The position numbers were made by a program, and so were the translations under genes. A DNA stretch of 62,518 bases, from contig CAJWDP010000015.1 of assembly GCA_913030835.1 (NCBI GenBank), forward strand, positions 1 through 62,518. Reading direction: 5' to 3'. Within the stretch, counting starts at the first letter, position 1. Every line of letters begins with the position of its first letter. Below are positions 1 through 62,518 of the stretch, piece after piece. Origin of the DNA: an uncultured Flavobacteriales bacterium. GTDB lineage: Bacteria; Bacteroidota; Bacteroidia; Flavobacteriales_D; Parvicellaceae. Under the pieces are notes generated by a model. The model had not been told where the DNA came from. It searched no databases and saw nothing but the letters and a program-made list of their open reading frames with translations.

Positions 1-1335
1 CTAAAGCATCCCTCTGGACTTGATCTCCAGGTATTTGTTAATGACGTCAACGGATAGGTCTTCCGGACGGGAAAGAATGCTTTGAATTCCATATTTACTG
101 AGCTCCCGCACAATCGCCTGTTTCTCCAATGCAAATTTGGCACTGATCGTCTTTTTGTAGATCCCACTCACATTTTCGGGCTCCATTCTGGACTGTTCTT
201 TCAGCTCAGTATTCTCAAAAAAGATAACCACCAGCAAATGCTGACGATTCAACCGCCGAAATATGGAAATGCTTCGTTCCATGGCATACATGCTCTCGAA
301 ATTGGTAAATAGCAGTAATAAGCTTCTCCCTTTGATGTAATTCCGAGTGCCGTAATACAATCGCTGAACATTTGGGTCCAGAAACCGAGTTTTCTGCCTG
401 TATAGCACCTCCATAATCCGAGAAAGCTGGCCTGAGTTTCGCTCTGCCACAACACGAGCTCCCAGCTTATCGCTGAAGGTGATCAACCCTGCCTTGTCCC
501 CTTTTCTTAAAATGATATTTGAAATAGAAAGCGTGGCATTGATCGAGTAATCGAGTAGGGTCATTCCTTTAAAAGGAAGCCGCATGGACCTGCTTTTGTC
601 GACCAAACAATACACCTGCTGTGATCGCTCATCCTGGTATTGATTCACCATAACTTCCCCTCGCCTGCTGGTTGCTTTCCAGTTCACCGAACGATAATCG
701 TCACCCTGAACATAATTTTTAATTTGCTCGAATTCGTTGTTGTTGCCCAAGCGCCTGATTTTTTTGATCCCATGAAAAACCGCAGTCTTGGAAAATACCT
801 TCAGCTCCTGTCTTTTCATCTGTTTGATCGACGGGTAGCACCCGGCCTCCACCGAATCCCCCAAGCGATATCTCCTTTCGGCAAAATTCAATACTGTGGA
901 TACATACACATTGATTTTTTTCCATTTGTATACTCCTCGTCGAACCGGTTTCACGTCGTACACAATTCGTTCCGTGCTGCCGGGAATGAAATGAATCTGC
1001 TCCTCATTGTTACGAACTTGAAACTCATCAGGCAATTCGTCCATGACACGCGTATTCACGGGCATCTTATAGGAGCTCTTAAGGACCAATTCGATCGTGT
1101 TATCGTCGCCCAGCGACAGGCGATCGCTCAAGTTTCTGGTTGCTTCAATTTTTCCTTTCGACATGAAAAGCACAACAACATCAAAAACAGTGAGCGCCAG
1201 AAACAAGCCGAGCATTCCCTGAGCAATTGGAAATAGCCAAACAAACGAATAGCTCAGTAAAAAGAGCACGATGACAACGAGGAGGCCCATATAAAACCTC
1301 CAATTGAAATACAGCTGCTGAACGATTCGAATCAT
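1..1335 (-). CDS. DUF58 domain protein, MoxR-associated
   Basis: This 444-residue protein is complete, with its TAG stop at the window edge. Two hydrophobic segments (about residues 13-35 and 39-57) anchor it in the membrane. A beta-rich region follows, then the DUF58 core with GDDYRSVNWKATSRRGE at about 211-227. Residues 246-251 (DKSRSM) form a DxSxS metal-site motif as in von Willebrand A folds, so the C-terminal half is probably vWA-like. DUF58 proteins occur next to MoxR ATPases and are thought to be their partners. Here moxR ends one base upstream of the ATG, so the two are almost certainly co-transcribed and translated together. The biochemical role is not established; a chaperone-type role in envelope or stress functions is inferred from MoxR partners elsewhere. 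Confidence 0.9.
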   Translation of the reverse strand: MIRIVQQLYFNWRFYMGLLVVIVLFLLSYSFVWLFPIAQGMLGLFLALTVFDVVVLFMSKGKIEATRNLSDRLSLGDDNTIELVLKSSYKMPVNTRVMDELPDEFQVRNNEEQIHFIPGSTERIVYDVKPVRRGVYKWKKINVYVSTVLNFAERRYRLGDSVEAGCYPSIKQMKRQELKVFSKTAVFHGIKKIRRLGNNNEFEQIKNYVQGDDYRSVNWKATSRRGEVMVNQYQDERSQQVYCLVDKSRSMRLPFKGMTLLDYSINATLSISNIILRKGDKAGLITFSDKLGARVVAERNSGQLSRIMEVLYRQKTRFLDPNVQRLYYGTRNYIKGRSLLLLFTNFESMYAMERSISIFRRLNRQHLLVVIFFENTELKEQSRMEPENVSGIYKKTISAKFALEKQAIVRELSKYGIQSILSRPEDLSVDVINKYLEIKSRGML

Positions 1336-2433
1336 CTATCTGGGAACCTCTATTTTTTGTACGATCTCTTCAATAATGTGCTCCGGAGTCATCCCTTCCA
1401 TTTCTGCCTCAGGCGTGAGAATAATTCGATGATTCAGCACATGATAGGCAACGTATTGCACATCATCAGGAACCACAAAATCTCTGCCCCTCATAGCCGC
1501 CAGAGCCTTAGACGCTTTCATCATGGAAAGAGAAGCTCGTGGAGACGCTCCCAGATATAGCTTGCCGTGAGTTCGGGTTTCATGCGTAATTTCTGCAATG
1601 TATTTAAGCAGCTGATCCTCTATTCTTATCTCCTTTAGAATTTCACGAATGGAGCGAATATCATCTGCAGACATAATGGCTTTTACAGAGCCGAGGTCGG
1701 GAGATGAGACATTGTTTCTGTATCTGTCCAAAATCTGTTTTTCTTCCTCGAGAGATGGATAGTCCAGATTGATCTTGAACAAGAATCGGTCGAGCTGGGC
1801 TTCGGGCAACCGATACGTTCCTTCCTGCTCCACAGGATTCTGAGTGGCAACAACCAAAAACGGAAACTCCATTTCATATCGATTTCCATCGTAGGTGATC
1901 TGCTTTTCCTCCATAACCTCGAATAGAGCTGCCTGAGTTTTAGCAGGAGATCGATTGATCTCGTCGATCAATGCAATGTTGGTGAATATCGGTCCCTTTT
2001 TAAAGAAAAAATCACTGGTTTTCATGTTGAATACCGATGTGCCAATAATATCTGAGGGCATCAGGTCGGGAGTGAACTGGATCCTTGAAAATTCGGAAGA
2101 TATGGTCTTTGACAACACCCGAGCGCTCAATGTTTTTGCTACCCCGGGCACTCCTTCCAGCAAAACATGCCCTCCCGTGAATACTCCGATCAACAAAAGG
2201 TCGATCATTTCATGCTGTCCGATAATGAAGCGTTCTACCTCACCTCTCACCTCCTCCACCTTTTTTGTTACCGGGGTAAGATCTATGAGGCTCGACATAA
2301 AGGTTTCCTCCTTTTTTTCTTGTGGGAGGTCGTTTATCGGAGCTTCTTGTTCCGTTGAATCGTCAGGGGTTCCGTCTGCACCTTGAAGGTCTTTTGGTAT
2401 GTCCTGGTTTTCATTTTTTTCTTTCTCTTCCAT
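1336..2433 (-). CDS. MoxR-family AAA+ ATPase
   Basis: This AAA+ ATPase of the MoxR group has 365 residues. Walker A is GVPGVAKT (about residues 94-101) and Walker B is IALIDEINR (about 153-161), followed by a sensor region with VVATQNPVEQEGTYRLPEAQ and the C-terminal lid. An acidic, low-complexity N-terminal extension of about 50 residues precedes the core. The ATG at 2433 shares one base with the TGA of the upstream DUF4350 gene. A TTG just in front could add one residue, but ATG is preferred. MoxR ATPases are cytoplasmic and probably remodel or insert cofactors into partner proteins. The partners here are likely the DUF58, DUF4350 and DUF4129 products. The substrate is unknown. Confidence 0.93.
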   Translation of the reverse strand: MEEKEKNENQDIPKDLQGADGTPDDSTEQEAPINDLPQEKKEETFMSSLIDLTPVTKKVEEVRGEVERFIIGQHEMIDLLLIGVFTGGHVLLEGVPGVAKTLSARVLSKTISSEFSRIQFTPDLMPSDIIGTSVFNMKTSDFFFKKGPIFTNIALIDEINRSPAKTQAALFEVMEEKQITYDGNRYEMEFPFLVVATQNPVEQEGTYRLPEAQLDRFLFKINLDYPSLEEEKQILDRYRNNVSSPDLGSVKAIMSADDIRSIREILKEIRIEDQLLKYIAEITHETRTHGKLYLGASPRASLSMMKASKALAAMRGRDFVVPDDVQYVAYHVLNHRIILTPEAEMEGMTPEHIIEEIVQKIEVPR

Positions 2434-3797
2434 CAATTGCAGTTTTTGTAAAAATCATCTAATTTGTTTTGCAGCGTGATGAGAAACTCGTCATTCAGAC
2501 TGCTATTCCCTTCCGCATATTCGAATGCTTTGAATATCTGTGCTATTTTTTCGGTAGCAACTCCCGATTTTTTTGATAGCGCCGAAATAAACTGATCGTC
2601 CGCTTTCAATGTAGTCATGTAATAGGTACTCCTTATGAAGTCTTTGAACACGATCTCTTGATGCTTTACGATCTTATCGTGTCGCCTCTCCTGATAATAG
2701 AGCTGGCTAACGGTGTCGGCAAACTCAACCGAGGAGTTGACCCGTTTCTCGGCTGCCGGGATTATTCTTCTTCTTCTCTTCGATTGGAAAATTATGTAGA
2801 ACCCTAATCCTAGCAACAATAGGTACAAAGCCCATCGCAATGCAGTAGAATCGAGAATGAACTGAAGCGGGCTTTCCCTTCGTTTTCCATAGGTTTCGCT
2901 TCCGCCCCCTTCCCCTTCTGCCGATTCTTCCGAACCTTTTTTCGCCAAATACCTGTGCGAATTGCGGCCGGATAGGTCGTGCCAATAGATATTTCCCCTT
3001 GGGATATGGCTCATGATCCGTTCCGCATATTCCAACCCCTGATTGTCGTCCATCAGCGTGCGATTCGTGAACATAGAGGTCTCGCTATGCAGGAACAACA
3101 TCCCTTCCCCAATCTTAATGCGCACACAAATCGGATTTCGCGTTTTTACCCAATCATCACACAAGATGGCTGCAGACAGAACGGAGTATTCGTCATACTG
3201 CAATCCATCAATGTTCCAGAAATTCCAGACATCGGACTTTTTCTCGCCATCATCACCCGTGTAAAACCAGTGATAATCGGGGAGTATTTCAAGAGAATCA
3301 TGGAGAAAATTCACATCCATGCATTCACCGTATTTTGAGTTCAGCTCTTCCCCCCAGAATAAATTCGAAGCCAAAGAATAGCTCAGCTCATCGGCGCAAA
3401 CAAATGCAACATTTCCGGCTTTTACGAATTCAATTAGTGCATCGGCATCTTCGTAGTTGAAATACGCTCCATTCCCCATCAGCATGTAAATATTGGGGAA
3501 TGCATTGGTACTTTTCACTGGAAGATTTTTTGCAATCGGTGATTGCATCGGCTTCATCTTTTTGGTGCGATCATAGCTTTTAAACAGGTGATGTATGAGG
3601 TACATCCCTTCAGGGTTGATCGGGATGGGCCTGCGGGTTTGCTCTTCCGCCAATTGGTCTCTTTCGCTTTTGGTATTTTCCGCCTTTACTTGTTCCAAAT
3701 CCTCAGGCGCTGGCTCCACAGAAGAAAAGTGATACAGCACGTAAATGAAACCCAAAAGGATCGCCCCACTGATGCTGTATTTTACCCACTTGTTCAT
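2433..3797 (-). CDS. DUF4350 domain membrane protein
   Basis: This is a 454-residue protein with a membrane segment at about residues 8-24, a large extracytoplasmic region matching the DUF4350 pattern (residues about 55-260, including a GNGAYFNYEDADALIEFV-type stretch), a low-complexity linker rich in Gly, Glu and Ser, a second membrane segment at about 318-338, and a cytoplasmic tail. DUF4350 proteins are regularly encoded with MoxR and DUF4129 genes in Bacteroidota. The fold resembles class I glutamine-amidotransferase-like or ABC-associated sensing domains, but no catalytic function is evident. The ATG overlaps the upstream DUF4129 stop by four bases (ATGA) and the stop overlaps moxR, which indicates a tight operon. 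Confidence 0.82.
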   Translation of the reverse strand: MNKWVKYSISGAILLGFIYVLYHFSSVEPAPEDLEQVKAENTKSERDQLAEEQTRRPIPINPEGMYLIHHLFKSYDRTKKMKPMQSPIAKNLPVKSTNAFPNIYMLMGNGAYFNYEDADALIEFVKAGNVAFVCADELSYSLASNLFWGEELNSKYGECMDVNFLHDSLEILPDYHWFYTGDDGEKKSDVWNFWNIDGLQYDEYSVLSAAILCDDWVKTRNPICVRIKIGEGMLFLHSETSMFTNRTLMDDNQGLEYAERIMSHIPRGNIYWHDLSGRNSHRYLAKKGSEESAEGEGGGSETYGKRRESPLQFILDSTALRWALYLLLLGLGFYIIFQSKRRRRIIPAAEKRVNSSVEFADTVSQLYYQERRHDKIVKHQEIVFKDFIRSTYYMTTLKADDQFISALSKKSGVATEKIAQIFKAFEYAEGNSSLNDEFLITLQNKLDDFYKNCN

Positions 3798-4699
3798 TCT
3801 TTGTACTTTGATATTGAGTCCAATGCCAGCTTCAGTTTCGGCTCAATGGACCGGTAATCGGCTTCGGAAACATTCCGTTTTCCGTACCAAACCACTTCGT
3901 AAATGGAAACTACATCCCTGAACTCTTTGTATAACGGCCTGCCTTTCATTTCGCGCAGGTACAGCATATTCGTTTTCTTTTTTTCCCACGAGATCCAACC
4001 CTTTTCACTCAGGTCTTTGATCATGAAAATGAAGTAAATCCGAATGGCCTTCCTAAAGTCTTTTGACGCCAATGCGGATTCAAGCATCCGCTCCAGCTCA
4101 GACTGTGGTATTTCCGATGGCGCCAGATCGTCTATTCCATCCTTTTCTATTGCCGTATCATCGTCCTTTGACAGAAAAAGAAATACCAAAACAATGACTA
4201 GAATGACAATCAACACTAAAATCAGTACGACGCCCCATACCCCACTCATTGGACTATTCAGCTCCGCATTCCGTTGGACCTCTCTTTCTTTCGACCTGCG
4301 CAGCTCATATTGGTCCTCTCTTTGCAATTCCTCGTAATTGTCGTAATCACGCTCGTAATATTCCCCCCAGTTTTCAGCGTACTCAGCATCGTCCAGATCA
4401 TACTCCTTGCTCCAATAATCTGAATTCCCGTCGGGGTTGTTTTCCACATATCGCTCAGGGTTGAAATCCTCATCTATACGATCCATGTCGGCAACTGCAA
4501 TCCCCTTGGATTTCAGGATCATCAGTTTCCGGATCTTATCGTATTCATCCCGGTCAAATTGGTCTACCTTTATTTCTTCGTTACGATACCTTTCATGCTC
4601 AAGGCCAAAGCCTTGAGTTCCATCTTGGCTACGGCCAATATCAGCCAATACCACTACCACTGAAATACACAGTATCTTAATGCTAAAATGTACCTTCAT
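3794..4699 (-). CDS. DUF4129 domain membrane protein
   Basis: The protein has 301 residues if the ATG at 4699 is used. An upstream TTG at 4732 would add 11 charged residues before what looks like a signal sequence (MKVHFSIKILCISVVVVLAD), so ATG is preferred. After the signal comes a highly charged, tyrosine- and aspartate-rich extracytoplasmic region, then a strong membrane helix at about residues 153-177. The cytoplasmic C-terminus carries the DUF4129 helical module (about 225-295). The gene overlaps the SpoIIM-type gene upstream by 17 bases and DUF4350 downstream by four. DUF4129 modules sit next to transglutaminase, MoxR or DUF58 proteins; the molecular role is unknown. Confidence 0.8.
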   Translation of the reverse strand: MKVHFSIKILCISVVVVLADIGRSQDGTQGFGLEHERYRNEEIKVDQFDRDEYDKIRKLMILKSKGIAVADMDRIDEDFNPERYVENNPDGNSDYWSKEYDLDDAEYAENWGEYYERDYDNYEELQREDQYELRRSKEREVQRNAELNSPMSGVWGVVLILVLIVILVIVLVFLFLSKDDDTAIEKDGIDDLAPSEIPQSELERMLESALASKDFRKAIRIYFIFMIKDLSEKGWISWEKKKTNMLYLREMKGRPLYKEFRDVVSIYEVVWYGKRNVSEADYRSIEPKLKLALDSISKYKE

Positions 4700-6563
4700 C
4701 CGCTTTTTCGTAAACTCTGCTTCCTTCACCAAAGGATTCTAATCTCTCATACAAACCGTGAGCCTCTTCTTTCTCGATCGTTCCGTAATATAAAAACCCA
4801 AAAGAGAGTGCAAACAAGGGTAAAATCAAATGTAAAATGACGGTATAATACGAGCCGTCAACTACGTTATAGACCAAATCTGGGCTCGAAGCTCGCGTTT
4901 CGATGAACCAACCCAGCACTTCTGTTTTGAATATCTCGACAATCATGGTCGGGCAAAATGCGGATAAAATCGCAGGGATCAAGAACACACAGAACACCCA
5001 AACCCCTCTCATCCAACACTTCCCGGCCACCGATAAACCCCTCCGAATTCCGTCGAAATATTTTCGCCCTTCCAATATGCCGGGCAATGCCCAGAAAAAG
5101 AACAGGGGGGCAATCAATACACACAATAACAACAGATACCATGGGGCGAATGCAATCAGCAACAATAGCACTGCAGCAACAGGTAATACTCTGCCGATAT
5201 TTCGAATGAAAAATCGTCCAAATGATGACCAGTACGCAAATTCTTCAGATTCGTGCAGCTCGTTTTTATACACTACCAAAGCATGATATACCGCCAACAA
5301 ATTACAAGCTAGGAGGAACGTATGCACCAAATAAACGAGAGGATTAAAGTCATCCGAAAAACTGAACGCCACGTTTACTTTTTCCACCCATGAAAGGTTG
5401 TACTTCTGGAACTCACTTTGAGCAAAGGAAAGATAGACCGTAGCCACACTAATCAAAAACACAAAAATCAGCACTTTGCCAAATAATGGCATTCCCTTTC
5501 GGTAGAAAACAAAAGTATCATTGAATATGTCTGAAATCGAGCGGATCCGGTGCCAAATGATCGTCTTTTTGTGAATGAAAATGGGTTTTTCTTCCAACCG
5601 AGGATTGAAATTGCTTTTTCGTGCAACAATAAATGGATACACTACAAAGTAGAACACTATAATGCACGCACAAACACCAATAATCGAAACGTTGGCGTAC
5701 CATGGCATGTCGGGCCCGTATCGGGAAACGAATGCTTCTATAAACCCTGCCACTATCATAAACGGAGTTAGTCCGATCATGATCTTCATCCCCCTTTTTG
5801 CGCCAATTAGCAGAGATTGTGTTCTTGTCATGGAGCCGGGAAATAGTATGGAGTTGCCCAATGTAATTCCTGCTGCTCCGGCAATAATTATAGCTGCGAT
5901 TTCAAAGGTTCCATGAAGCCAGATGGTAAGCAGACAAACCATTAGATACCCTTTGTATTTGTAAAACGCCAAAAATGATCCAAGCAAAATACCATTGTAA
6001 ACCATAAAAAATCCCGTTCCCACCGATATCAATATTCCCATAACAAATGCCAAAAAAGAAACGCGTAAATTATTGATGACCAATTGAAAAAACATGGTGG
6101 TTTCGTCTTGTGTCTGATACACACTTATTGGTTTGTTTTCCGCTATGCATTCTTCTTCATACATGACCCTGCCCTCCCCGGCAACGATGTCTAAAAAATA
6201 CGGATCATCGATGGTTGAAGCCCATCCGATCAGGAAGCCCACTGTCATCACAATGAAAGAAGTTAACAAGGCCTTTCTCGATCGATAGAGCTCGAGGGGT
6301 AATCCTCGTTTCCAAAACAGGAATACTTTCTTCATCGAATCGCGCTTCTTCCTGTACAATCGGTCATACACCTTTTGAGCCAATCCATTCAGATAAACCC
6401 GGACCGACCTTCTTGGGTAATGTGTACGCGCATAACTAAGGTCATCCGTCAGCTCAACAAATAGTTTGCTGAGCTCATCCGGATCCTTCTCGTTTTGCTG
6501 GTACATTTGCTCGAACTTGTACCATTTTTGTTTATTTTGTTTTATGAACGAGGTTTCTTTCAT
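4683..6563 (-). CDS. SpoIIM-family membrane protein with fused C-terminal membrane domain
   Basis: The first half begins with METSFIKQNKQKW-type residues after the ATG (MKETSFIKQNK) and matches the stage II sporulation protein M family: a soluble N-terminal helix region followed by several membrane helices. At 626 residues the protein is about twice the usual SpoIIM length near 320. The second half (about residues 340-626) is an additional polytopic membrane region with GILEGRKYFDGIRRGL, which resembles the separate membrane protein often encoded next to spoIIM in related clusters. I therefore read it as a fusion. The ATG at 6563 is preceded by AAAAGG six bases upstream; a TTG at 6587 is possible but would add eight basic residues. 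In a non-sporulating lineage the function is unknown. Confidence 0.82.
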   Translation of the reverse strand: MKETSFIKQNKQKWYKFEQMYQQNEKDPDELSKLFVELTDDLSYARTHYPRRSVRVYLNGLAQKVYDRLYRKKRDSMKKVFLFWKRGLPLELYRSRKALLTSFIVMTVGFLIGWASTIDDPYFLDIVAGEGRVMYEEECIAENKPISVYQTQDETTMFFQLVINNLRVSFLAFVMGILISVGTGFFMVYNGILLGSFLAFYKYKGYLMVCLLTIWLHGTFEIAAIIIAGAAGITLGNSILFPGSMTRTQSLLIGAKRGMKIMIGLTPFMIVAGFIEAFVSRYGPDMPWYANVSIIGVCACIIVFYFVVYPFIVARKSNFNPRLEEKPIFIHKKTIIWHRIRSISDIFNDTFVFYRKGMPLFGKVLIFVFLISVATVYLSFAQSEFQKYNLSWVEKVNVAFSFSDDFNPLVYLVHTFLLACNLLAVYHALVVYKNELHESEEFAYWSSFGRFFIRNIGRVLPVAAVLLLLIAFAPWYLLLLCVLIAPLFFFWALPGILEGRKYFDGIRRGLSVAGKCWMRGVWVFCVFLIPAILSAFCPTMIVEIFKTEVLGWFIETRASSPDLVYNVVDGSYYTVILHLILPLFALSFGFLYYGTIEKEEAHGLYERLESFGEGSRVYEKADEGTF

Positions 6564-6624
6564 TCGAAGCCTTTTCGAAGAGGGCAATTAAAGGTACTAT
6601 TATATTGAAAAAAAGCCTGCTGAA

Positions 6625-7440
6625 TTGAAAACGATAGATATTGTTACCTCAAATAATGTAACCATTCAATATGAGCTTGCTTCGATCGGAAAAAGATTTG
6701 CAGGCTTGCTCCTCGATCTGGTGATCTGGTGGGCCTATTTTCTATTTGCTTCGTACTTGTCCACTATAATTTTTTCAGGAGTAATGAGTATGGCACCAGA
6801 AAATGTAACGTGGGACTACTGGGGAAACGCTTCCAACACTTCCTATGGCTTGTATCTTTTTGTAGCTGTTTTGGCACTTGTACTTGTAGCCATCATCTAT
6901 CTTCCTGTTTTCTTTTATAAATTCTTATCCGAGTATTTCTTTTCGGGGCGTACGGTTGGCAAGATGGCCTCAGGGACGCGGGTTATTAAAGTGAATGGTG
7001 AGGTTCCCTCTATAACAGATTACTTCCTTCGATCGTCGTTCATGCTGATCGATTTCTGGGTTTCAATTGGATCATTCGGCTTTTTAACCGCATCCAGCTC
7101 TGATCGAAATCAACGAATCGGGGATATGGTGGCCGGCACAGTTATAATACGAATCAAGTCCAGCATCAATTATACGATGAATGATATCTTATCGATAAAA
7201 ACAGCGGAGAATTATACCCCGGTCTATCCTTCCGTTACCCAGTTCACAGAAGAGGACATGCTGCTTGTAAAAAATGCTCTGGAACGCGTTGCACAATTTC
7301 CCAATACGAGGCATAACAATTTGATCATTGAGATCGCAAAAAAATGTCAACAAATATTGCTGATTGAACAGCTTCCTGAAAACAAACATTCTTTTCTGAA
7401 GACGTTGCTTCAGGATTACATTGTTTTAACCCGATCGTGA
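6625..7440 (+). CDS. RDD family membrane protein
   Basis: This 271-residue protein has about three membrane helices. The RDD signature is visible near the N-terminus (GKRFAGLLLDLVIWW, Arg24 and Asp31) and again in the FSGRTVGKMASGTRVIK loop. The start is a TTG; there is no in-frame ATG upstream, and the MKTIDIVTSNNVTIQYELAS start matches family members. It lies divergently from the SpoIIM-type gene, an arrangement common in Bacteroidota, so the two may share a regulatory region of about 60 bases. The soluble C-terminal about 100 residues probably face the cytoplasm. RDD proteins include suspected Na+/H+ exchangers, but most are uncharacterised. Confidence 0.88.
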   Translation: MKTIDIVTSNNVTIQYELASIGKRFAGLLLDLVIWWAYFLFASYLSTIIFSGVMSMAPENVTWDYWGNASNTSYGLYLFVAVLALVLVAIIYLPVFFYKFLSEYFFSGRTVGKMASGTRVIKVNGEVPSITDYFLRSSFMLIDFWVSIGSFGFLTASSSDRNQRIGDMVAGTVIIRIKSSINYTMNDILSIKTAENYTPVYPSVTQFTEEDMLLVKNALERVAQFPNTRHNNLIIEIAKKCQQILLIEQLPENKHSFLKTLLQDYIVLTRS

Positions 7441-8111
7441 TGGCAAAATTATTTTTGGTTCCTACACCCATTGGAAATCTCGGAGACATTACTATTCGAG
7501 CAATAGAAACGCTAAAATCTGCACATGTTATTCTGGCGGAAGATACGCGAGTTGCAAAAAAGCTTTTGGATCACTACGAAATCAGTACGCCCGTAAAATC
7601 CTATCATCAGCACAACGAGCATAAAATAACAGAGGAAATCGCGATTAGAATTAGCAGCGGAGAAACAACTGCCTTAATTTCTGACGCAGGCACTCCGGGT
7701 ATATCGGATCCAGGTTTTTTATTGGTACGCAAGTGCATGGAAGAAGGCATACCAGTTGAATGCCTCCCCGGTCCAACGGCACTAATTCCAGCTATAGTTG
7801 CCTCAGGAATTCCGTCAGACCGATTTTATTTTGAGGGATTCCTTCCGCACAAAAAAGGAAGAAAATCCAGGCTCACAGCTATATTGGAATTGGATAGAAC
7901 CGTTGTTTTGTATGAATCTACGCACCGAATCCTAAAGCTGTTAAAAGAAGTTAATGAAATGGCCCCCTTACGGCAAATATCCGTATCTAGAGAGTTGACA
8001 AAAAAATTCGAAGAACATGCGCGGGGTACAGCACAGGAACTATTACACCACTTTGAGCAAGGCTCCACTAAAGGGGAATTTGTGGTGGTTATACAAGGGG
8101 TCAAGGGTTAA
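7440..8111 (+). CDS. rsmI: 16S rRNA (cytidine1402-2'-O)-methyltransferase
   Basis: RsmI methylates the ribose of C1402 in 16S rRNA using S-adenosylmethionine. The 223-residue sequence has the tetrapyrrole-methylase fold motifs: VPTPIGNLGDITIRA at the N-terminus, LAEDTRVAKKLL, ISDAGTPGISDPG, CLPGPTALIPA and FYFEGFLPHKKGRK. The length is close to the single-domain RsmI forms of Bacteroidota. The ATG at 7440 shares one base with the TGA of the RDD gene, so translation is probably coupled. A GTG one codon earlier is less likely. The 3' end is overlapped by the start region of the next lipoprotein gene. Confidence 0.95.
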   Translation: MAKLFLVPTPIGNLGDITIRAIETLKSAHVILAEDTRVAKKLLDHYEISTPVKSYHQHNEHKITEEIAIRISSGETTALISDAGTPGISDPGFLLVRKCMEEGIPVECLPGPTALIPAIVASGIPSDRFYFEGFLPHKKGRKSRLTAILELDRTVVLYESTHRILKLLKEVNEMAPLRQISVSRELTKKFEEHARGTAQELLHHFEQGSTKGEFVVVIQGVKG

Positions 8112-8712
8112 ATTGTTGCTGCTTCTACTGGCAGCCTCGCTCATATCCTGCTCTCAAAAAAACACATCAACCGATTTTGAATTCCGGGAAGGGGACATCA
8201 TTCTTCAATCACTAAACTCGACTCAATGCCAGGCAGTTAGAGAGGCAACAGACAGTTACTACACGCATTGCGGCATTGTATTGAAAGACAATAATGAATT
8301 GATTGTTTATGAAGCCATCGGCCCCGTTAAGAAAACCGACCTGAAGGAATTTACCCGATCCGGAATTAACCGTCATTTTGTTGTTCTACGGCACGAATCA
8401 GTGGATACATCAGCTATCAATGATATGATCAGGTATTGTCGGAAAGAGCTGGGGAAGCCCTATGACCTATTTTTCAACTGGGACGATTCAGAGATCTATT
8501 GTTCTGAATTGGTTTGGAAAGCATACCAAGCCGGAGGAATAAAATTGTGTTCCCTTAGGCCGTTAAAAGATTATGATCTGTCCTCTTCTGCAGTACAATC
8601 CATCATGAGGCAACGATACGGTGAAAAAATTCCGAAAGATGAGCCAATGATCGCTCCAAGTGACCTATTTTCATCACCTTTGTTGATCAAGGTGTACGAA
8701 AACAAAAAGTAA
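8080..8712 (+). CDS. YiiX-like permuted NlpC/P60 lipoprotein
   Basis: This is a probable outer-membrane lipoprotein of the YaeF/YiiX (C92, PF05708-like) permuted papain amidase group. The nucleophile is Cys141 in IYCSELVWKAYQ and the likely catalytic His63 is in THCGIVLKD, with a family-typical GDIILQ opening. The lipobox is in LAASLISC. The start is uncertain: an in-frame ATG at 8017 would put 30 non-signal residues before the signal peptide. The TTG at 8080 (MWWLYKGSRVKLLLLLLAA) gives a classical basic n-region, and a TTG at 8113 is also possible. The 5' end overlaps rsmI. The probable substrate is a peptide or lipid amide in the envelope; the function is inferred. Confidence 0.78.
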   Translation: MWWLYKGSRVKLLLLLLAASLISCSQKNTSTDFEFREGDIILQSLNSTQCQAVREATDSYYTHCGIVLKDNNELIVYEAIGPVKKTDLKEFTRSGINRHFVVLRHESVDTSAINDMIRYCRKELGKPYDLFFNWDDSEIYCSELVWKAYQAGGIKLCSLRPLKDYDLSSSAVQSIMRQRYGEKIPKDEPMIAPSDLFSSPLLIKVYENKK

Positions 8713-8719
8713 GTTGATC

Positions 8720-9736
8720 ATGAAAGCAGCTGTTCTAACTGCAAAAGGAGATGCCAGTAAAGCATTCCAGATTAAAGAAGTTCCAAAACCGAGGCCAAAA
8801 GACCTTGAAGTCCTGATCGAAGTTGAAGCTTTCGGTTTAAATTTTGCTGATGTAATGGCCAGAAATGGCCTGTATCGGGATGCTCCTCCGATGCCCTCAA
8901 TTCTAGGATACGATGTTGTTGGAAAAGTAGTTGAGTCTGCAACTGAGCAATACAATCATCTGATCGGAAAGCGAGTAGTCGCCATGACCCGATTTGGAGG
9001 ATATGCTGAATATGCCGTTACAGATGCGAGGGCCTGTGCTGAAATCCCCGAGTCGATGTCTGCTGGTGTTGCCGCAGCGCTTGCAACTCAATACTGCACG
9101 GCCTATCGTGCCGCTTACGAAGCCATTAATCTATTTGATGGAGATCGCATTCTTGTTCATGCTGCAGCGGGAGGAGTGGGAACTGCACTTTGTCAGCTTG
9201 CAAAGCTTAAAGGGTGTTTCGTTTACGGAACAGCCAGTAGTGAAAAGAAGTTCGACTACATGCAATCCAATGGGGTTGATTATCCCATCAATTACTCGAA
9301 ATTCGATTATCGTTCAGTTATTGAACAGCAGGGACATAAGTTACAGGCAGCATTTAATTCCGTGGGAGGATCAACATTCAAAAAGGACTACGGACTACTC
9401 GAAAAAGGAGGTACTTCTGTGATTTACGGAGTAGCTGAACGCTCCGGAAAAAGTGGGGGTGGATTTGCAACTTTGCAACTTGCATGGAAATTTGGGATCA
9501 TGTCTCCGATTCAATTTCTCGTTGGATCAAATGGCGTGATTGGAATAAATATGCTACACATTGCAGATCATCAACCTCTGGTGATAAAACGATGTCTTGA
9601 AGCCGTGGTGCAGCTGACATCAACTGAACAACTAAATCCTCATGTGGGCGGAGTTTTCGATATTGGTGAAATCGGAAAGGCCCATGCTTTTTTAGAAAGC
9701 AGAACATCCATTGGAAAAATTGTAGTGGAATGGTAA
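8720..9736 (+). CDS. VAT1-like quinone oxidoreductase (MDR family)
   Basis: This zinc-free medium-chain dehydrogenase/reductase has 338 residues from the ATG at 8720 (a TTG two codons earlier is less likely). The N-terminal GroES-like domain contains VEAFGLNFADVMARNGLY and SILGYDVVGKV. The Rossmann domain has VHAAAGGVGTALCQLAK for NADPH binding. The GFATLQLAWKF insert and overall pattern resemble VAT-1/quinone oxidoreductase proteins. It probably reduces quinones or enones with NADPH in the cytosol; the physiological substrate cannot be read from the sequence. It starts eight bases after the YiiX-like gene and ends just before a strong bidirectional terminator. Confidence 0.88.
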   Translation: MKAAVLTAKGDASKAFQIKEVPKPRPKDLEVLIEVEAFGLNFADVMARNGLYRDAPPMPSILGYDVVGKVVESATEQYNHLIGKRVVAMTRFGGYAEYAVTDARACAEIPESMSAGVAAALATQYCTAYRAAYEAINLFDGDRILVHAAAGGVGTALCQLAKLKGCFVYGTASSEKKFDYMQSNGVDYPINYSKFDYRSVIEQQGHKLQAAFNSVGGSTFKKDYGLLEKGGTSVIYGVAERSGKSGGGFATLQLAWKFGIMSPIQFLVGSNGVIGINMLHIADHQPLVIKRCLEAVVQLTSTEQLNPHVGGVFDIGEIGKAHAFLESRTSIGKIVVEW

Positions 9737-9746
9737 CCTAAAAAAG

Positions 9747-9771
9747 AAAAGGCCCAATAACGGGCCTTTTT
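9747..9771. terminator. bidirectional rho-independent terminator
   Basis: A nine-base stem (AAAAGGCCC paired with GGGCCTTTT) has a six-base loop, a T run on the plus strand and an A run on the left that gives a T run on the minus strand. It lies between the convergent VAT1-like gene and hemD and should stop both transcripts. Confidence 0.9.
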
Positions 9772-9791
9772 CCTCTGTGTAATTCTTTTTC

Positions 9792-10541
9792 TTATCTCCC
9801 TTTTTTGCCGTCTTTCACGTATTTCTCAATTGCCATAGTCATGGAAGGAAATTCAGGCTGTGGCGCTCGCACATCAATTCTTAAGCCTGCTTTTTCTACA
9901 GCAGTAGCCGTCGTATTTCCATACACTGCAATCTTGGTTCCGTTTTGCTCAAACTTTGGGAAGTTTTTATACAAAGACTCTATACCCGAAGGGCTAAAGA
10001 AAACAAGCATGTCGTATTTCACGTCTTCCAAGTCGGAAAGATCGCTGCACACCGTTTTGTAAAGCGTAGCGTTCGTATAATCTAAGCCTAATTCATCCAA
10101 TTGTTGAGGGATGATCTTTCTTTGAATATCGGAACAAGGAACAAGAAATTTTTCCGTCTTGTGCTTTTTCAAAATGTCCGTCATATCCTTAATTGTCCGT
10201 TTACCATGAAATATTTTTCTTTTTCGGTAAACAACATACTTTTGGAGGTAGTATGCAACCGCTTCTGAAATGCAAAAATACTTCATGCTATCAGGTACAG
10301 TGTACCTCATTTCTTCAGCGATTCTAAAGTAGTGATCTACTGCATTTCTACTGGTCAAAATAATCCCTGTGTGATCGGCAAGATTTATTCTTTCTTTTCT
10401 GAATTCCTGACCTTCTATTCCCTCGACATGAATAAATGACCTGAAGTCAATTTTAAGTTTGTATTTGTCAGCGAGAGCAAAATAAGGCGACTTTTCGTTT
10501 TCTGGTCTTGGTTGAGAAACCAATATAGACTGTACACTCAT
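9792..10541 (-). CDS. hemD: uroporphyrinogen-III synthase, stand-alone
   Basis: HemD closes and isomerises hydroxymethylbilane to uroporphyrinogen III. The 249-residue protein shows the two-lobed pattern: SILVSQPRPENEKSPYF at the start, GIILTSRNAVDHYF in the first lobe, then LVFFSPSGIESLYKNF and IAVYGNTTATAVEKAGL near the end. It is downstream of a DUF4271 gene on the same strand, a pairing frequent in Bacteroidota. A second HemD domain is fused to HemC at 12697-14247, so this window encodes the activity twice. HemD sequences are very divergent, and the relative contribution of the two copies is unknown. Confidence 0.85.
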   Translation of the reverse strand: MSVQSILVSQPRPENEKSPYFALADKYKLKIDFRSFIHVEGIEGQEFRKERINLADHTGIILTSRNAVDHYFRIAEEMRYTVPDSMKYFCISEAVAYYLQKYVVYRKRKIFHGKRTIKDMTDILKKHKTEKFLVPCSDIQRKIIPQQLDELGLDYTNATLYKTVCSDLSDLEDVKYDMLVFFSPSGIESLYKNFPKFEQNGTKIAVYGNTTATAVEKAGLRIDVRAPQPEFPSMTMAIEKYVKDGKKGR

Positions 10542-10587
10542 CTACTATCCTTTTTTAAAAGTGATTCCTTTAATTCTAGTCTAGTTT

Positions 10588-11343
10588 TCAAATTCTTTCC
10601 GCAACTAATTTAACTGCAACAGTTAGCGGTAAAAATTCGAAGGCGCAAAGGTACAAAAATAAATATAAGATTGGAACAGACTCCCTTACAGATATGGCAA
10701 TTGTCTTAAACAAGCGGAACAGATAAAGCAAAATAATTGCAACAATTGCGGCATTGATTGCCGCTAATTTGTACTCGGATTCGATGTATGTTGCTGTTAC
10801 AATAAAAGGGAACAAAACGAGACCGAGATTTTGACAAAAAAGAACTACTGTATAAAGATACTCACTGGATCCTTTATCGGCACCAATTAAAAATTGTACC
10901 ACGCGAATCGCGATCAGTTTTACCACATAACAAGAGGAGACAAAAAGAGACACCTTAAGAAACCCATACTTTCCCAAATCCAAAGCCTCTTCAACACCAA
11001 ATATCTTAACCGAATAATGGCCAAATATTCCAATCATGATCAAAAAATTGAAAAGCAGCAAAATTGAAGCCGCGCTCATCATGAGGCGCTCATCCTTAAA
11101 CGGCTGAATGACTCCTTTCCCTTTGTAAAACGAAAGAATAAGAAATTGAAATTTTACATTTTGTCGAATTTTAGCAATGATGATCATTACCAAAGAAGAA
11201 ATAAGTAAAATAAACAGGACCGTATTTCTTTCCATTGATGATTTAACTCCAACCATTTCCCCGGAAATACCTAGAAGCACGCAATGAAATTCAGACCATA
11301 AGGCAGATATTAAATGGATATTTGAACAAGCATCATCGATCAT
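10588..11343 (-). CDS. DUF4271 integral membrane protein
   Basis: The protein is up to 251 residues with about six or seven membrane helices. Its C-terminal segment FKTIAISVRESVPILYLFLY followed by CAFEFLPLTVAVKL is typical of DUF4271 proteins. The first 29 residues from the ATG at 11343 are polar and unlike the family; starts at Met30 (ATG at 11256) or Met37 would fit the usual length of about 215-225 residues better, so the 5' boundary is uncertain. It precedes hemD by 46 bases and the two are probably co-transcribed. The function is unknown. Confidence 0.8.
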   Translation of the reverse strand: MIDDACSNIHLISALWSEFHCVLLGISGEMVGVKSSMERNTVLFILLISSLVMIIIAKIRQNVKFQFLILSFYKGKGVIQPFKDERLMMSAASILLLFNFLIMIGIFGHYSVKIFGVEEALDLGKYGFLKVSLFVSSCYVVKLIAIRVVQFLIGADKGSSEYLYTVVLFCQNLGLVLFPFIVTATYIESEYKLAAINAAIVAIILLYLFRLFKTIAISVRESVPILYLFLYLCAFEFLPLTVAVKLVAERI

Positions 11344-11398
11344 TCGCTAGTCAAGGTCTGAAAGTAAAATTGATCTGCACACATTGAAATACACAAAT

Positions 11399-11406
11399 CA
11401 AAAGTA
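11399..11406 (-). promoter_or_regulatory. putative -7 element for DUF4271-hemD
   Basis: Read on the minus strand this is TACTTTTG, a perfect fit to the Bacteroidota -7 consensus TAnnTTTG. No clear TTG is found at the expected 19-20 bases upstream. The distance to the longest DUF4271 start is 55 bases. Confidence 0.45.
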
Positions 11407-11478
11407 GGAAACAAGGTAGAAAAGACCACGAATGAATTCATACAGTTACAAACACTTACAACTAAACCACTTTTTGGC

Positions 11479-11486
11479 TACTTTTG
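11479..11486 (+). promoter_or_regulatory. putative -7 element for glutaryl-CoA dehydrogenase gene
   Basis: TACTTTTG matches the Bacteroidota -7 consensus and lies 20 bases before the ATG at 11507, implying a leader of about 10-15 bases. The -33 region is poor (TTACA-type). Confidence 0.5.
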
Positions 11487-11506
11487 CGCTGAAATAAACT
11501 AAACCA

Positions 11507-12685
11507 ATGAGTACAGACAGATTCGAAGCTCACGATTATTATCTAATGGATGAGCTCCTAACAGAAGAGCAAAAATTAATACGAGAAGCTGCGAGGGCTT
11601 GGGTAAAGAAAGAAGTAAGTCCAATCATAGAAGATTGTTTTGAGACCTGTAAATTTCCTGAGCATTTACTTCCCGGATTAGGGGAGATTGGGGCATTTGG
11701 CCCGTACATTCCCGTTGAATATGGTGGTGCGGGATTGGACCAAATTTCCTATGGACTGCTGATGCAAGAGCTTGAAAGATGTGATTCAGGTCTGCGTTCT
11801 ACAGCATCCGTTCAGAGCTCATTGGTTATGTACCCCATATGGAAATACGGTAACGAAGAGCAAAAAAATAAATACCTGCCCAAGCTGGCTACGGGAGAGT
11901 GGCTGGGCTGCTTCGGACTGACAGAGCCGGATTACGGGTCTAACCCGGGAGGTATGATCACCAACTTTAAAGACATGGGAGATCACTATCTTTTGAATGG
12001 ATCAAAAATGTGGATCTCAAACTCACCGATATCACAAGTAGCGGTGGTTTGGGCAAAAGATGAAGCAGGGCGAATTCATGGTTTGATCGTAGAAAAAGGA
12101 ATGGAAGGCTTTACTGCTCCTGAAATGCACGGCAAACACTCTCTAAGGGCATCCATCACGGGAGAATTGATTTTCGATAATGTAAAAGTTCCAAAAGAAA
12201 ATCTTTTGCCTGGTCGAAATGGACTGGGAGCTCCTTTATCTTGCCTGGACAGCGCTCGATATGGGATTGCCTGGGGCGCAATCGGGGCCGCTATGGATTG
12301 CTACGATTCTGCTTTGCGTTATTCGAAAGAAAGAATCCAATTCAGCAAACCCATTGGTAGCTTCCAGCTGATTCAGAAAAAATTAGCAGAAATGATCACT
12401 GAAATTACAAAAGCACAGTTGCTAACTCATCGACTTGGAACGTTGCGCGATGAGGGTCGTGCAACCACAGCTCAAATTTCAATGGCCAAAAGAAACAACG
12501 TTGAAATGGCGTTGAATATCGCAAGAGAGGCAAGGCAAGTGCATGGAGCAATGGGAATTACCAATGAATACAGTATCATGCGACATATGGCGAACCTGGA
12601 GTCGGTAATTACTTATGAGGGGACACATGATATCCACTTATTGATTACCGGGATGGACGTCACAGGAATCAGCGCATTTGCCTAA
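11507..12685 (+). CDS. gcdH: glutaryl-CoA dehydrogenase-like acyl-CoA dehydrogenase
   Basis: This FAD-dependent dehydrogenase of 392 residues follows the glutaryl-CoA dehydrogenase pattern rather than short- or medium-chain types: SVQSSLVMYPIWKYG, CFGLTEPDYGSNPGG, MWISNSPISQVAVVWAK and HGAMGITNEYSIMRH. The catalytic base is Glu371 in TYEGTHDIH. Such enzymes oxidise and decarboxylate glutaryl-CoA to crotonyl-CoA at the end of lysine and tryptophan breakdown, passing electrons to ETF. It is transcribed alone between two minus-strand haem operons. Other kynurenine-pathway enzymes occur at 46392 and 60030. A different short acyl-CoA substrate cannot be excluded from sequence alone. Confidence 0.88.
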   Translation: MSTDRFEAHDYYLMDELLTEEQKLIREAARAWVKKEVSPIIEDCFETCKFPEHLLPGLGEIGAFGPYIPVEYGGAGLDQISYGLLMQELERCDSGLRSTASVQSSLVMYPIWKYGNEEQKNKYLPKLATGEWLGCFGLTEPDYGSNPGGMITNFKDMGDHYLLNGSKMWISNSPISQVAVVWAKDEAGRIHGLIVEKGMEGFTAPEMHGKHSLRASITGELIFDNVKVPKENLLPGRNGLGAPLSCLDSARYGIAWGAIGAAMDCYDSALRYSKERIQFSKPIGSFQLIQKKLAEMITEITKAQLLTHRLGTLRDEGRATTAQISMAKRNNVEMALNIAREARQVHGAMGITNEYSIMRHMANLESVITYEGTHDIHLLITGMDVTGISAFA

Positions 12686-12696
12686 AGCAAATCGAA

Positions 12697-14247
12697 TTAC
12701 GTTTCAGAAGGGTCGTTAAACGTTTCTTCAACCATCGCTAACAAAGAGGGCCTTTTCGCCTGGATTGGGTTGAATCCCAACTCCTCTAATCGGCTCCGTG
12801 TTGAGGGACCAATAGCGACTACTTTTGATCGATCCGGAATCTCATTTGCATTCAAGAATGCATCAACATTGGACGGACTTGTAAACAAGTAATAATCCGA
12901 TTCCGGAATGGGTTTGCCTGCTGCTTTTGTTCGATAGGCAATGACATCAATTACTTGGTCCTGACGTAAATAGCTTTGAACCGTCTTTTTGCTCGAAGAG
13001 CTTACGGGAAAGCACACCTTTGCGCTGCCTATTTGTTTACTAAAACTCTTTCCAACTTCATTTGGGAAACCGGATCCAACAAAATCACAATTCCTGTATT
13101 TATTTACAATTTCAGCAGTAGCCTCACCAATTGCAGCATATTTACGATTTCCTGACGCATCAGCCTGCTCAAAATAGCTTATCGCACTATTGGCTGAGGA
13201 AAAAAATACCCAATCCGCTTGAGGAAAGCTTGATTTTATGTATTCAACTTCTATTTGTGCAACGGCGGTCAGAGTGCAGCCTTGATGACTACATAACCTT
13301 TGGATAAAATGGTCTTTGTGTAAATCACGACTTATAAAGATACGCTTAGGGCTGGACTTTTTTTTTAGAAGGTCCACCGCCTGTTGTGCTAGTGTTTCCT
13401 TCGTGCCGGAGATGCAAATTCTTTTGGGCATTTCCTCCCAGCTATTTGCATGTGACGCCCAAAGTCTGAATTGGTCGCCTTCCTTTTCGGCATAAACGCC
13501 AAGAGGAAGTTGACATCCGCCCTCGAATAGATTCAGCACCTTTCTCTCAATCTGAGTTGTTTCCAAAGATAAAACGTCCGATAATTGTTTCAGAAGATCT
13601 GCAAGAAGGTTGTCCCCTTCTCTGATCTGTAAAGCCAAAGCCCCTTGAGCAGGAGCAGGAATAAATTCGGCTGGATTTAGCTCAACAACATGCAGATCAT
13701 CCAGGTCTAAATTCAAGCGAGTTACACCCGCTTTTGCCAGCATAATTGCATCGTAATTACCCTGTCTTAATTTGGCAATTCTCGTTGGAACATTCCCGCG
13801 CAGATCTTTGAGTTTAATGTCGGGACGAAAAGCAAGCAGCTGGTTCTTCCTGCGAGCGGAGGAAGTGCCAACCGTTGCATTTTTCAGAATTCCAAATTTC
13901 TGACTTTGATCCACACTGGTTCTCCTCAAGATAAGCAGCTCGGATGGTGATTCTCTTTCGGGAACCGCAGCCACCATAAGACCTTTCGGCGATGCCGTTT
14001 CTAGGTCTTTATGGGAATGAACGGCAAGATCGATCTCCTTTGATAGTAATTGCTGCTCTATTTCTTTGGTGAAAAATCCTTTGCCTTCCAGTTTGTCAAA
14101 GCTGAGGTCCTGAATTCTATCGCCCTGAGTCTTAATAATTTTAATCTGCGCTTCAAACCCGAGTGTTTTCAGCTTGTTCTTTACGTGATTGGCTTGCCAA
14201 AGGGCAAGGTCACTACCTCTTGAACCAATAATAATGGGAGTATTCAT
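12697..14247 (-). CDS. hemCD: porphobilinogen deaminase / uroporphyrinogen-III synthase fusion
   Basis: This 516-residue fusion protein starts with HemC (residues 1 to about 300), which polymerises four porphobilinogens. Seen there are IGSRGSDLALWQA, AVHSHKDL with catalytic Asp81, TVGTSSARRKNQL, LRGNVPTRIAKL and the dipyrromethane-carrying Cys245 in EGGCQLPLG. From about residue 305 to the end is a HemD domain: PKRIFISRDLHKDH, WVFFSSANSAISYF, YYLFTSPSNVDAFL and KVVAIGPSTRSRLEELGF. A fused polypeptide would hand unstable hydroxymethylbilane directly to HemD. The gene begins immediately after the hemA stop with no gap, so it is in an operon with hemA. A second, separate hemD lies at 9792. Confidence 0.92.
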   Translation of the reverse strand: MNTPIIIGSRGSDLALWQANHVKNKLKTLGFEAQIKIIKTQGDRIQDLSFDKLEGKGFFTKEIEQQLLSKEIDLAVHSHKDLETASPKGLMVAAVPERESPSELLILRRTSVDQSQKFGILKNATVGTSSARRKNQLLAFRPDIKLKDLRGNVPTRIAKLRQGNYDAIMLAKAGVTRLNLDLDDLHVVELNPAEFIPAPAQGALALQIREGDNLLADLLKQLSDVLSLETTQIERKVLNLFEGGCQLPLGVYAEKEGDQFRLWASHANSWEEMPKRICISGTKETLAQQAVDLLKKKSSPKRIFISRDLHKDHFIQRLCSHQGCTLTAVAQIEVEYIKSSFPQADWVFFSSANSAISYFEQADASGNRKYAAIGEATAEIVNKYRNCDFVGSGFPNEVGKSFSKQIGSAKVCFPVSSSSKKTVQSYLRQDQVIDVIAYRTKAAGKPIPESDYYLFTSPSNVDAFLNANEIPDRSKVVAIGPSTRSRLEELGFNPIQAKRPSLLAMVEETFNDPSET

Positions 14248-15486
14248 TTACTCTTTGGTAAGTTGATCTTGCAGGAGAATGTCCTTTGCCAATTTCATGG
14301 GGCCAGCGATATACTTTTTTTCCATGTATTCTACCACTTTATCCAGGACTTTTTTGGAATCTTTATCTAGACCATCTAGTTCTTTAACGAATACTGTGTC
14401 GTATGCTCTTTCTCTTATATCCTTCACCAATTGAGGAACTTGGCTCATTGCCTTTTCAACCTGCCTTTCGCGAAATGTGTTACGAAAATCTTCAAGGTTG
14501 TTTTGGATGATCTTATCGCACACCACCAGTTCCTTCTCTCTTTCTTTCAGGTTGTTTTCGGCAATAGCTCTTAAGCCTTCTATTCCGATCATTGTCACCT
14601 TATGGTCATCGGCTATTCTACGATCAAAATCATTGGGAATTGCCAGATCAATAACCACTTTTCTTTCTTTGTCATCCCTGAGTAACTTGCTGTAAAGTTC
14701 AGGAGTGATGATGTAATGTGAAGACCCTGTGCAAGATACGATGATGTCAAATCCAGTGTCGTGCTGTTCCAAATCTGCCAACGACCTGTTTTCACAAGCC
14801 AGAGTTTGAGCCAGACCATCTGCATTTTTCATGGTTCTGTTGTACACAGTAAAATTAGTAAACCCATGCTTTTGCAAAAACTTACACATGTTCGTGCTCG
14901 TTTTACCGGCACCGATTACCAACACTTTAGCATCCAGCGGTATGTTCAAGTCCTTGATCTTTCTGTAAGCAAGGGAAACGACACTCACCGGCTTGGTTGC
15001 AACATTCGTTTCTGTGTACACCTGCTTTGCCGCTTCAATTGACTTTTCCACCAACAATCGGAGCGAATCACCTGTTAATCCAAATTTCTTCGAGTCTTCA
15101 AACGACTTTCGAACTTGCGTGATGATCTCCCTTTCTCCTAAGACCAATGAGTCAATGCTTGACGCAACTCTGAACAAATGGCTAACCGCGTCCATGCCTT
15201 CATGGTACTGTGCGTTTTGACAAACAAATTGCAGCTGAGTTTCATCCATGTTCGGATTGAACGCGTGAAAGAAATTAAGGAGGCAATCATCATCGACCTC
15301 AGAAGGCGAAGTGAAAATAAACTCTACTCTGTTGCATGTAGAAAGGTACATCAGCTCCTCAATGTCTGTTCTAGCCATGAGTGACTTCAGTCGTTTTTCT
15401 ACCTCACTATCCTCAAGGTGAAACTCACCAATCTTTTCTAAATCAACCGATTTATGCGTTAGCCCTATTATTTTGATTTCCTTCAA
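14248..15486 (-). CDS. hemA: glutamyl-tRNA reductase
   Basis: HemA reduces glutamyl-tRNA(Glu) to glutamate-1-semialdehyde with NADPH, the first step of C5 tetrapyrrole synthesis. The 412-residue protein has the catalytic Cys51 in the STCNR motif, the GLTHKSVDLEKIGEFHL start, LVLGEREIITQVRKSFE, the NADPH-binding VLVIGAGKTSTNMCKFL and a C-terminal dimerisation helix region. It is first in the operon with the hemC-hemD fusion. A TAnnTTTG element lies 23 bases upstream of the ATG. Confidence 0.96.
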   Translation of the reverse strand: MKEIKIIGLTHKSVDLEKIGEFHLEDSEVEKRLKSLMARTDIEELMYLSTCNRVEFIFTSPSEVDDDCLLNFFHAFNPNMDETQLQFVCQNAQYHEGMDAVSHLFRVASSIDSLVLGEREIITQVRKSFEDSKKFGLTGDSLRLLVEKSIEAAKQVYTETNVATKPVSVVSLAYRKIKDLNIPLDAKVLVIGAGKTSTNMCKFLQKHGFTNFTVYNRTMKNADGLAQTLACENRSLADLEQHDTGFDIIVSCTGSSHYIITPELYSKLLRDDKERKVVIDLAIPNDFDRRIADDHKVTMIGIEGLRAIAENNLKEREKELVVCDKIIQNNLEDFRNTFRERQVEKAMSQVPQLVKDIRERAYDTVFVKELDGLDKDSKKVLDKVVEYMEKKYIAGPMKLAKDILLQDQLTKE

Positions 15487-15509
15487 GTCCTGCTATGAAT
15501 TAGCTTGAG

Positions 15510-15517
15510 CAAATTTA
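15510..15517 (-). promoter_or_regulatory. putative -7 element for hemA operon
   Basis: The minus strand reads TAAATTTG, a perfect TAnnTTTG match, 23 bases before the hemA ATG. No convincing TTG is present at the standard -33 distance. Confidence 0.45.
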
Positions 15518-15657
15518 AATACCACACCAAACAGTATGTCACACAATTGTCATACTTAGTTCTGAAACGTATACCAAGTCAATTTAGATTAATGGGCCAA
15601 TTAAATTGTTATATTGGAGTTCAAATTAACTAGTTTACAAATCGAAAATTTAAAAGA

Positions 15658-15822
15658 ATGAAAAAGATTTTAATGCTGTTGACAATTTGCGGGGCTATAT
15701 CATTTACCATGGCTGCATGCGGTGGTGGAGAAAGCGCTGATGCGTCGGATGCAACTGAAGAAAGTGGAGAACACTCACATGACCACGAAGGGCATGAAGA
15801 AGGAGATGGGCATAGCCACTAA
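15658..15822 (+). CDS. tiny His-rich lipoprotein
   Basis: This 54-residue ORF starts with a typical signal sequence (MKKILMLLTICGAISFTMAA) and a lipobox cysteine at position 21 followed by three glycines. The mature part is acidic and ends in a histidine cluster, HSHDHEGHEEGDGHSH, with seven His in 16 residues. I infer a lipid-anchored envelope peptide able to bind Zn, Ni, Cu or similar ions; no family is recognised. It lies divergent from hemA and is followed after 19 bases by a strong terminator, so it forms its own short transcript. The initiation context is A-rich, as usual for Bacteroidota. Confidence 0.8.
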   Translation: MKKILMLLTICGAISFTMAACGGGESADASDATEESGEHSHDHEGHEEGDGHSH

Positions 15823-15841
15823 TTGAAATTAAATTCAAAGG

Positions 15842-15868
15842 AAAGGACCTTCAATAGGTCCTTTTTTT
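15842..15868. terminator. bidirectional terminator between small lipoprotein gene and sdhB
   Basis: Nine paired bases (AAAGGACCT with AGGTCCTTT) surround a five-base loop, followed by a run of T on the plus strand and flanked by A on the left. It ends the small lipoprotein transcript and, in reverse, the sdhCAB operon. The hairpin overlaps the last two bases of sdhB. Confidence 0.88.
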
Positions 15869-16634
15869 ATTCTTTGTGAATTTTTGCCTTCAAAAATTCT
15901 CGGTTCATCCGAGCTATATTTTCAAGGGAAATTCCTTTAGGGCATTCGACCTCACATGCCCCTGTATTCGTGCAATTTCCAAACCCTTCATCGTCCATCT
16001 GTTGTACCATATTTAGCACTCTTTCTTTTCCCTCTACCTGCCCCTGTGGCAATAAGGCAAACTGCGATACTTTTGCTGACACAAATAGCATAGCAGAAGC
16101 GTTCTTGCAGCTGGCAACACAGGCTCCACAACCAATACAAGTCGCTGCATCAAAAGCTTTATCAGCTTCTGCTTTTGGAATTGGAATTGCATTTGCATCC
16201 TGAGAATTTCCGGACGTGTTCACCGAGACAAACCCACCTGCCTGAATAATTCTGTCAAACGCACTTCGGTCGACAACTAAATCTTTAATCACCGGAAACG
16301 CTTTGGCCCGGAAAGGTTCCACGTAAATGGTGTCGCCATCTTTGAACTTTCGCATGTGCAGCTGACATGTTGTAACACCACGATCCGGTCCATGCGGCTC
16401 GCCGTTGATGTGCATCGAACAGCTTCCACAAATCCCTTCGCGGCAATCATGATCAAAAGCAACAGGTTCTTTTCCTTCTGAAATAAGTTGCTCGTTCAAT
16501 ACATCTAACATCTCCAGAAAAGACATATGCTCAGAAATGTCAGCTAACTTATATGTCTCTATCTTGCCTTTGGAATTGCCGTCCTTTTGACGCCATACCT
16601 TTAGTGTTAGATTCATGCCTGCCTGGTTTGACAT
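15867..16634 (-). CDS. sdhB: succinate dehydrogenase/fumarate reductase iron-sulfur subunit
   Basis: This electron-transfer subunit has 255 residues. The [2Fe-2S] ligands are Cys64, Cys69, Cys72 and Cys90 in [11 protein letters not shown]...TTC. The ferredoxin-like half carries [15 protein letters not shown] and [15 protein letters not shown] for the [4Fe-4S] and [3Fe-4S] clusters. It passes electrons between the flavoprotein SdhA and the membrane subunit SdhC. It is last in the sdhC-sdhA-sdhB operon, starting 37 bases after sdhA. The spacing of cysteines is that of the Bacteroidota/epsilon-type quinol:fumarate reductase group. Confidence 0.96.
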
Positions 16635-16671
16635 AGTTTTTGTTTTTAAATTTTTGCTCTTAACTGCACCA

Positions 16672-18672
16672 CTATTTGTAGCTGCGTTGTTTCAATTCAA
16701 TGTTCTCAAAAGTTAGCTCTTCCTTGTGAAGGATCGGATCCGAAGGAGATACTCCGTGTTCCCACGCCGCTACATACGTATAGTTGTCATCATCTCTTTT
16801 TGCTTCTCCTTCTTCTGTTTGTGATTCATCCCTGAAATGCCCCCCACAAGATTCTTCTCTATGCAATGCATCGTGAGCAAACAGCTCCCCCAATTCTAAG
16901 AAATCTTCAACTCTTGCTGCTTTTTCCAGTTCAGGATTGAACTCCGACGTGCTTCCCGGCACAAATATGTTTTTATAAAAGTCTTGGCGAATTTCCTTGA
17001 TCTCAGCTATTGCCTCATTTAATTCCTTTTCATTTCGCGCCATACCGCACTTATCCCACATGATCTTACCCAGCTTTCTGTGGTAATAATCAGCAGATTT
17101 GGTTCCTTTGTTGCTAATCAACATTTCCAACCTCGTCTTCACCGCTTTTTCAGCCTCATCAAACTCTTTCGAGTCGGTAGGTATTGGCCCCGTTCGAATA
17201 TCATCAGCCAAATAGTCTCCTATTGTGTATGGCAGAACGAAATACCCATCGGCCAAACCTTGCATCAAAGCGGAGGCGCCCAATCTGTTTGCACCGTGAT
17301 CCGAGAAATTTGCTTCTCCTGCGGCATAGCAACCCTTTACCGTAGTCATCAGGTTGTAATCCACCCATAGTCCACCCATGGTATAATGAACAGCCGGATA
17401 AATTTTCATTGGAGTCTTGTATGGGTTGTCATCGGTTATTTTTTCATACATCTGAAATAAATTCCCGTATTTGTTTTCAATAACCTGTTCGCCCAACCTA
17501 ATAATTTCCTCTTTGGAAGAATTTTCATTTCCTTCAATCGTAGCCTGTTCCTTTCCGTATCTCTCAATTGCTGAAGCAAAATCCAGGTAAACTGCCTCGC
17601 CTGTTTCGTTCACTCCATATCCCGCATCACACCTCTCCTTCGCCGCTCTGGAAGCAACATCTCTAGGTACCAAATTACCAAATGAAGGGTATCTTCTTTC
17701 CAAATAATAATCCCGCTCTTCCTCACTTAATTCTGTAGGCTTTTTCTTCCCTTTTCGGATTGCCTCCACATCTTCAATGTTCTTTGGGACCCAAATTCGC
17801 CCATCATTCCGCAGCGACTCGGACATCAAGGTAAGCTTAGACTGATAATCACCGGATCTCGGTATACAGGTGGGATGAATTTGGGTATAGCATGGGTTTG
17901 CAAAAAATGCTCCCTTTTTATGTGCTCTCCAAGAAGCTGTTACATTCGACCCCATCGCGTTTGTCGAGAGAAAAAACACATTCCCGTAACCTCCTGTTGC
18001 AAGGACCACTGCATGTGCAGAGTGCCTTTGAAGCTCTCCAGTGACCAGATTTCTTGCTATAATACCACGGGCTTTACCATCCACCACGACCAATTCCAAC
18101 ATTTCATGCCGATTGAACATTTTAATTTTGCCCTTACCGATCTGTCGGCTCATGGCAGAATAGGCTCCTAATAAAAGCTGCTGTCCCGTTTGTCCTTTTG
18201 CATAAAATGTTCTTGAAACAAGCACGCCTCCGAACGATCTATTGTCTAATAGACCCCCATATTCCCTTGCAAAAGGTACGCCCTGCGCAACACACTGGTC
18301 GATTATATTCGTCGAGACTTCGGCTAGTCTATACACATTTGATTCGCGAGCGCGGTAATCTCCTCCTTTTACCGTATCGTAAAAAAGTCGATAAACAGAA
18401 TCTCCATCATTCTGGTAATTTTTTGCTGCATTAATACCACCTTGAGCCGCAATCGAATGGGCTCTTCTAGGTGAATCCTGAAAACAAAATGACTTTACAT
18501 TGTAACCCATTTCTGCCAAAGAAGCTGCTGCTGATCCCCCGGCTAAACCTGTTCCAACAACTATTACGTCAATCAACCGCTTGTTCGCAGGATTAACTAC
18601 ATTGATTTTGTTTTTATGATCAGTCCATTGATCTTTAATTGGACCTGTGGGACATTTTGAATCTAACTGCAT
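16672..18672 (-). CDS. sdhA: succinate dehydrogenase/fumarate reductase flavoprotein subunit
   Basis: This catalytic subunit has 666 residues and oxidises succinate to fumarate. The dinucleotide-binding GTGLAGG is at about 40-46, and the covalent FAD-linking His is expected at 72 in [46 protein letters not shown] and the Gly-rich [10 protein letters not shown] segment form the active site. The C-terminal region [11 protein letters not shown] matches the long Bacteroidota form. It sits nine bases after sdhC and is co-transcribed with it. Direction (oxidase or fumarate reductase) cannot be decided from sequence. Confidence 0.96.
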
Positions 18673-18681
18673 ACTTCTTGG

Positions 18682-19488
18682 TTAAACTTGGGTTAGGTAC
18701 AAATAGATCGGAATTGCTGCAAATGCAACCGGAACGATCAATGCGAATAACTTACCGGTTAACTTGATAATTCCATTGTATTTCTTGTGATTGATACCAA
18801 GCGACTGAAATGCACTTGAAAAACCGTGTGCCAGATGGAAGGCAACTGCCAACATCGAAATAACGTACAATATTGTCATTGCTAAAGCCATAGTCCCATT
18901 CTCTTTTGGACTGAAGAAGTCTCTAGTCACCTGAGCTAAATCCCTTAATGCCCTTCCGGAATCAACACCTCCACTAAACACATGCATTTTGCCGTTAACC
19001 ATTTGAAGGCTCGACCCGGCATGTGCAATACCATCTGCTGTGTAATAGCCCTCATCGCTCATCTGAATCGGAAAATTACCATCGTAATGCATGGGCGCCC
19101 AAAAATTAATTAGATGGACAACAATAAAAACCAGCAACAATGTTCCCATCCAACCCATCGTTCTTGAAGAAAAGCTAGCATTTTTATCCGGACGATTGTA
19201 TGTATATTTCGTTCCACGAGCTCTACGATTTTTTACCACCAAAACCAAAGCAAGAATCGCATGGACAGCGATCAAAACCTTTGTTATCCAGGCTATTGTT
19301 TGTATCGCCGGATTGGATGACATGAACTCTGCATAGTTGTTGAACATAACCGTCCCTTCCCAACCGTCGATAAAGAGCTGAAGATTTCCCGCCAGGTGGC
19401 CGACTAGAAACAGGCAAAGGAACAGTCCGGTTAAAGCCATCAACCACTTTTTGGCAATTGAAGAGGATAAGATCGCCGATTTACTCAT
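18682..19488 (-). CDS. sdhC: succinate dehydrogenase cytochrome b membrane subunit
   Basis: This one-piece membrane anchor of 268 residues has about five transmembrane helices, as in the two-haem b558-type enzymes with a single large cytochrome subunit. The start reads MSKSAILSSSIAKKWLMALTG, followed by LFLCLFLVGHLAGNLQLF with a likely haem His. Further candidate haem ligands occur in VVHLINFWAPMHYD and AFHLAHGFSSAFQSLG. It is the first gene of sdhCAB and has a well-formed Bacteroidota promoter 24 bases upstream. Confidence 0.94.
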   Translation of the reverse strand: MSKSAILSSSIAKKWLMALTGLFLCLFLVGHLAGNLQLFIDGWEGTVMFNNYAEFMSSNPAIQTIAWITKVLIAVHAILALVLVVKNRRARGTKYTYNRPDKNASFSSRTMGWMGTLLLVFIVVHLINFWAPMHYDGNFPIQMSDEGYYTADGIAHAGSSLQMVNGKMHVFSGGVDSGRALRDLAQVTRDFFSPKENGTMALAMTILYVISMLAVAFHLAHGFSSAFQSLGINHKKYNGIIKLTGKLFALIVPVAFAAIPIYLYLTQV

Positions 19489-19512
19489 ACTTATTCTTGA
19501 TTAATACACCTG

Positions 19513-19544
19513 CAAAAGTAACTGTCAAAGCGTCTAATATCAAG
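19513..19544 (-). promoter_or_regulatory. promoter of sdhCAB (-33/-7)
   Basis: On the minus strand a TTG (in CTTG) is followed by 20 bases and then TACTTTTG, matching the Bacteroidota TTTG-N19/20-TAnnTTTG promoter. The -7 element ends 24 bases before the sdhC ATG. Confidence 0.7.
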
Positions 19545-19669
19545 TAGATGCCCCACATTGACCCTATTTAGAACCATTCTATATAATAGTGGGGTATTCG
19601 CACCAATTATTCCTGTAATTCATTATTCAAAGTGATTTGTACCTTAGCGGAAATTCAGGAATAGAGATC

Positions 19670-20968
19670 ATGAAATACGAAAAAATTGACAAGTCCTTGT
19701 TCGAGGACAACCGGAGACGCTTTAAAGAACAATTGATACCGGGATCATTGGCCATCTTCAATTCAAATGACATCATAACCACCAGTGCTGACAGTACTAT
19801 GCCGTTTGTGCAACATCGTGATATTTTCCATTTGTCGGGAGTCGATCAGGAAGAGAGTATTCTCGTCATTTTTCCAGATTGCTCAACTGAAAAAAATCGG
19901 GAGATTCTATTTCTGAAAGAAACCAATGAACACATTGCTGTATGGGAGGGCGAAAAATTAACGAAAGCCGCTGCCTATGAAACAAGTAAGATAAAAACGG
20001 TTTACTGGTTGAATGAATTCGAAACTGTGTTCAATACGCTCATGGCAGAGGCAAACAACATATACTTGAACAACAATGAGCATACACGCGCAAATACCGA
20101 AGCCGAAACGCGTGAAGACCGATTCATTTCATGGTGCAAGAAAAAATACCCCAATCATACGTATCATCGTAGCGCTCCGATTATGCATAAAATACGATCC
20201 GTAAAGCATCGATTGGAGTTGGATTTAATGCAAAGAGCTTGCGACATCACAGAGCAGGCATTTCGGCGAGTGCTCCGCTTTTTAAAACCTGGAGTATGGG
20301 AATATGAAATAGAGGCTGAAATCATGCATGAGTTTCTGATGTCCAGATCTAAAGGATTTGCCTACACGCCGATAATTGCTTCAGGCCCGAATGCCTGCGT
20401 ATTGCACTACATTGAAAACAACAAGCAATGCAATGATGGTGATGTAATTCTTTTCGATTGGGCTGCAGAGTATGCAAATTATGCTTCTGACATGTCCCGA
20501 TGCCTTCCGGTAAACGGGCGTTTCACAGAAAGGCAAAAGAAGGTATACGAGGCTGTGCTGCGAGTTAAAAATGAGGCAACAAAACTACTCACCCCAGGAA
20601 CAATGTTGGCGGAGTATCACAAAGAAGTTGGCAAGCTGATGGAATCTGAACTCCTCGGATTAAACCTAATCACTTCAACGGATATCGAGAATCAAAACCC
20701 GGACTGGCCGGCATACAAAAAATATTTTATGCATGGTACGTCGCACTTCATCGGGTTGGATACACATGATGTTGGTCTTTGGACCGAGCCGATTCAGGAG
20801 AACAATGTATTTACAGTTGAACCCGGAATATACATCCCCGAAGAAAACCTCGGTATTCGGTTAGAGGATGATGTAGTTGTTCAGAGCTCCGGTGATCCTT
20901 TCAACCTAATGCGCAACATCCCAATAGAAATTGAAGAGATCGAAGAATTGATGAATGCCGTTCATTAA
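19670..20968 (+). CDS. pepP: Xaa-Pro aminopeptidase (aminopeptidase P)
   Basis: This M24 metallopeptidase removes N-terminal residues preceding proline. From the ATG at 19670 it has 432 residues. The N-terminal creatinase-like domain (about 1-165) precedes the pita-bread catalytic domain. The two-metal ligands are Asp263, Asp274, His359, Glu384 and Glu399, in FDWAAEYANYASDMSR, HGTSHFIGLDTHD, VEPGIYIPEEN and RLEDD. An upstream in-frame start at 19637 would add 11 residues without family support. It overlaps the downstream hydrolase gene by 14 bases, so the two are probably translated together. Confidence 0.93.
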   Translation: MKYEKIDKSLFEDNRRRFKEQLIPGSLAIFNSNDIITTSADSTMPFVQHRDIFHLSGVDQEESILVIFPDCSTEKNREILFLKETNEHIAVWEGEKLTKAAAYETSKIKTVYWLNEFETVFNTLMAEANNIYLNNNEHTRANTEAETREDRFISWCKKKYPNHTYHRSAPIMHKIRSVKHRLELDLMQRACDITEQAFRRVLRFLKPGVWEYEIEAEIMHEFLMSRSKGFAYTPIIASGPNACVLHYIENNKQCNDGDVILFDWAAEYANYASDMSRCLPVNGRFTERQKKVYEAVLRVKNEATKLLTPGTMLAEYHKEVGKLMESELLGLNLITSTDIENQNPDWPAYKKYFMHGTSHFIGLDTHDVGLWTEPIQENNVFTVEPGIYIPEENLGIRLEDDVVVQSSGDPFNLMRNIPIEIEEIEELMNAVH

Positions 20969-21749
20969 GTATCAAAACAAAAAAGTACACTTCCGATTGG
21001 ACGGATCGGGGTCTAAAAACATCATTTTCTTGCATGGGTTTTTGGGCGACCTAAGTATCTGGGATCGATATATTTCTGATCTGCAAGATGACTTCAAGAT
21101 TCTGCGCATTGATCTTGCAGGGCACGGCCTATCTGACAATCTAGGAGAAACTCATACCATGGAACTATTGTCCAAACCGGTGACACAAGTCATGTCACAT
21201 GTCGGCATGTCTTCAGCCCATTTTGTTGGTCATTCAATGGGGGGATATGTCGCGATGAGCATTGCAGAGAATAACAATGACCTAATGGAGTCTTTGTGCT
21301 TGTTCAACTCAACGGCAGCGGAAGACTCAGAGCAAAAGAAAAAGGACCGAATCCGAACAATCCGACTCATCAATCTAAGCCCTGAACTTTTCGTTCAGGA
21401 GGCAATAAACAACTTGTTTACAAAAGCAAATTTGAAGAAATATCCCTCTGAAGTCAAAGTGCTTCAAGAGAAAGGATTAAAAATGGCTTTGATTGGAGCA
21501 GCTCCAGCGTTGAGAGGCATGGCAGAGCGAAAAACCATGGTCTCCCTACTTCAAAAGAGTAATTTTCCGGTTCTATTCCTTTCCGGGAGACACGACAATA
21601 TAATACCGATAGAATCGATAATTGAGCAGGTTTCGGAAACTCGTTCTTCCCTGACAATTTTAGAAGAAACCAATCACATGGGTTTTATTGAAGAGTATGA
21701 GTATACCTTGGAGCAGTTACAAAGGTTTTGGAAGAAAAAGCCTATTTAA
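20955..21749 (+). CDS. alpha/beta-fold hydrolase
   Basis: The protein has 264 residues with a complete alpha/beta hydrolase triad: nucleophile Ser94 in VGHSMGGYVA, Asp214 in SGRHDNIIP and His241 in ETNHMGFIE. The oxyanion region is IIFLHGFLGDLSIWDRY. It resembles MenH-like and lactonase/esterase-type hydrolases, but the substrate cannot be named. It overlaps pepP by 14 bases. Its 3' end overlaps the convergent PorE-like gene by eight bases, so no room is left for a separate terminator. Confidence 0.88.
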   Translation: MPFIKYQNKKVHFRLDGSGSKNIIFLHGFLGDLSIWDRYISDLQDDFKILRIDLAGHGLSDNLGETHTMELLSKPVTQVMSHVGMSSAHFVGHSMGGYVAMSIAENNNDLMESLCLFNSTAAEDSEQKKKDRIRTIRLINLSPELFVQEAINNLFTKANLKKYPSEVKVLQEKGLKMALIGAAPALRGMAERKTMVSLLQKSNFPVLFLSGRHDNIIPIESIIEQVSETRSSLTILEETNHMGFIEEYEYTLEQLQRFWKKKPI

Positions 21750-24054
21750 CTGAAGCTTTAAAGTACTGAAATTTGCCGTACTTCTCTGCCCCGGTTTCAA
21801 AGTCACCTTTGTAATACGGACCGTGAACTCCAGCAATGCGCTTAACCGTTACCCTATCAAACGCAATGCCCTTTGCCTCCAATGCTTGTTTGACAGCCAT
21901 CTCTCCATCTTCAAGTCGATTTTTCGCCAACGTAATATTCCGTGTATACGTCTTGGTGGGAACCGAAGACGCACAACCCTCCAATGTTAACGTTAATTTA
22001 CCCGTTTGCTCAAAAATTGAAACGGCCTTGTTTATAAAGTCTGAGAATGCTTTTTCATCCAGCGCAACACCCCGCTTGTTATACCCGTAGAATTTCTGGT
22101 ATGCTCCAGGCTCCACTTTTACAACTTCAAGCTCTCTACACTTGATTCCTTGGTCGTATTCCTTTACTACATTGTTCTCCCCATCGATCAATAGAATTTT
22201 TGCTTTTCCGCACAACGCAGGATCATGTAATTTTAAACGAAAACTAGGATCGTCTGTTGGTGTAATCGCCTCAAATCTAAATTCTCCGGATGGATTGGTA
22301 ACCTCTTGATACACTATCTCCTTATTTGGATTCAGCACTTCAACATCAGCACCTCCATATATTTCATCGTTAACCAACAGCTGGTAGGTCCACTCATTCG
22401 TATCTGCTGCGCTAACAATTTCAATCCCTTCACAATCAGCTTCGATTTCCTGTAGCTCCAGTTTAATGTCGGATCTCGTGATCAATCTTCCGATCTCGTG
22501 GTACTCTTCATCGGTAGCAACATCTACGTTCTCATCCGCAATTAGGCCTTTGTACTCATATTCTATATTGTATTTTCCCGGATTAAGAATGATCAGGAAT
22601 CTACCGGATGTTTTATTTGCCTTATATTCTCCGATTATGTCATCTGTTTCTCTATCATAGACAGTAATTAACACGTCTGTAACAACAGCGCCTGTCATAT
22701 CCTTTATACAACCTTTGTACACGACAAGAGCTTTTCTTTGTTCGTCCAGCATCTCAATCATGTAAATATCTTGTTCCCCTTCGCCATCCTTACGATATGA
22801 TGAGAAGTAGGCCCTTGTACCATCCGAAGAAGGAATAAAAAAGACATCCTCTCCAACCGTGTTTATGGGATAGCCGAGGTTTCTGGGCTCGGACCAAGAA
22901 CCATCTTCAGCCATTTCTGAAGTAAACACATCAAATCCACCCATTGAGTTGTGTCCTTTCGAGGAAAAGTAAATTGTTTTTCCATCCGGATGCAGGTATG
23001 GACCTTCTTCGTCGTATGGCGTGTTAATTGTTCTGCCAATATTTTGCGCATCTGCCCAGTTTCCATTCGGAAGTTTTTTCATCAAATAAATGTCGCGCCC
23101 CCCAACTCCACCAGGTCGGTCGGAAACAAATACAATTGTTTTTCCATCTGCACTCAAACCGGCATGTGAATCCCAATACTCCGAATTAATTGCAGCATCC
23201 AATGGTTGCGGTTCGCTCCAAACATCCCCATCTAGTTTTGATTCATAAATGGTCCCGCCACCAACATCATCAAATTTGTACAACATCATGTATTCCCCAT
23301 TAGGCGAAACATAAATGCACGCTTCGTGTCCATCGAGATTTAATTCTTCAATCGGTTCAGGATCACTCCATCCATCGGCATTTCTTGATGAGAAATAAAC
23401 GTCTTCCCGATATTTGCCATCGTCATCCGTTGTTTCTCCCCCTATACTGCCCTTACGTCGTGAAGTAAAAAACAATAGGCTTTCGTCGGCAGTAATCAGT
23501 GGTCTGTATTCAGGGTATTCCGTATTTAGATTTTCTCCCAAACTAATGAGGTTTGCATGCACCGGGTTCTCGTACATCTGTTTTGCATTTCTGCTCAGCC
23601 GAATATCTCTATTGACCGCCTCCAAGGCCTCTGTATTTCCTTCGTGCAGAACCTCCTTGTATTCGGTATACTTCTCAATCGCCTTATCGAATTCATAATT
23701 CGCATGATACGCCTCTCCAAGATACCAAACCGACTCAACTGGAGCCTTCTTCTCCTTATGGTTGTTTACCTTGTAATAGGCCGTCAAATGGTCCTGGCAT
23801 TCCAAATAATATTTTATTGCTTTGGTTTTATCATGCTCAGATTGCAAATAACAGTAGCCTATTATTGATTTTACGTTTGCGTTCCCAGGGTAATTTTCAT
23901 CTATTTCCAGAAAAGCAATAAGGGCCTTGTCGTATTCTTCATTTTCCAGATGGGCATATGCACCGTAGAAATCTGATTTATAATCTTGGGCATACATCCC
24001 AAAATTGAAGAGGAAAAGAAATGCAATTAGGGTCGGCTTTAACAATGGTCTCAA
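21742..24054 (-). CDS. PorE-like TPR/PD40/CRD/OmpA-type envelope protein
   Basis: This 770-residue exported protein has a signal peptide at 1-23 ending in GMYAQ. TPR-like helices follow (about 25-165), then a PD40 beta-propeller (about 185-440) with repeats such as TADESLLFFTSRRKG, SADGKTIVFVSDRPGG and HPDGKTIYFSSKGHNSMGG. Next come a carboxypeptidase-regulatory-like beta domain (about 450-525), a second beta segment and an OmpA-like end (about 680-770). This order is that of PorE of the type IX secretion apparatus, although related proteins are numerous in Bacteroidota. The OmpA-like end is degenerate: the GHTD signature is replaced by EGCASS, while Asn and Arg of RNITLAKNR remain. PorE identity is therefore only possible. 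Confidence 0.75.
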   Translation of the reverse strand: MRPLLKPTLIAFLFLFNFGMYAQDYKSDFYGAYAHLENEEYDKALIAFLEIDENYPGNANVKSIIGYCYLQSEHDKTKAIKYYLECQDHLTAYYKVNNHKEKKAPVESVWYLGEAYHANYEFDKAIEKYTEYKEVLHEGNTEALEAVNRDIRLSRNAKQMYENPVHANLISLGENLNTEYPEYRPLITADESLLFFTSRRKGSIGGETTDDDGKYREDVYFSSRNADGWSDPEPIEELNLDGHEACIYVSPNGEYMMLYKFDDVGGGTIYESKLDGDVWSEPQPLDAAINSEYWDSHAGLSADGKTIVFVSDRPGGVGGRDIYLMKKLPNGNWADAQNIGRTINTPYDEEGPYLHPDGKTIYFSSKGHNSMGGFDVFTSEMAEDGSWSEPRNLGYPINTVGEDVFFIPSSDGTRAYFSSYRKDGEGEQDIYMIEMLDEQRKALVVYKGCIKDMTGAVVTDVLITVYDRETDDIIGEYKANKTSGRFLIILNPGKYNIEYEYKGLIADENVDVATDEEYHEIGRLITRSDIKLELQEIEADCEGIEIVSAADTNEWTYQLLVNDEIYGGADVEVLNPNKEIVYQEVTNPSGEFRFEAITPTDDPSFRLKLHDPALCGKAKILLIDGENNVVKEYDQGIKCRELEVVKVEPGAYQKFYGYNKRGVALDEKAFSDFINKAVSIFEQTGKLTLTLEGCASSVPTKTYTRNITLAKNRLEDGEMAVKQALEAKGIAFDRVTVKRIAGVHGPYYKGDFETGAEKYGKFQYFKASVK

Positions 24055-24545
24055 AACAAAATTGTATTAAAAACTAAATTACGATAGAAGCAAAATAATG
24101 CTCGAAGATATTTCATTTATTGCAAATGAACCAATTAATGATTCCATGGGAAATCAAATTAGGTATAAAAAACGTTTTTTGAGTGGTCTAGAGGGTTTGA
24201 TTTTGAATGATTTTTGGTGGTCGTTTCAACAACAATGCCAACAAATAGCCGCAACGGATAAAGAAAAGGCTCCAAATGGAGCCTTATTCTGAAGAAATTG
24301 TGCTTTTTGAAAGCACTAGAGCATGGAAAAATCTTTTAAATTATTTTTCGTCTTATTTCTACTACCAAGAAACGACGAATATGTCTAGAGTTGCCATTGT
24401 TTACTTATTGTGTTAATTATGACCTCAAACTAATTCATTGAATTGGATCTGGCAAGCCCCATTGTAGTTGGGGAAAGTGATAGTGGGCGAATGGCACTTT
24501 ATTTAGATTTAACGGCAAAGTAATTTTTCTTACCTTGTTTGAAAG
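24055..24545. other. 491-base gene-free region with several inverted repeats
   Basis: No convincing protein gene is present. A 64-codon ORF at 24098-24292 has no recognisable features and its stop falls inside a hairpin. The region holds a 7-bp inverted repeat (24112-24130, TTCATTT/AAATGAA), a 14-bp perfect palindrome of six A, CG and six T (24167-24180), a terminator-like hairpin (24264-24285) and a small CCCCA/TGGGG hairpin (24457-24473). It separates the leftward PorE-like gene from the rightward LytTR regulators and must contain both promoters; a small RNA is possible. Confidence 0.5.
24264..24285 (-). terminator. orphan terminator-like hairpin
   Basis: An eight-base stem (AAGGCTCC/GGAGCCTT) has a four-base loop. 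Only the minus-strand reading is followed by a T-rich run (TTTTCTTT), so it would terminate leftward transcription. No annotated leftward gene ends here. Confidence 0.55.
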
Positions 24546-25316
24546 ATGTTAATCAGAACTTTGATCGTAGACGATGAGGTATTGGCGAGGGAAAATCTGA
24601 AAATTCTTCTCTCCCAATATTGTGATGGTGTTCAAGTTGTAGGCGAGGCTCATTCGGTGCATTCAGCCATAGAGGAAATAGACAAAACGAACCCCGACCT
24701 TGTGTTTCTTGATATACGGATGCCTTCGGGACTAGAAGGGTTTGAGCTATTGGATCAAATCGAAGAAAAAAAATTTTTGGTCGTTTTTGTAACTGCCTTT
24801 AAAGATTATGCCATCAGAGCACTCAATGCCAGTGCAATCCACTACATACTTAAGCCAATTGACATCGAAGATCTGCAAAATGCAGTAAAAAAAGTGGCCG
24901 AGTATCTAGAAATGCAAAAGAGCATGCCCATTTCATCATTCGACTACAACGCTCTTTTGACCAATTTGACCCATTCATTGAGCCTAAAGCGAGCGGAACG
25001 AATAGCAATACATCATAGCAAGGGCATAAAATTGGTTGATACATTGGATATTCTTAGACTAGAAGCCAATGGCAACTGTACTCATTTGTACTTCGACGAC
25101 AGCTCATCGTATCTAGATACGCGTACGCTCAAAGTATACGAAGAGATGCTTCCGCCTTGCTTTATGCGAACACACAAATCACATATTGTAAACATGAATA
25201 AAGTTATTGAGTATGTGCATTCAGATGGTCACAGGGCAATATTAAAAGGCAATAGCACAGTGCCAATCAGTCGGGGAAGGCTATCAGAATTCCTAACATT
25301 TTTAAAAAAATTGTAG
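24546..25316 (+). CDS. LytTR-family response regulator
   Basis: This response regulator has 256 residues. The receiver domain (1 to about 120) has acidic residues Asp9-Asp10, phosphoacceptor Asp56 in LVFLDIRMP and Lys103 in YILKPIDI. The C-terminal LytTR DNA-binding domain (about 155-256) includes FMRTHKSHIVNMNKV and VPISRGRL. It should bind DNA as a dimer once phosphorylated, probably by the LytS-type kinase at 26194 or a paralogue. It lies 122 bases before a second, related LytTR regulator. A weak TACCTTG element immediately upstream could be its -7 box. Confidence 0.93.
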   Translation: MLIRTLIVDDEVLARENLKILLSQYCDGVQVVGEAHSVHSAIEEIDKTNPDLVFLDIRMPSGLEGFELLDQIEEKKFLVVFVTAFKDYAIRALNASAIHYILKPIDIEDLQNAVKKVAEYLEMQKSMPISSFDYNALLTNLTHSLSLKRAERIAIHHSKGIKLVDTLDILRLEANGNCTHLYFDDSSSYLDTRTLKVYEEMLPPCFMRTHKSHIVNMNKVIEYVHSDGHRAILKGNSTVPISRGRLSEFLTFLKKL

Positions 25317-25438
25317 CTGAATCAACCCAACACACCTTACAATCATTCAACACTACACTTGAATCAATCGGGGCAACTTTAAGAAAAAAGAATTCGTTTA
25401 TTCAAAAAGACAAAGTGCAAACCCACAACCCCAGACTT

Positions 25439-26194
25439 ATGAAAAATACGGCCCTAATAGTTGATGACGAATTCAACTGCAGAAACAACCTAGAATTGCT
25501 TATTAATGATTTTTGCTCCGATTTAAATATAATTGGGCAGGCATCATCAGCAGATGAAGCAAGAGCCTTAATTGATTCTCATCAACCGGATATTGTATTC
25601 TTGGATATTGCTATGCCCGGCGAAGACGGATTTTCACTATTACGTTCCCTTCCCGATCGCAATTTTGTTGTGATCTTCACAACGGCACATAATGATTACG
25701 CATTAAAGGCATTCAAAGAAAACGCTGTTGATTATTTGGAAAAGCCGATTAACATTGATGAATTGGTCAATTCTGTGGAAAAAGCGAAAAAGCTTATTAG
25801 CTCGAAATTGGTAAAAAACGACTCTCTGGACGAGATGATTCAACAAGTAATCGATCGAAATAACTCAGCAAAGATCAGCATCCCTACACGAGACGGATAC
25901 GTTATTGTCGATGAAGAAGAAATTGTTCATTTGGAAGCGAGCGACAATTACACCATGATTTTCCTGACATCCGGCAGAAAACACTTGAGCAGTAAAAACA
26001 TAAAAGTGTATGAAGAAAACTTAGATCAATTTCGATTCTTCAGGACCCATAAGTCGCACATAATTAACGTAAAAGATCATCTTAGAGAATTTTCACGTTC
26101 GAACGGAAATGTGGCTCTGCTTACAGATGGGAAGTCTGTTCCTATTTCCCGAAGAAAAATGTCTGACTTTATTGGGCGAATCAATACATTCTGA
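25439..26194 (+). CDS. LytTR-family response regulator, partner of the adjacent kinase
   Basis: From the ATG at 25439 the protein has 251 residues; a GTG eight codons earlier is less likely. The receiver domain has Asp9-Asp10, phosphoacceptor Asp56 in IVFLDIAMP and Lys102 in YLEKPINI. The LytTR domain contains EIVHLEASDNYTMIF, FFRTHKSHIINVKDHL and VPISRRKM. Its TGA shares one base with the ATG of the sensor kinase, so the two are translationally coupled and very likely a cognate pair. It is clearly paralogous to the gene at 24546, with the same architecture and nearly the same length. Confidence 0.93.
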   Translation: MKNTALIVDDEFNCRNNLELLINDFCSDLNIIGQASSADEARALIDSHQPDIVFLDIAMPGEDGFSLLRSLPDRNFVVIFTTAHNDYALKAFKENAVDYLEKPINIDELVNSVEKAKKLISSKLVKNDSLDEMIQQVIDRNNSAKISIPTRDGYVIVDEEEIVHLEASDNYTMIFLTSGRKHLSSKNIKVYEENLDQFRFFRTHKSHIINVKDHLREFSRSNGNVALLTDGKSVPISRRKMSDFIGRINTF

Positions 26195-29178
26195 TGCTTC
26201 GATCTATAGTCGGAATTATTTCTTGCTTGACTACTATAATGTCGATTTCTCAGCAGTATAGTTTCATACAATATTCCAGGCCTGAAGGTCTTCCTCAAAC
26301 TCAAATAAGTTCGATCGTTCAGGATTCCAAGGGCTACCTATGGATTGGGACGGTGGGCGGATTAAGTCGATTCAACGGAATTGAATTTTCAAATTCTTCC
26401 AAATCTGAAGGACTCCTGGACAATCAAGTAAACTGCCTATTTGTTGATAGTGCTAACAACGTATGGGTTGGAAACAACGGGGGAATTTCCCTAGTAAACC
26501 AAAATAAAATTTCCGGATACCCATTTAAAAAAGAGCTGGATAAAGTTAGCATACGCTGCCTTCACGGTCATGGAGAAAAATTGTATATGGGGTCTAGATC
26601 AGATGGCTTATTCTACTGTTCTCAAAGAGGTATTCAAGACACGATTCATGATGTGTTCCGTTTGGGGGATCCGAGTATGAAAATAAGGGCATTTGTCCAA
26701 TATGGTTCTGATCTTTTAATCGGTTCTGACCACGGTCTAAAAAAATTGCAAGGGGACTCGTTGGTGTCGGTTGCAAAAGAGTTCGACAAACTAAATGTCA
26801 GTGGGTTAGCTTGCCAAAATGGTCATTTGTGGGTTAGCACTCTGCAAAATGGTGTTTTTCATCATTTCGATGGAAAAACAACTACGTACAATCAAGGGAA
26901 TGGAGGAATCAGAACTAATCGAACAAGGAGTATAATCATTGATGAAAATGGGGAGCCGTGGGTTGGCACAAGAACGGGATTAGAGCATCTTCAAGGAAAC
27001 AGATTTATCTCATTCACTTCGAAAAACGGACTGATTAACGACAATATAAAAGTAGTTTTTGAAGATATGGAGGGGAACGTTTGGATTGGGTCCGATGGTG
27101 CTGGTGTATTCAAATTTTCGGGCTACCGTTTCATCGGGCTTACTGAAAAAGACGGTATGACCAATGACCTGGTTATGTCTTTTACCGAAGACAGTTCGGG
27201 GTTATGGATTGCTACTTACGGTGGAGGCATATCCTATTTTACGGATGGGCAGTTTATTAATTACAGCGAGAAGGAAATGCTGTCAAATCCTTTGATTTGG
27301 TGCAGTGCTACAGACAATGAGAATAGAGTCTGGTTCGGAACGTCCAGTGGTATTACCATCAAAGACAAAACCGGTGTGCATCCATTCCACATAGACGAAA
27401 CAATTGATCATGTTAGGGTTACTAGTCTCAAGACCCATCAGGGCAAGATGTTTATCGGACATCGAAATGGGCTCTCGGTTTATTCCGGTGATTCTATTGT
27501 TCATCTTGACGTTGGCTTTAAGCGCGTGCGAGCCCTGCAATCAACAAAAGATGGTATTTTGTTAGTCGGTTCATCCAATGGAATCTATAAATTCCATCAA
27601 GATGTTTTTACAAGGGTCTCTGTAAAAAATGATGAAGAGCTCTATCCTGCTTATTCTATTGCAGCGATGGACTCAAACAGGTTTTGGATAGGAAATCCCA
27701 ACGGTCTATTCATGGTCACCAATGATACTGCAACAAAGATCAAACTTGGTCCAGCTTCGGGCCACAATTTCATCAATTTCTTGCTATTAGAAAATAAGGA
27801 TGTCCTATGGGCGGGGACCAACCATGGACTTTATGAAATAAACGTTTCTTCATTAAACAAGAATGGTGGGCTTGTAGCTAGGAATTACACCCCAAGCGAT
27901 GGAACAAGGAGCTATGAAACCAACTTAAATGCCGCTTATAAAAGTTCCGCTGGAACAATTTGGTTCGGCACAATAAATGGTGCTTTGATGTTTGCCGGAG
28001 AAAGATTTGACAGAGATCACCAACCCGAAGTTCCTGTACTCAACATATCTGAAATTCAGTTATCACTTGATAAAACAAATTGGGATAAGTTCTGCCGAGG
28101 TTATTTGAAAGGCACAAACCTTCCGATGAATTTAAGCCTTCCTTTTCAGAAGAATCATTTGACCTTTCACTTTATTGGAATATCTCATAGCTTTCCAAAG
28201 CAGGTAAAATATCAAACAATGCTTAACGGATTTGATGAGGATTGGAACCCGGTCTCTCAGACAAGATTCATTACCTATTCGAACTTACAATCGGGAGAAT
28301 ACACGTTTAGGGTGCGGGCGTCAATTGATGAAAAATCTTGGACGAAAGAACAGACATTTTCATTTGTAATCAAACCTCCTTTTTGGAAAACGATTTGGTT
28401 CATTTCTCTTGTTTCACTGCTTGGATTAACAGGAATATACATCATTTTCAAAGTACGAATGCGGTCCCTTGAAGCGAGAAGGACTACTGAAAATCTGATT
28501 TATAAAACGCGATTGATGAATTTGGAGCAGCAATCCCTTAACGCCAGCATGAACAGACACTTCATTTTTAACGCGCTAAATTCTATTCAATACTACATTA
28601 ATCGTCAAGACAAATTAGCGGCAAACCGCTATTTGAGCAGCTTTGCTAAATTAATTCGTAAAAACCTAGATTCTTCAAATTCAACAGACAATCTGGTACT
28701 GTTAACCGAAGAACTTGAGCGACTTGACTTGTACATTTCATTGGAGCACATGCGCTTTCAGGATAAATTTGACTATGAAATCAGTATTGCACCCGATTTG
28801 GATACCGATTCCATTCGCGTTCCTGCAATGTTTTTGCAACCTTACGTAGAAAACAGTATTTGGCATGGGGTTTTACCAATGCAAAAGCCAGGAAAAATCA
28901 GAGTGGATATAGTTAAGACTGATAATCAAATCAAATTTATTATCGAGGACAATGGTATAGGGATTGACGAGTCTCTCAAAAGAAAAAAATCGAAGGAGAT
29001 CTCCCACGACTCGAAGGGAATGTTGATCACAAGCTCTAGAATCAATGTTCTTAGAAAAATTACGAAGCGCAATATTCAAATCGTTGGGCCGTTTGAATTG
29101 CAGGATGAACAAGGTAATGGTATTGGAACCAAAGTAGAAATTATGTTCCCATTAGAAAAAAACACAACTTTTAGTTAA
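26194..29178 (+). CDS. LytS-type histidine kinase with Reg_prop beta-propeller sensor
   Basis: This 994-residue sensor kinase has a signal peptide (about 1-20) followed by a periplasmic two-bladed-propeller region made of many Reg_prop repeats (for example SKGYLWIGTVGGLSRFNG, ENGEPWVGTRTGLEHL and MEGNVWIGSDGAGVFKF). A Y_Y_Y domain follows (about 650-730), then one membrane helix (about 733-753). The cytoplasmic LytS-type kinase has phosphoacceptor His789 in MNRHFIFNALNSIQYY and the ATP-binding EDNGIGI near 918-924. Similar propeller sensors of Bacteroidota detect carbohydrates or envelope ligands; the ligand here is unknown. It partners with the LytTR regulator it overlaps. Confidence 0.93.
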   Translation: MLRSIVGIISCLTTIMSISQQYSFIQYSRPEGLPQTQISSIVQDSKGYLWIGTVGGLSRFNGIEFSNSSKSEGLLDNQVNCLFVDSANNVWVGNNGGISLVNQNKISGYPFKKELDKVSIRCLHGHGEKLYMGSRSDGLFYCSQRGIQDTIHDVFRLGDPSMKIRAFVQYGSDLLIGSDHGLKKLQGDSLVSVAKEFDKLNVSGLACQNGHLWVSTLQNGVFHHFDGKTTTYNQGNGGIRTNRTRSIIIDENGEPWVGTRTGLEHLQGNRFISFTSKNGLINDNIKVVFEDMEGNVWIGSDGAGVFKFSGYRFIGLTEKDGMTNDLVMSFTEDSSGLWIATYGGGISYFTDGQFINYSEKEMLSNPLIWCSATDNENRVWFGTSSGITIKDKTGVHPFHIDETIDHVRVTSLKTHQGKMFIGHRNGLSVYSGDSIVHLDVGFKRVRALQSTKDGILLVGSSNGIYKFHQDVFTRVSVKNDEELYPAYSIAAMDSNRFWIGNPNGLFMVTNDTATKIKLGPASGHNFINFLLLENKDVLWAGTNHGLYEINVSSLNKNGGLVARNYTPSDGTRSYETNLNAAYKSSAGTIWFGTINGALMFAGERFDRDHQPEVPVLNISEIQLSLDKTNWDKFCRGYLKGTNLPMNLSLPFQKNHLTFHFIGISHSFPKQVKYQTMLNGFDEDWNPVSQTRFITYSNLQSGEYTFRVRASIDEKSWTKEQTFSFVIKPPFWKTIWFISLVSLLGLTGIYIIFKVRMRSLEARRTTENLIYKTRLMNLEQQSLNASMNRHFIFNALNSIQYYINRQDKLAANRYLSSFAKLIRKNLDSSNSTDNLVLLTEELERLDLYISLEHMRFQDKFDYEISIAPDLDTDSIRVPAMFLQPYVENSIWHGVLPMQKPGKIRVDIVKTDNQIKFIIEDNGIGIDESLKRKKSKEISHDSKGMLITSSRINVLRKITKRNIQIVGPFELQDEQGNGIGTKVEIMFPLEKNTTFS

Positions 29179-29195
29179 AAATCTCGTTAATTGTA

Positions 29196-29225
29196 TTGAT
29201 TTTCAAGGGTTTTTGCCTAATTTTG
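29196..29225 (+). promoter_or_regulatory. promoter of Asp-rich lipoprotein gene (-33/-7)
   Basis: A TTG, exactly 19 bases, then TAATTTTG: an ideal Bacteroidota promoter. The -7 element ends 22 bases before the ATG at 29248, so the gene has its own start separate from the kinase gene. Confidence 0.75.
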
Positions 29226-29247
29226 ATTATCCTAGTTAGGTCTGCCT

Positions 29248-29574
29248 ATGGCAAATTTGATTAAAATATTATTTTTCGTGTTCGGAATCGTTCTCCTTTC
29301 CGCGTGCAGTAAGTATGCGCCATTGGAAGAAAAAGACATGATCGAGAACGGCCCTTCTTTCTCTCTTAAGAATGGAGATTCAAGTAGTTTTGATGGAGAT
29401 AATGAGGGTGACGATGACGGAATAACAGATCCGGATGATGACGATGACGAAATAGATACCGATTCCGACGGTATAACTGATCCGGATGATGACGATGACG
29501 AAATTCCTGGATTCGGTGATAACGGAAAGTCTCCGGGAGGCGATGGAGATTCCGGGGGTAAAGAGAATCCATAG
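29248..29574 (+). CDS. Asp-rich repeat lipoprotein
   Basis: This 108-residue protein has a signal peptide and lipobox ending in VLLSAC (Cys20). The mature part is extremely acidic and contains two copies of DGITDPDDDDDEI separated by DTDSD, followed by a Gly/Ser/Pro-rich tail. The blocks resemble the Asp-rich calcium-binding stretches of thrombospondin type 3 repeats or secreted linker regions. A Ca2+-binding surface peptide is inferred; no family was recognised. The repeat is visible at DNA level (29416-29504). It is downstream of the sensor kinase but has its own strong promoter. Confidence 0.78.
   Translation: MANLIKILFFVFGIVLLSACSKYAPLEEKDMIENGPSFSLKNGDSSSFDGDNEGDDDGITDPDDDDDEIDTDSDGITDPDDDDDEIPGFGDNGKSPGGDGDSGGKENP
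29416..29504 (+). repeat. 38-base direct repeat within lipoprotein gene
   Basis: Two 38-base copies at 29416-29453 and 29467-29504 differ at two positions and lie 51 bases apart start to start, in frame. Each encodes DGITDPDDDDDEI. This is a recent internal duplication that could change copy number. Confidence 0.85.
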
Positions 29575-29722
29575 GGTCAAAAAAAAATTTCCAATAAATA
29601 TACAGGTCTAAACATGTCTAAATTGGACCATTAATTTCACCTCAAACAACATCTTTGGCACGATTAATTTTTAACTTTAGAAAACGGTTGGTTTTTGTCT
29701 GTTAAACGTGTTGCATAGTAAT

Positions 29723-29743
29723 TTATCGGCTATTAATCGATAA
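29723..29743. promoter_or_regulatory. inverted repeat upstream of helical-repeat protein gene
   Basis: TTATCG and CGATAA form a perfect six-base inverted repeat with a nine-base centre, 64 bases before the ATG at 29807. It is followed by a second imperfect one (AAGGCG/CGCTTT). This could be an operator or a leader hairpin; no regulator is known. Confidence 0.3.
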
Positions 29744-29806
29744 GGCGCTTAACGCTTTACCAGTTCAAAATTCATGAAAAACATACTTAATTAAGGTAAT
29801 TTATAC

Positions 29807-31357
29807 ATGTCTAATAAAGCCTCCTCTAACCTTCATCAGCTAATTAAGTCTTTGACAAAAGCCGAAAAAAGATACTTCAAGGTGTATTCCTCACGGCACA
29901 CCATTGGCGACAAAAACAATTATCAGATGATTTTTGACGCCATAGAAAAACAAACCACCTATGATGAAGATGCAATCATTCGAAAATTTAAGAATGAATC
30001 TTTTATAAATAAGTTTTCAATTACAAAAAATAGGCTGTATGACCATGTGTTGAAAAGCCTGGATGCCTACCACTCAAATAGTTCGATCAATGCACAATTG
30101 AAACGGCAATTACATTATGCCGAAATTTTATACAAGAAATCACTTTACAAACAGAGCTCCAAGCAACTAAAAAGTGCAAAAAAAATTGCCTACAAATACG
30201 AAAAGCATACATCATTGCTTGAAATATTTATGTGGGAAAAGCTATTGATCGAAAAAGACAATTACACAAACACAAATGAAGACGGTTTGCTTCAAATTGT
30301 GACGGAAGACCAGCTCATACTAGACAAAATCGGAAACCACATCCAGTTCTGGAATATTAAAAGCAGGCTTTTCCAAATTCTTAATCAGCAAGGGCGAGTA
30401 AGAAGCGCCAACGAGCTGGAACGATTTAAGCAAATTATTGACAACACACTACTTAGCAGTGAGGATCGAGCACTTTACTTCGAAACAAAATATCTCTACC
30501 ACCATATTTACAGCGCCTATTTTTTTGGCGTAGGGGATTACCAGCAGTGTTATGATCATTTAAAAAAGCTACTTGGCCATATAGAGGGAAACAAAGATGA
30601 ATTCAAAGAAGAGCCAAACATCTACTTTTCCGCCCTTACCAATGTAATTTATGTCTCCAGTCAGCTGAATAAGACCAAAGAATCTTTTGAATACCTGGAA
30701 AAATTGAGAATTCTTCCTGAAACGCTGCTATTAAATAGCAACGAAGATCTGGACATTAAGCTGTTCTCTTCCACATACAGTATTGAGCTTACCTTGCATG
30801 CTTTAACAGGTGACTTTGAAAAAGGGGTTGAGCTTGTGCCCCAAATCGAGGAGGGCTTTCGATTGTACGGTAACAAAATAAATGGCGTTCGAAGGGCTTA
30901 CATTGAGGCCAACATATGCATCCTTTATTTCTGCAAGGAAGATTACAATTCAGCACTAAAGTGGAGCAATCAGCTTTTGAATAACGCTGATATAGATCAA
31001 ACGCTGGATATTTTCTGTTTTACTCAGATCTTGAACCTGTTAATTCACCTCGAATTAAACAATTTACGTTTAATCCCTTACGCTTTGAAATCGGCTCAGC
31101 GCTATCTGCAAACACGGAATCGAACTTATCAATTTGAAACGATCATGCTTGCCTTCATCGGTGATAAACTGAAGTCCAGATCCGAAGATCAGTCGACTCA
31201 TCTGTACCAACAGCTACACGATGACTTGGTCGGTTTAAGCTCTGATCCCTTTGAAAAAGCCGCATTTGAGTATTTTGATTTCATCGTTTGGTCAAAGAGT
31301 AAAATCAACAATAGTTCATTCAAAGATGAGCTTGTACAAAAAGAGAAGGCGAGCTAA
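29807..31357 (+). CDS. helical-repeat (TPR-like) protein, Bacteroidota-specific
   Basis: This 516-residue soluble protein has no signal peptide or membrane segment. It starts SNKASSNLHQLIKSLTKAEKRYFKVYSS, a pattern seen in conserved hypothetical proteins of Flavobacteriales, and continues as alpha-helical, tetratricopeptide-like repeats rich in Tyr, Leu and Lys. Examples are YAEILYKKSLYKQSSKQLKSA and ILYFCKEDYNSALKWSNQLL. A scaffolding role in the cytoplasm is the best guess; no catalytic motif is visible. The last four bases overlap the convergent thiL gene. The 232 bases upstream hold an inverted repeat but no clear TAnnTTTG promoter. Confidence 0.8.
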   Translation: MSNKASSNLHQLIKSLTKAEKRYFKVYSSRHTIGDKNNYQMIFDAIEKQTTYDEDAIIRKFKNESFINKFSITKNRLYDHVLKSLDAYHSNSSINAQLKRQLHYAEILYKKSLYKQSSKQLKSAKKIAYKYEKHTSLLEIFMWEKLLIEKDNYTNTNEDGLLQIVTEDQLILDKIGNHIQFWNIKSRLFQILNQQGRVRSANELERFKQIIDNTLLSSEDRALYFETKYLYHHIYSAYFFGVGDYQQCYDHLKKLLGHIEGNKDEFKEEPNIYFSALTNVIYVSSQLNKTKESFEYLEKLRILPETLLLNSNEDLDIKLFSSTYSIELTLHALTGDFEKGVELVPQIEEGFRLYGNKINGVRRAYIEANICILYFCKEDYNSALKWSNQLLNNADIDQTLDIFCFTQILNLLIHLELNNLRLIPYALKSAQRYLQTRNRTYQFETIMLAFIGDKLKSRSEDQSTHLYQQLHDDLVGLSSDPFEKAAFEYFDFIVWSKSKINNSSFKDELVQKEKAS

Positions 31358-32400
31358 TCATTGCCCTTCATTCCATCCCAACCCTGAGCTTTAAGCTCAA
31401 CTGAAGATCCACTTTTTGTAATCATATTCATCCCTGCGGAATGTGCTGTGAAATGACCAATAACGGTTAAATCCTGATTCGATTTTATTTTCTCATAATC
31501 CGCCATTGATATAGAGAACAAAAGCTCATAATCTTCACCACCACTTAGGGCACAGAGGGTTGGGTCAAGGTCAAAATCTCTTGCAAGCTGATAGGTTGTC
31601 GGGTCAATTGGAATCTTGTCTTCATACAGTTCTATTCCCAGAGATGACTGATCACACAAGTGTTTTATTTCGGAAGCCAACCCATCCGAAATATCAATCA
31701 TACTAGTTGGTAAAACATCCAGCTCATCAAGTACCCGAATTACATCTTTCCGGGCTTCCGGTTTAAGCTGCCGCTCAAGAACATAATCATATCCATCCAG
31801 ATCGGGCTGCATATTGGGGTTTGCTTTCCACACCTCTTTCTCTCTGTTCAGCAGCTGCAGGCCCATATATGCTGCTCCAAGGTCTCCGGAAACCACCAGT
31901 AAATCTTTCTCCTTCGCACCATTTCGATAAACAGCTTTATCTCGCTCCACCTCGCCTATTGCTGTGATCGATATTACCAGACCAGCATTACAGCTTGTCG
32001 TATCTCCTCCCACAATGTCTACTCCATATATCTTTCCCGCTAAGACCATTCCTTCATAGAGCTCTTCGATCGCCTCTACCGAAAACTTGGACGACAGTCC
32101 TAAGCTAACCGTTACCTGTTTTGGATGCGCATTCATCGCATAGATATCCGACAGGTTCACTATCACAGCTTTATACCCAAGGTGCTTTAATGGATTAAAA
32201 ACCATATCAAAGTGAACCCCTTCAATTAGCAAGTCAGTAGACACTACCACCTGCTTATCTCCATAGTCCAAGACAGCACCATCATCCCCAATTCCTTTTT
32301 TGGTTGATGCATTCTGAGTTTCAATACCGCTAGTTAGGTGCTTGATTAATCCAAACTCGCCAAGCTCTTTCACTTCTGTTCTGGTTGTCTTTTCTTGCAT
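31354..32400 (-). CDS. thiL: thiamine-monophosphate kinase
   Basis: ThiL phosphorylates thiamine monophosphate to the active cofactor thiamine pyrophosphate. The 348-residue protein has the PurM/AIRS-like motifs: GIGDDGAVLDYG, VSTDLLIEGVHFD, NLSDIYAMNAHPK, VDIVGGDTTSCNAGLV, MIDISDGLASEIKHL and ALSGGEDYELLFSI, which together bind Mg-ATP and substrate. It is a single gene convergent with the helical-repeat protein and divergent from the SUF operon. No TPP riboswitch was recognised in the 228 bases upstream. Confidence 0.94.
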   Translation of the reverse strand: MQEKTTRTEVKELGEFGLIKHLTSGIETQNASTKKGIGDDGAVLDYGDKQVVVSTDLLIEGVHFDMVFNPLKHLGYKAVIVNLSDIYAMNAHPKQVTVSLGLSSKFSVEAIEELYEGMVLAGKIYGVDIVGGDTTSCNAGLVISITAIGEVERDKAVYRNGAKEKDLLVVSGDLGAAYMGLQLLNREKEVWKANPNMQPDLDGYDYVLERQLKPEARKDVIRVLDELDVLPTSMIDISDGLASEIKHLCDQSSLGIELYEDKIPIDPTTYQLARDFDLDPTLCALSGGEDYELLFSISMADYEKIKSNQDLTVIGHFTAHSAGMNMITKSGSSVELKAQGWDGMKGND

Positions 32401-32526
32401 AAGTTATATTCTAAAGGAACTCAAATACATACTTAAATCACTTGATTCCATCAAATTATTGTGCGCAAAGATAGTCAACTATGCTGTGGCCTCTGATTAG
32501 AAGGATCACAATAGTCTGTTGAATAC

Positions 32527-32557
32527 TTGTGTTAAACGCACTTTTTAGGTAATTTTG
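32527..32557 (+). promoter_or_regulatory. promoter of the SUF operon (-33/-7)
   Basis: TTG, 20 bases, TAATTTTG, matching the Bacteroidota consensus. The leader to the sufA ATG is about 65 bases, long enough for regulation by an Fe-S-responsive factor, although no IscR- or Fur-type site was recognised. Confidence 0.7.
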
Positions 32558-32628
32558 TAAACAATTAAACGCTTATTTATAATCAATCTAAATAATGTGC
32601 GTATAAGTAAGCACTAGAATACGATTTT

Positions 32629-32952
32629 ATGATTACGGTAACAGATAGCGCAAAAGCCAAAGCCATGGAACTGATGGCCGAAGCAAACAAATCCGGTCAG
32701 TTCATACGAGTTGGTGTGGAAGGCGGGGGTTGTTCAGGGCTTATGTACAGGCTTGATTTTGACAACGTACTCTCGGAAAGTGATAAGGAATTCGAAAACA
32801 ACGGGTTAAAAGTTGTCGTCGACAAGAAAAGCTTCCTTTATTTGGTCGGGACTACACTCGATTACTCCGGTGGCCTGAACGGTAAAGGGTTCGTGTTTAA
32901 AAATCCGAATGCGGATCGAACTTGCGGTTGCGGAGAATCATTTTCAATTTAA
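32629..32952 (+). CDS. sufA: A-type iron-sulfur carrier
   Basis: This HesB/IscA/SufA-type carrier has 107 residues. The three invariant cysteines that hold the cluster are Cys35 in EGGGCSGLMY and Cys99 and Cys101 in TCGCGESFSI. It accepts Fe-S clusters from the SufBCD scaffold and passes them to apoproteins such as SdhB. It is first in an operon of nine genes, ten bases before sufB. Confidence 0.94.
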   Translation: MITVTDSAKAKAMELMAEANKSGQFIRVGVEGGGCSGLMYRLDFDNVLSESDKEFENNGLKVVVDKKSFLYLVGTTLDYSGGLNGKGFVFKNPNADRTCGCGESFSI

Positions 32953-32961
32953 TCAATTCAC

Positions 32962-34407
32962 ATGGCATATACTGAAAATGATCTTAAGGAAGACCTGAAA
33001 GGGAAAGAATACGAGTTTGGTTTTACAACAGATATCGAGTCGGATAAAATCTCTGCGGGACTAAATGAAAACGTAGTACGGCTGATCTCTGAAAAAAAGA
33101 ATGAACCCGATTGGCTATTAGACTATCGACTAAGGGCCTTTCGTACCTGGGAAAAGATGGAAGAGCCTGAGTGGGCACATGTAAAGTATGACAAGCCTGA
33201 TTTCCAAGCGATCTCTTATTACGCAGCGCCGAAACAACCAAAAGTACTGAACAGCCTTGACGAAGTTGATCCTGAATTGAGGAAGACGATGGATAAGCTA
33301 GGGATTTCAATTGAAGAGCAAAAAAGGCTTTCCGGCGTAGCCGTGGATTTTGTCATGGACTCTGTATCTGTAGCCACTTCATTCAAAGAAAAATTGGCCG
33401 AGCTGGGCATTATCTTCTGCTCTTTCAGCGAAGCAGTGAAAGAGCACCCCGAGCTAATCAAGAAGTATTTGGGTACGGTTGTTCCGATGACAGATAATTT
33501 TTATGCGGCGCTCAATTCGGCCGTGTTTAGCGATGGCTCGTTCTGTTACATTCCAAAAGGTGTTCGTTGTCCTATGGAGCTATCCACTTACTTTAGAATC
33601 AATGAATCAGGAACAGGTCAGTTCGAACGGACATTGGTTGTTGCGGACAAAGGAAGTTATTGCAGCTATTTGGAAGGCTGTACTGCACCGCAACGAGACG
33701 AAAACCAGCTTCATGCTGCTGTGGTAGAGCTAATCGCATTGGACGACGCGGAAATAAAATACTCCACGGTTCAAAATTGGTATCCTGGCGATCAGGATGG
33801 AGTCGGCGGGGTATTCAACTTCGTGACCAAGCGGGGGCTATGTGAAACGAATGCAAAAATTTCCTGGACACAGGTTGAAACCGGATCGGCAGTAACGTGG
33901 AAATACCCATCATGTGTATTGAAGGGTGATAATTCAAGTGGCGAATTCTATTCCGTCGCTGTAACCAATAATTTTCAGCAGGCCGATACAGGAACAAAAA
34001 TGCTGCATATCGGAAAAAATACGCGAAGCACGATTATTTCAAAAGGAATTAGCGCAGGAAAAAGCCAAAACTCCTATAGGGGATTGGTGAAAATTGGCAA
34101 AGGTGCTTCGGGCGCAAGAAATTTTTCTCAGTGTGACTCACTTTTGATGTCAGACCGATGCGGAGCACATACATTTCCGTATATCGAATGTGAAAATTCC
34201 ACAGCCAAAATTGAACATGAAGCAACAACATCAAAAATTGGTGAAGATCAGTTGTTTTATTGCTTGCAACGTGGAATTGATGAAGAAAAAGCAATTAGTC
34301 TCATTGTAAACGGCTATGCAAAAGAAGTGTTAAATAAACTCCCAATGGAATTTGCCGTAGAGGCGCAAAAACTGTTGGAGATATCATTAGAAGGATCAGT
34401 AGGATAA
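32962..34407 (+). CDS. sufB: Fe-S cluster assembly scaffold SufB
   Basis: This 481-residue beta-helix protein of the SUF scaffold contains [57 protein letters not shown] and [11 protein letters not shown]-type motifs with the C-terminal [20 protein letters not shown] segment that binds SufC. It forms a complex with SufC and SufD in which clusters are built from sulfur supplied by SufS/SufE. It directly abuts sufC with no gap, consistent with coordinated synthesis. Confidence 0.97.
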
Positions 34408-35166
34408 ATGACTATGTTAAAAATAAAGAATTTACATGCCTCAACTGAGGACAAAGAAATATTAAAAGGCGTTGACTTAGAGGTAAATGCCGGAGAGGTT
34501 CATGCCATTATGGGTCCCAATGGATCAGGGAAATCAACGTTGGCTATGGTGCTTGCGGGACGCGAGGACTATGAAGTAACTGAAGGCAGTATAGAATTTA
34601 ATGGTGAGGATCTCGTAGATCTTGCGCCCGAAGAAAGAGCTAGAGAAGGTGTTTTTCTTGCCTTTCAATACCCAGTGGAAATCCCTGGTGTAAGCAACAT
34701 TAACTTCCTCCGAGCGGCAATCAATGAAAAACGAACACATCACGGTCTTGAACCCCTTTCAGGGAAAGACTTTTTGAGCCTGGTAAAAGAAAAGTCTGCA
34801 TTGGTTGAGCTAGACGACAAGCTCAAAAACAGATCCGTCAATGAGGGGTTTTCAGGCGGTGAGAAAAAACGAAATGAGATCTTCCAAATGGCGATGCTTG
34901 AACCAAAGCTGGCTGTATTGGACGAAACCGATTCAGGATTGGACATTGATGCCCTGAAAATTGTTTCTCACGGGGTAAACTCTCTGAAATCAAAAGAGAA
35001 CGCTACCATCATCGTGACACACTACCAGCGCTTGTTGGACTACATCGTTCCAGACTTTGTCCATGTACTATACGATGGGAAAATTGTTAAGTCAGGATCA
35101 AAAGAATTAGCGTTGGAACTAGAAGAGAAGGGATACGATTGGATCAAAGAAAAACCCACAGTGTAA
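34408..35166 (+). CDS. sufC: SUF ATPase SufC
   Basis: This 252-residue ABC-type ATPase has Walker A GPNGSGKST (36-44), a Q-loop FLAFQYPVEIPGV, the signature NEGFSGGEKKRNE, and Walker B KLAVLDETDSGLDIDAL. ATP binding drives conformational change in the SufBCD scaffold. The start may be Met1 or Met3. It is immediately after sufB and four bases before sufD. Confidence 0.97.
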   Translation: MTMLKIKNLHASTEDKEILKGVDLEVNAGEVHAIMGPNGSGKSTLAMVLAGREDYEVTEGSIEFNGEDLVDLAPEERAREGVFLAFQYPVEIPGVSNINFLRAAINEKRTHHGLEPLSGKDFLSLVKEKSALVELDDKLKNRSVNEGFSGGEKKRNEIFQMAMLEPKLAVLDETDSGLDIDALKIVSHGVNSLKSKENATIIVTHYQRLLDYIVPDFVHVLYDGKIVKSGSKELALELEEKGYDWIKEKPTV

Positions 35167-35169
35167 ATT

Positions 35170-36402
35170 ATGAGTGCAGCTGAATCAAAAAAAGAGAAGT
35201 TTCTTTCCGGCATATCTGCCGGAAGCTCGGTTCATTCCACCACTGCAATGAATAAATTGAATGGATTGGATTTTCCGACAAGAAAAACGGAAGAATGGAA
35301 ATACACCCGGGTAAGCAAGCTAATCAATTCCAATCTGACCAAAGGAGAAGCATTGCTTGATGCGGAGGTGTTTTCAATCCAACAGCTGGATTCCTATAAA
35401 GTGATCTTTACCAATGGCAATCTGACCCATTCTGATCTGGAAGATAATTCCTCGATTTCAATACGGCGGTTGACTGAAAACGATGTTTTGCTGAATAGTC
35501 AAGCGAATGAAGAAGAAATTTTCACAACCATCAATCTTGCCTACGAACACGGAGGGCTATACATCCACGTTTCTAGCGGTGCAATCATCGACAAACCTGT
35601 GGAAATCATTCACTTGGTTGATGGCAAGAATACGTTTGCACAAATTAGAAAACTTGTTGTGTTGGAGCCCGGGTCAGAGCTACAGCTGGTTGAAGGCTAC
35701 TACTCTTCCGAGCATGGATTTGCTTTCAGTAATATTGTTTCTGAAATAATTGTTAAGCGCAACGCTAAATTGCACCTCGATAAAATTCAAAGCGAATCGG
35801 AAGAGCACTGGCAGATCAATTCAGAGTATGTGTATCAAGAACAAGACTCTTCTTTTTCAATCAACACGATCACTGTGAATGGCGGTATGGTTCGAAATGG
35901 ACTAAACATTGTTGTAGATGGGAGCAACTGTGAAACGAGTTTGAACGGTCTCTATTATCTAAAAGGAAACCAGCACGTGGACAATCACACTAAGGTGGAC
36001 CACAAAAAGCCACATTGCACTTCATCGGAGCTTTATAAAGGGATACTCGATGATGCTGCGACAGGTGTTTTTAATGGAAAGGTCTTTGTCCGGGAAGACG
36101 CACAAAAAATAGAAGCATTCCAGCAGAACAACAACGTAATACTGTCTGACGAAGCCAACATGAATGCGAAGCCCGAACTTGAAATTTACGCAGATGATGT
36201 GAAATGCAGCCACGGTTCAACTACCGGACAGTTTGACAATGACGCAATTTTCTACTTAAGAACCAGAGGTGTAGGCGAAAAAAACGCCAAAAACCTAATG
36301 GTCAGTGCTTTCGCCGAAGATGTGCTTCAACATGTTAAAAACCAACCGGTAAGAACTCACATCAACACTCTACTAAAAACAAGATTTGATTGGAAGCTAT
36401 AG
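35170..36402 (+). CDS. sufD: Fe-S cluster assembly protein SufD
   Basis: This 410-residue paralogue of SufB pairs with it in the SufBCD scaffold. The N-terminal region contains FPTRKTEEWKYTRVSKLI. The beta-helix core and the C-terminal ADDVKCSHGSTTGQFD and FYLRTRGVGEKNAKNLM motifs are typical. SufD contributes to iron entry into the nascent cluster. The conserved HG in CSHGST corresponds to the SufD histidine involved in assembly. Confidence 0.95.
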   Translation: MSAAESKKEKFLSGISAGSSVHSTTAMNKLNGLDFPTRKTEEWKYTRVSKLINSNLTKGEALLDAEVFSIQQLDSYKVIFTNGNLTHSDLEDNSSISIRRLTENDVLLNSQANEEEIFTTINLAYEHGGLYIHVSSGAIIDKPVEIIHLVDGKNTFAQIRKLVVLEPGSELQLVEGYYSSEHGFAFSNIVSEIIVKRNAKLHLDKIQSESEEHWQINSEYVYQEQDSSFSINTITVNGGMVRNGLNIVVDGSNCETSLNGLYYLKGNQHVDNHTKVDHKKPHCTSSELYKGILDDAATGVFNGKVFVREDAQKIEAFQQNNNVILSDEANMNAKPELEIYADDVKCSHGSTTGQFDNDAIFYLRTRGVGEKNAKNLMVSAFAEDVLQHVKNQPVRTHINTLLKTRFDWKL

Positions 36403-36404
36403 CT

Positions 36405-37622
36405 ATGAATGTTGACCAAATACGATTTGATTTTCCACTGCTCAGTCAAAAAGTAAATGGAAAAAATCTAGTGTATCTGGACAATGGAGCGACAACGCAG
36501 AAACCAAAAATCGTAGTTGATGCAATTGCCAATTATTACAAAGAGTACAATAGCAATATCCATAGAGGGGTACACACACTGAGTCAGATGGCCACAAACG
36601 AGTTCGAGCAGGCTCGGGAAGTCATCCAAAAATTTATCGGTGCCGCAAAAAAGGAGGAAGTGATCATCACTTCCGGAACTACCGAAGGGATCAATCTGGT
36701 AGCGTCTGCTTGGGGCCGAGCTAACGTGAAGGCCGGAGACGAGATAGTAATCTCTGCAATGGAACATCATAGTAACATTGTGCCCTGGCAAATGATCTGT
36801 GAGGAGCGAGAAGCCGTGCTAAAGGTCATTCCAATGGACGAAAACGGAGAGCTTATCTTAAACCAACTCGATGAGTTCATCAATCTCAAAACGAAATTAG
36901 TTGCCGTTTCACACGTTTCGAATTCTCTTGGTACCGTTAACGATATTGAAAGGATTATTGATCGAGCCCACAGCTTAGGTGCTCTGGTTCTTATTGATGG
37001 GGCTCAAAGTGTGTCTCACGGGCCCATTAGTGTAGTGGATCTTGACGCAGATTTTTACGTTTTTTCCGGACACAAACTATTTGGTCCAACGGGGATTGGG
37101 GTGCTCTATGGAAAAGAGACCATTCTGAATGACATGCCCCCTTACAAAGGTGGAGGCGATATGATCAAGTCCGTTTCATTCGAAAAGACTACTTTCAATG
37201 AAATCCCTCATAAATTCGAAGCTGGAACGCCGAATATAGCAGGTGGCATTGGACTGGCAAAGGCCATTGAATACATACAACAAATTGGCTTCGATTTCAT
37301 TCAAGAACAGGAAGAAAAATTGAAGATTGCGGCGACCGGAATGCTCAATTCTATTGAGGGAGTCCGAATAATTGGTCAGGCCGCAAAAAAGGAATCTGTC
37401 ATCTCATTTACCATTGACGGGCTTCACCCCTTCGATGTCGGCACAATACTCGATCAGCTTGGTATTGCGGTTCGCACAGGTCATCATTGTACACAACCCG
37501 TCATGGATTTCTTTGGGATTCCGGGAACAATAAGGGCCTCTTTTGCATTTTATAATAATATGGAAGACATCGAAGCCCTGAGGAAAGGAATTATTAAGGC
37601 TAAATCAATGCTTGAAATATGA
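36405..37622 (+). CDS. sufS: cysteine desulfurase SufS
   Basis: SufS is a PLP-dependent group II cysteine desulfurase that supplies sulfur as persulfide. From the ATG at 36405 it has 405 residues. The Schiff-base Lys224 is in FSGHKLFGPTGIG, the persulfide Cys362 is in RTGHHCTQPVMDFFG, and the N-terminal YLDNGATTQKP is the usual start. A TTG at 36390 would overlap sufD. It is coupled to sufE, whose ATG overlaps its stop by four bases. Confidence 0.96.
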   Translation: MNVDQIRFDFPLLSQKVNGKNLVYLDNGATTQKPKIVVDAIANYYKEYNSNIHRGVHTLSQMATNEFEQAREVIQKFIGAAKKEEVIITSGTTEGINLVASAWGRANVKAGDEIVISAMEHHSNIVPWQMICEEREAVLKVIPMDENGELILNQLDEFINLKTKLVAVSHVSNSLGTVNDIERIIDRAHSLGALVLIDGAQSVSHGPISVVDLDADFYVFSGHKLFGPTGIGVLYGKETILNDMPPYKGGGDMIKSVSFEKTTFNEIPHKFEAGTPNIAGGIGLAKAIEYIQQIGFDFIQEQEEKLKIAATGMLNSIEGVRIIGQAAKKESVISFTIDGLHPFDVGTILDQLGIAVRTGHHCTQPVMDFFGIPGTIRASFAFYNNMEDIEALRKGIIKAKSMLEI

Positions 37623-38035
37623 CCATTGAGGAAATCGAAAATGAGATCATTAGCGAATTCTCCATGTTTGGCGACTGGATGGAGAAGTACGAATACATTA
37701 TTGAGCTCGGAAATGACATGCCTGTTATAGACTCCACCTACCAAACAGAAGAAAACTTAATCCCTGGGTGTCAATCAAGGGTATGGCTCCATGCAGAGCA
37801 AAAGGAAGGAAAGATCATTTTTACGGCAAACTCCGACGCAATCATAACAAAAGGAATAATCTCATTATTGATTCGCGTTTTGTCTTTTCAGAACCCTGAA
37901 GATATTTTAAGTGCTGATCTCCGGTTCGTCAAGGAAATTGGATTAACAGATCATTTATCGCCAACTCGTTCAAATGGACTTGTCAGTATGGTTAAACAAA
38001 TGAAAAATTTTGCCTTTGCTTTTTCGAACGTATAA
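37619..38035 (+). CDS. sufE: sulfur acceptor SufE
   Basis: This 138-residue protein takes persulfide sulfur from SufS. The acceptor is Cys51 in NLIPGCQSRVWL. The family helix FSMFGDWMEKYEYIIELG and the C-terminal LSPTRSNGLVSMVKQMK are clear. The start overlaps the sufS stop (ATGA), a sign of translational coupling. Confidence 0.95.
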   Translation: MTIEEIENEIISEFSMFGDWMEKYEYIIELGNDMPVIDSTYQTEENLIPGCQSRVWLHAEQKEGKIIFTANSDAIITKGIISLLIRVLSFQNPEDILSADLRFVKEIGLTDHLSPTRSNGLVSMVKQMKNFAFAFSNV

Positions 38036-38039
38036 TTAA

Positions 38040-38360
38040 ATGGAACAAATGGACAAACGGGAATTGGAAGACACTATTGTAACTGCATTAAAAAGCATTT
38101 ACGACCCTGAAATTCCGGTGGACATTTTTGAGTTGGGTCTTATTTATGAAGTGAAAATTGATCCCGAAAACAATGTCTCCATTGATATGACACTTACCTC
38201 TCCGAATTGCCCAGTAGCTGAAAGTTTGCCAAAAGAAGTTGAAGACACTGTAGCTGCTATCCCCGAGGTGAAGGCGGCGAAAGTTGACATTGTATTTGAT
38301 CCTCCATGGGATAAAGATATGATGAGTGAGGAAGCTAAATTGGAGCTGGGGATGTTGTAA
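38040..38360 (+). CDS. sufT: MIP18/DUF59 family Fe-S assembly factor (SufT-like)
   Basis: This 106-residue protein of the DUF59 family has YDPEIPVDIFELGLIYEV and MTLTSPNCPVAESLPKEVE, including the conserved Cys in SPNCPV. The last part FDPPWDKDMMSEEAKLELG is family-typical. SufT-like proteins help mature Fe-S proteins and normally close SUF operons, as here, five bases after sufE. Confidence 0.92.
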   Translation: MEQMDKRELEDTIVTALKSIYDPEIPVDIFELGLIYEVKIDPENNVSIDMTLTSPNCPVAESLPKEVEDTVAAIPEVKAAKVDIVFDPPWDKDMMSEEAKLELGML

Positions 38361-38383
38361 TAAACGTTAAATGCCACCATAAT

Positions 38384-39844
38384 ATGAAATCGAAAAAAAT
38401 AGGAATTGACGCAATCTCATTTTACGTCCCCTCGCTGTATCTGCCTATAAAGGAATTGGCCCAAAAGAGAAACATTCCTTACGAAAAACTCAATTTAGGG
38501 CTTGGACTGCACAACATGGCCGTTGCAGACAAAAGTGAAGATGCTGCATCTTTTGCAGCAAATGCGCTTATTTCGCTGATTGAGCAAAACAACATTGACC
38601 CAAGAAGTATCTCTAGAATTTACATGGGTACCGAAAGTGCTCTTGATGCAGCAAAACCAACTTCAACCTATGCGGTAGAAGCGGCAGAACAAAAACTTAA
38701 AAATAGATTTGGCGATCGGGTGTTCAAAAATTGCGATGTGCTGGATATGACATTCGCCTGTGTAGGTGGAGTAGATGCGTTACATAACAGCATAGACTGG
38801 ATTAAAGCTGGCGAGAACCGGCAAGCGATCGTGATCGCATCGGATATCGCGAAATATGAGCTGCATTCAACCGGAGAATACACGCAAGGAGCAGGTGCAG
38901 TAGCTATGCTGATAAAGGAAAATCCGGAAATCATCGCTTTCTCTGACACGTGGGGGGTTGCAACGAAAAGTGAAGGCGACTTTTTTAAGCCCAGAAGAAG
39001 TTTCAACAAACTGGAATTGCTAAAAGAAACATTGGCCGAAATGAAAGTTGATTTTGACGAAAGTACCATTTCCTCTTTCATGAAAACAACTCAACTTGAG
39101 TTTTGGTCTAATCCTAACCATAGGATCGAATTGTTCAAAGAAGAACCCGTCTTTGATGGCCCATACTCAAATATTTGCTATCAATCTAGAAATGAAGAGG
39201 CCCTTCAGCATTTCAAAAGTCAAAGAAATCTGAATGTTTTACAGGACTGGGATCACCTTGTTTTCCATTTGCCCTATGCGTATCAAGCTAGGCGCATGAT
39301 TGTAAAAAACTGGTTGGCCTGGATCGAAGAAAACAACAAGTTGTTTGAGCTAATTGCTGAGATAGGGTCACAGCCTGAATATGACGACAAAAAGGCTTGG
39401 ATGAAAGCTGCTTCAAAGTCCACCTGCTTTAAAACTTTTGTAAACGCAAAATTAAAAGCAAGTGAAAAAGCTTCTGCTGAAATCGGAAATATGTACACTG
39501 CATCCATTTTCATGTCGCTGCATAGTCTTTTGTCTGAATCGTATGACAATGGAATAGAGCTTACTGAGCACAAGGTGGGCTTCTTTAGCTATGGTAGTGG
39601 TTCAAAATCCAAAGTTTTCGAAGGAATTGTTCAGCCCGGCTGGAAAAACAAGATAATCTCTTCGCCCCTATTCACCACGTTAAATTCAAGAACTAAAATC
39701 TCTGTTGATACCTACGAGCAATTACATAATGGCGCCCTAAAGAACGATTATTCAAAAGGCAATCATGTTCACTTGGATCGTATCGAAGAATCGGATAACA
39801 AACAGGGGTTGAGAGTATACTCGACGCTGGTAGATCAAGAATAG
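38384..39844 (+). CDS. mvaS: hydroxymethylglutaryl-CoA synthase
   Basis: This enzyme condenses acetyl-CoA with acetoacetyl-CoA to form HMG-CoA, the entry to the mevalonate pathway. The likely catalytic residues are Glu84 in MGTESALDAA, Cys126 in MTFACVGGVDAL and His295 in VFHLPYAYQAR. The order, with thiolase-like halves, is standard. At 486 residues it is longer than many bacterial forms (about 390), with a C-terminal extension. It sits between sufT and a DUF2480 gene, with gaps of 23 and one base, so it is probably part of the SUF transcript. A mevalonate route is inferred; other pathway genes are outside this window. Confidence 0.9.
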   Translation: MKSKKIGIDAISFYVPSLYLPIKELAQKRNIPYEKLNLGLGLHNMAVADKSEDAASFAANALISLIEQNNIDPRSISRIYMGTESALDAAKPTSTYAVEAAEQKLKNRFGDRVFKNCDVLDMTFACVGGVDALHNSIDWIKAGENRQAIVIASDIAKYELHSTGEYTQGAGAVAMLIKENPEIIAFSDTWGVATKSEGDFFKPRRSFNKLELLKETLAEMKVDFDESTISSFMKTTQLEFWSNPNHRIELFKEEPVFDGPYSNICYQSRNEEALQHFKSQRNLNVLQDWDHLVFHLPYAYQARRMIVKNWLAWIEENNKLFELIAEIGSQPEYDDKKAWMKAASKSTCFKTFVNAKLKASEKASAEIGNMYTASIFMSLHSLLSESYDNGIELTEHKVGFFSYGSGSKSKVFEGIVQPGWKNKIISSPLFTTLNSRTKISVDTYEQLHNGALKNDYSKGNHVHLDRIEESDNKQGLRVYSTLVDQE

Positions 39845-39845
39845 A

Positions 39846-40355
39846 ATGAGTGATGAAATTGTAAATAGAGTCGAGCAAAGCGGTTTAATTCAGCTGGATT
39901 TGTCCAAGCATTGGCCATCGGATGTAATTGTTGCTGAGTATGACCTAGCGAACGATCTGTGGGAAGGAATTGCCTTAAAAGAAAAGGTGTTTCGGACGAA
40001 ACTTAAGGAGACAGACTGGAAATCATATTCAAATAAGCACGTAGCGCTATTTTGTTCTGTTGACGCAATTGTACCCACTTGGGCATATATGCTTGTTACA
40101 AAATATCTGAATGAGTGTGCTGATCGAGTGATCTTCGGCAGAACCAAAGATTTGAATAACCTCATCATGAAGGAAGTAATTGAACAGCTTGATCCTTCGG
40201 TTTATGAGAACGGCAGAATCATCGTAAAAGGATGTGCAAACTTAGAAATAGATGAGTCGGTTTATGTTGAGCTAATGAATAAATTACAACCTGTTGCACG
40301 ATCTATCATGTTTGGAGAACCATGCTCTACTGTTCCCTTGTATAAGAAACGCTGA
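39846..40355 (+). CDS. DUF2480 family protein
   Basis: This 169-residue cytoplasmic protein belongs to the DUF2480 family. It starts MSDEIVNRVEQSGLIQLDL and contains the conserved VALFCSVDAIVPTWAYMLV and IVKGCANLEIDESVYVEL segments. DUF2480 genes usually follow SUF operons in Bacteroidota, but no function is known. Two cysteines (in FCSVD and KGCAN) are candidates for metal or cluster binding, which is only inference. It starts one base after the mvaS stop. Confidence 0.85.
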   Translation: MSDEIVNRVEQSGLIQLDLSKHWPSDVIVAEYDLANDLWEGIALKEKVFRTKLKETDWKSYSNKHVALFCSVDAIVPTWAYMLVTKYLNECADRVIFGRTKDLNNLIMKEVIEQLDPSVYENGRIIVKGCANLEIDESVYVELMNKLQPVARSIMFGEPCSTVPLYKKR

Positions 40356-40395
40356 TGAATTCTAACGTGGCAATTCTATTTTGAATCTCTTGTAA

Positions 40396-42297
40396 TTAGT
40401 AGGCTCTGACGTTTTTACCTTCCATGTAATTGATGAATGCCTTATTTACTACTTTATTTCCTCCGGGGGTTGGATAATCTCCGGTGAAATACCAGTCGCC
40501 AGTATGCCCAGGGCACGCTTTATGTAAATCTTCTACAGAGAGATATATTATTTTTAGCTTACTTTTCAAATTGGTCGGAGTAAGCAATTCTGATATTTTA
40601 TCTGATATCTCTTCGTCGGAAAAACGCTCGTATACTTTTTTAACATGATTAACGATCTCCTCCTTCGGCAGGTTTTCCTGAGCTTTACAAAGGTCATACG
40701 TCTCATCAAGAACAAAATCCAGGTTCCGCTCTCTCAAAAGCTCTACAGCCGCTTGAAATGCAATGAAGTCTCCCATTTTCGCCATATCAATCCCATAACA
40801 GTCAGGATATCTGATTTGCGGAGCTGAAGATGCGATAACAATGTTCTTCGGACCAAGTCGATCCAAAATTCGAACAACACTTTGCTTCAAAGTAGTTCCC
40901 CTCACGATCGAATCATCAATCACAATTACATTATCCTTTCCGCGAACTACTGTCCCATAGGTTATATCATAAACGTGGGCCACCATATCATCCCTGCCTT
41001 CGTCCTGAGCTATAAATGTTCTCAGCTTTGCGTCCTTTATTAGCAGCTTGTCTATCCGAGCACGCATATTTAGGACCGATTCAATTTCTTCTTTGGACGG
41101 ATCTCGACCCAGCTCCATAATTTTATTGCTCTTGATCTCATTCAGTTGGTCTTCTGCCCTTTTGATCATCCCATAAAACGCAGTTTCTGCAGTGTTCGGA
41201 ATAAAAGAAAAAACGGTATTCTCGAGGTCGTAATTCACCTCTTTGAGCGCTGCATCACAAACCAGGTTGCCCAACATCATTCTTTCCTTATAAATGTCTT
41301 TATCGCTACCCCGTGAAAAGTAAATTCTTTCAAAAGAGCAAGCTTTCTTGTTCATCGGCTTACGCACCTCTTTCTCAGAAACACTGCCATCCTTCTTTAT
41401 GATTAATGCATGTCCAGGGGTCAGCTCATTGATTTGTTCCCATTGTAAATTGAAAGCCGTTTGTATTGCAGGTCTTTCACTTGTAACTACCACTATTTCC
41501 TCATCCTCATACCAAAATGCAGGCCTAATTCCGTTCGGATCTCTTAATACAAAGGCGTCTCCATGCCCCACAAGCCCTGCCATTGCATATCCACCATCCC
41601 AATCTACTGCAGATCTTTTAAGGATTCGTTGGATGTCTAATTCCCTTGAAATTATTTCTGATATTTCTTGATAGGAATGACCTTCCTTTTTACACCTTTG
41701 AAAAAGCTCCTCGTTTTCTTCATCCAAAAAATGGCCTATTTTTTCCAACACCGTCACAGTGTCCGATTTTTCTTTTGGATGCTGACCTATTTCCACCAGA
41801 ATATTAAATAGCTCATCGACATTGGTTAGGTTGAAATTCCCTGCTACTACCAGATTTTTCGTCCTCCAGTTATTCAATCGCAAAAACGGATGACAGCTCT
41901 CAATTGAATTCTTACCGTACGTGCCATACCTGAGGTGTCCAAGGAAAAGCTCACCAGTGAAGGCTAAGTTCTCACGTAAATATTCACAATCTTTTAGCTT
42001 CTCAGGCGAGTTCAATTCCAAATTTTTGAATCTGGAATTAATGTGGTCAAAAACATCTTGGATTGGCTTCTGGCTGATCGATCGCTTTCTGCTAATGTAT
42101 CGTTTACCTGGATCAACATCCAGCTTAATATTAGCCACTCCTGCTCCATCTTGACCCCTATTGTGCTGCTTTTCCATCAGCAGATACAGCTTGTTTATTC
42201 CGTATAGGGCGCTGCCGTACTTTTCCTCAAAATATTCTAACGGTTTCTTAAGTCTTAACAGTGCTATTCCACACTCGTGCTTAATAGGGTCGCTCAT
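40396..42297 (-). CDS. PurF-like amidophosphoribosyltransferase (long Bacteroidota form)
   Basis: This glutamine phosphoribosylpyrophosphate amidotransferase homologue has 633 residues, against about 500 for classical PurF. The class II amidotransferase half begins HECGIALLRLKKPLEY with the nucleophile expected at Cys9, so removal of a short N-terminal propeptide would be required. The PRPP-binding loop is VIVIDDSIVRGTT near residues 457-469. Several internal insertions and a C-terminal extension set this group apart from PurF, and Bacteroidota usually have a second classical copy. Its role may be a specialised amidotransferase. A TAnnTTTG element lies only four bases upstream of the ATG. Confidence 0.85.
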   Translation of the reverse strand: MSDPIKHECGIALLRLKKPLEYFEEKYGSALYGINKLYLLMEKQHNRGQDGAGVANIKLDVDPGKRYISRKRSISQKPIQDVFDHINSRFKNLELNSPEKLKDCEYLRENLAFTGELFLGHLRYGTYGKNSIESCHPFLRLNNWRTKNLVVAGNFNLTNVDELFNILVEIGQHPKEKSDTVTVLEKIGHFLDEENEELFQRCKKEGHSYQEISEIISRELDIQRILKRSAVDWDGGYAMAGLVGHGDAFVLRDPNGIRPAFWYEDEEIVVVTSERPAIQTAFNLQWEQINELTPGHALIIKKDGSVSEKEVRKPMNKKACSFERIYFSRGSDKDIYKERMMLGNLVCDAALKEVNYDLENTVFSFIPNTAETAFYGMIKRAEDQLNEIKSNKIMELGRDPSKEEIESVLNMRARIDKLLIKDAKLRTFIAQDEGRDDMVAHVYDITYGTVVRGKDNVIVIDDSIVRGTTLKQSVVRILDRLGPKNIVIASSAPQIRYPDCYGIDMAKMGDFIAFQAAVELLRERNLDFVLDETYDLCKAQENLPKEEIVNHVKKVYERFSDEEISDKISELLTPTNLKSKLKIIYLSVEDLHKACPGHTGDWYFTGDYPTPGGNKVVNKAFINYMEGKNVRAY

Positions 42298-42301
42298 GGA
42301 A

Positions 42302-42309
42302 CAAAACTA
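42302..42309 (-). promoter_or_regulatory. -7 element almost at the start codon of the PurF-like gene
   Basis: Minus-strand TAGTTTTG, a perfect match, is separated from the ATG by four bases, so the mRNA could be leaderless. The -33 region reads TTTAA-like at about the right distance. Confidence 0.45.
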
Positions 42310-42466
42310 CTCTAATTTATCTTTTTGTTAAAGGCAAATGCGAATTATATGCCGTTGTCCTGCATTTTCTACCGAACCATTATTTCTTCGAATATTTTCC
42401 TTTTTCATCTGTCTCTATGACAACCATTTACCTAATTTACCGTTAGTTAATTGATTCCTTTTGCCT

Positions 42467-42474
42467 TAGGTTTG
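42467..42474 (+). promoter_or_regulatory. -7 element for the type B sorting-domain protein
   Basis: TAGGTTTG matches TAnnTTTG. It ends 18 bases before the ATG. A strong Shine-Dalgarno (AAGGAGG, 42478-42484) with eight-base spacing lies between, so the leader would be very short and close to the ribosome site. Confidence 0.5.
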
Positions 42475-42492
42475 TAGAAGGAGGGACAGAAT

Positions 42493-45400
42493 ATGCGCAT
42501 TTTATTATTTCTTTTGCTGCTTGCATCATTGCCTTTGCTATCCTTCTCACATGGTAGTTCTAGTCATCCATTTGTTGAAAATAAAGGGCAATGGAACTCG
42601 CGCATAGCCTATTCCGTCACTTTACCACATGGTAATCTTTTTATTGAAAAATCAGGTTTTGCTTATCACTTGATGGATCGATCCTATTTCCGTAGCCTTC
42701 ATACTGCGTCGCCTGAAAACCCTCCTGAATACATCAATTCTCACGGGCTGTTCGTTAAGTTTTTAGACTCAAATGACGATACAGAATTCAATGCAGAAGG
42801 ACAATCGTCCCATTACTACAATTTTCTTGTTGGAGATCAACCTCGTCACGCATCCTATGTTAGGAGCTACGAAAAAGTAACGTATTCCGGACTGTATGAA
42901 GGTATTGACCTCGCCGTATACAACACGGACTATGATTATCTCAAATATGATTTTATCGTTTCTGTCGGATCAAACCCCTCTGATATAAAAGCTCAATATG
43001 ACGGGGCAGATAAAATTTATTTAAAGAACGGGCACCTCGTTATTGAAACATCTATAACACAAATCGTGGAGCAGGCTCCTATAGCCTACCAGCTAATTAA
43101 TGGTGTAAAAGTTGATGTCCCTTGTAAGTTCAAATTGAAAGACAATGTGCTGAGCTACCGATTCCCCAGAGGCTACAATAAAAATCATGAATTAATTATT
43201 GATCCGGTGCTGATTTTTTCTTCTTTTACCGGTTCAAGCGCAGATAATTTCGGGTTTACTGCGACATACGACAATGCACAAAACACCTATGTCGGAGGAA
43301 TTGTATTTGGTGCCGGTTCTTACCCAACTACTGCAGGGGCCTTCCAAACCAGCTTCAACGGAGCAGTAGCAGGATCAACGGATATTGGAATCAGTAAGTT
43401 CAACTCGGCTGGCACCTCGCTTCTGTATTCAACGTACATAGGTGGTGCTATTGGAAGTGAAGCTCCACACTCTCTGATTGTAAATGACAATCAAGAGCTG
43501 TACATTTTAGGAACAACTTCGTCTTCCGATTTCCCGGTTTCTGCCGGCTGCTATCAGGCTGCATTCAATGGTGGAGCTTCGGTTATGCCTACTAATTCGG
43601 GCATGAACTACACGAATGGATCAGACATTATCATTAGCAGATTGAGTGCTGACGGGACCACTCTGCTTTCAGGAACTTTTGTAGGTGGCACGGGAAATGA
43701 CGGCCTGAATGTTGGGGACAGTCTGGCTTACAATTATGGCGACCCATTTCGCGGTGAAATTATTCTTGACGCCAACCAGAAACCAATCGTTGCTACTACC
43801 ACAACCTCTTTGGATTTCCCAACAACCCTAGGAGCAACCCAATTCACATACGGCGGTGGAGATTCCGATGGGTGTGCTTTCCGGTTGAATGAAACGCTAA
43901 CCACGCTAGAATGGAGCACTTACATTGGTGCATCAGGCGAAGATTCAGGTTATGGCATTCAGCTCAGCTCGAGCGGCGAGATGTATGTAACCGGCGGCAC
44001 CACAAGTCCTGATCTGAACATATCAGCAAGCGCACACATATCCAGCCACTCTGGCTTTATTGATGGGTATTTGGTGCGGTATAATTCTTCCGGAACAGCC
44101 ATGTTGTCCAGCACTTTTATTGGGACTTCCGAATATGATCAGGCCTACTTTGTCCAGCTCGACCAGAACGATGACGTATATGTCGTTGGCCAAACCACTG
44201 GAAATTATCCCGTTACTCCAACTTGCTACAACAACCCCAATTCAGGCCAATTCATACAAAAGTACTCTCCAAACCTTTCAACTTCTCTCTGGAGTACCGT
44301 AATTGGCTCGGGTTCAGGTGACGTTGATTTTTCCCCTTCTGCCTTTCTGGTGAACGATTGCGGACTAATTTATTTGTCGGGATGGGGTGGATCTCTGGCC
44401 GGTCTAGGAACCTATCAAGCGGACAACAGCTCTACGAATGGCTTGCCAGTTTCCACAACGGCGTCCAATCCGGCTTTTCAGTCAACAACGGATGGCAGCG
44501 ACTTTTACCTCATGGTCTTGAACGAAGATGCGAACGGACTTTTGTACGCTACATTTTTTGGTGGACCTATCAGCACAGAACATGTTGACGGAGGAACCAG
44601 CCGTTTTGACAAAAACGGGATCGTTTATCAAGCTGTTTGTGCGGGCTGTGGGGGTAATTCAGATTTTCCAACTACTCCGGGTGTATGGAGCACCACCAAT
44701 AATAGTACGAATTGCAACTTGGGCGCGTTTAAATTCGGTTTGGGCAATATCAACACTTCTATCAGTATACCACAACCTTACGTATGCATCCCCAATTCAT
44801 TTCAGTTCTTTAATAATAGCGTAGGCGGAAATCAGTATTTCTGGGATTTTGGGGACGGCGATACCAGTGACCTGTTTGAACCACAACATGATTACACGGA
44901 TACAGGTACTTTTATGGTTACGCTGATCGTGAGCGATTCGACTGGATGCATCGAAAGTGATACAGCAAACCTTTTTATTGAAGTTCATCAGCTTGATAAT
45001 GCGGGTATCCAACCGGCAGATTCCATCTGTCCGGGAGATACCATTCAGCTATCAGCAGCGGGAGGTGTAAGCTATGAGTGGTTTCCAGCGACTTATCTAA
45101 GCAATCCCAACTCGCCAGAACCTCTTGCATATCCACCCGTTACAACTAGCTACATGATGATTGCGACAGATAGCTGTGGAGCTGATACGGCTTATACCAC
45201 TATTTATGTTCATGATACAAGCTATACAATAAGCAGTGATACGACTATTTGTGGGGGAATACCAACACAGCTCATTGCAACTGGAGGAATATCATATAGC
45301 TGGGAACCCGCTTCATTGATGAGTGGGTCTAATACAGCTACCCCGACCATAACCACTTTCGATACCACGACCGTATTTGTTGAAATTACAACACCCGGAG

Positions 45401-46395
45401 GTTGTGTTGTTTACGATTCGTTATCTGTTAATACGATAACGGGCAGCCCAATTCCGGAGATCACAAACGACACCACCATATGCATGGGCGACTCCGTTCA
45501 ATTGGTTGCCGGTGGAGCTCCTCAAATTGAATTTATTTCTCCTTCATTCGCAAATCCGACAGATTCAATACAAGTTGTGTCACCGAACTCGAATACAACT
45601 TACCTCATTGCATTCACCAATCAATGTGGAACCGTATACGACAGTGTAGAAATTACCGTAATGTATTTGAATCCAACCATATCACCGGATACACTGATCT
45701 GCCCGGGCGATACAGCTTCACTATTTGTTACTGGTGGCGTAGCATATTCTTGGTCTCCGGCAGAAACCCTATCAACACCGGATAGCTCTCATACGTTTGC
45801 CTGGCCCCTCACCCCTACTACTTATTCGGTACATGTTACTGCTAGTAATGGTTGCTCGAAAACCATTCAAACAACAGTTGGAATCTACCCTTTGCCTGAC
45901 GTAAATGCAGGAATTGATCAATACATCCCATATGGAACGGATGTTCAACTGGCAGGGGTATCAAATATGGCTACTACCGTATATTGGAGCACCACAGATA
46001 CACTCAGCTGTTACTTGTGTTATGACCCTATCGCTCAACCACAAGAAACCTCTTCCTATGTTTTTCATGTTATCGATGCCAACGGATGTGAAAATAGAGA
46101 TACAGTAATGGTTTACCTTGACGGCAGCCTTTATGTACCCAATGCATTCACTCCAAATGGCGATGGGAAAAATGACTTTTTTGTGATTCTTGGAAAGGAA
46201 ATTGTTCGTTTTAACCTTCGAATCTTTGACCGATGGGGACTACAGCTGTTTTCATCGGATAATATGGATAAACAATGGGACGGAAAATACCAAGGTGAAA
46301 TTGTACAAGTTGACACCTACGTTTGGAGCATTGAATACGAAGACAGCTGGGGTCGAATTGGTTCCTTAAAAGGGCACGTAAGCGTTATCCGCTAA
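42493..46395 (+). CDS. giant T9SS cargo with gliding-motility-associated C-terminal domain (type B)
   Basis: This 1300-residue secreted protein has a signal peptide (about 1-19), a DUF7948-like N-terminal domain beginning VENKGQWNSRIAYSV (about 25-235), and a long beta-propeller-like region with SBBP-style repeats such as TYIGGAIGSEAPHSL (about 250-735). A PKD domain follows (FWDFGDGDTSD near 784), then several Ig-like modules. The T9SS type B sorting domain starts PNAFTPNGDGKNDFF (about 1213-1300) with the usual FDRWGLQLF segment. The type B domain is used for export and surface attachment by T9SS. The preceding AAGGAGG ribosome site is unusually strong for this phylum. The 3' end overlaps a convergent dioxygenase gene by four bases. 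Its role is probably adhesive or structural on the cell surface. Confidence 0.9.
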   Translation: MRILLFLLLLASLPLLSFSHGSSSHPFVENKGQWNSRIAYSVTLPHGNLFIEKSGFAYHLMDRSYFRSLHTASPENPPEYINSHGLFVKFLDSNDDTEFNAEGQSSHYYNFLVGDQPRHASYVRSYEKVTYSGLYEGIDLAVYNTDYDYLKYDFIVSVGSNPSDIKAQYDGADKIYLKNGHLVIETSITQIVEQAPIAYQLINGVKVDVPCKFKLKDNVLSYRFPRGYNKNHELIIDPVLIFSSFTGSSADNFGFTATYDNAQNTYVGGIVFGAGSYPTTAGAFQTSFNGAVAGSTDIGISKFNSAGTSLLYSTYIGGAIGSEAPHSLIVNDNQELYILGTTSSSDFPVSAGCYQAAFNGGASVMPTNSGMNYTNGSDIIISRLSADGTTLLSGTFVGGTGNDGLNVGDSLAYNYGDPFRGEIILDANQKPIVATTTTSLDFPTTLGATQFTYGGGDSDGCAFRLNETLTTLEWSTYIGASGEDSGYGIQLSSSGEMYVTGGTTSPDLNISASAHISSHSGFIDGYLVRYNSSGTAMLSSTFIGTSEYDQAYFVQLDQNDDVYVVGQTTGNYPVTPTCYNNPNSGQFIQKYSPNLSTSLWSTVIGSGSGDVDFSPSAFLVNDCGLIYLSGWGGSLAGLGTYQADNSSTNGLPVSTTASNPAFQSTTDGSDFYLMVLNEDANGLLYATFFGGPISTEHVDGGTSRFDKNGIVYQAVCAGCGGNSDFPTTPGVWSTTNNSTNCNLGAFKFGLGNINTSISIPQPYVCIPNSFQFFNNSVGGNQYFWDFGDGDTSDLFEPQHDYTDTGTFMVTLIVSDSTGCIESDTANLFIEVHQLDNAGIQPADSICPGDTIQLSAAGGVSYEWFPATYLSNPNSPEPLAYPPVTTSYMMIATDSCGADTAYTTIYVHDTSYTISSDTTICGGIPTQLIATGGISYSWEPASLMSGSNTATPTITTFDTTTVFVEITTPGGCVVYDSLSVNTITGSPIPEITNDTTICMGDSVQLVAGGAPQIEFISPSFANPTDSIQVVSPNSNTTYLIAFTNQCGTVYDSVEITVMYLNPTISPDTLICPGDTASLFVTGGVAYSWSPAETLSTPDSSHTFAWPLTPTTYSVHVTASNGCSKTIQTTVGIYPLPDVNAGIDQYIPYGTDVQLAGVSNMATTVYWSTTDTLSCYLCYDPIAQPQETSSYVFHVIDANGCENRDTVMVYLDGSLYVPNAFTPNGDGKNDFFVILGKEIVRFNLRIFDRWGLQLFSSDNMDKQWDGKYQGEIVQVDTYVWSIEYEDSWGRIGSLKGHVSVIR

Positions 46396-46922
46396 ACAAA
46401 TCGTTCATCAACATCCATTACCGTGGAACAATTAGAGCATGTTCTTTTTTGTTCATCGGTGTAAAAATCTCTAAACCTGGATTGGAAATCATTTTCGATA
46501 TCTACCAATTTGAACTTGTATTCGTGCAGTTTGGTGTTACAGTTATCACAAAACCACATCAAGCCATCCATCATGTCGGTTCCCTTTCTTACCTTTTCAA
46601 TAACAAGGCCAACCGTGTTCTCTCCTCTTATCGGTGAATGAGGGATTTTTCCGGGCAGTAAGTACATTTCCCCCTCTTTTATGGGCACTTCTACAGCCTC
46701 ACCATCTACCTGGATCTTTACCATTACATCTCCCTCAATTTGATAAAACCATTCTTCTCCTTCATTGTAATGGTAATCTTTTCTTGCATTGGGCCCACCA
46801 ACAATCATAACAATAAAATCATCCGCTTCCTGGTACAAACATTTGTTTCCTACGGGTGGTTTCAAAAGATCTCTGTTTTGATCGATCCATTCCTGTAAGT
46901 TAAAAGGTTTCTTAACGCTCAT
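46392..46922 (-). CDS. nbaC: 3-hydroxyanthranilate 3,4-dioxygenase
   Basis: This cupin enzyme opens the ring of 3-hydroxyanthranilate to 2-amino-3-carboxymuconate semialdehyde in tryptophan breakdown. The 176-residue protein has the iron ligands His51, Glu57 and His95 in HYNEGEEW and KIPHSPIR, with substrate residues Arg47, Arg99 and Glu110. The rubredoxin-like site is Cys125, Cys128, Cys162 and Cys165, as in the bacterial two-metal form. The numbering agrees with the characterised bacterial enzyme. It is a lone gene between two T9SS cargo genes; a related pathway dehydrogenase is at 60030. Confidence 0.95.
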   Translation of the reverse strand: MSVKKPFNLQEWIDQNRDLLKPPVGNKCLYQEADDFIVMIVGGPNARKDYHYNEGEEWFYQIEGDVMVKIQVDGEAVEVPIKEGEMYLLPGKIPHSPIRGENTVGLVIEKVRKGTDMMDGLMWFCDNCNTKLHEYKFKLVDIENDFQSRFRDFYTDEQKRTCSNCSTVMDVDERFV

Positions 46923-47007
46923 AAAATTGTATTAATCTACTGTTAAAGATACACTTTAAATGGGCAACAAAACGAACTGTTCCTACTTCGGCGCTTCAAA
47001 GCCGGAA

Positions 47008-49269
47008 TCAATGCACAATTACCTTGTAAACGCTCTTTCCTCGTTTATTCGATACAGAAAGAAAATACGTTCCGGCCTCAACATCCAAGGCAATATTTAA
47101 CTCGCTTGCTCCTGACATGGATCTTGCTTTTTTGTACACTAACCTTCCTTCTAAATCCACTACTTCCAAAATAAAGTCGTTGGTTTGGCCATTGTTTCTG
47201 ATGTAAAAACTTCCCTGATTCGGATTTGGATAAACCGTAAAATCCAATTCGGGGTGTTCATTGATTCCAATACACGTGGAGAGATTTACCGTTACCGTCG
47301 TGGACGATGATGGGCATATTCCATTGTTGATCGTGTAGGTGAACTGATACGTCCCATCGGGCAAGCCAGTGGCCAAGAATGTGCTCCCAGATAACATCCC
47401 GGTGCCCGTATCGTCATTCCAGGTCCCACCTGCATTAACTGTTCCTGACAGTCCGTCCCATAATGAAACCGAAGCATCATTGCATTTATCAAACGGATCA
47501 ATTGCTGTACCCGTTGCGCCCAATTGTTGCACATCCAAGGTAACTACAGCCGTATCTGCTCCGCACGAGCTGCTCATGATGTAATATGCTTCTGTTCCTC
47601 CCAAGGTCATATAGGCGGCATCCAGCAGCGTATCGCCTATAACAGCAAGAGGGTTAGTTGGGTAAACCCATGTGCCAAGCTGACTCTCATTACCCGAAAG
47701 ACCATTCCATAAATTGACCGTATCTTGCTCACAGAAGGACAGCACTTGGCCAGTTCCTGCCTCAGCAAGAAGATCATACAATTGTACTGGAATCATACCG
47801 GTTGGTGCAGAAGAGCTCCATGGACCCACCCAAAAGTAATATGTTGCTCCCGGTGTTAAACTACACAATTCAATTCCACTTGGATGAGATCCGGCGCATC
47901 CCCATGGATTCCAGTCCATATAACCCAAGCTAACAAAACTGCTGTAATCCCCACAATCGGCTGGGTCTGCATACACCTCAAGCTCCGTATCAATGGTAGT
48001 CTCACAATTAGAAATGGCAACTGTTCCCGACGCCGGAGCTACAAATTTGAACCAAATGTTGGCTCGAGGCGTATTCGTTGTTGGGCCCGTAGAAGTCGCT
48101 CCAAGGTTACTGAACATATTCACAGAGCCATCAACAGGTAATAAAATGGCATCGCATGCATCATTGTTTGACGCAGGAGTTGAAAACGTGACCGGGCCAA
48201 TCCAAAAACTCGAATCTGCGGGACCACAAATGCCCTGAACGTAAATATCATAGGTTCCGCCTCCACTCAATCCTGTTATGGTATCTGCTGGTGTTCCGTT
48301 AACGAGCATCGTCGATCCTGAACCCAATGTAAATCCTGTTGTTCCATACTGCAACTGCCATTGTGTTTCGGAGGAATCTCCCGGCGACCATAGCACACTA
48401 ATGGAACTTGATGATAAAACAATTCCGGATAATCCACTTGGGGAAGGGCACGTAAGTAAAGTCGTTACATCCAAAGGCCCCACCCACTGAGAGGAATCCG
48501 CACCACAATCTGCCTGAACATATACGTCGTAATCTGTTCCAAGGCTAAGTCCTGAAACTCCATCAGTAGGACCTGCAGGATTCGAGCTGTAAACCGCTGT
48601 GCCCGTTCCAGGTGCAAAACCATCATTACCTAGCTCAAAATTCCAACCTATTTCAGATCCAGGAGTCCAGCCAATACTTACAGTGTCCAAACCAACATAA
48701 AGGCTCGTGAGCCCCGTTACTCCGGCGCATGTAGTACCGTAAGAAATGTCAATGGTGAAATCCACTACTGAACCCCAAGTAAAGGATCCACAAGGATTCA
48801 AAGGTGGAGATCCACTTTCCTGCTGCATCACCCGCATACCTGTTGTTCCTAATGTTGCCGTAACCGGAACTGTGAAGGTAAAATCAACAGATGCATCCCA
48901 CGGTGCAGTTCCCGGGGTACCTGAGCTTGAACCAATCGATTCGGACGCATCAAAAACTCCATTCCCATCGAAATCGATCCAGGCCTCTCCGCCTCCACCA
49001 TAATTACCTCCGCATGTTCCAAATCGAATTGTGGCGGTGTAGACATAACCGGTCTTGATGTCTGCAGACAATGACGTCTGATCTTCTACTCCCGAAACGC
49101 CCGGACAACCCGTATAATTAATACCGGAAGTTTCTCCGTTCAACGTTACAGACTCTACGTTGGAGTCAAAAGTTGACGATGGTCCGGCAGGACAATACTG
49201 CGCTGTAAAAGTTTGGGTGAAAAATAGCCCTAGAATAGAAAGGGTAAAGGTGTAAACATATTTTTTCAT
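47008..49269 (-). CDS. secreted T9SS type A protein with GEVED and fibronectin III-like domains
   Basis: The protein has 753 residues with a signal peptide (about 1-23, ending in FTAQ). The first domain (about 60-175) matches the GEVED pattern, with EAWIDFDGNGVFDASESIG. Fibronectin type III-like modules follow (about 180-370), for example YDVYVQADCGADSSQWVGP. Next are an Ig-like set and the type A sorting domain (about 675-753) with YPNPNQGSFYIRNNG and LEVVDLEGRLVY. It is exported and probably cell-surface-bound through T9SS. No catalytic domain is seen, so binding or adhesion is likely. A promoter of good quality lies upstream (49292-49323). Confidence 0.9.
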   Translation of the reverse strand: MKKYVYTFTLSILGLFFTQTFTAQYCPAGPSSTFDSNVESVTLNGETSGINYTGCPGVSGVEDQTSLSADIKTGYVYTATIRFGTCGGNYGGGGEAWIDFDGNGVFDASESIGSSSGTPGTAPWDASVDFTFTVPVTATLGTTGMRVMQQESGSPPLNPCGSFTWGSVVDFTIDISYGTTCAGVTGLTSLYVGLDTVSIGWTPGSEIGWNFELGNDGFAPGTGTAVYSSNPAGPTDGVSGLSLGTDYDVYVQADCGADSSQWVGPLDVTTLLTCPSPSGLSGIVLSSSSISVLWSPGDSSETQWQLQYGTTGFTLGSGSTMLVNGTPADTITGLSGGGTYDIYVQGICGPADSSFWIGPVTFSTPASNNDACDAILLPVDGSVNMFSNLGATSTGPTTNTPRANIWFKFVAPASGTVAISNCETTIDTELEVYADPADCGDYSSFVSLGYMDWNPWGCAGSHPSGIELCSLTPGATYYFWVGPWSSSAPTGMIPVQLYDLLAEAGTGQVLSFCEQDTVNLWNGLSGNESQLGTWVYPTNPLAVIGDTLLDAAYMTLGGTEAYYIMSSSCGADTAVVTLDVQQLGATGTAIDPFDKCNDASVSLWDGLSGTVNAGGTWNDDTGTGMLSGSTFLATGLPDGTYQFTYTINNGICPSSSTTVTVNLSTCIGINEHPELDFTVYPNPNQGSFYIRNNGQTNDFILEVVDLEGRLVYKKARSMSGASELNIALDVEAGTYFLSVSNKRGKSVYKVIVH

Positions 49270-49291
49270 ACTAGAATGATTAGGTGGAAAT

Positions 49292-49323
49292 GAAATATAG
49301 TGAGAGACAGTATAAAAATCAAA
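49292..49323 (-). promoter_or_regulatory. promoter of the GEVED/FN3 T9SS gene (-33/-7)
   Basis: On the minus strand TTTG is followed by 20 bases and TATATTTC, which differs from TAnnTTTG at one position. The -7 element ends 22 bases before the ATG. Confidence 0.5.
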
Positions 49324-49402
49324 TCAATTCACAATAATTATTGTCGTGGTTCGATCATTTATGAAATAAGCAGTTGGTTTTAATTCCGAATCAAATACAC
49401 AG

Positions 49403-49436
49403 AAATAAAAAAGGCGCCATGATGTATGGCGCCTTT
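49403..49436 (-). terminator. terminator of the large T9SS gene
   Basis: An 11-base perfect stem (AAAGGCGCCAT/ATGGCGCCTTT) with a five-base loop; read on the minus strand it is followed by a run of T. It lies just after the TAA of the 1637-residue T9SS protein gene, upstream of the next gene's promoter. Confidence 0.88.
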
Positions 49437-49456
49437 ATCAATTCGAATTGGGTTGT

Positions 49457-52400
49457 TTATCTCAACACCAATCTGTATGTGTTTATGCCAACTTCAGATG
49501 TTACGTACACCATGTATACGCCCGTTTCTACATCCAAATTGATATTGACCTCTTGAGATTGGTTCATGTAAACAGCTTTAGAATACACCTTTTTGCCATT
49601 CATATCAACAACATCAATGGCATAGTCATTGGCATTTCCATTGTTCCTCACCCAGAAGCTACCTCTGTTCGGATTCGGATAAATGCTGAAATCCGTGTCC
49701 CCTTGCTCGTAGATTGACGATGGAGTTGAACATGAAACAGCAATGTCCAACGGAGTATAAGGACCTCCTACGCCGTCCTGACAATCGTAGCCTCCGTCAG
49801 CAGCAACTACCACCGTTATCACCCCAGTAGTTGAAGTAACAACCGCTCCAGTGTGATCGCCGTCCGTATTGTACAAGAGTGCACCCGAAGTGCCATTTCC
49901 TTCGTATACCTGTAAACTGTCGTATCCTACCTCTGTTTCACCCGCTAAAACAGTAATCGTTACGTGATCTCCCGGTGTGCTTGCCTCTCCCACGAATAAC
50001 GTTTGGATTCCAGGCCCATAACAGAAGTTCATGGTATCCAAGCACGTTGCGTGGGTAAAGAAATCCACAGGTCCGGTGAATGTACTGGAACCGGATGTGT
50101 CGCAATCCGCCTGCACATAATAATCATAGGCAGTCGCAGATGTGAGACCCGTTAGTGTATATGGATTTGTAACGCCTGTTACGGTTGTTCCCGTTCCGGG
50201 TGTAAAGCCCGACAGACCATATTCAATGTTCCATAACGTTTCCGTTCCTCCGGCAGTCCATGACAAGACCGCACTGGAAGTCGTAATTGAGTCTACACTC
50301 ATCGATGTAGGAGCAACACAAGACGGTGTTTCTTCCACTGTCACTTCATCTACCACATTGGCTCTACCCCAGTTATTGATTCCTTCAAATGCTATTTGGT
50401 AAGTACTTGAAGCGCCCGGAAGAGTAACAATTGCCTCTGTCCATGAGCTAACATTCGAGGAATCACTCCAGATCTCAACCCATACACCAGTTGGACTGTC
50501 TCTGTAGAGCAGGCGAGTGTAGTTTTGATCTCCAAACCAATCTTCCTGACCGTAATAGAATACCACTCTTGGATTGCTCAAGGAGGTTAAATCAAGCTCA
50601 GGCGAAACCAGCTTAGTTATTGGTGATGCAGCTCCCGAAGGACCTGTACTTACAAATCGTGCATTCTTTGTTCCACTATAGGCTGTTAAAATCGACCCCC
50701 CACTTGAACCTAAATCATACGTCCAGTCTTCCGATCCATCTTCCTGAATATTTGACCAACAGCTTCTGGTTAAAGAGCTGTCTTCAAAACTTTCAGTGAA
50801 TGGGAAACTGGTAACCGCATTACAAAGGGTTGAAAACGTAAATGGTCCTGAATACGCACTGGAATCACGACAACAATCCGCTTGAACGTAAAAGTCGTAC
50901 GATGTGTTGTCAGACAATCCGGTTAGCGCATAAGGATTACTACTGGTCGATACCATAGTACCTGTGCCCGGAGTGAATCCTGCGGGACCATACTCTATAT
51001 TCCATGTCGTCGCTGAGCCCAATTCTGTCCAACCTAGATCAGCCGAATTCGTTGTTACATTGCTAACAAATAGACTGTCCGGATCCGAACAAACGGGGGG
51101 AGCACAAATTGAGCTTGAGGATGAATCCGTTTGGAACAAACCAACAGGAGGAACCGAACTGTAAGAACCGATCAATATACCGAGAGGATCGTATATGTCA
51201 AAACTTATTTCAAAATCATATATGCCCGAATTGAAAGCAAAATCGACTATATCTCCCGTACTTGCAGGAATCGTATCTGAACCTGCGAATAAACTGTCCA
51301 ATGTAACATTGGTTACCACACAGTTCACCGTAACGTCGATAGATGCTCCGTTCCAACCATCACCATAGCTATCGAACATGTTGATGATGTAGTAGCATGC
51401 CGGTGGAGGTAAAGTTGAGAATGTAAACGGACCTGCCCACGCACTGCTGTCCGGTCCACAATCCGCCTGAACATAAAAATCATACGTTGTTCCGGTATCT
51501 AACCCGGCAAGGACATACGGATTCGAAGTTACTCCACCAATGACCATTCCTGTTCCAGGTGCAAATCCGGTGGTATCGTATTCAATGTTCCAGGTAGTTG
51601 CTGTTCCATTTTCCAACCAAGATAACAGCGCGCTGGTAGTTGTCAGCGAATCCACCGCTAAATCTGAAGGAGCCAGACAAGACGGGGTTTCTTCTACCAA
51701 CACTTCGTCAACCACATTTGCTCGACCCCAATTGTTGATCCCTTCAAATGCAATCTGATACGTTGCCGATGGAGATGGCAGAGTTACCATAGCCTCTGTC
51801 CAAGCAGGCACATTGGTTGAATCGCTCCATAGCTCAGTCCATGCACCTGCTGGGTTGTCTCTATACAATAATCTGATGAAGTTTTGATCACCGAACCATT
51901 CTTCCTGTCCATAATAGAATACTACCCTTGGATTACTCAATGAAGTTAAGTCCAATTCGGGGGATACCAGTTTCGTAGCCGGCGTTCCTCCTCCCGATGG
52001 ACTGGAACTTACAAACCGTGCATTCTTTGTTCCACTATACGCCGTCAATATTGCGCCCCCACTCGAGCCCGTATCGTACGTCCAATCCGCAGCACCTGAC
52101 TCCTGAATATTGGTCCAGCAGTCTCTTGTAAGTGACGTATCCTCAAAACTCTCCGTAAACGGGAAAAGCGAAACTGCCTCACACGGTGTAGAGAAGGATT
52201 CCGGTCCAGCATATGTACTTGAATCCGCTCCACAATCTGCCTGTACATAAAAGTCGTAAGCCGTATTGGATGTTAGTCCGGTTAAAGAATAAGGGGTTGT
52301 TCCTGTTGAAACTACAGTTCCTGTACCAGGAGTAAACCCAGCCGGACCGTACTCAATGTTCCACATCGTTTCTGTTCCTCCTGCTGTCCAGCCTAAATCC

Positions 52401-54370
52401 GCAGATGTTGTTGTTATGTTAGTCACAGTTAATGCAGTTGGACTAACACATGGCGGTGTTTCTTCTACCATTACTTCATCAACCACATTTGCTCGACCCC
52501 AATTGTTGATCCCTTCAAACGCGATCTGGTACGTCGCAGATGGAGAAGGTAGTGTTACCATTGCCTCGGTCCAAGCAGATACGTCTGTCGAATCGCTCCA
52601 GAGCTCAGTCCATGCGCCTCCTGGATTATCTCTGTAGAGTAAACGTATGTAGTTCTGATCACCGAACCATTGTTCCTGCCCGTAATAAAACACTACTCGA
52701 GGGTTACTCAAAGATGACAGATCCATCTCTGGAGAAACCAATTTGGTAATTGGGCTATTCGTACCCGACTGGCTTACAAATCGAGCATTTTTTGTTCCAC
52801 TGTAAGCAGCGGCTATTGCTCCACCACTCGACCCAGTATCATACGTCCAGTCTGCAGCGCCGTCTTCCTGAATATTGGTCCAACAGCCTCTTGTTGAAGA
52901 TGTGTCCTCAAAACTTTCAGTAAATGGAAATACGGAGACCGCATCACAAGATGTAGCAAATGACTCCGGACCGACATATGCACTGGAATCTGCTCCACAA
53001 TCTGCCTGCACGTAAAAATCATACGCTGTATTTGAGGTTAGTCCTCCTAGCGTATAGGGATTGGTTCCGGTTGCAACAATGGTTCCCGTACCAGGAGTAA
53101 AGCCAGCAGGGCCATACTCAATGTTCCACATTGTTTCTGTTCCCCCAGCGGTCCATCCCAAGTCCGCAGAAGTGGTTGTTACATTCGCTATCGTTAATGC
53201 AGTGGGGTCAGCACAGGATGGGGGGGGTGCACAAGATAGTGAGTAAGTAAAGGTTGTACCTGTTACACTACCATCCGAAACCACATAAAAGGATATCTCG
53301 CCCGTAGTTGATTCATACGAACCTACTATAGACCCATTTGCTGAAGCCAATGTTGAACCTGACCCGTCAGCCGCATCATTGATGTACCACGTATCACAAC
53401 AGGATTCTGTAGACCCGGCTGTAAAATCAATTGTGATATAGTCACCCGGCGTATTGGCTACAAAGCTCTGCAAACTTGAGCCCATTGTGCTGTTGTTCAA
53501 ATAATCGAAAGTTCCGGCGGAAGAACAATCGCCATAAGTAACAAATGATTCTGGACCGACAAAAGCACTCGTATCGCCAGGTCCGCAAATAGCCCGCACA
53601 TAAAAATCATAGGAAGTTCCTGCTGCCAATCCGGTTAAATTGTAGGGGTTTGTACCTGCAAGTACCACCGATCCTGAGCCAGGAGTGAACCCGGATGCAC
53701 CGTATTCTATTTGCCAAGAGGTTTCTGTTCCTCCCGCTGTCCAACCAAGATCAACGGAGGACGTTGTTGCATTCGCTGAAGTTAATGCAGAGGGATCAGC
53801 ACAGGACGGAGGCGCTGCAGAAACAATTGTTGGTGATGACATACAGAATCCCCAGCCCCATAGTGAGGATGCGTCATATTTGAATCGATATTGAAAACCT
53901 GAAAGCTGAGTAGGTGTAAAAGCACTGATATCAAGTTCAGAGCTAGTAACCCCAGTTGCTGGTAGAGCCGCGCACCAACCTCCTGTTGTGCCGCTATTGT
54001 CGGGAATTGCCTCCCAAATTACCCAAGCTCCGCCATCAAAATCATACCACTCGAGATTAAAAACATCTCCCAGGTTATAATTATAGTTGTAATTAACACT
54101 CAGGAGGGTTTCTCCTGCCGCAAACGCGGCTGACAGATCAATTACCGGAGAGCTTGCCTCCAGAACATCTGTAGATCCTGATCCAGCCGCGTCATCGTCA
54201 TAACTAAAATTAGACGTAACCGTTGGATCGTTAAGAAGAGCAGGTGCATCATAGGTCCCGGACAGAGTCCAAGAAACATTGGGCCATGAAGCTGCCTGAT
54301 TGAGCACCTGGGCACTCATCTGGCCATACCAGATTACTAAAATTAATAAGGATAGTAAAGATTTTTTCAT
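49457..54370 (-). CDS. giant modular T9SS type A surface protein
   Basis: This 1637-residue secreted protein has a signal peptide (about 1-20, ending GQMSAQ). It is built from six fibronectin III-like modules (each with a YDFYVQADCG-type motif), two CUB-like segments, three nearly identical MAM-like/choice-of-anchor modules (each starting FPFTESFED and ending with a conserved INNWGRANVVDEV stretch) and one short DSYGDGWNGAS unit. A type A sorting domain closes it (about 1560-1637; YPNPNRGSFWVRNNG). It is surface-exposed, probably adhesive or carbohydrate-binding; no catalytic site is visible. The MAM repeats look recently duplicated at DNA level. The terminator at 49403-49436 lies just past its stop. 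Confidence 0.92.
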   Translation of the reverse strand: MKKSLLSLLILVIWYGQMSAQVLNQAASWPNVSWTLSGTYDAPALLNDPTVTSNFSYDDDAAGSGSTDVLEASSPVIDLSAAFAAGETLLSVNYNYNYNLGDVFNLEWYDFDGGAWVIWEAIPDNSGTTGGWCAALPATGVTSSELDISAFTPTQLSGFQYRFKYDASSLWGWGFCMSSPTIVSAAPPSCADPSALTSANATTSSVDLGWTAGGTETSWQIEYGASGFTPGSGSVVLAGTNPYNLTGLAAGTSYDFYVRAICGPGDTSAFVGPESFVTYGDCSSAGTFDYLNNSTMGSSLQSFVANTPGDYITIDFTAGSTESCCDTWYINDAADGSGSTLASANGSIVGSYESTTGEISFYVVSDGSVTGTTFTYSLSCAPPPSCADPTALTIANVTTTSADLGWTAGGTETMWNIEYGPAGFTPGTGTIVATGTNPYTLGGLTSNTAYDFYVQADCGADSSAYVGPESFATSCDAVSVFPFTESFEDTSSTRGCWTNIQEDGAADWTYDTGSSGGAIAAAYSGTKNARFVSQSGTNSPITKLVSPEMDLSSLSNPRVVFYYGQEQWFGDQNYIRLLYRDNPGGAWTELWSDSTDVSAWTEAMVTLPSPSATYQIAFEGINNWGRANVVDEVMVEETPPCVSPTALTVTNITTTSADLGWTAGGTETMWNIEYGPAGFTPGTGTVVSTGTTPYSLTGLTSNTAYDFYVQADCGADSSTYAGPESFSTPCEAVSLFPFTESFEDTSLTRDCWTNIQESGAADWTYDTGSSGGAILTAYSGTKNARFVSSSPSGGGTPATKLVSPELDLTSLSNPRVVFYYGQEEWFGDQNFIRLLYRDNPAGAWTELWSDSTNVPAWTEAMVTLPSPSATYQIAFEGINNWGRANVVDEVLVEETPSCLAPSDLAVDSLTTTSALLSWLENGTATTWNIEYDTTGFAPGTGMVIGGVTSNPYVLAGLDTGTTYDFYVQADCGPDSSAWAGPFTFSTLPPPACYYIINMFDSYGDGWNGASIDVTVNCVVTNVTLDSLFAGSDTIPASTGDIVDFAFNSGIYDFEISFDIYDPLGILIGSYSSVPPVGLFQTDSSSSSICAPPVCSDPDSLFVSNVTTNSADLGWTELGSATTWNIEYGPAGFTPGTGTMVSTSSNPYALTGLSDNTSYDFYVQADCCRDSSAYSGPFTFSTLCNAVTSFPFTESFEDSSLTRSCWSNIQEDGSEDWTYDLGSSGGSILTAYSGTKNARFVSTGPSGAASPITKLVSPELDLTSLSNPRVVFYYGQEDWFGDQNYTRLLYRDSPTGVWVEIWSDSSNVSSWTEAIVTLPGASSTYQIAFEGINNWGRANVVDEVTVEETPSCVAPTSMSVDSITTSSAVLSWTAGGTETLWNIEYGLSGFTPGTGTTVTGVTNPYTLTGLTSATAYDYYVQADCDTSGSSTFTGPVDFFTHATCLDTMNFCYGPGIQTLFVGEASTPGDHVTITVLAGETEVGYDSLQVYEGNGTSGALLYNTDGDHTGAVVTSTTGVITVVVAADGGYDCQDGVGGPYTPLDIAVSCSTPSSIYEQGDTDFSIYPNPNRGSFWVRNNGNANDYAIDVVDMNGKKVYSKAVYMNQSQEVNINLDVETGVYMVYVTSEVGINTYRLVLR
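50325..52950 (-). repeat. FN3 plus MAM-like internal tandem repeats
   Basis: Three MAM-like modules of about 165 codons, each preceded by an FN3 module, lie near 52950-52445, 52185-51685 and 50835-50325. The first two follow each other directly at a period of about 765 bases and share long stretches of identical DNA, for example around 51714 and 52471. The third is separated by an extra FN3 and a DSYGDGWNG unit. This suggests recent duplication, and copy number may vary. Confidence 0.8.
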
Positions 54371-54733
54371 GTTCTATTTTATTTAATTACAACACATATC
54401 GTCCTCCTTAAGGTTGTGATACCTTACATGGGTTGCCAGACTATTTGGGATGAATAAACTAGTGAAATGTAGAGGACTAAAATTCAAATTATTTTGACTT
54501 AAAGGGTATTTAAGTTACGACCATAAAGCTTGATTATCAAAAATTAATCAGTTTAATCCGACCAAACGTCGCTATTTGTCGATATTCAACATGCGCATAA
54601 TCCATTTGTGAACGCAGAACACCTTCATTTAAAAAGCCACTGTTACACCCTGTAACCTCTTTTTTCTATTTAGCCGGCACAATCTTAATCGTTTTTACTA
54701 TGTTCGCTATTCAATGAACAACCGATTATTGCA
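54371..54733. other. 363-base divergent intergenic region
   Basis: It lies between the leftward T9SS gene and the rightward SDR gene. It contains a six-base stem hairpin TAAGGT/ACCTTA (54409-54426) in the likely leader of the T9SS gene and a perfect GTTACA-CCC-TGTAAC inverted repeat (54642-54656) upstream of the SDR gene. A weak TATGTTCG element precedes the SDR gene. No ORF of note, RNA gene or clear -33/-7 pair was seen. Confidence 0.45.
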
Positions 54734-55522
54734 ATGGAATTAAGTTTGATTGGCAAAAATGCCATTGTTTGTGGGAGCACGCAGGGCATTGGTCTTGCGG
54801 CGGCTAAGGAGCTAGCCACCCTTGGAGCGCATGTAACTTTATTGGCAAGAAATGAAGAGCGCCTTAAACAATGCGTTAGTGACTTGCCAAAAACTGAAGC
54901 ACAATGTCACGGATATATTGTAGCCGATTATTCCCAGCCAGAAGTGCTTCAAAAAGAAATTACGGGATTTGTGCAAAAATTTGGCCCGGTGCATATCTTG
55001 ATCAACAATACGGGCGGCCCTCCTGGCGGACCAATTTCAGCAGCCGATATTACCGAATTCACCGATGCATTTTCAAAACACTTGGTTTGCAATCATATAC
55101 TTGCCTCAGCTGTTATTCCAGGAATGAAAGATGCCGGATATGGTCGAATAATCAATGTCATTTCAACTTCGGTTAAGCAGCCGTTGAATGGCCTAGGTGT
55201 TTCAAACACCGTTCGAGGGGCTGTGGCGAATTGGGCTAAAACGATGGCCAACGAATTAGGTGCTTTTAACATCACGGTTAATAATGTTTTGCCCGGAGCC
55301 ACAAATACTGCTAGACTGAGCTCCATCGTTTCAAATAAAGCGAGCAAAACTGGTCAAACTGAGGAAGAGGTTAAAACCGCCATGGCCAATGTAGTGCCGA
55401 TGAAACGGGTTGCAGAACCACACGAAGTTGCTAACGCAATTGCATTTCTAGCATCTCCGGCGGCCAGCTACATCAACGGAATCAACCTTCCGGTTGATGG
55501 TGGAAGAACCGGCTCATTATAA
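54734..55522 (+). CDS. atypical short-chain dehydrogenase/reductase
   Basis: This 262-residue Rossmann-fold protein has the NAD(P) motif GSTQGIG (14-20), the NNTGGPPGGP segment and the C-terminal PVDGGRTGSL. In classical SDRs a Ser is followed 13 residues later by Tyr, with Lys four residues on. Here Ser144 is followed by Ser157 in GVSNTVRGAV, and the Lys position is Arg161, so the normal Tyr-x-x-x-Lys is absent. The same variant occurs in a recognised subgroup with a SVKQP...SNTxR pattern. It may have altered catalysis or act as a binding protein. The gene ends one base before the convergent TonB gene. Confidence 0.85.
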   Translation: MELSLIGKNAIVCGSTQGIGLAAAKELATLGAHVTLLARNEERLKQCVSDLPKTEAQCHGYIVADYSQPEVLQKEITGFVQKFGPVHILINNTGGPPGGPISAADITEFTDAFSKHLVCNHILASAVIPGMKDAGYGRIINVISTSVKQPLNGLGVSNTVRGAVANWAKTMANELGAFNITVNNVLPGATNTARLSSIVSNKASKTGQTEEEVKTAMANVVPMKRVAEPHEVANAIAFLASPAASYINGINLPVDGGRTGSL

Positions 55523-55523
55523 C

Positions 55524-56213
55524 CTACCTGGAAGCGCCGAAGCGAATGGGCAGCTTAAAATAGCTGCGGACTTTTTCTCCGTTGAGCTCTGCCGGTTTCC
55601 AATTGGGCAAGCTCCTAACCACTCGTTCTGATTCTCGTATCAATGATCGATGGCGGCCACGAACTGCCTTCACCTGTGTTACGGAACCATCCAGTTCAAC
55701 CACAAACTGAACATGAATACTCTCTCGAATTCCGAGCTCTAGGCACTCCTCCGGATATCGAATGTGTTTTTTGATGTATTGGATCAATGCTTTTTGACCT
55801 CCCGGGAACTCAGCAGAATGATCAACAAAGGTTCTTATTGATGTATCTATTTCAAAGACAACAGGCTCGCTACCTATTGTATCTACGGGAAGGTTTGGGT
55901 TATAAACGATAGGATTCGGTGCTGTATCCGTAACGTATTCAACAATTTTTTCCAGGGTATCAACAACCTTAATGTCTCTCTTTTTTTCTCGTTGCTTTGG
56001 TTTTGGAGGGTTATATTTTCGTTTGACTTCTATTGGCTGATCCTCCAATGCCATTTCGTCTGATAATTCTTCATAGAGCATAATATCCTCCAGCGCCAGC
56101 TCTCCAGTTTTCCATTCGAACGCCAGAAGCGTTAATCCTAACGATGCTATAATCCCTATTGTGAGCAACCCATTCCGTTTGCTTCCTCCATTTTTCTTTT
56201 GATTGTTCTGCAT
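55524..56213 (-). CDS. TonB-family energy transducer, second copy
   Basis: This 229-residue protein has one N-terminal membrane helix (about 17-35, LLTIGIIASLGLTLLAFEW), a proline/lysine-rich spacer (PPKPKQREKKRD) and a TonB C-terminal domain (about 135-229) with EFPGGQKALIQYIKKHIRYP, VQFVVELDGSVTQVKAV and VVRSLPNWKPAELNGEKV. It transmits energy to outer-membrane receptors, or acts as a paralogue with another task. It is the last gene of a probable four-gene operon with the kinase, regulator and a more divergent TonB homologue. Confidence 0.87.
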   Translation of the reverse strand: MQNNQKKNGGSKRNGLLTIGIIASLGLTLLAFEWKTGELALEDIMLYEELSDEMALEDQPIEVKRKYNPPKPKQREKKRDIKVVDTLEKIVEYVTDTAPNPIVYNPNLPVDTIGSEPVVFEIDTSIRTFVDHSAEFPGGQKALIQYIKKHIRYPEECLELGIRESIHVQFVVELDGSVTQVKAVRGRHRSLIRESERVVRSLPNWKPAELNGEKVRSYFKLPIRFGASR

Positions 56214-56266
56214 GACTTGTTATTTCCTAATTAGATGCAGAACAACAACAATTGCATAAAATCACC

Positions 56267-57019
56267 TCAACGATACTGAAATTTGATCGGTATGGAAAAA
56301 GAAACTCGTATGTTCATTCCTCCATAAATCGCAGGTTGCATTGGCGGCAAAGAATTTAAAACGCGAATTGCTTCCCGAGCACAATCCTCGCAAACGGCAT
56401 CGGAGTTCAGCACCTTTACTTCCTGCGTGAATCCCGTTTCGTCTAAGACAACCAGCGCATGCACAATTTGTTCTCCTCCGCCCAATTTTACACATTTCGG
56501 AACAGTCAAATTGCTCTTTACATAGCTGAAGATCTTCTCAACAGTACAATCAAAAACCAAAGGGTTGTATTCGTTGTCTTTCAAACACTCCCTATAGTGC
56601 GGCCTTTGGTCAATGTCCAAGACGTTTTTGGTGATTACCCCTGGGAAAGGGTCAATAAAGATTTCCGACTCATCAAAATTGGATAATTGTCCGTCAGGCA
56701 ACTGAAATTCTCTTCCGGAAGAATCCGTGGTGACAAATTTGGCAGTATCCATTAATGTGTCTTGATAGAATACTAGTGCTTCTGAACTATTGAACTCGGG
56801 CTTTGGCTTTGGCCTTTCCGGAATTCCTTTCTCTTCAACAATCACAACTTCGGGCACAGGTTCAATTTCCAAGGATTCGACTGTATCAACCAAGCTATTT
56901 TCCGAAAACACCCATTCCAGCGCAATAAGACAAATGGATAATGCAACAATCAACCCGATATAAAAAAAGCCTCTTTTCCTTTTTTCAATGTTGGCACCTT
57001 CTGTTTTCTTATCGCGCAT
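56267..57019 (-). CDS. TonB-like protein, divergent copy
   Basis: The protein has about 250 residues from the ATG at 57019; a TTG at 57034 would add five. The ATG is preceded by AGGAAAA. One membrane helix (about 20-38, FYIGLIVALSICLIALEWVF) is followed by an acidic spacer with RPKPKPEFN and a C-terminal domain ending LNSLPPMQPAIYGGMNIRVS. That domain follows the TonB-C/CarboxypepD pattern (VHALVVLDETGFTQEVKVLNSDAVCEDCAREA) but is poorly conserved. It is probably co-transcribed with the regulator (gap 42) and the following tonB (gap 53). The partner is unknown; energising or sensing are both possible. Confidence 0.8.
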   Translation of the reverse strand: MRDKKTEGANIEKRKRGFFYIGLIVALSICLIALEWVFSENSLVDTVESLEIEPVPEVVIVEEKGIPERPKPKPEFNSSEALVFYQDTLMDTAKFVTTDSSGREFQLPDGQLSNFDESEIFIDPFPGVITKNVLDIDQRPHYRECLKDNEYNPLVFDCTVEKIFSYVKSNLTVPKCVKLGGGEQIVHALVVLDETGFTQEVKVLNSDAVCEDCAREAIRVLNSLPPMQPAIYGGMNIRVSFSIPIKFQYR

Positions 57020-57061
57020 TTTTCCTAAACGCAATAAAGCTAGTGAAAAGTATGGCCTTTC

Positions 57062-57754
57062 CTAATCAGGCAAGAAGAGTTTAAACCCTCGTCCATGAAT
57101 GTTCATAATTTCAATTTTATCGTCACCTCTAAGATGCTTTCTGAGCTTTGCGATATAGACGTCCATACTTCTTCCATTGAAGTAGTTGTCGTCTCCCCAA
57201 ACGGCCTTTAATGCATCATTTCGTTCCAAAATCCCATTTGCATTTTTACACAATAATTTGAGCAAGTCACTTTCTTTTGTTGTAAGGCGGCTGGACTCAC
57301 CTTCTAGCTCCAACAGTCTTTCTTTTGGCTTAAATAAAAACTTGCCAATTTGATAGCTATTGGCCTCTTTTGGTCCATCGTTGGAAGTACGCCTTAGAAT
57401 GGCATTCATTCTTGCCAACAACTCTTCCATAGAAAAGGGTTTCGTCATGTAATCATCCGCTCCCGCATTGAATCCTTCCAGAGTATCTTCTTTCATCGAC
57501 TTTGCGGTGAGAAACAACATGGGAACTGTTTTGTCTATTCCTCTGATTTCTTTTGCCAATGTGATTCCGTCTTTCACAGGCATCATGACATCGAGAATAA
57601 GAAAATCAAATTCTCCTTTTACAAAAGCATCGTATCCGTCTTGGCCATTCGTTCTGAGTACTGTATCGTAACCCTTTGCAATCAAATAATCTTTGAGTAG
57701 TGCGCCTAAATTGATGTCATCCTCTACAAGTAATACTTTGATTTGATTTTCCAT
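57062..57754 (-). CDS. rprY: OmpR-family response regulator, RprY-like
   Basis: This 230-residue regulator has a receiver domain (1 to about 120) with Glu11/Asp12/Asp13, phosphoacceptor Asp55 in LILDVMMPV and Lys in YMTKPFSMEE, and a winged-helix DNA-binding domain (about 130-230). The sequence KSMKEDTLEGFNAGADDYMTK is close to the RprY regulator of Bacteroidota. It is 11 bases downstream of its kinase gene and should bind direct repeats. The TTAAC array upstream of the kinase gene is a candidate target. Confidence 0.9.
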   Translation of the reverse strand: MENQIKVLLVEDDINLGALLKDYLIAKGYDTVLRTNGQDGYDAFVKGEFDFLILDVMMPVKDGITLAKEIRGIDKTVPMLFLTAKSMKEDTLEGFNAGADDYMTKPFSMEELLARMNAILRRTSNDGPKEANSYQIGKFLFKPKERLLELEGESSRLTTKESDLLKLLCKNANGILERNDALKAVWGDDNYFNGRSMDVYIAKLRKHLRGDDKIEIMNIHGRGFKLFLPD

Positions 57755-57765
57755 AATATCCGAAG

Positions 57766-59319
57766 TTAAAGTTTTGTTGCTAAAGTTGGAATTTCCAACT
57801 CAAATGTGCTCCCTTTACCCATTGCACTATCTACATTAATTTGGCCCTCATGCTTCTCCGTGACCGCCTTTACATAGCTAAGTCCAAGTCCAAACCCCTT
57901 TACATTGTGTATGTTCCCAGTTGGTACTCGATACAACTTGTCAAAAATGCGCTTCTGATCCTCCCGGCTAATTCCAATTCCATTGTCTTGAATTTTTATT
58001 GAAATCCCCTCCTCGGTATTTGCAGTTGCAATGGTAATTTGCGGTTTCTCAGGACTATATTTATTTGCATTATCCAAAAGGTTATAAACGACATTCGTGA
58101 TATGAACCTTGTCTCCATGCACTCTGTCGTTTTTGGCATCCAAATTCAAATTTAGATTTCCACTCTTACTCTCAATTTGTATCGCAATATTGTTCGCTGC
58201 TTTTTTAATGATGTCATGAATTGACAATTCCTCAAACTTAAACTTGAGCTCTCCGCGATCAATTATGGCTGTTTGAAGCACGTTTTCTACCAGCACTCCC
58301 AATCGTTTGTTTTCCTCATTGATCATCCTAACGAAATTGCTTCTCTGCATTTCTGTACTGCGAATATCTTTGTCAGAAAGCGCCTCACATGCTAGCGATA
58401 TAGTTGAAATTGGAGTCTTTAGTTCGTGCGTCATATTTCCAATAAAATCATTTTTAATCTGAGATAATCTTTTTTGATCGTAAATGGTTTTAATTGTAAA
58501 ATAGAAAGCGTAAGTAAGCCCCGCCATAATCAATAAACTAATCAACAGAACGCCCCACATTTTCCCGATTACATAACTCTTTTGATTCGGAAAAAATACA
58601 CTTACCCTATAAGGCGACCCAAAGATATCGGCTGGGAATAAATTCGAGCTAAATTCTGAATTGTATAGCTCAGATAGATTTTCTTTGGTGTTTTGGTTTT
58701 TATGGTAAGATGTCTTTCCCCAATTATCATAAACCAAAAAATCATATTCTGCTGAAATGCCATGCTCTTCCAATTCAAGTTTGAGCAATGAATCCAGTGC
58801 TTTTGATGGAAGCCGCTCTTCCAAGGTTTTTAGCATGTTTATGTCAAACAAATTGTTCATTGCTGAAGGTAAGTTTCCCTGGCTGCTCAGAACTTCTGCT
58901 GCCCAATTGTTCATTGGACTTTCCATAAACTGGTTAAACTCCGTTTCCGAGGGCATAATTGTGCTTGACATATAAGTGCCGTTTTTTGATCTCTTCTCAA
59001 CCACTTTCATGGTGATTTCCTTACCATCCTTAACAAAAACAGAATCTTTTATAATAACTTCTGTATCCGCATCTTCCAACCCCATGTTCATTAATTGGCT
59101 GTACCAATTGTTGAGCCCCACCCGTCGTTTTACTTTTGCCAATTGTTCATAGGTTCCAATCCGATCTGATAAATCAGCCATCACTTCGTTTACAGTGTCT
59201 CTAAAAGAAGACTCTTTTAATGTGGCAGCATCATTCACCAAATACCCCAACAACAGAATTAGCAGCAACATTCCAAATGAAATTGGAATAACTAGAGTTG
59301 AGATTGTCTTTTTAAACAT
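57766..59319 (-). CDS. rprX: sensor histidine kinase, RprX-like
   Basis: From the ATG at 59319 the protein has 517 residues; an upstream TTG would add seven. It has a membrane helix near the N-terminus (about 7-27), a large periplasmic sensor region (about 28-250) and a second helix (about 253-275). The HisKA domain has His298 in NMTHELKTPIST, and the HATPase has YNLLDNANKYSPE, QDNGIG and FGLGLSYVKAV. It is the first gene of the operon with rprY-like and two tonB-like genes. The upstream region carries a four-unit TTAAC direct-repeat array and a TAACTTTG -7 box. Confidence 0.9.
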   Translation of the reverse strand: MFKKTISTLVIPISFGMLLLILLLGYLVNDAATLKESSFRDTVNEVMADLSDRIGTYEQLAKVKRRVGLNNWYSQLMNMGLEDADTEVIIKDSVFVKDGKEITMKVVEKRSKNGTYMSSTIMPSETEFNQFMESPMNNWAAEVLSSQGNLPSAMNNLFDINMLKTLEERLPSKALDSLLKLELEEHGISAEYDFLVYDNWGKTSYHKNQNTKENLSELYNSEFSSNLFPADIFGSPYRVSVFFPNQKSYVIGKMWGVLLISLLIMAGLTYAFYFTIKTIYDQKRLSQIKNDFIGNMTHELKTPISTISLACEALSDKDIRSTEMQRSNFVRMINEENKRLGVLVENVLQTAIIDRGELKFKFEELSIHDIIKKAANNIAIQIESKSGNLNLNLDAKNDRVHGDKVHITNVVYNLLDNANKYSPEKPQITIATANTEEGISIKIQDNGIGISREDQKRIFDKLYRVPTGNIHNVKGFGLGLSYVKAVTEKHEGQINVDSAMGKGSTFELEIPTLATKL

Positions 59320-59337
59320 TGTGTATGATATACTCAG

Positions 59338-59345
59338 CAAAGTTA
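59338..59345 (-). promoter_or_regulatory. -7 element of the kinase operon
   Basis: Minus-strand TAACTTTG fits TAnnTTTG exactly and ends 18 bases before the ATG at 59319. No TTG is present at the -33 distance, as expected for an activator-dependent promoter. Confidence 0.55.
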
Positions 59346-59371
59346 GTGCATGTTGTTTGCGTCTTGAGGCT

Positions 59372-59409
59372 TTTAACAGTCTTTAACATCATTTAACCTG
59401 ACGTTAACA
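59372..59409. promoter_or_regulatory. four-unit TTAAC direct-repeat operator candidate
   Basis: On the plus strand TTTAAC occurs at 59372, 59382 and 59392, exactly 10 bases apart, and GTTAAC at 59403 (11 bases). The extended forms read TTAACA, TTAACA, TTAACC, TTAACA. Relative to the kinase -7 box the array covers about -40 to -77. Same-face direct repeats of this kind are typical sites for OmpR/PhoB-type regulators, such as the one encoded in this operon. Confidence 0.6.
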
Positions 59410-59548
59410 AGCAATCTATCATCGGGAAGTTATGTTTGTAACACAATTGAATTCGTGAATCCATATTATTACAATACGCATTCATGGTTCAGTTTTTGGC
59501 ATAATAATTGTTTTAAAAAGTTTAGCGATAGTTATCATAACAACGCTA

Positions 59549-59881
59549 ATGGTTAGGTTAGTTTTCATAGCGGTTTTCCTTGTTGGATTGGCAAATGTCA
59601 TTCCAGCGGGGGCAACTGCTGTTTTTGGTCAGGAAGGGGTAAAAATTACTGTGTTTCCTAATCCGTTTAGATCTGTATTCAGTATTCAGGCGGAACGCCA
59701 TGAGTTTCCTGCAAAAATTGTTGTAACAGATGTTCTTGGTAAAGTAGTTTATCAGAAATCTGTATTCACGCCTCAAAGAGTTGACATTGACCTTTCTCAG
59801 AAAAGATTGACTTCAGGAGTTTACTTCCTGAATTGGAAGTCCAAGGACAATTCCAAAACCGTACGGATCGTGAAGAGTTAG
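59549..59881 (+). CDS. cargo-less T9SS sorting-domain mini-protein
   Basis: This 110-residue protein has a signal peptide (about 1-28, ending ATAVFGQ) followed directly by a type A T9SS sorting domain (about 31-110) that contains VFPNPFRSVFSI, VVTDVLGKVVYQK, LTSGVYFLNW and a Lys-rich end. No passenger domain is present. It is transcribed divergently from the RprX-like kinase gene. I infer a substrate-like decoy, reporter or scaffold for the T9SS; alternatively it is the remnant of a larger cargo gene. A strong terminator follows 90 bases downstream. Confidence 0.82.
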   Translation: MVRLVFIAVFLVGLANVIPAGATAVFGQEGVKITVFPNPFRSVFSIQAERHEFPAKIVVTDVLGKVVYQKSVFTPQRVDIDLSQKRLTSGVYFLNWKSKDNSKTVRIVKS

Positions 59882-59970
59882 GCGCGGTCTCTGTTTTCAA
59901 CCACTCCAATAATTGCTAATTGGTTGACAGCAACATAGTTTTCTAATTTTCCTACTCAAAACAAAGCACA

Positions 59971-60004
59971 AACCTTCTCAATATTGTTGAGAAGGTTTTT
60001 TTTT
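59971..60004 (+). terminator. strong rho-independent terminator before the aldehyde dehydrogenase gene
   Basis: An 11-base perfect stem (AACCTTCTCAA/TTGAGAAGGTT) has a five-base loop and a run of about nine T including stem ends. It ends only 25 bases before the ATG of the next gene. Confidence 0.9.
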
Positions 60005-60029
60005 GAGTTTATTTGAAGATATTTGCCTC

Positions 60030-61475
60030 ATGACATTTTTGGAGAATTATATCGCAGGTGAGCTATTACCACCGGTATCAAAAGCATATTTGGGCAACGT
60101 TAATCCATCAACGGGTATCGAGTACAGTAAAATCCCTGATTCCGATAAAGAAGATGTAGAAAAGGCCGTTCAATCAGCAAAAGCTGCTTTTCCATCATGG
60201 TCAAAAATGCCAAAGGAGAAAAGATCAAGAGTTCTCATTAAGCTAGCGGACCTAATCGAAGAGAATCTAGAAGAATTAGCTGCCGCTGAAGCCAAAGACA
60301 ATGGCAAACCTCTTAAACTGGCAACAAGAGTAGATATTCCGCGTGCTTCCGCAAACATTCGATTTTATGCCACTGCAATAATGCATTATGCATCCGAAAG
60401 TCATGCTATGGAAGACGCTGCCATAAACTACACATTGAGAAAGCCCATCGGTGTTGTTGGTTGCATCTCTCCTTGGAACCTTCCCCTTTACTTGTTTACA
60501 TGGAAAATTGCCCCCGCAATTGCTGCAGGTAATTGTGTGGTAGCTAAGCCAAGCGAAGTAACCCCAATGACGGCCTATTTGTTTACCAAATTGTGCAAAC
60601 AAGCAGGACTTCCTGATGGCGTTTTGAATGTGGTTCATGGCCTTGGCCCCAAAGTGGGAGCGGCGATTACAGAGCACCCTGAGATCAAGGCCATTTCATT
60701 TACCGGAGGTACAATTACAGGAGAAACTATTGCCCGAATCAGTGCCCCGATGTTCAAAAAAATCAGTCTGGAATTGGGAGGGAAAAATCCCAATATAATT
60801 TTTGCGGATTGTGACTTTGAAAAGGCGGTATCTACATCGATCCACTCCTCATTTGCCAATCAAGGTCAAATATGCTTGTGCGGATCCCGGATTTTCATTG
60901 AACGATCCATTTATGAGAAATTTAAAGCTGCGTTTGTATCGAAAGTCAAAGAATTGAAAGTCGGCGACCCATTTGACGACAATTCAGATCAAGGCGCCGT
61001 TGTTTCTGAAACGCACATGAATAAGGTGCTGGCTTGTATCGAAACCGCGAAAAAAGAAGGGGGTGAAATCTTGTGTGGTGGCGAAAGAATTGTAATGCAG
61101 GGGAATCTTGCCAATGGATATTACATTCAGCCTACCGTTATAGATGGGCTTGCTTTCAATTGTCAAACTAACCAGGAAGAGATTTTCGGACCGGTTGTAA
61201 CACTGACTCCTTTTGACTCAGAAGAAGAGGTCTTGAAATATGCGAATAGCACAAAGTATGGTCTTGCCAGCACTGTGTGGACCAGTGATGTAACAAGAGC
61301 CCATCGAATCGCTTCAGAATTAGAGGCGGGAATTGTATGGGTGAATTGCTGGTTAGTAAGAGATCTGAGAACTCCATTTGGAGGAGTCAAGAATTCAGGC
61401 GTGGGAAGAGAAGGAGGTTTTGAAGCCTTGCATTTTTTTACAGAACCAAAAAACGTTTGCATTAACCTAAAGTAA
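60030..61475 (+). CDS. aldehyde dehydrogenase, 2-aminomuconate semialdehyde type
   Basis: This ALDH superfamily member has 481 residues from the ATG at 60030; the TTG at 60003 lies in the upstream terminator and is unlikely. It has SPWNLPLYLFTWK, SFTGGTITGE, the Glu in LELGGKNPN, catalytic Cys282 in NQGQICLCGSRIF, and ends with VNCWLVRDLRTPFGG and FFTEPKNVCINLK. The last two segments are typical of 2-aminomuconic or 2-hydroxymuconic semialdehyde dehydrogenases (NbaE-like, ALDH8A1-like). With the dioxygenase at 46392 this fits kynurenine breakdown. Some related enzymes act on other aldehydes. Confidence 0.88.
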   Translation: MTFLENYIAGELLPPVSKAYLGNVNPSTGIEYSKIPDSDKEDVEKAVQSAKAAFPSWSKMPKEKRSRVLIKLADLIEENLEELAAAEAKDNGKPLKLATRVDIPRASANIRFYATAIMHYASESHAMEDAAINYTLRKPIGVVGCISPWNLPLYLFTWKIAPAIAAGNCVVAKPSEVTPMTAYLFTKLCKQAGLPDGVLNVVHGLGPKVGAAITEHPEIKAISFTGGTITGETIARISAPMFKKISLELGGKNPNIIFADCDFEKAVSTSIHSSFANQGQICLCGSRIFIERSIYEKFKAAFVSKVKELKVGDPFDDNSDQGAVVSETHMNKVLACIETAKKEGGEILCGGERIVMQGNLANGYYIQPTVIDGLAFNCQTNQEEIFGPVVTLTPFDSEEEVLKYANSTKYGLASTVWTSDVTRAHRIASELEAGIVWVNCWLVRDLRTPFGGVKNSGVGREGGFEALHFFTEPKNVCINLK

Positions 61476-61503
61476 AAAGGCCAACCTTCATCGGCTGGCC
61501 CTT
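61475..61503. terminator. imperfect convergent terminator
   Basis: The stem GGCCA...TGGCC is extended by A/T-rich flanks with two A-C mismatches and a six-base loop, between convergent genes. The T run is short on the plus strand. Confidence 0.5.
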
Positions 61504-61528
61504 TCGTTTAATCAATTTCTTTTCGATT

Positions 61529-62518
61529 CTAGTCTACAAACAGCTTTACGGTTTTAAAACTATCTGTTGTAACTATTTTCAGCATGTAAACCCCTGAAGA
61601 AAGGGTAGGCATTTTCATTGTTGTATTGCCATTTCCTTTCACTGATTGACTTTTGATCAATTTTCCATTCATGTCAGTTAGCTGCAACCGTTCAATGAAG
61701 ATACTTTCTCTGTTGATCACATTGATAGATTCATTGGAAACAAAAGCTGTAATTACACCATCTTCTGCATCCTCAATACCAACACTGGACTGCAGAATTT
61801 CCACCTGAAGTTTTTGGTTGTCGAAACAATCCTTAGACCCATTGTAGCTGGTAAGCTCAATTGAATATGTTCCAGGATTGCTGTAGAAATGAGTTGGTGC
61901 AAAGCCATTATAGCTTGTGCCATCTCCCATTTCCCAATAGTAGCTTTCACTTCCCGTAGAATTGTTTGCGATTGTTATCACTTCATTCAGTTCAAACGTT
62001 TCTCCACCCAAGCTGAAATCAGCAACAACAGGTTCCGGATCAAGAATCTCTACAACCATATCATCCAAAACACAGTTCCCGCTTATGTCAACGTGATATG
62101 TTCCAGGTGCAAGATCAGAGATCATATAATTCGAGGAGTTCGATAGATCTGTACCGATTACATTTCCTACATCATCTGACCAAGTGACCGCAAATGAGCT
62201 CTGCGTATTGTGCTCAACTTCGATTGACCCATCCGTTAGCCCCTGGCAGCTTGCATTTTCAGCCATCAATTCATACTGTACCTCAATGTGTATAATGAAT
62301 CTCGTGATAGCCTCGTCACCGGCTAACACATCGTAGGTATATTCTGGGTTGGATTTCAAATCGTGGGTAGTTCCCAGCACCATATCTTCCAACACAACAC
62401 AAGCATTTGCTGCGAATGCATTTAAATTTTCAAATGTCAGTGTGTAGGTGCCTAATGCCAAATTCCCTGCAAATGCCTTCAGCGGCAAGCTCGTTGTTCC
62501 GTGTGGAATCGAATTTAC
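61529..62518 (-). CDS. T9SS type A cargo protein, 5' end outside window
   Basis: The reading frame is open to the right edge of the window, so only the C-terminal 329 residues are seen. They contain Ig-like modules, a PKD domain (YYWEMGDGTSY and FYSNPGTYSIELTSYNG) and a type A sorting domain whose end has RLQLTDMNGKLIKSQ, LSSGVYMLKIVT and KTVKLFVD. It is a secreted cell-surface protein. An apparent TTG start at 62488 lies inside the continuous frame and is not a real start. The N-terminal domains and function cannot be told from this fragment. Confidence 0.88.
   Translation of the reverse strand, partial: VNSIPHGTTSLPLKAFAGNLALGTYTLTFENLNAFAANACVVLEDMVLGTTHDLKSNPEYTYDVLAGDEAITRFIIHIEVQYELMAENASCQGLTDGSIEVEHNTQSSFAVTWSDDVGNVIGTDLSNSSNYMISDLAPGTYHVDISGNCVLDDMVVEILDPEPVVADFSLGGETFELNEVITIANNSTGSESYYWEMGDGTSYNGFAPTHFYSNPGTYSIELTSYNGSKDCFDNQKLQVEILQSSVGIEDAEDGVITAFVSNESINVINRESIFIERLQLTDMNGKLIKSQSVKGNGNTTMKMPTLSSGVYMLKIVTTDSFKTVKLFVD

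Follow-up and report, generated by a model that had tools for sequence, protein, structure and literature searches.

Direct-repeat operators and autoregulation are already ordinary for response regulators of the OmpR family. In Bacillus subtilis, the PhoP box of the phosphate regulon consists of TTAACA-like repeats with an 11-bp period. Closer to the locus described here stands the two-component system RprXY of Bacteroides and Porphyromonas. RprY of P. gingivalis binds its own promoter in gel shifts and is regarded by the authors as a chaperone repressor (PMC3646045), and rprX/rprY is the sole two-component system called essential in a transposon screen of B. fragilis (PMC4072883). Neither an operator, a motif nor a conserved regulon for RprY was found in the open papers that were searched.

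Here, an array of GTTAA repeats is described upstream of an RprX-like sensor kinase gene. It is situated in a stretch of 62,518 nucleotides, analysed as a whole and referred to as the window, which represents one contig of a 3.14-Mb genome in 86 contigs and is placed in the Bacteroidota by its relatives. Judged by sequence comparison, the array is probably the operator of an RprY-type regulator that would switch on the operon encoding it as well as envelope genes of relatives (M23 peptidase, bamD, FKBP isomerase), in a manner resembling WalKR.

The array, its promoter and the operon behind it

The preliminary description had reported TTTAAC at 59372, 59382 and 59392 and GTTAAC at 59403, and these positions were recovered exactly as given. 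The perfect -7 box that it had placed at 59338-59345 is present as well, reading TAACTTTG from 59345 to 59338 on the minus strand, and the -33 element is missing as described, the stretch 17-25 bp above the box being without TTG. The repeat spacing of 10-11 bp stands as a range, with the correction that GTTAA(A), taken in the direction of the kinase, is the preferable reading of the unit and that the core spacing is 10 bp. Read in this direction, the region upstream of the kinase consists of TGTTAACGTCAGGTTAAATGATGTTAAAGACTGTTAA, followed by 27 bp and TAACTTTG; the half-site starts lie 11, 10 and 10 bp apart (59408-59373, kinase strand), and three of the four half-sites in the window can be read as TGTTAA. 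On the scale of F. psychrophilum, where TAnnTTTG is located at -12 to -5 (PMC9723704), transcription would start near 59333 and the array, at about -75 to -40, would be located farther upstream than the -33 region. A further TTAAC-N5-TTAAC pair of the window is located at 7940-7954 (-).

Table 1. Features of the array, the promoter and the operon, in window coordinates
Feature	Coordinates	Strand	Description
Half-site 1 (distal)	59404..59408	-	GTTAA; recurrent in relatives as a half-site at -20/-21 relative to the core
Half-site 2	59393..59397	-	GTTAA; 11 bp from half-site 1; offset -10/-11 recurs in relatives
Half-site 3 (core)	59383..59387	-	GTTAA; 10 bp from half-site 2
Half-site 4 (core, promoter-proximal)	59373..59377	-	GTTAA; 10 bp from half-site 3; 27 bp to the -7 box
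-7 promoter box	59338..59345	-	TAACTTTG; consensus TAnnTTTG
RprX-like sensor histidine kinase	57766..59319	-	HisKA + HATPase_c; start ATG 59319
RprY-type OmpR-family response regulator	57062..57754	-	Response_reg + Trans_reg_C; presumed binder of the array
Protein with weak TonB_C match	56267..57034	-	23.7 bits (cut-off 24.6); possibly same operon
TonB_C protein	55524..56213	-	49.9 bits (cut-off 24.6); possibly same operon

The ATG in Table 1 is the likely start of the kinase; a longer TTG start at 59340 falls inside the -7 box. An OmpR-family regulator encoded in the same operon, as proposed before, is found downstream of the kinase in the form of the Trans_reg_C protein. Its best NCBIfam model is RprY (NF051850, equivalog), which covers residues 1-229 of 230 and scores 336.0 bits, against 165.6 bits for the second-best model; since the curated RprY cut-off is 370 bits, the protein is named RprY-type and is not filed as RprY. 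In a tree comprising no named reference RprY, it groups with the RprY candidate of a member of the Bacteroidaceae (Phocaeicola L069), apart from the paralogues. An identity as a PhoP/PhoB phosphate system was rejected, as the Bacteroidota PhoB model yields 165.6 bits (cut-off 270), and the kinase does not reach the WalK model (173 bits, cut-off 725). The genes that follow the regulator encode two TonB_C-type proteins (55524-57034) and may belong to the kinase operon. With at least two direct half-sites 10-11 bp apart, the array would qualify as a direct-repeat operator of the OmpR/PhoB family; its apparently fixed position relative to the promoter, to which the dapF sites described below are exceptions, also agrees with such an operator.

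Recurrence in relatives and genes behind the sites

Array, conservation, spacing, distance to the -7 box and downstream genes were computed directly. TTAAC-N5-TTAAC occurs three times in the window, with 0.14 occurrences expected in shuffles. Runs of at least three half-sites at 10-11 bp appeared in none of 600 Markov-1 random windows and runs of two in 156 of them; among the 25 pairs at 10-11 bp listed for the 3.14-Mb genome, only the array of the window chains into three or more. The strict pattern GTTAAN5GTTAAN{26,29}TANNTTTG gave 85 matches in 63 of 199 genomes of the order and 121 matches in 77 of 392 genomes of the phylum, a reach (77/392) which was counted against the favoured explanation. 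Setting the half-sites 13 bp apart left six matches in the same 199 genomes (vs. 85). The reversed pattern gave 32 matches vs. 85 in the order and 32 vs. 121 in the phylum, where totals for strict and reversed patterns were summed by eye from tables; the 13-bp control is considered the better matched one, because reversed words were judged to be commoner in A+T-rich DNA. Accordingly, the repeats lie far above the density in shuffled sequence, which the preliminary description had named as the comparison to make, and a chance origin of the array was rejected on the basis of the shuffles, the random windows and the changed spacing.

Conservation was assessed with regulators from relatives and from 32 of 80 loci (48 distant ones were set aside), for which the region upstream of the kinase was read. 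From 65 loci, five without a kinase match and five forming the paralogue set were removed, leaving 55, and the pair was sought between -400 and +150, counted from the farthest in-frame kinase start. GTTAA-N5-GTTAA was present near the start of 39 of these 55 related kinases, with TAnnTTTG starting 27-29 bp below the pair in 32 of the 39 (27 bp at 21 loci, 28 bp at eight and 29 bp at three). The best unrelated 5-mer recurred at 6/55 loci at the same spacing and at 10/55 at any spacing of 8-12 bp, overlapping shifts aside. UP elements, A+T-rich stretches contacted by RNA polymerase, are located around -40 to -60, and the sequence here is A+T-rich too; that the repeats represent such an upstream element, or chance, is nevertheless highly improbable, given the empty set of random windows, the collapse of matches once the spacing is changed and the failure of A+T-rich 5-mers to recur at this spacing (AAAAA at 6/55 loci).

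Among the 39 pair-bearing loci are members of the Flavobacteriales, Bacteroidales (Gaoshiqia, Labilibaculum, Perlabentimonas) and Cytophagales (Cyclobacteriaceae, Microscillaceae). Upstream of the core, the mean number of half-site matches (of five) amounted to 3.1 at -10, 2.5 at -11, 2.3 at -21 and 2.1 at -20, compared to an all-offset mean of 1.4, in a profile of 35 sites (39 minus four congeners; some congeners remain). Four half-sites are thus the common design, with the half-site recurring at both -10/-11 and -20/-21. The exact 11-10-10 array was found at 6/55 loci, namely in the window, in two of its congeners (L136, L137) and in L155, L079 and L083 of other families. The comparison with relatives that the preliminary description had called for hence gave conserved repeats at 39/55 loci together with traces of all four half-sites. 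The pair is absent from 16/55 kinase loci, among them those of Phocaeicola, of two Prevotellaceae and of two genera in the family to which the window belongs. The latter loci (L146, L147, L152, L153) feature RprY-type regulators and a kinase without an upstream pair; the kinase may be co-transcribed there with a carboxylase-like gene, as this gene seems to end directly upstream in three of the four. The divergent gene at 59549 was also considered as a target and is not favoured, because the distance between array and kinase promoter stays constant with other neighbours, such as the end of a carboxylase-like gene (L144, L145, L154). At L154, the -7 box is imperfect.

When the distance to the -7 box was left free (10-40 bp), 68 of the 150 matches listed fell at 27-29 bp. 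From 203 distinct strict matches (counted by eye), 162 sites were read, and for 161 of these a downstream ORF was obtained by mechanical choice. Among the 162, 69 sites precede kinases and 17 an M23 peptidase (PF01551), followed by proteins with a CarboxypepD_reg match below the cut-off (15), FKBP_C (9), BamD (YfiO; 8) and DUF3108 (6), as well as single sites before OmpH, LolA_2 and OstA_2 proteins. Families were named by Pfam on one representative each, and these counts are not independent events, as sites are common by descent among close kin. The first 110 residues of the M23 protein gave no match; the domain lies further on and was found with the whole protein. The kinase start codon follows the -7 box by 4-8 nt at 53/69 kinase sites vs. 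12/92 other sites (mechanical starts), and by exactly 4 nt, which would be leaderless on the F. psychrophilum scale, at 25/69; in F. psychrophilum, leaderless mRNAs account for about 5.5% (PMC9723704).

Side peaks of the distance at 13, 22-24 and 30-31 bp led to dapF loci. At 20 such loci (L368-L387), picked by eye as recurring, GTTAA-N5-GTTAA and the -7 box are separated by 13, 22-23 or 30-31 bp and not by 27; dapF is directly behind the box in 16, and a small membrane-like protein is followed by dapF in four. DAP_epimerase was confirmed by Pfam for L387 and for dapF of the window's genome, and the first 120-130 residues of the small protein gave no Pfam match. The own dapF operon (L388) has the pair, touching the chosen TTG start of the small gene before dapF and therefore outside the 27-bp rule.

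A second strict site of the same genome (L170 1501-1552; G000:C47:22154-22205) precedes a family-2 glycosyltransferase gene and is kept with a diverged spacer in one of two congeners, G002 (L257), without a match in G001. Weaker or off-pattern sites precede genes for DUF1573, acyltransferase, polysaccharide-synthesis-like (just below the cut-off) and outer-membrane-barrel-like proteins, the barrel likeness of the last being our own reading, as its first 120-130 residues had no Pfam match. The scan of the own genome with two mismatches was not enriched (8 vs. 22 for the reversed control at 27 bp, 5 vs. 24 at 28 bp), and because the control gives more matches, these weak sites are not taken as evidence. 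In the 330 bp checked above the match, the own bamD has no pair, exact or with one mismatch; the own M23 gene has no exact pair but the one-mismatch form GTTAA-N5-CTTAA within 330 bp.

Candidate regulators and mode of action

An RprY-like regulator gene is situated beside all 20 box-bearing kinases checked, with 39-58% identity to that of the window. In a tree of 92 regulators, rooted by midpoint and with long outgroup rows, nine of these 20 fall into clade A together with the window and 11 into clade C. Clade A comprises 67 rows (99/85), including the window and Phocaeicola L069, with clades B (98/95) and C (99/98) outside. The clade-C members constitute a sister two-component system with a GTTAA direct repeat before its kinase (L338, L340, L342-L347, L349, L351, L353). 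As the box of clade C is very similar, the identity of the binder does not follow from the half-site alone. It is nevertheless quite unlikely that a different OmpR-family regulator, for example the clade-C sister or a further paralogue, occupies the array and exerts external control over rprXY. Such a binder would account for the near-identical boxes at clade-C kinases in the same genomes (G310, G287, G560), and the stretch RS[ML]DV[YF], which we take to be the recognition helix, is alike across the clades. Still, the clades differ in that C follows both half-sites at 6/11 clade-C sites vs. 0/8 clade-A sites examined, so that GTTAA seems to be a taste common to A and C which differs at the next base. 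Moreover, the sole other regulator above 1e-60 in the window's genome is a clade-B paralogue (49% identical), and the 10-bp pair was found at 0/5 clade-B kinase loci checked. At one of these loci, L163, a pair with 11-bp spacing is situated 155 bp upstream of the start.

The idea of the preliminary description, an OmpR-family tandem-repeat site with the co-encoded rprY-like regulator as predicted binder and autoregulated activation, is thereby supported at the level of sequence. We infer from these patterns the binder, the arrangement of its dimers, activation and the signal; the window's genome may have the regulon of its relatives. Two RprY-type dimers would occupy the four GTTAA half-sites in head-to-tail order, all on one helical face, and the proximal pair, centred near -47, would replace the missing -33 element. 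The bound regulator would recruit RNA polymerase to the TAnnTTTG box, and the kinase-regulator operon would in this way activate itself once the kinase is switched on. The genes for M23 peptidase, BamD and FKBP isomerase in relatives may be driven by this operator as well, again with an unchanged promoter distance, and the kinase-regulator pair would be an envelope-homeostasis two-component system like WalKR in Firmicutes.

A regulator bound to the same operator could also repress its own operon by negative feedback, which is considered unlikely. Repression would be in line with the conclusion of the P. gingivalis authors, whose RprY binds its own promoter (PMC3646045), and with the lowered bft expression caused by RprXY in B. 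fragilis (PMC12197655). Yet the array, covering about -75 to -40, would lie farther upstream than the -33 region, and it is from there that CenR activates (PMC9275681). With WalR, position is decisive, and repression is exerted by sites located between or below -35/-10 (PMC10746227); self-activation is favoured for this reason. The lack of TTG at -33 likewise argues against repression and extends to the related kinase sites, where TTTG is absent at 65/69 and TTG at 58/69 (raw counts).

Relation to known systems

A search of open papers yielded neither a defined box of this kind nor its fixed promoter distance or its repeated occurrence ahead of envelope genes. Such a conserved box at a set distance to its promoter provides a searchable pattern, ready mutants and a prediction on envelope maintenance, which is useful as the regulon of an essential system becomes testable. 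A wider proposal, made tentatively, is that systems of the RprXY type correspond in the Bacteroidota to WalKR. They would control a widespread envelope-homeostasis regulon by a GTTAA operator of four half-sites, located at about -75 to -40. The kinase promoters would be self-activating, and most of their mRNAs would begin at the start codon or a few bases ahead of it. Targets would belong to peptidoglycan (M23 peptidase, dapF) as well as to the assembly of the outer membrane (bamD, FKBP isomerase).

Among the known systems, the PhoP box had been named as a close parallel in the preliminary description. This holds loosely, as the repeats are TTAACA-like but have a core period of 10 bp, and the regulator of the window fits RprY far better than the Bacteroidota PhoB model (336 vs. 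165.6 bits). MtrA of Actinobacteria likewise uses a direct repeat (GtnAcC-n5-GTnAcn) and has a site in its own operon at -34 (PMC13189361), and differs by the C in its half-site, its regulon and its phylum. CenKR of Rhodobacter sphaeroides, belonging to another phylum and having TGA-N8-TGA as its half-site, is similar in being an OmpR-family envelope regulator with a tandem repeat at 10-bp distance that activates from above -35 (PMC9275681). With WalKR (VicRK, YycGF) of Firmicutes, the array has in common the direct-repeat form; the WalR consensus is TGTWAH-N5-TGTWAH (PMC4168254), and the half-site TGTTAA fits TGTWAH at least as well as the PhoP box. Cell-wall gene targets (PMC10746227) and an essential system, as in rprX/rprY of B. 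fragilis, are further parallels. WalR half-sites, however, start 11 bp apart, a period from which the 10-bp core departs, so that the array is not a WalR box, and the kinase scores 173 vs. 725 bits for WalK. RprXY itself differs in that the regulator of the window stays below its cut-off (336 < 370) and in that the loci of Phocaeicola and of the two Prevotellaceae gave no such pair. It nevertheless provides the best model for this regulator and a Phocaeicola row within its clade A, and binding to the own promoter, predicted here, is published for RprY of P. gingivalis (PMC3646045).
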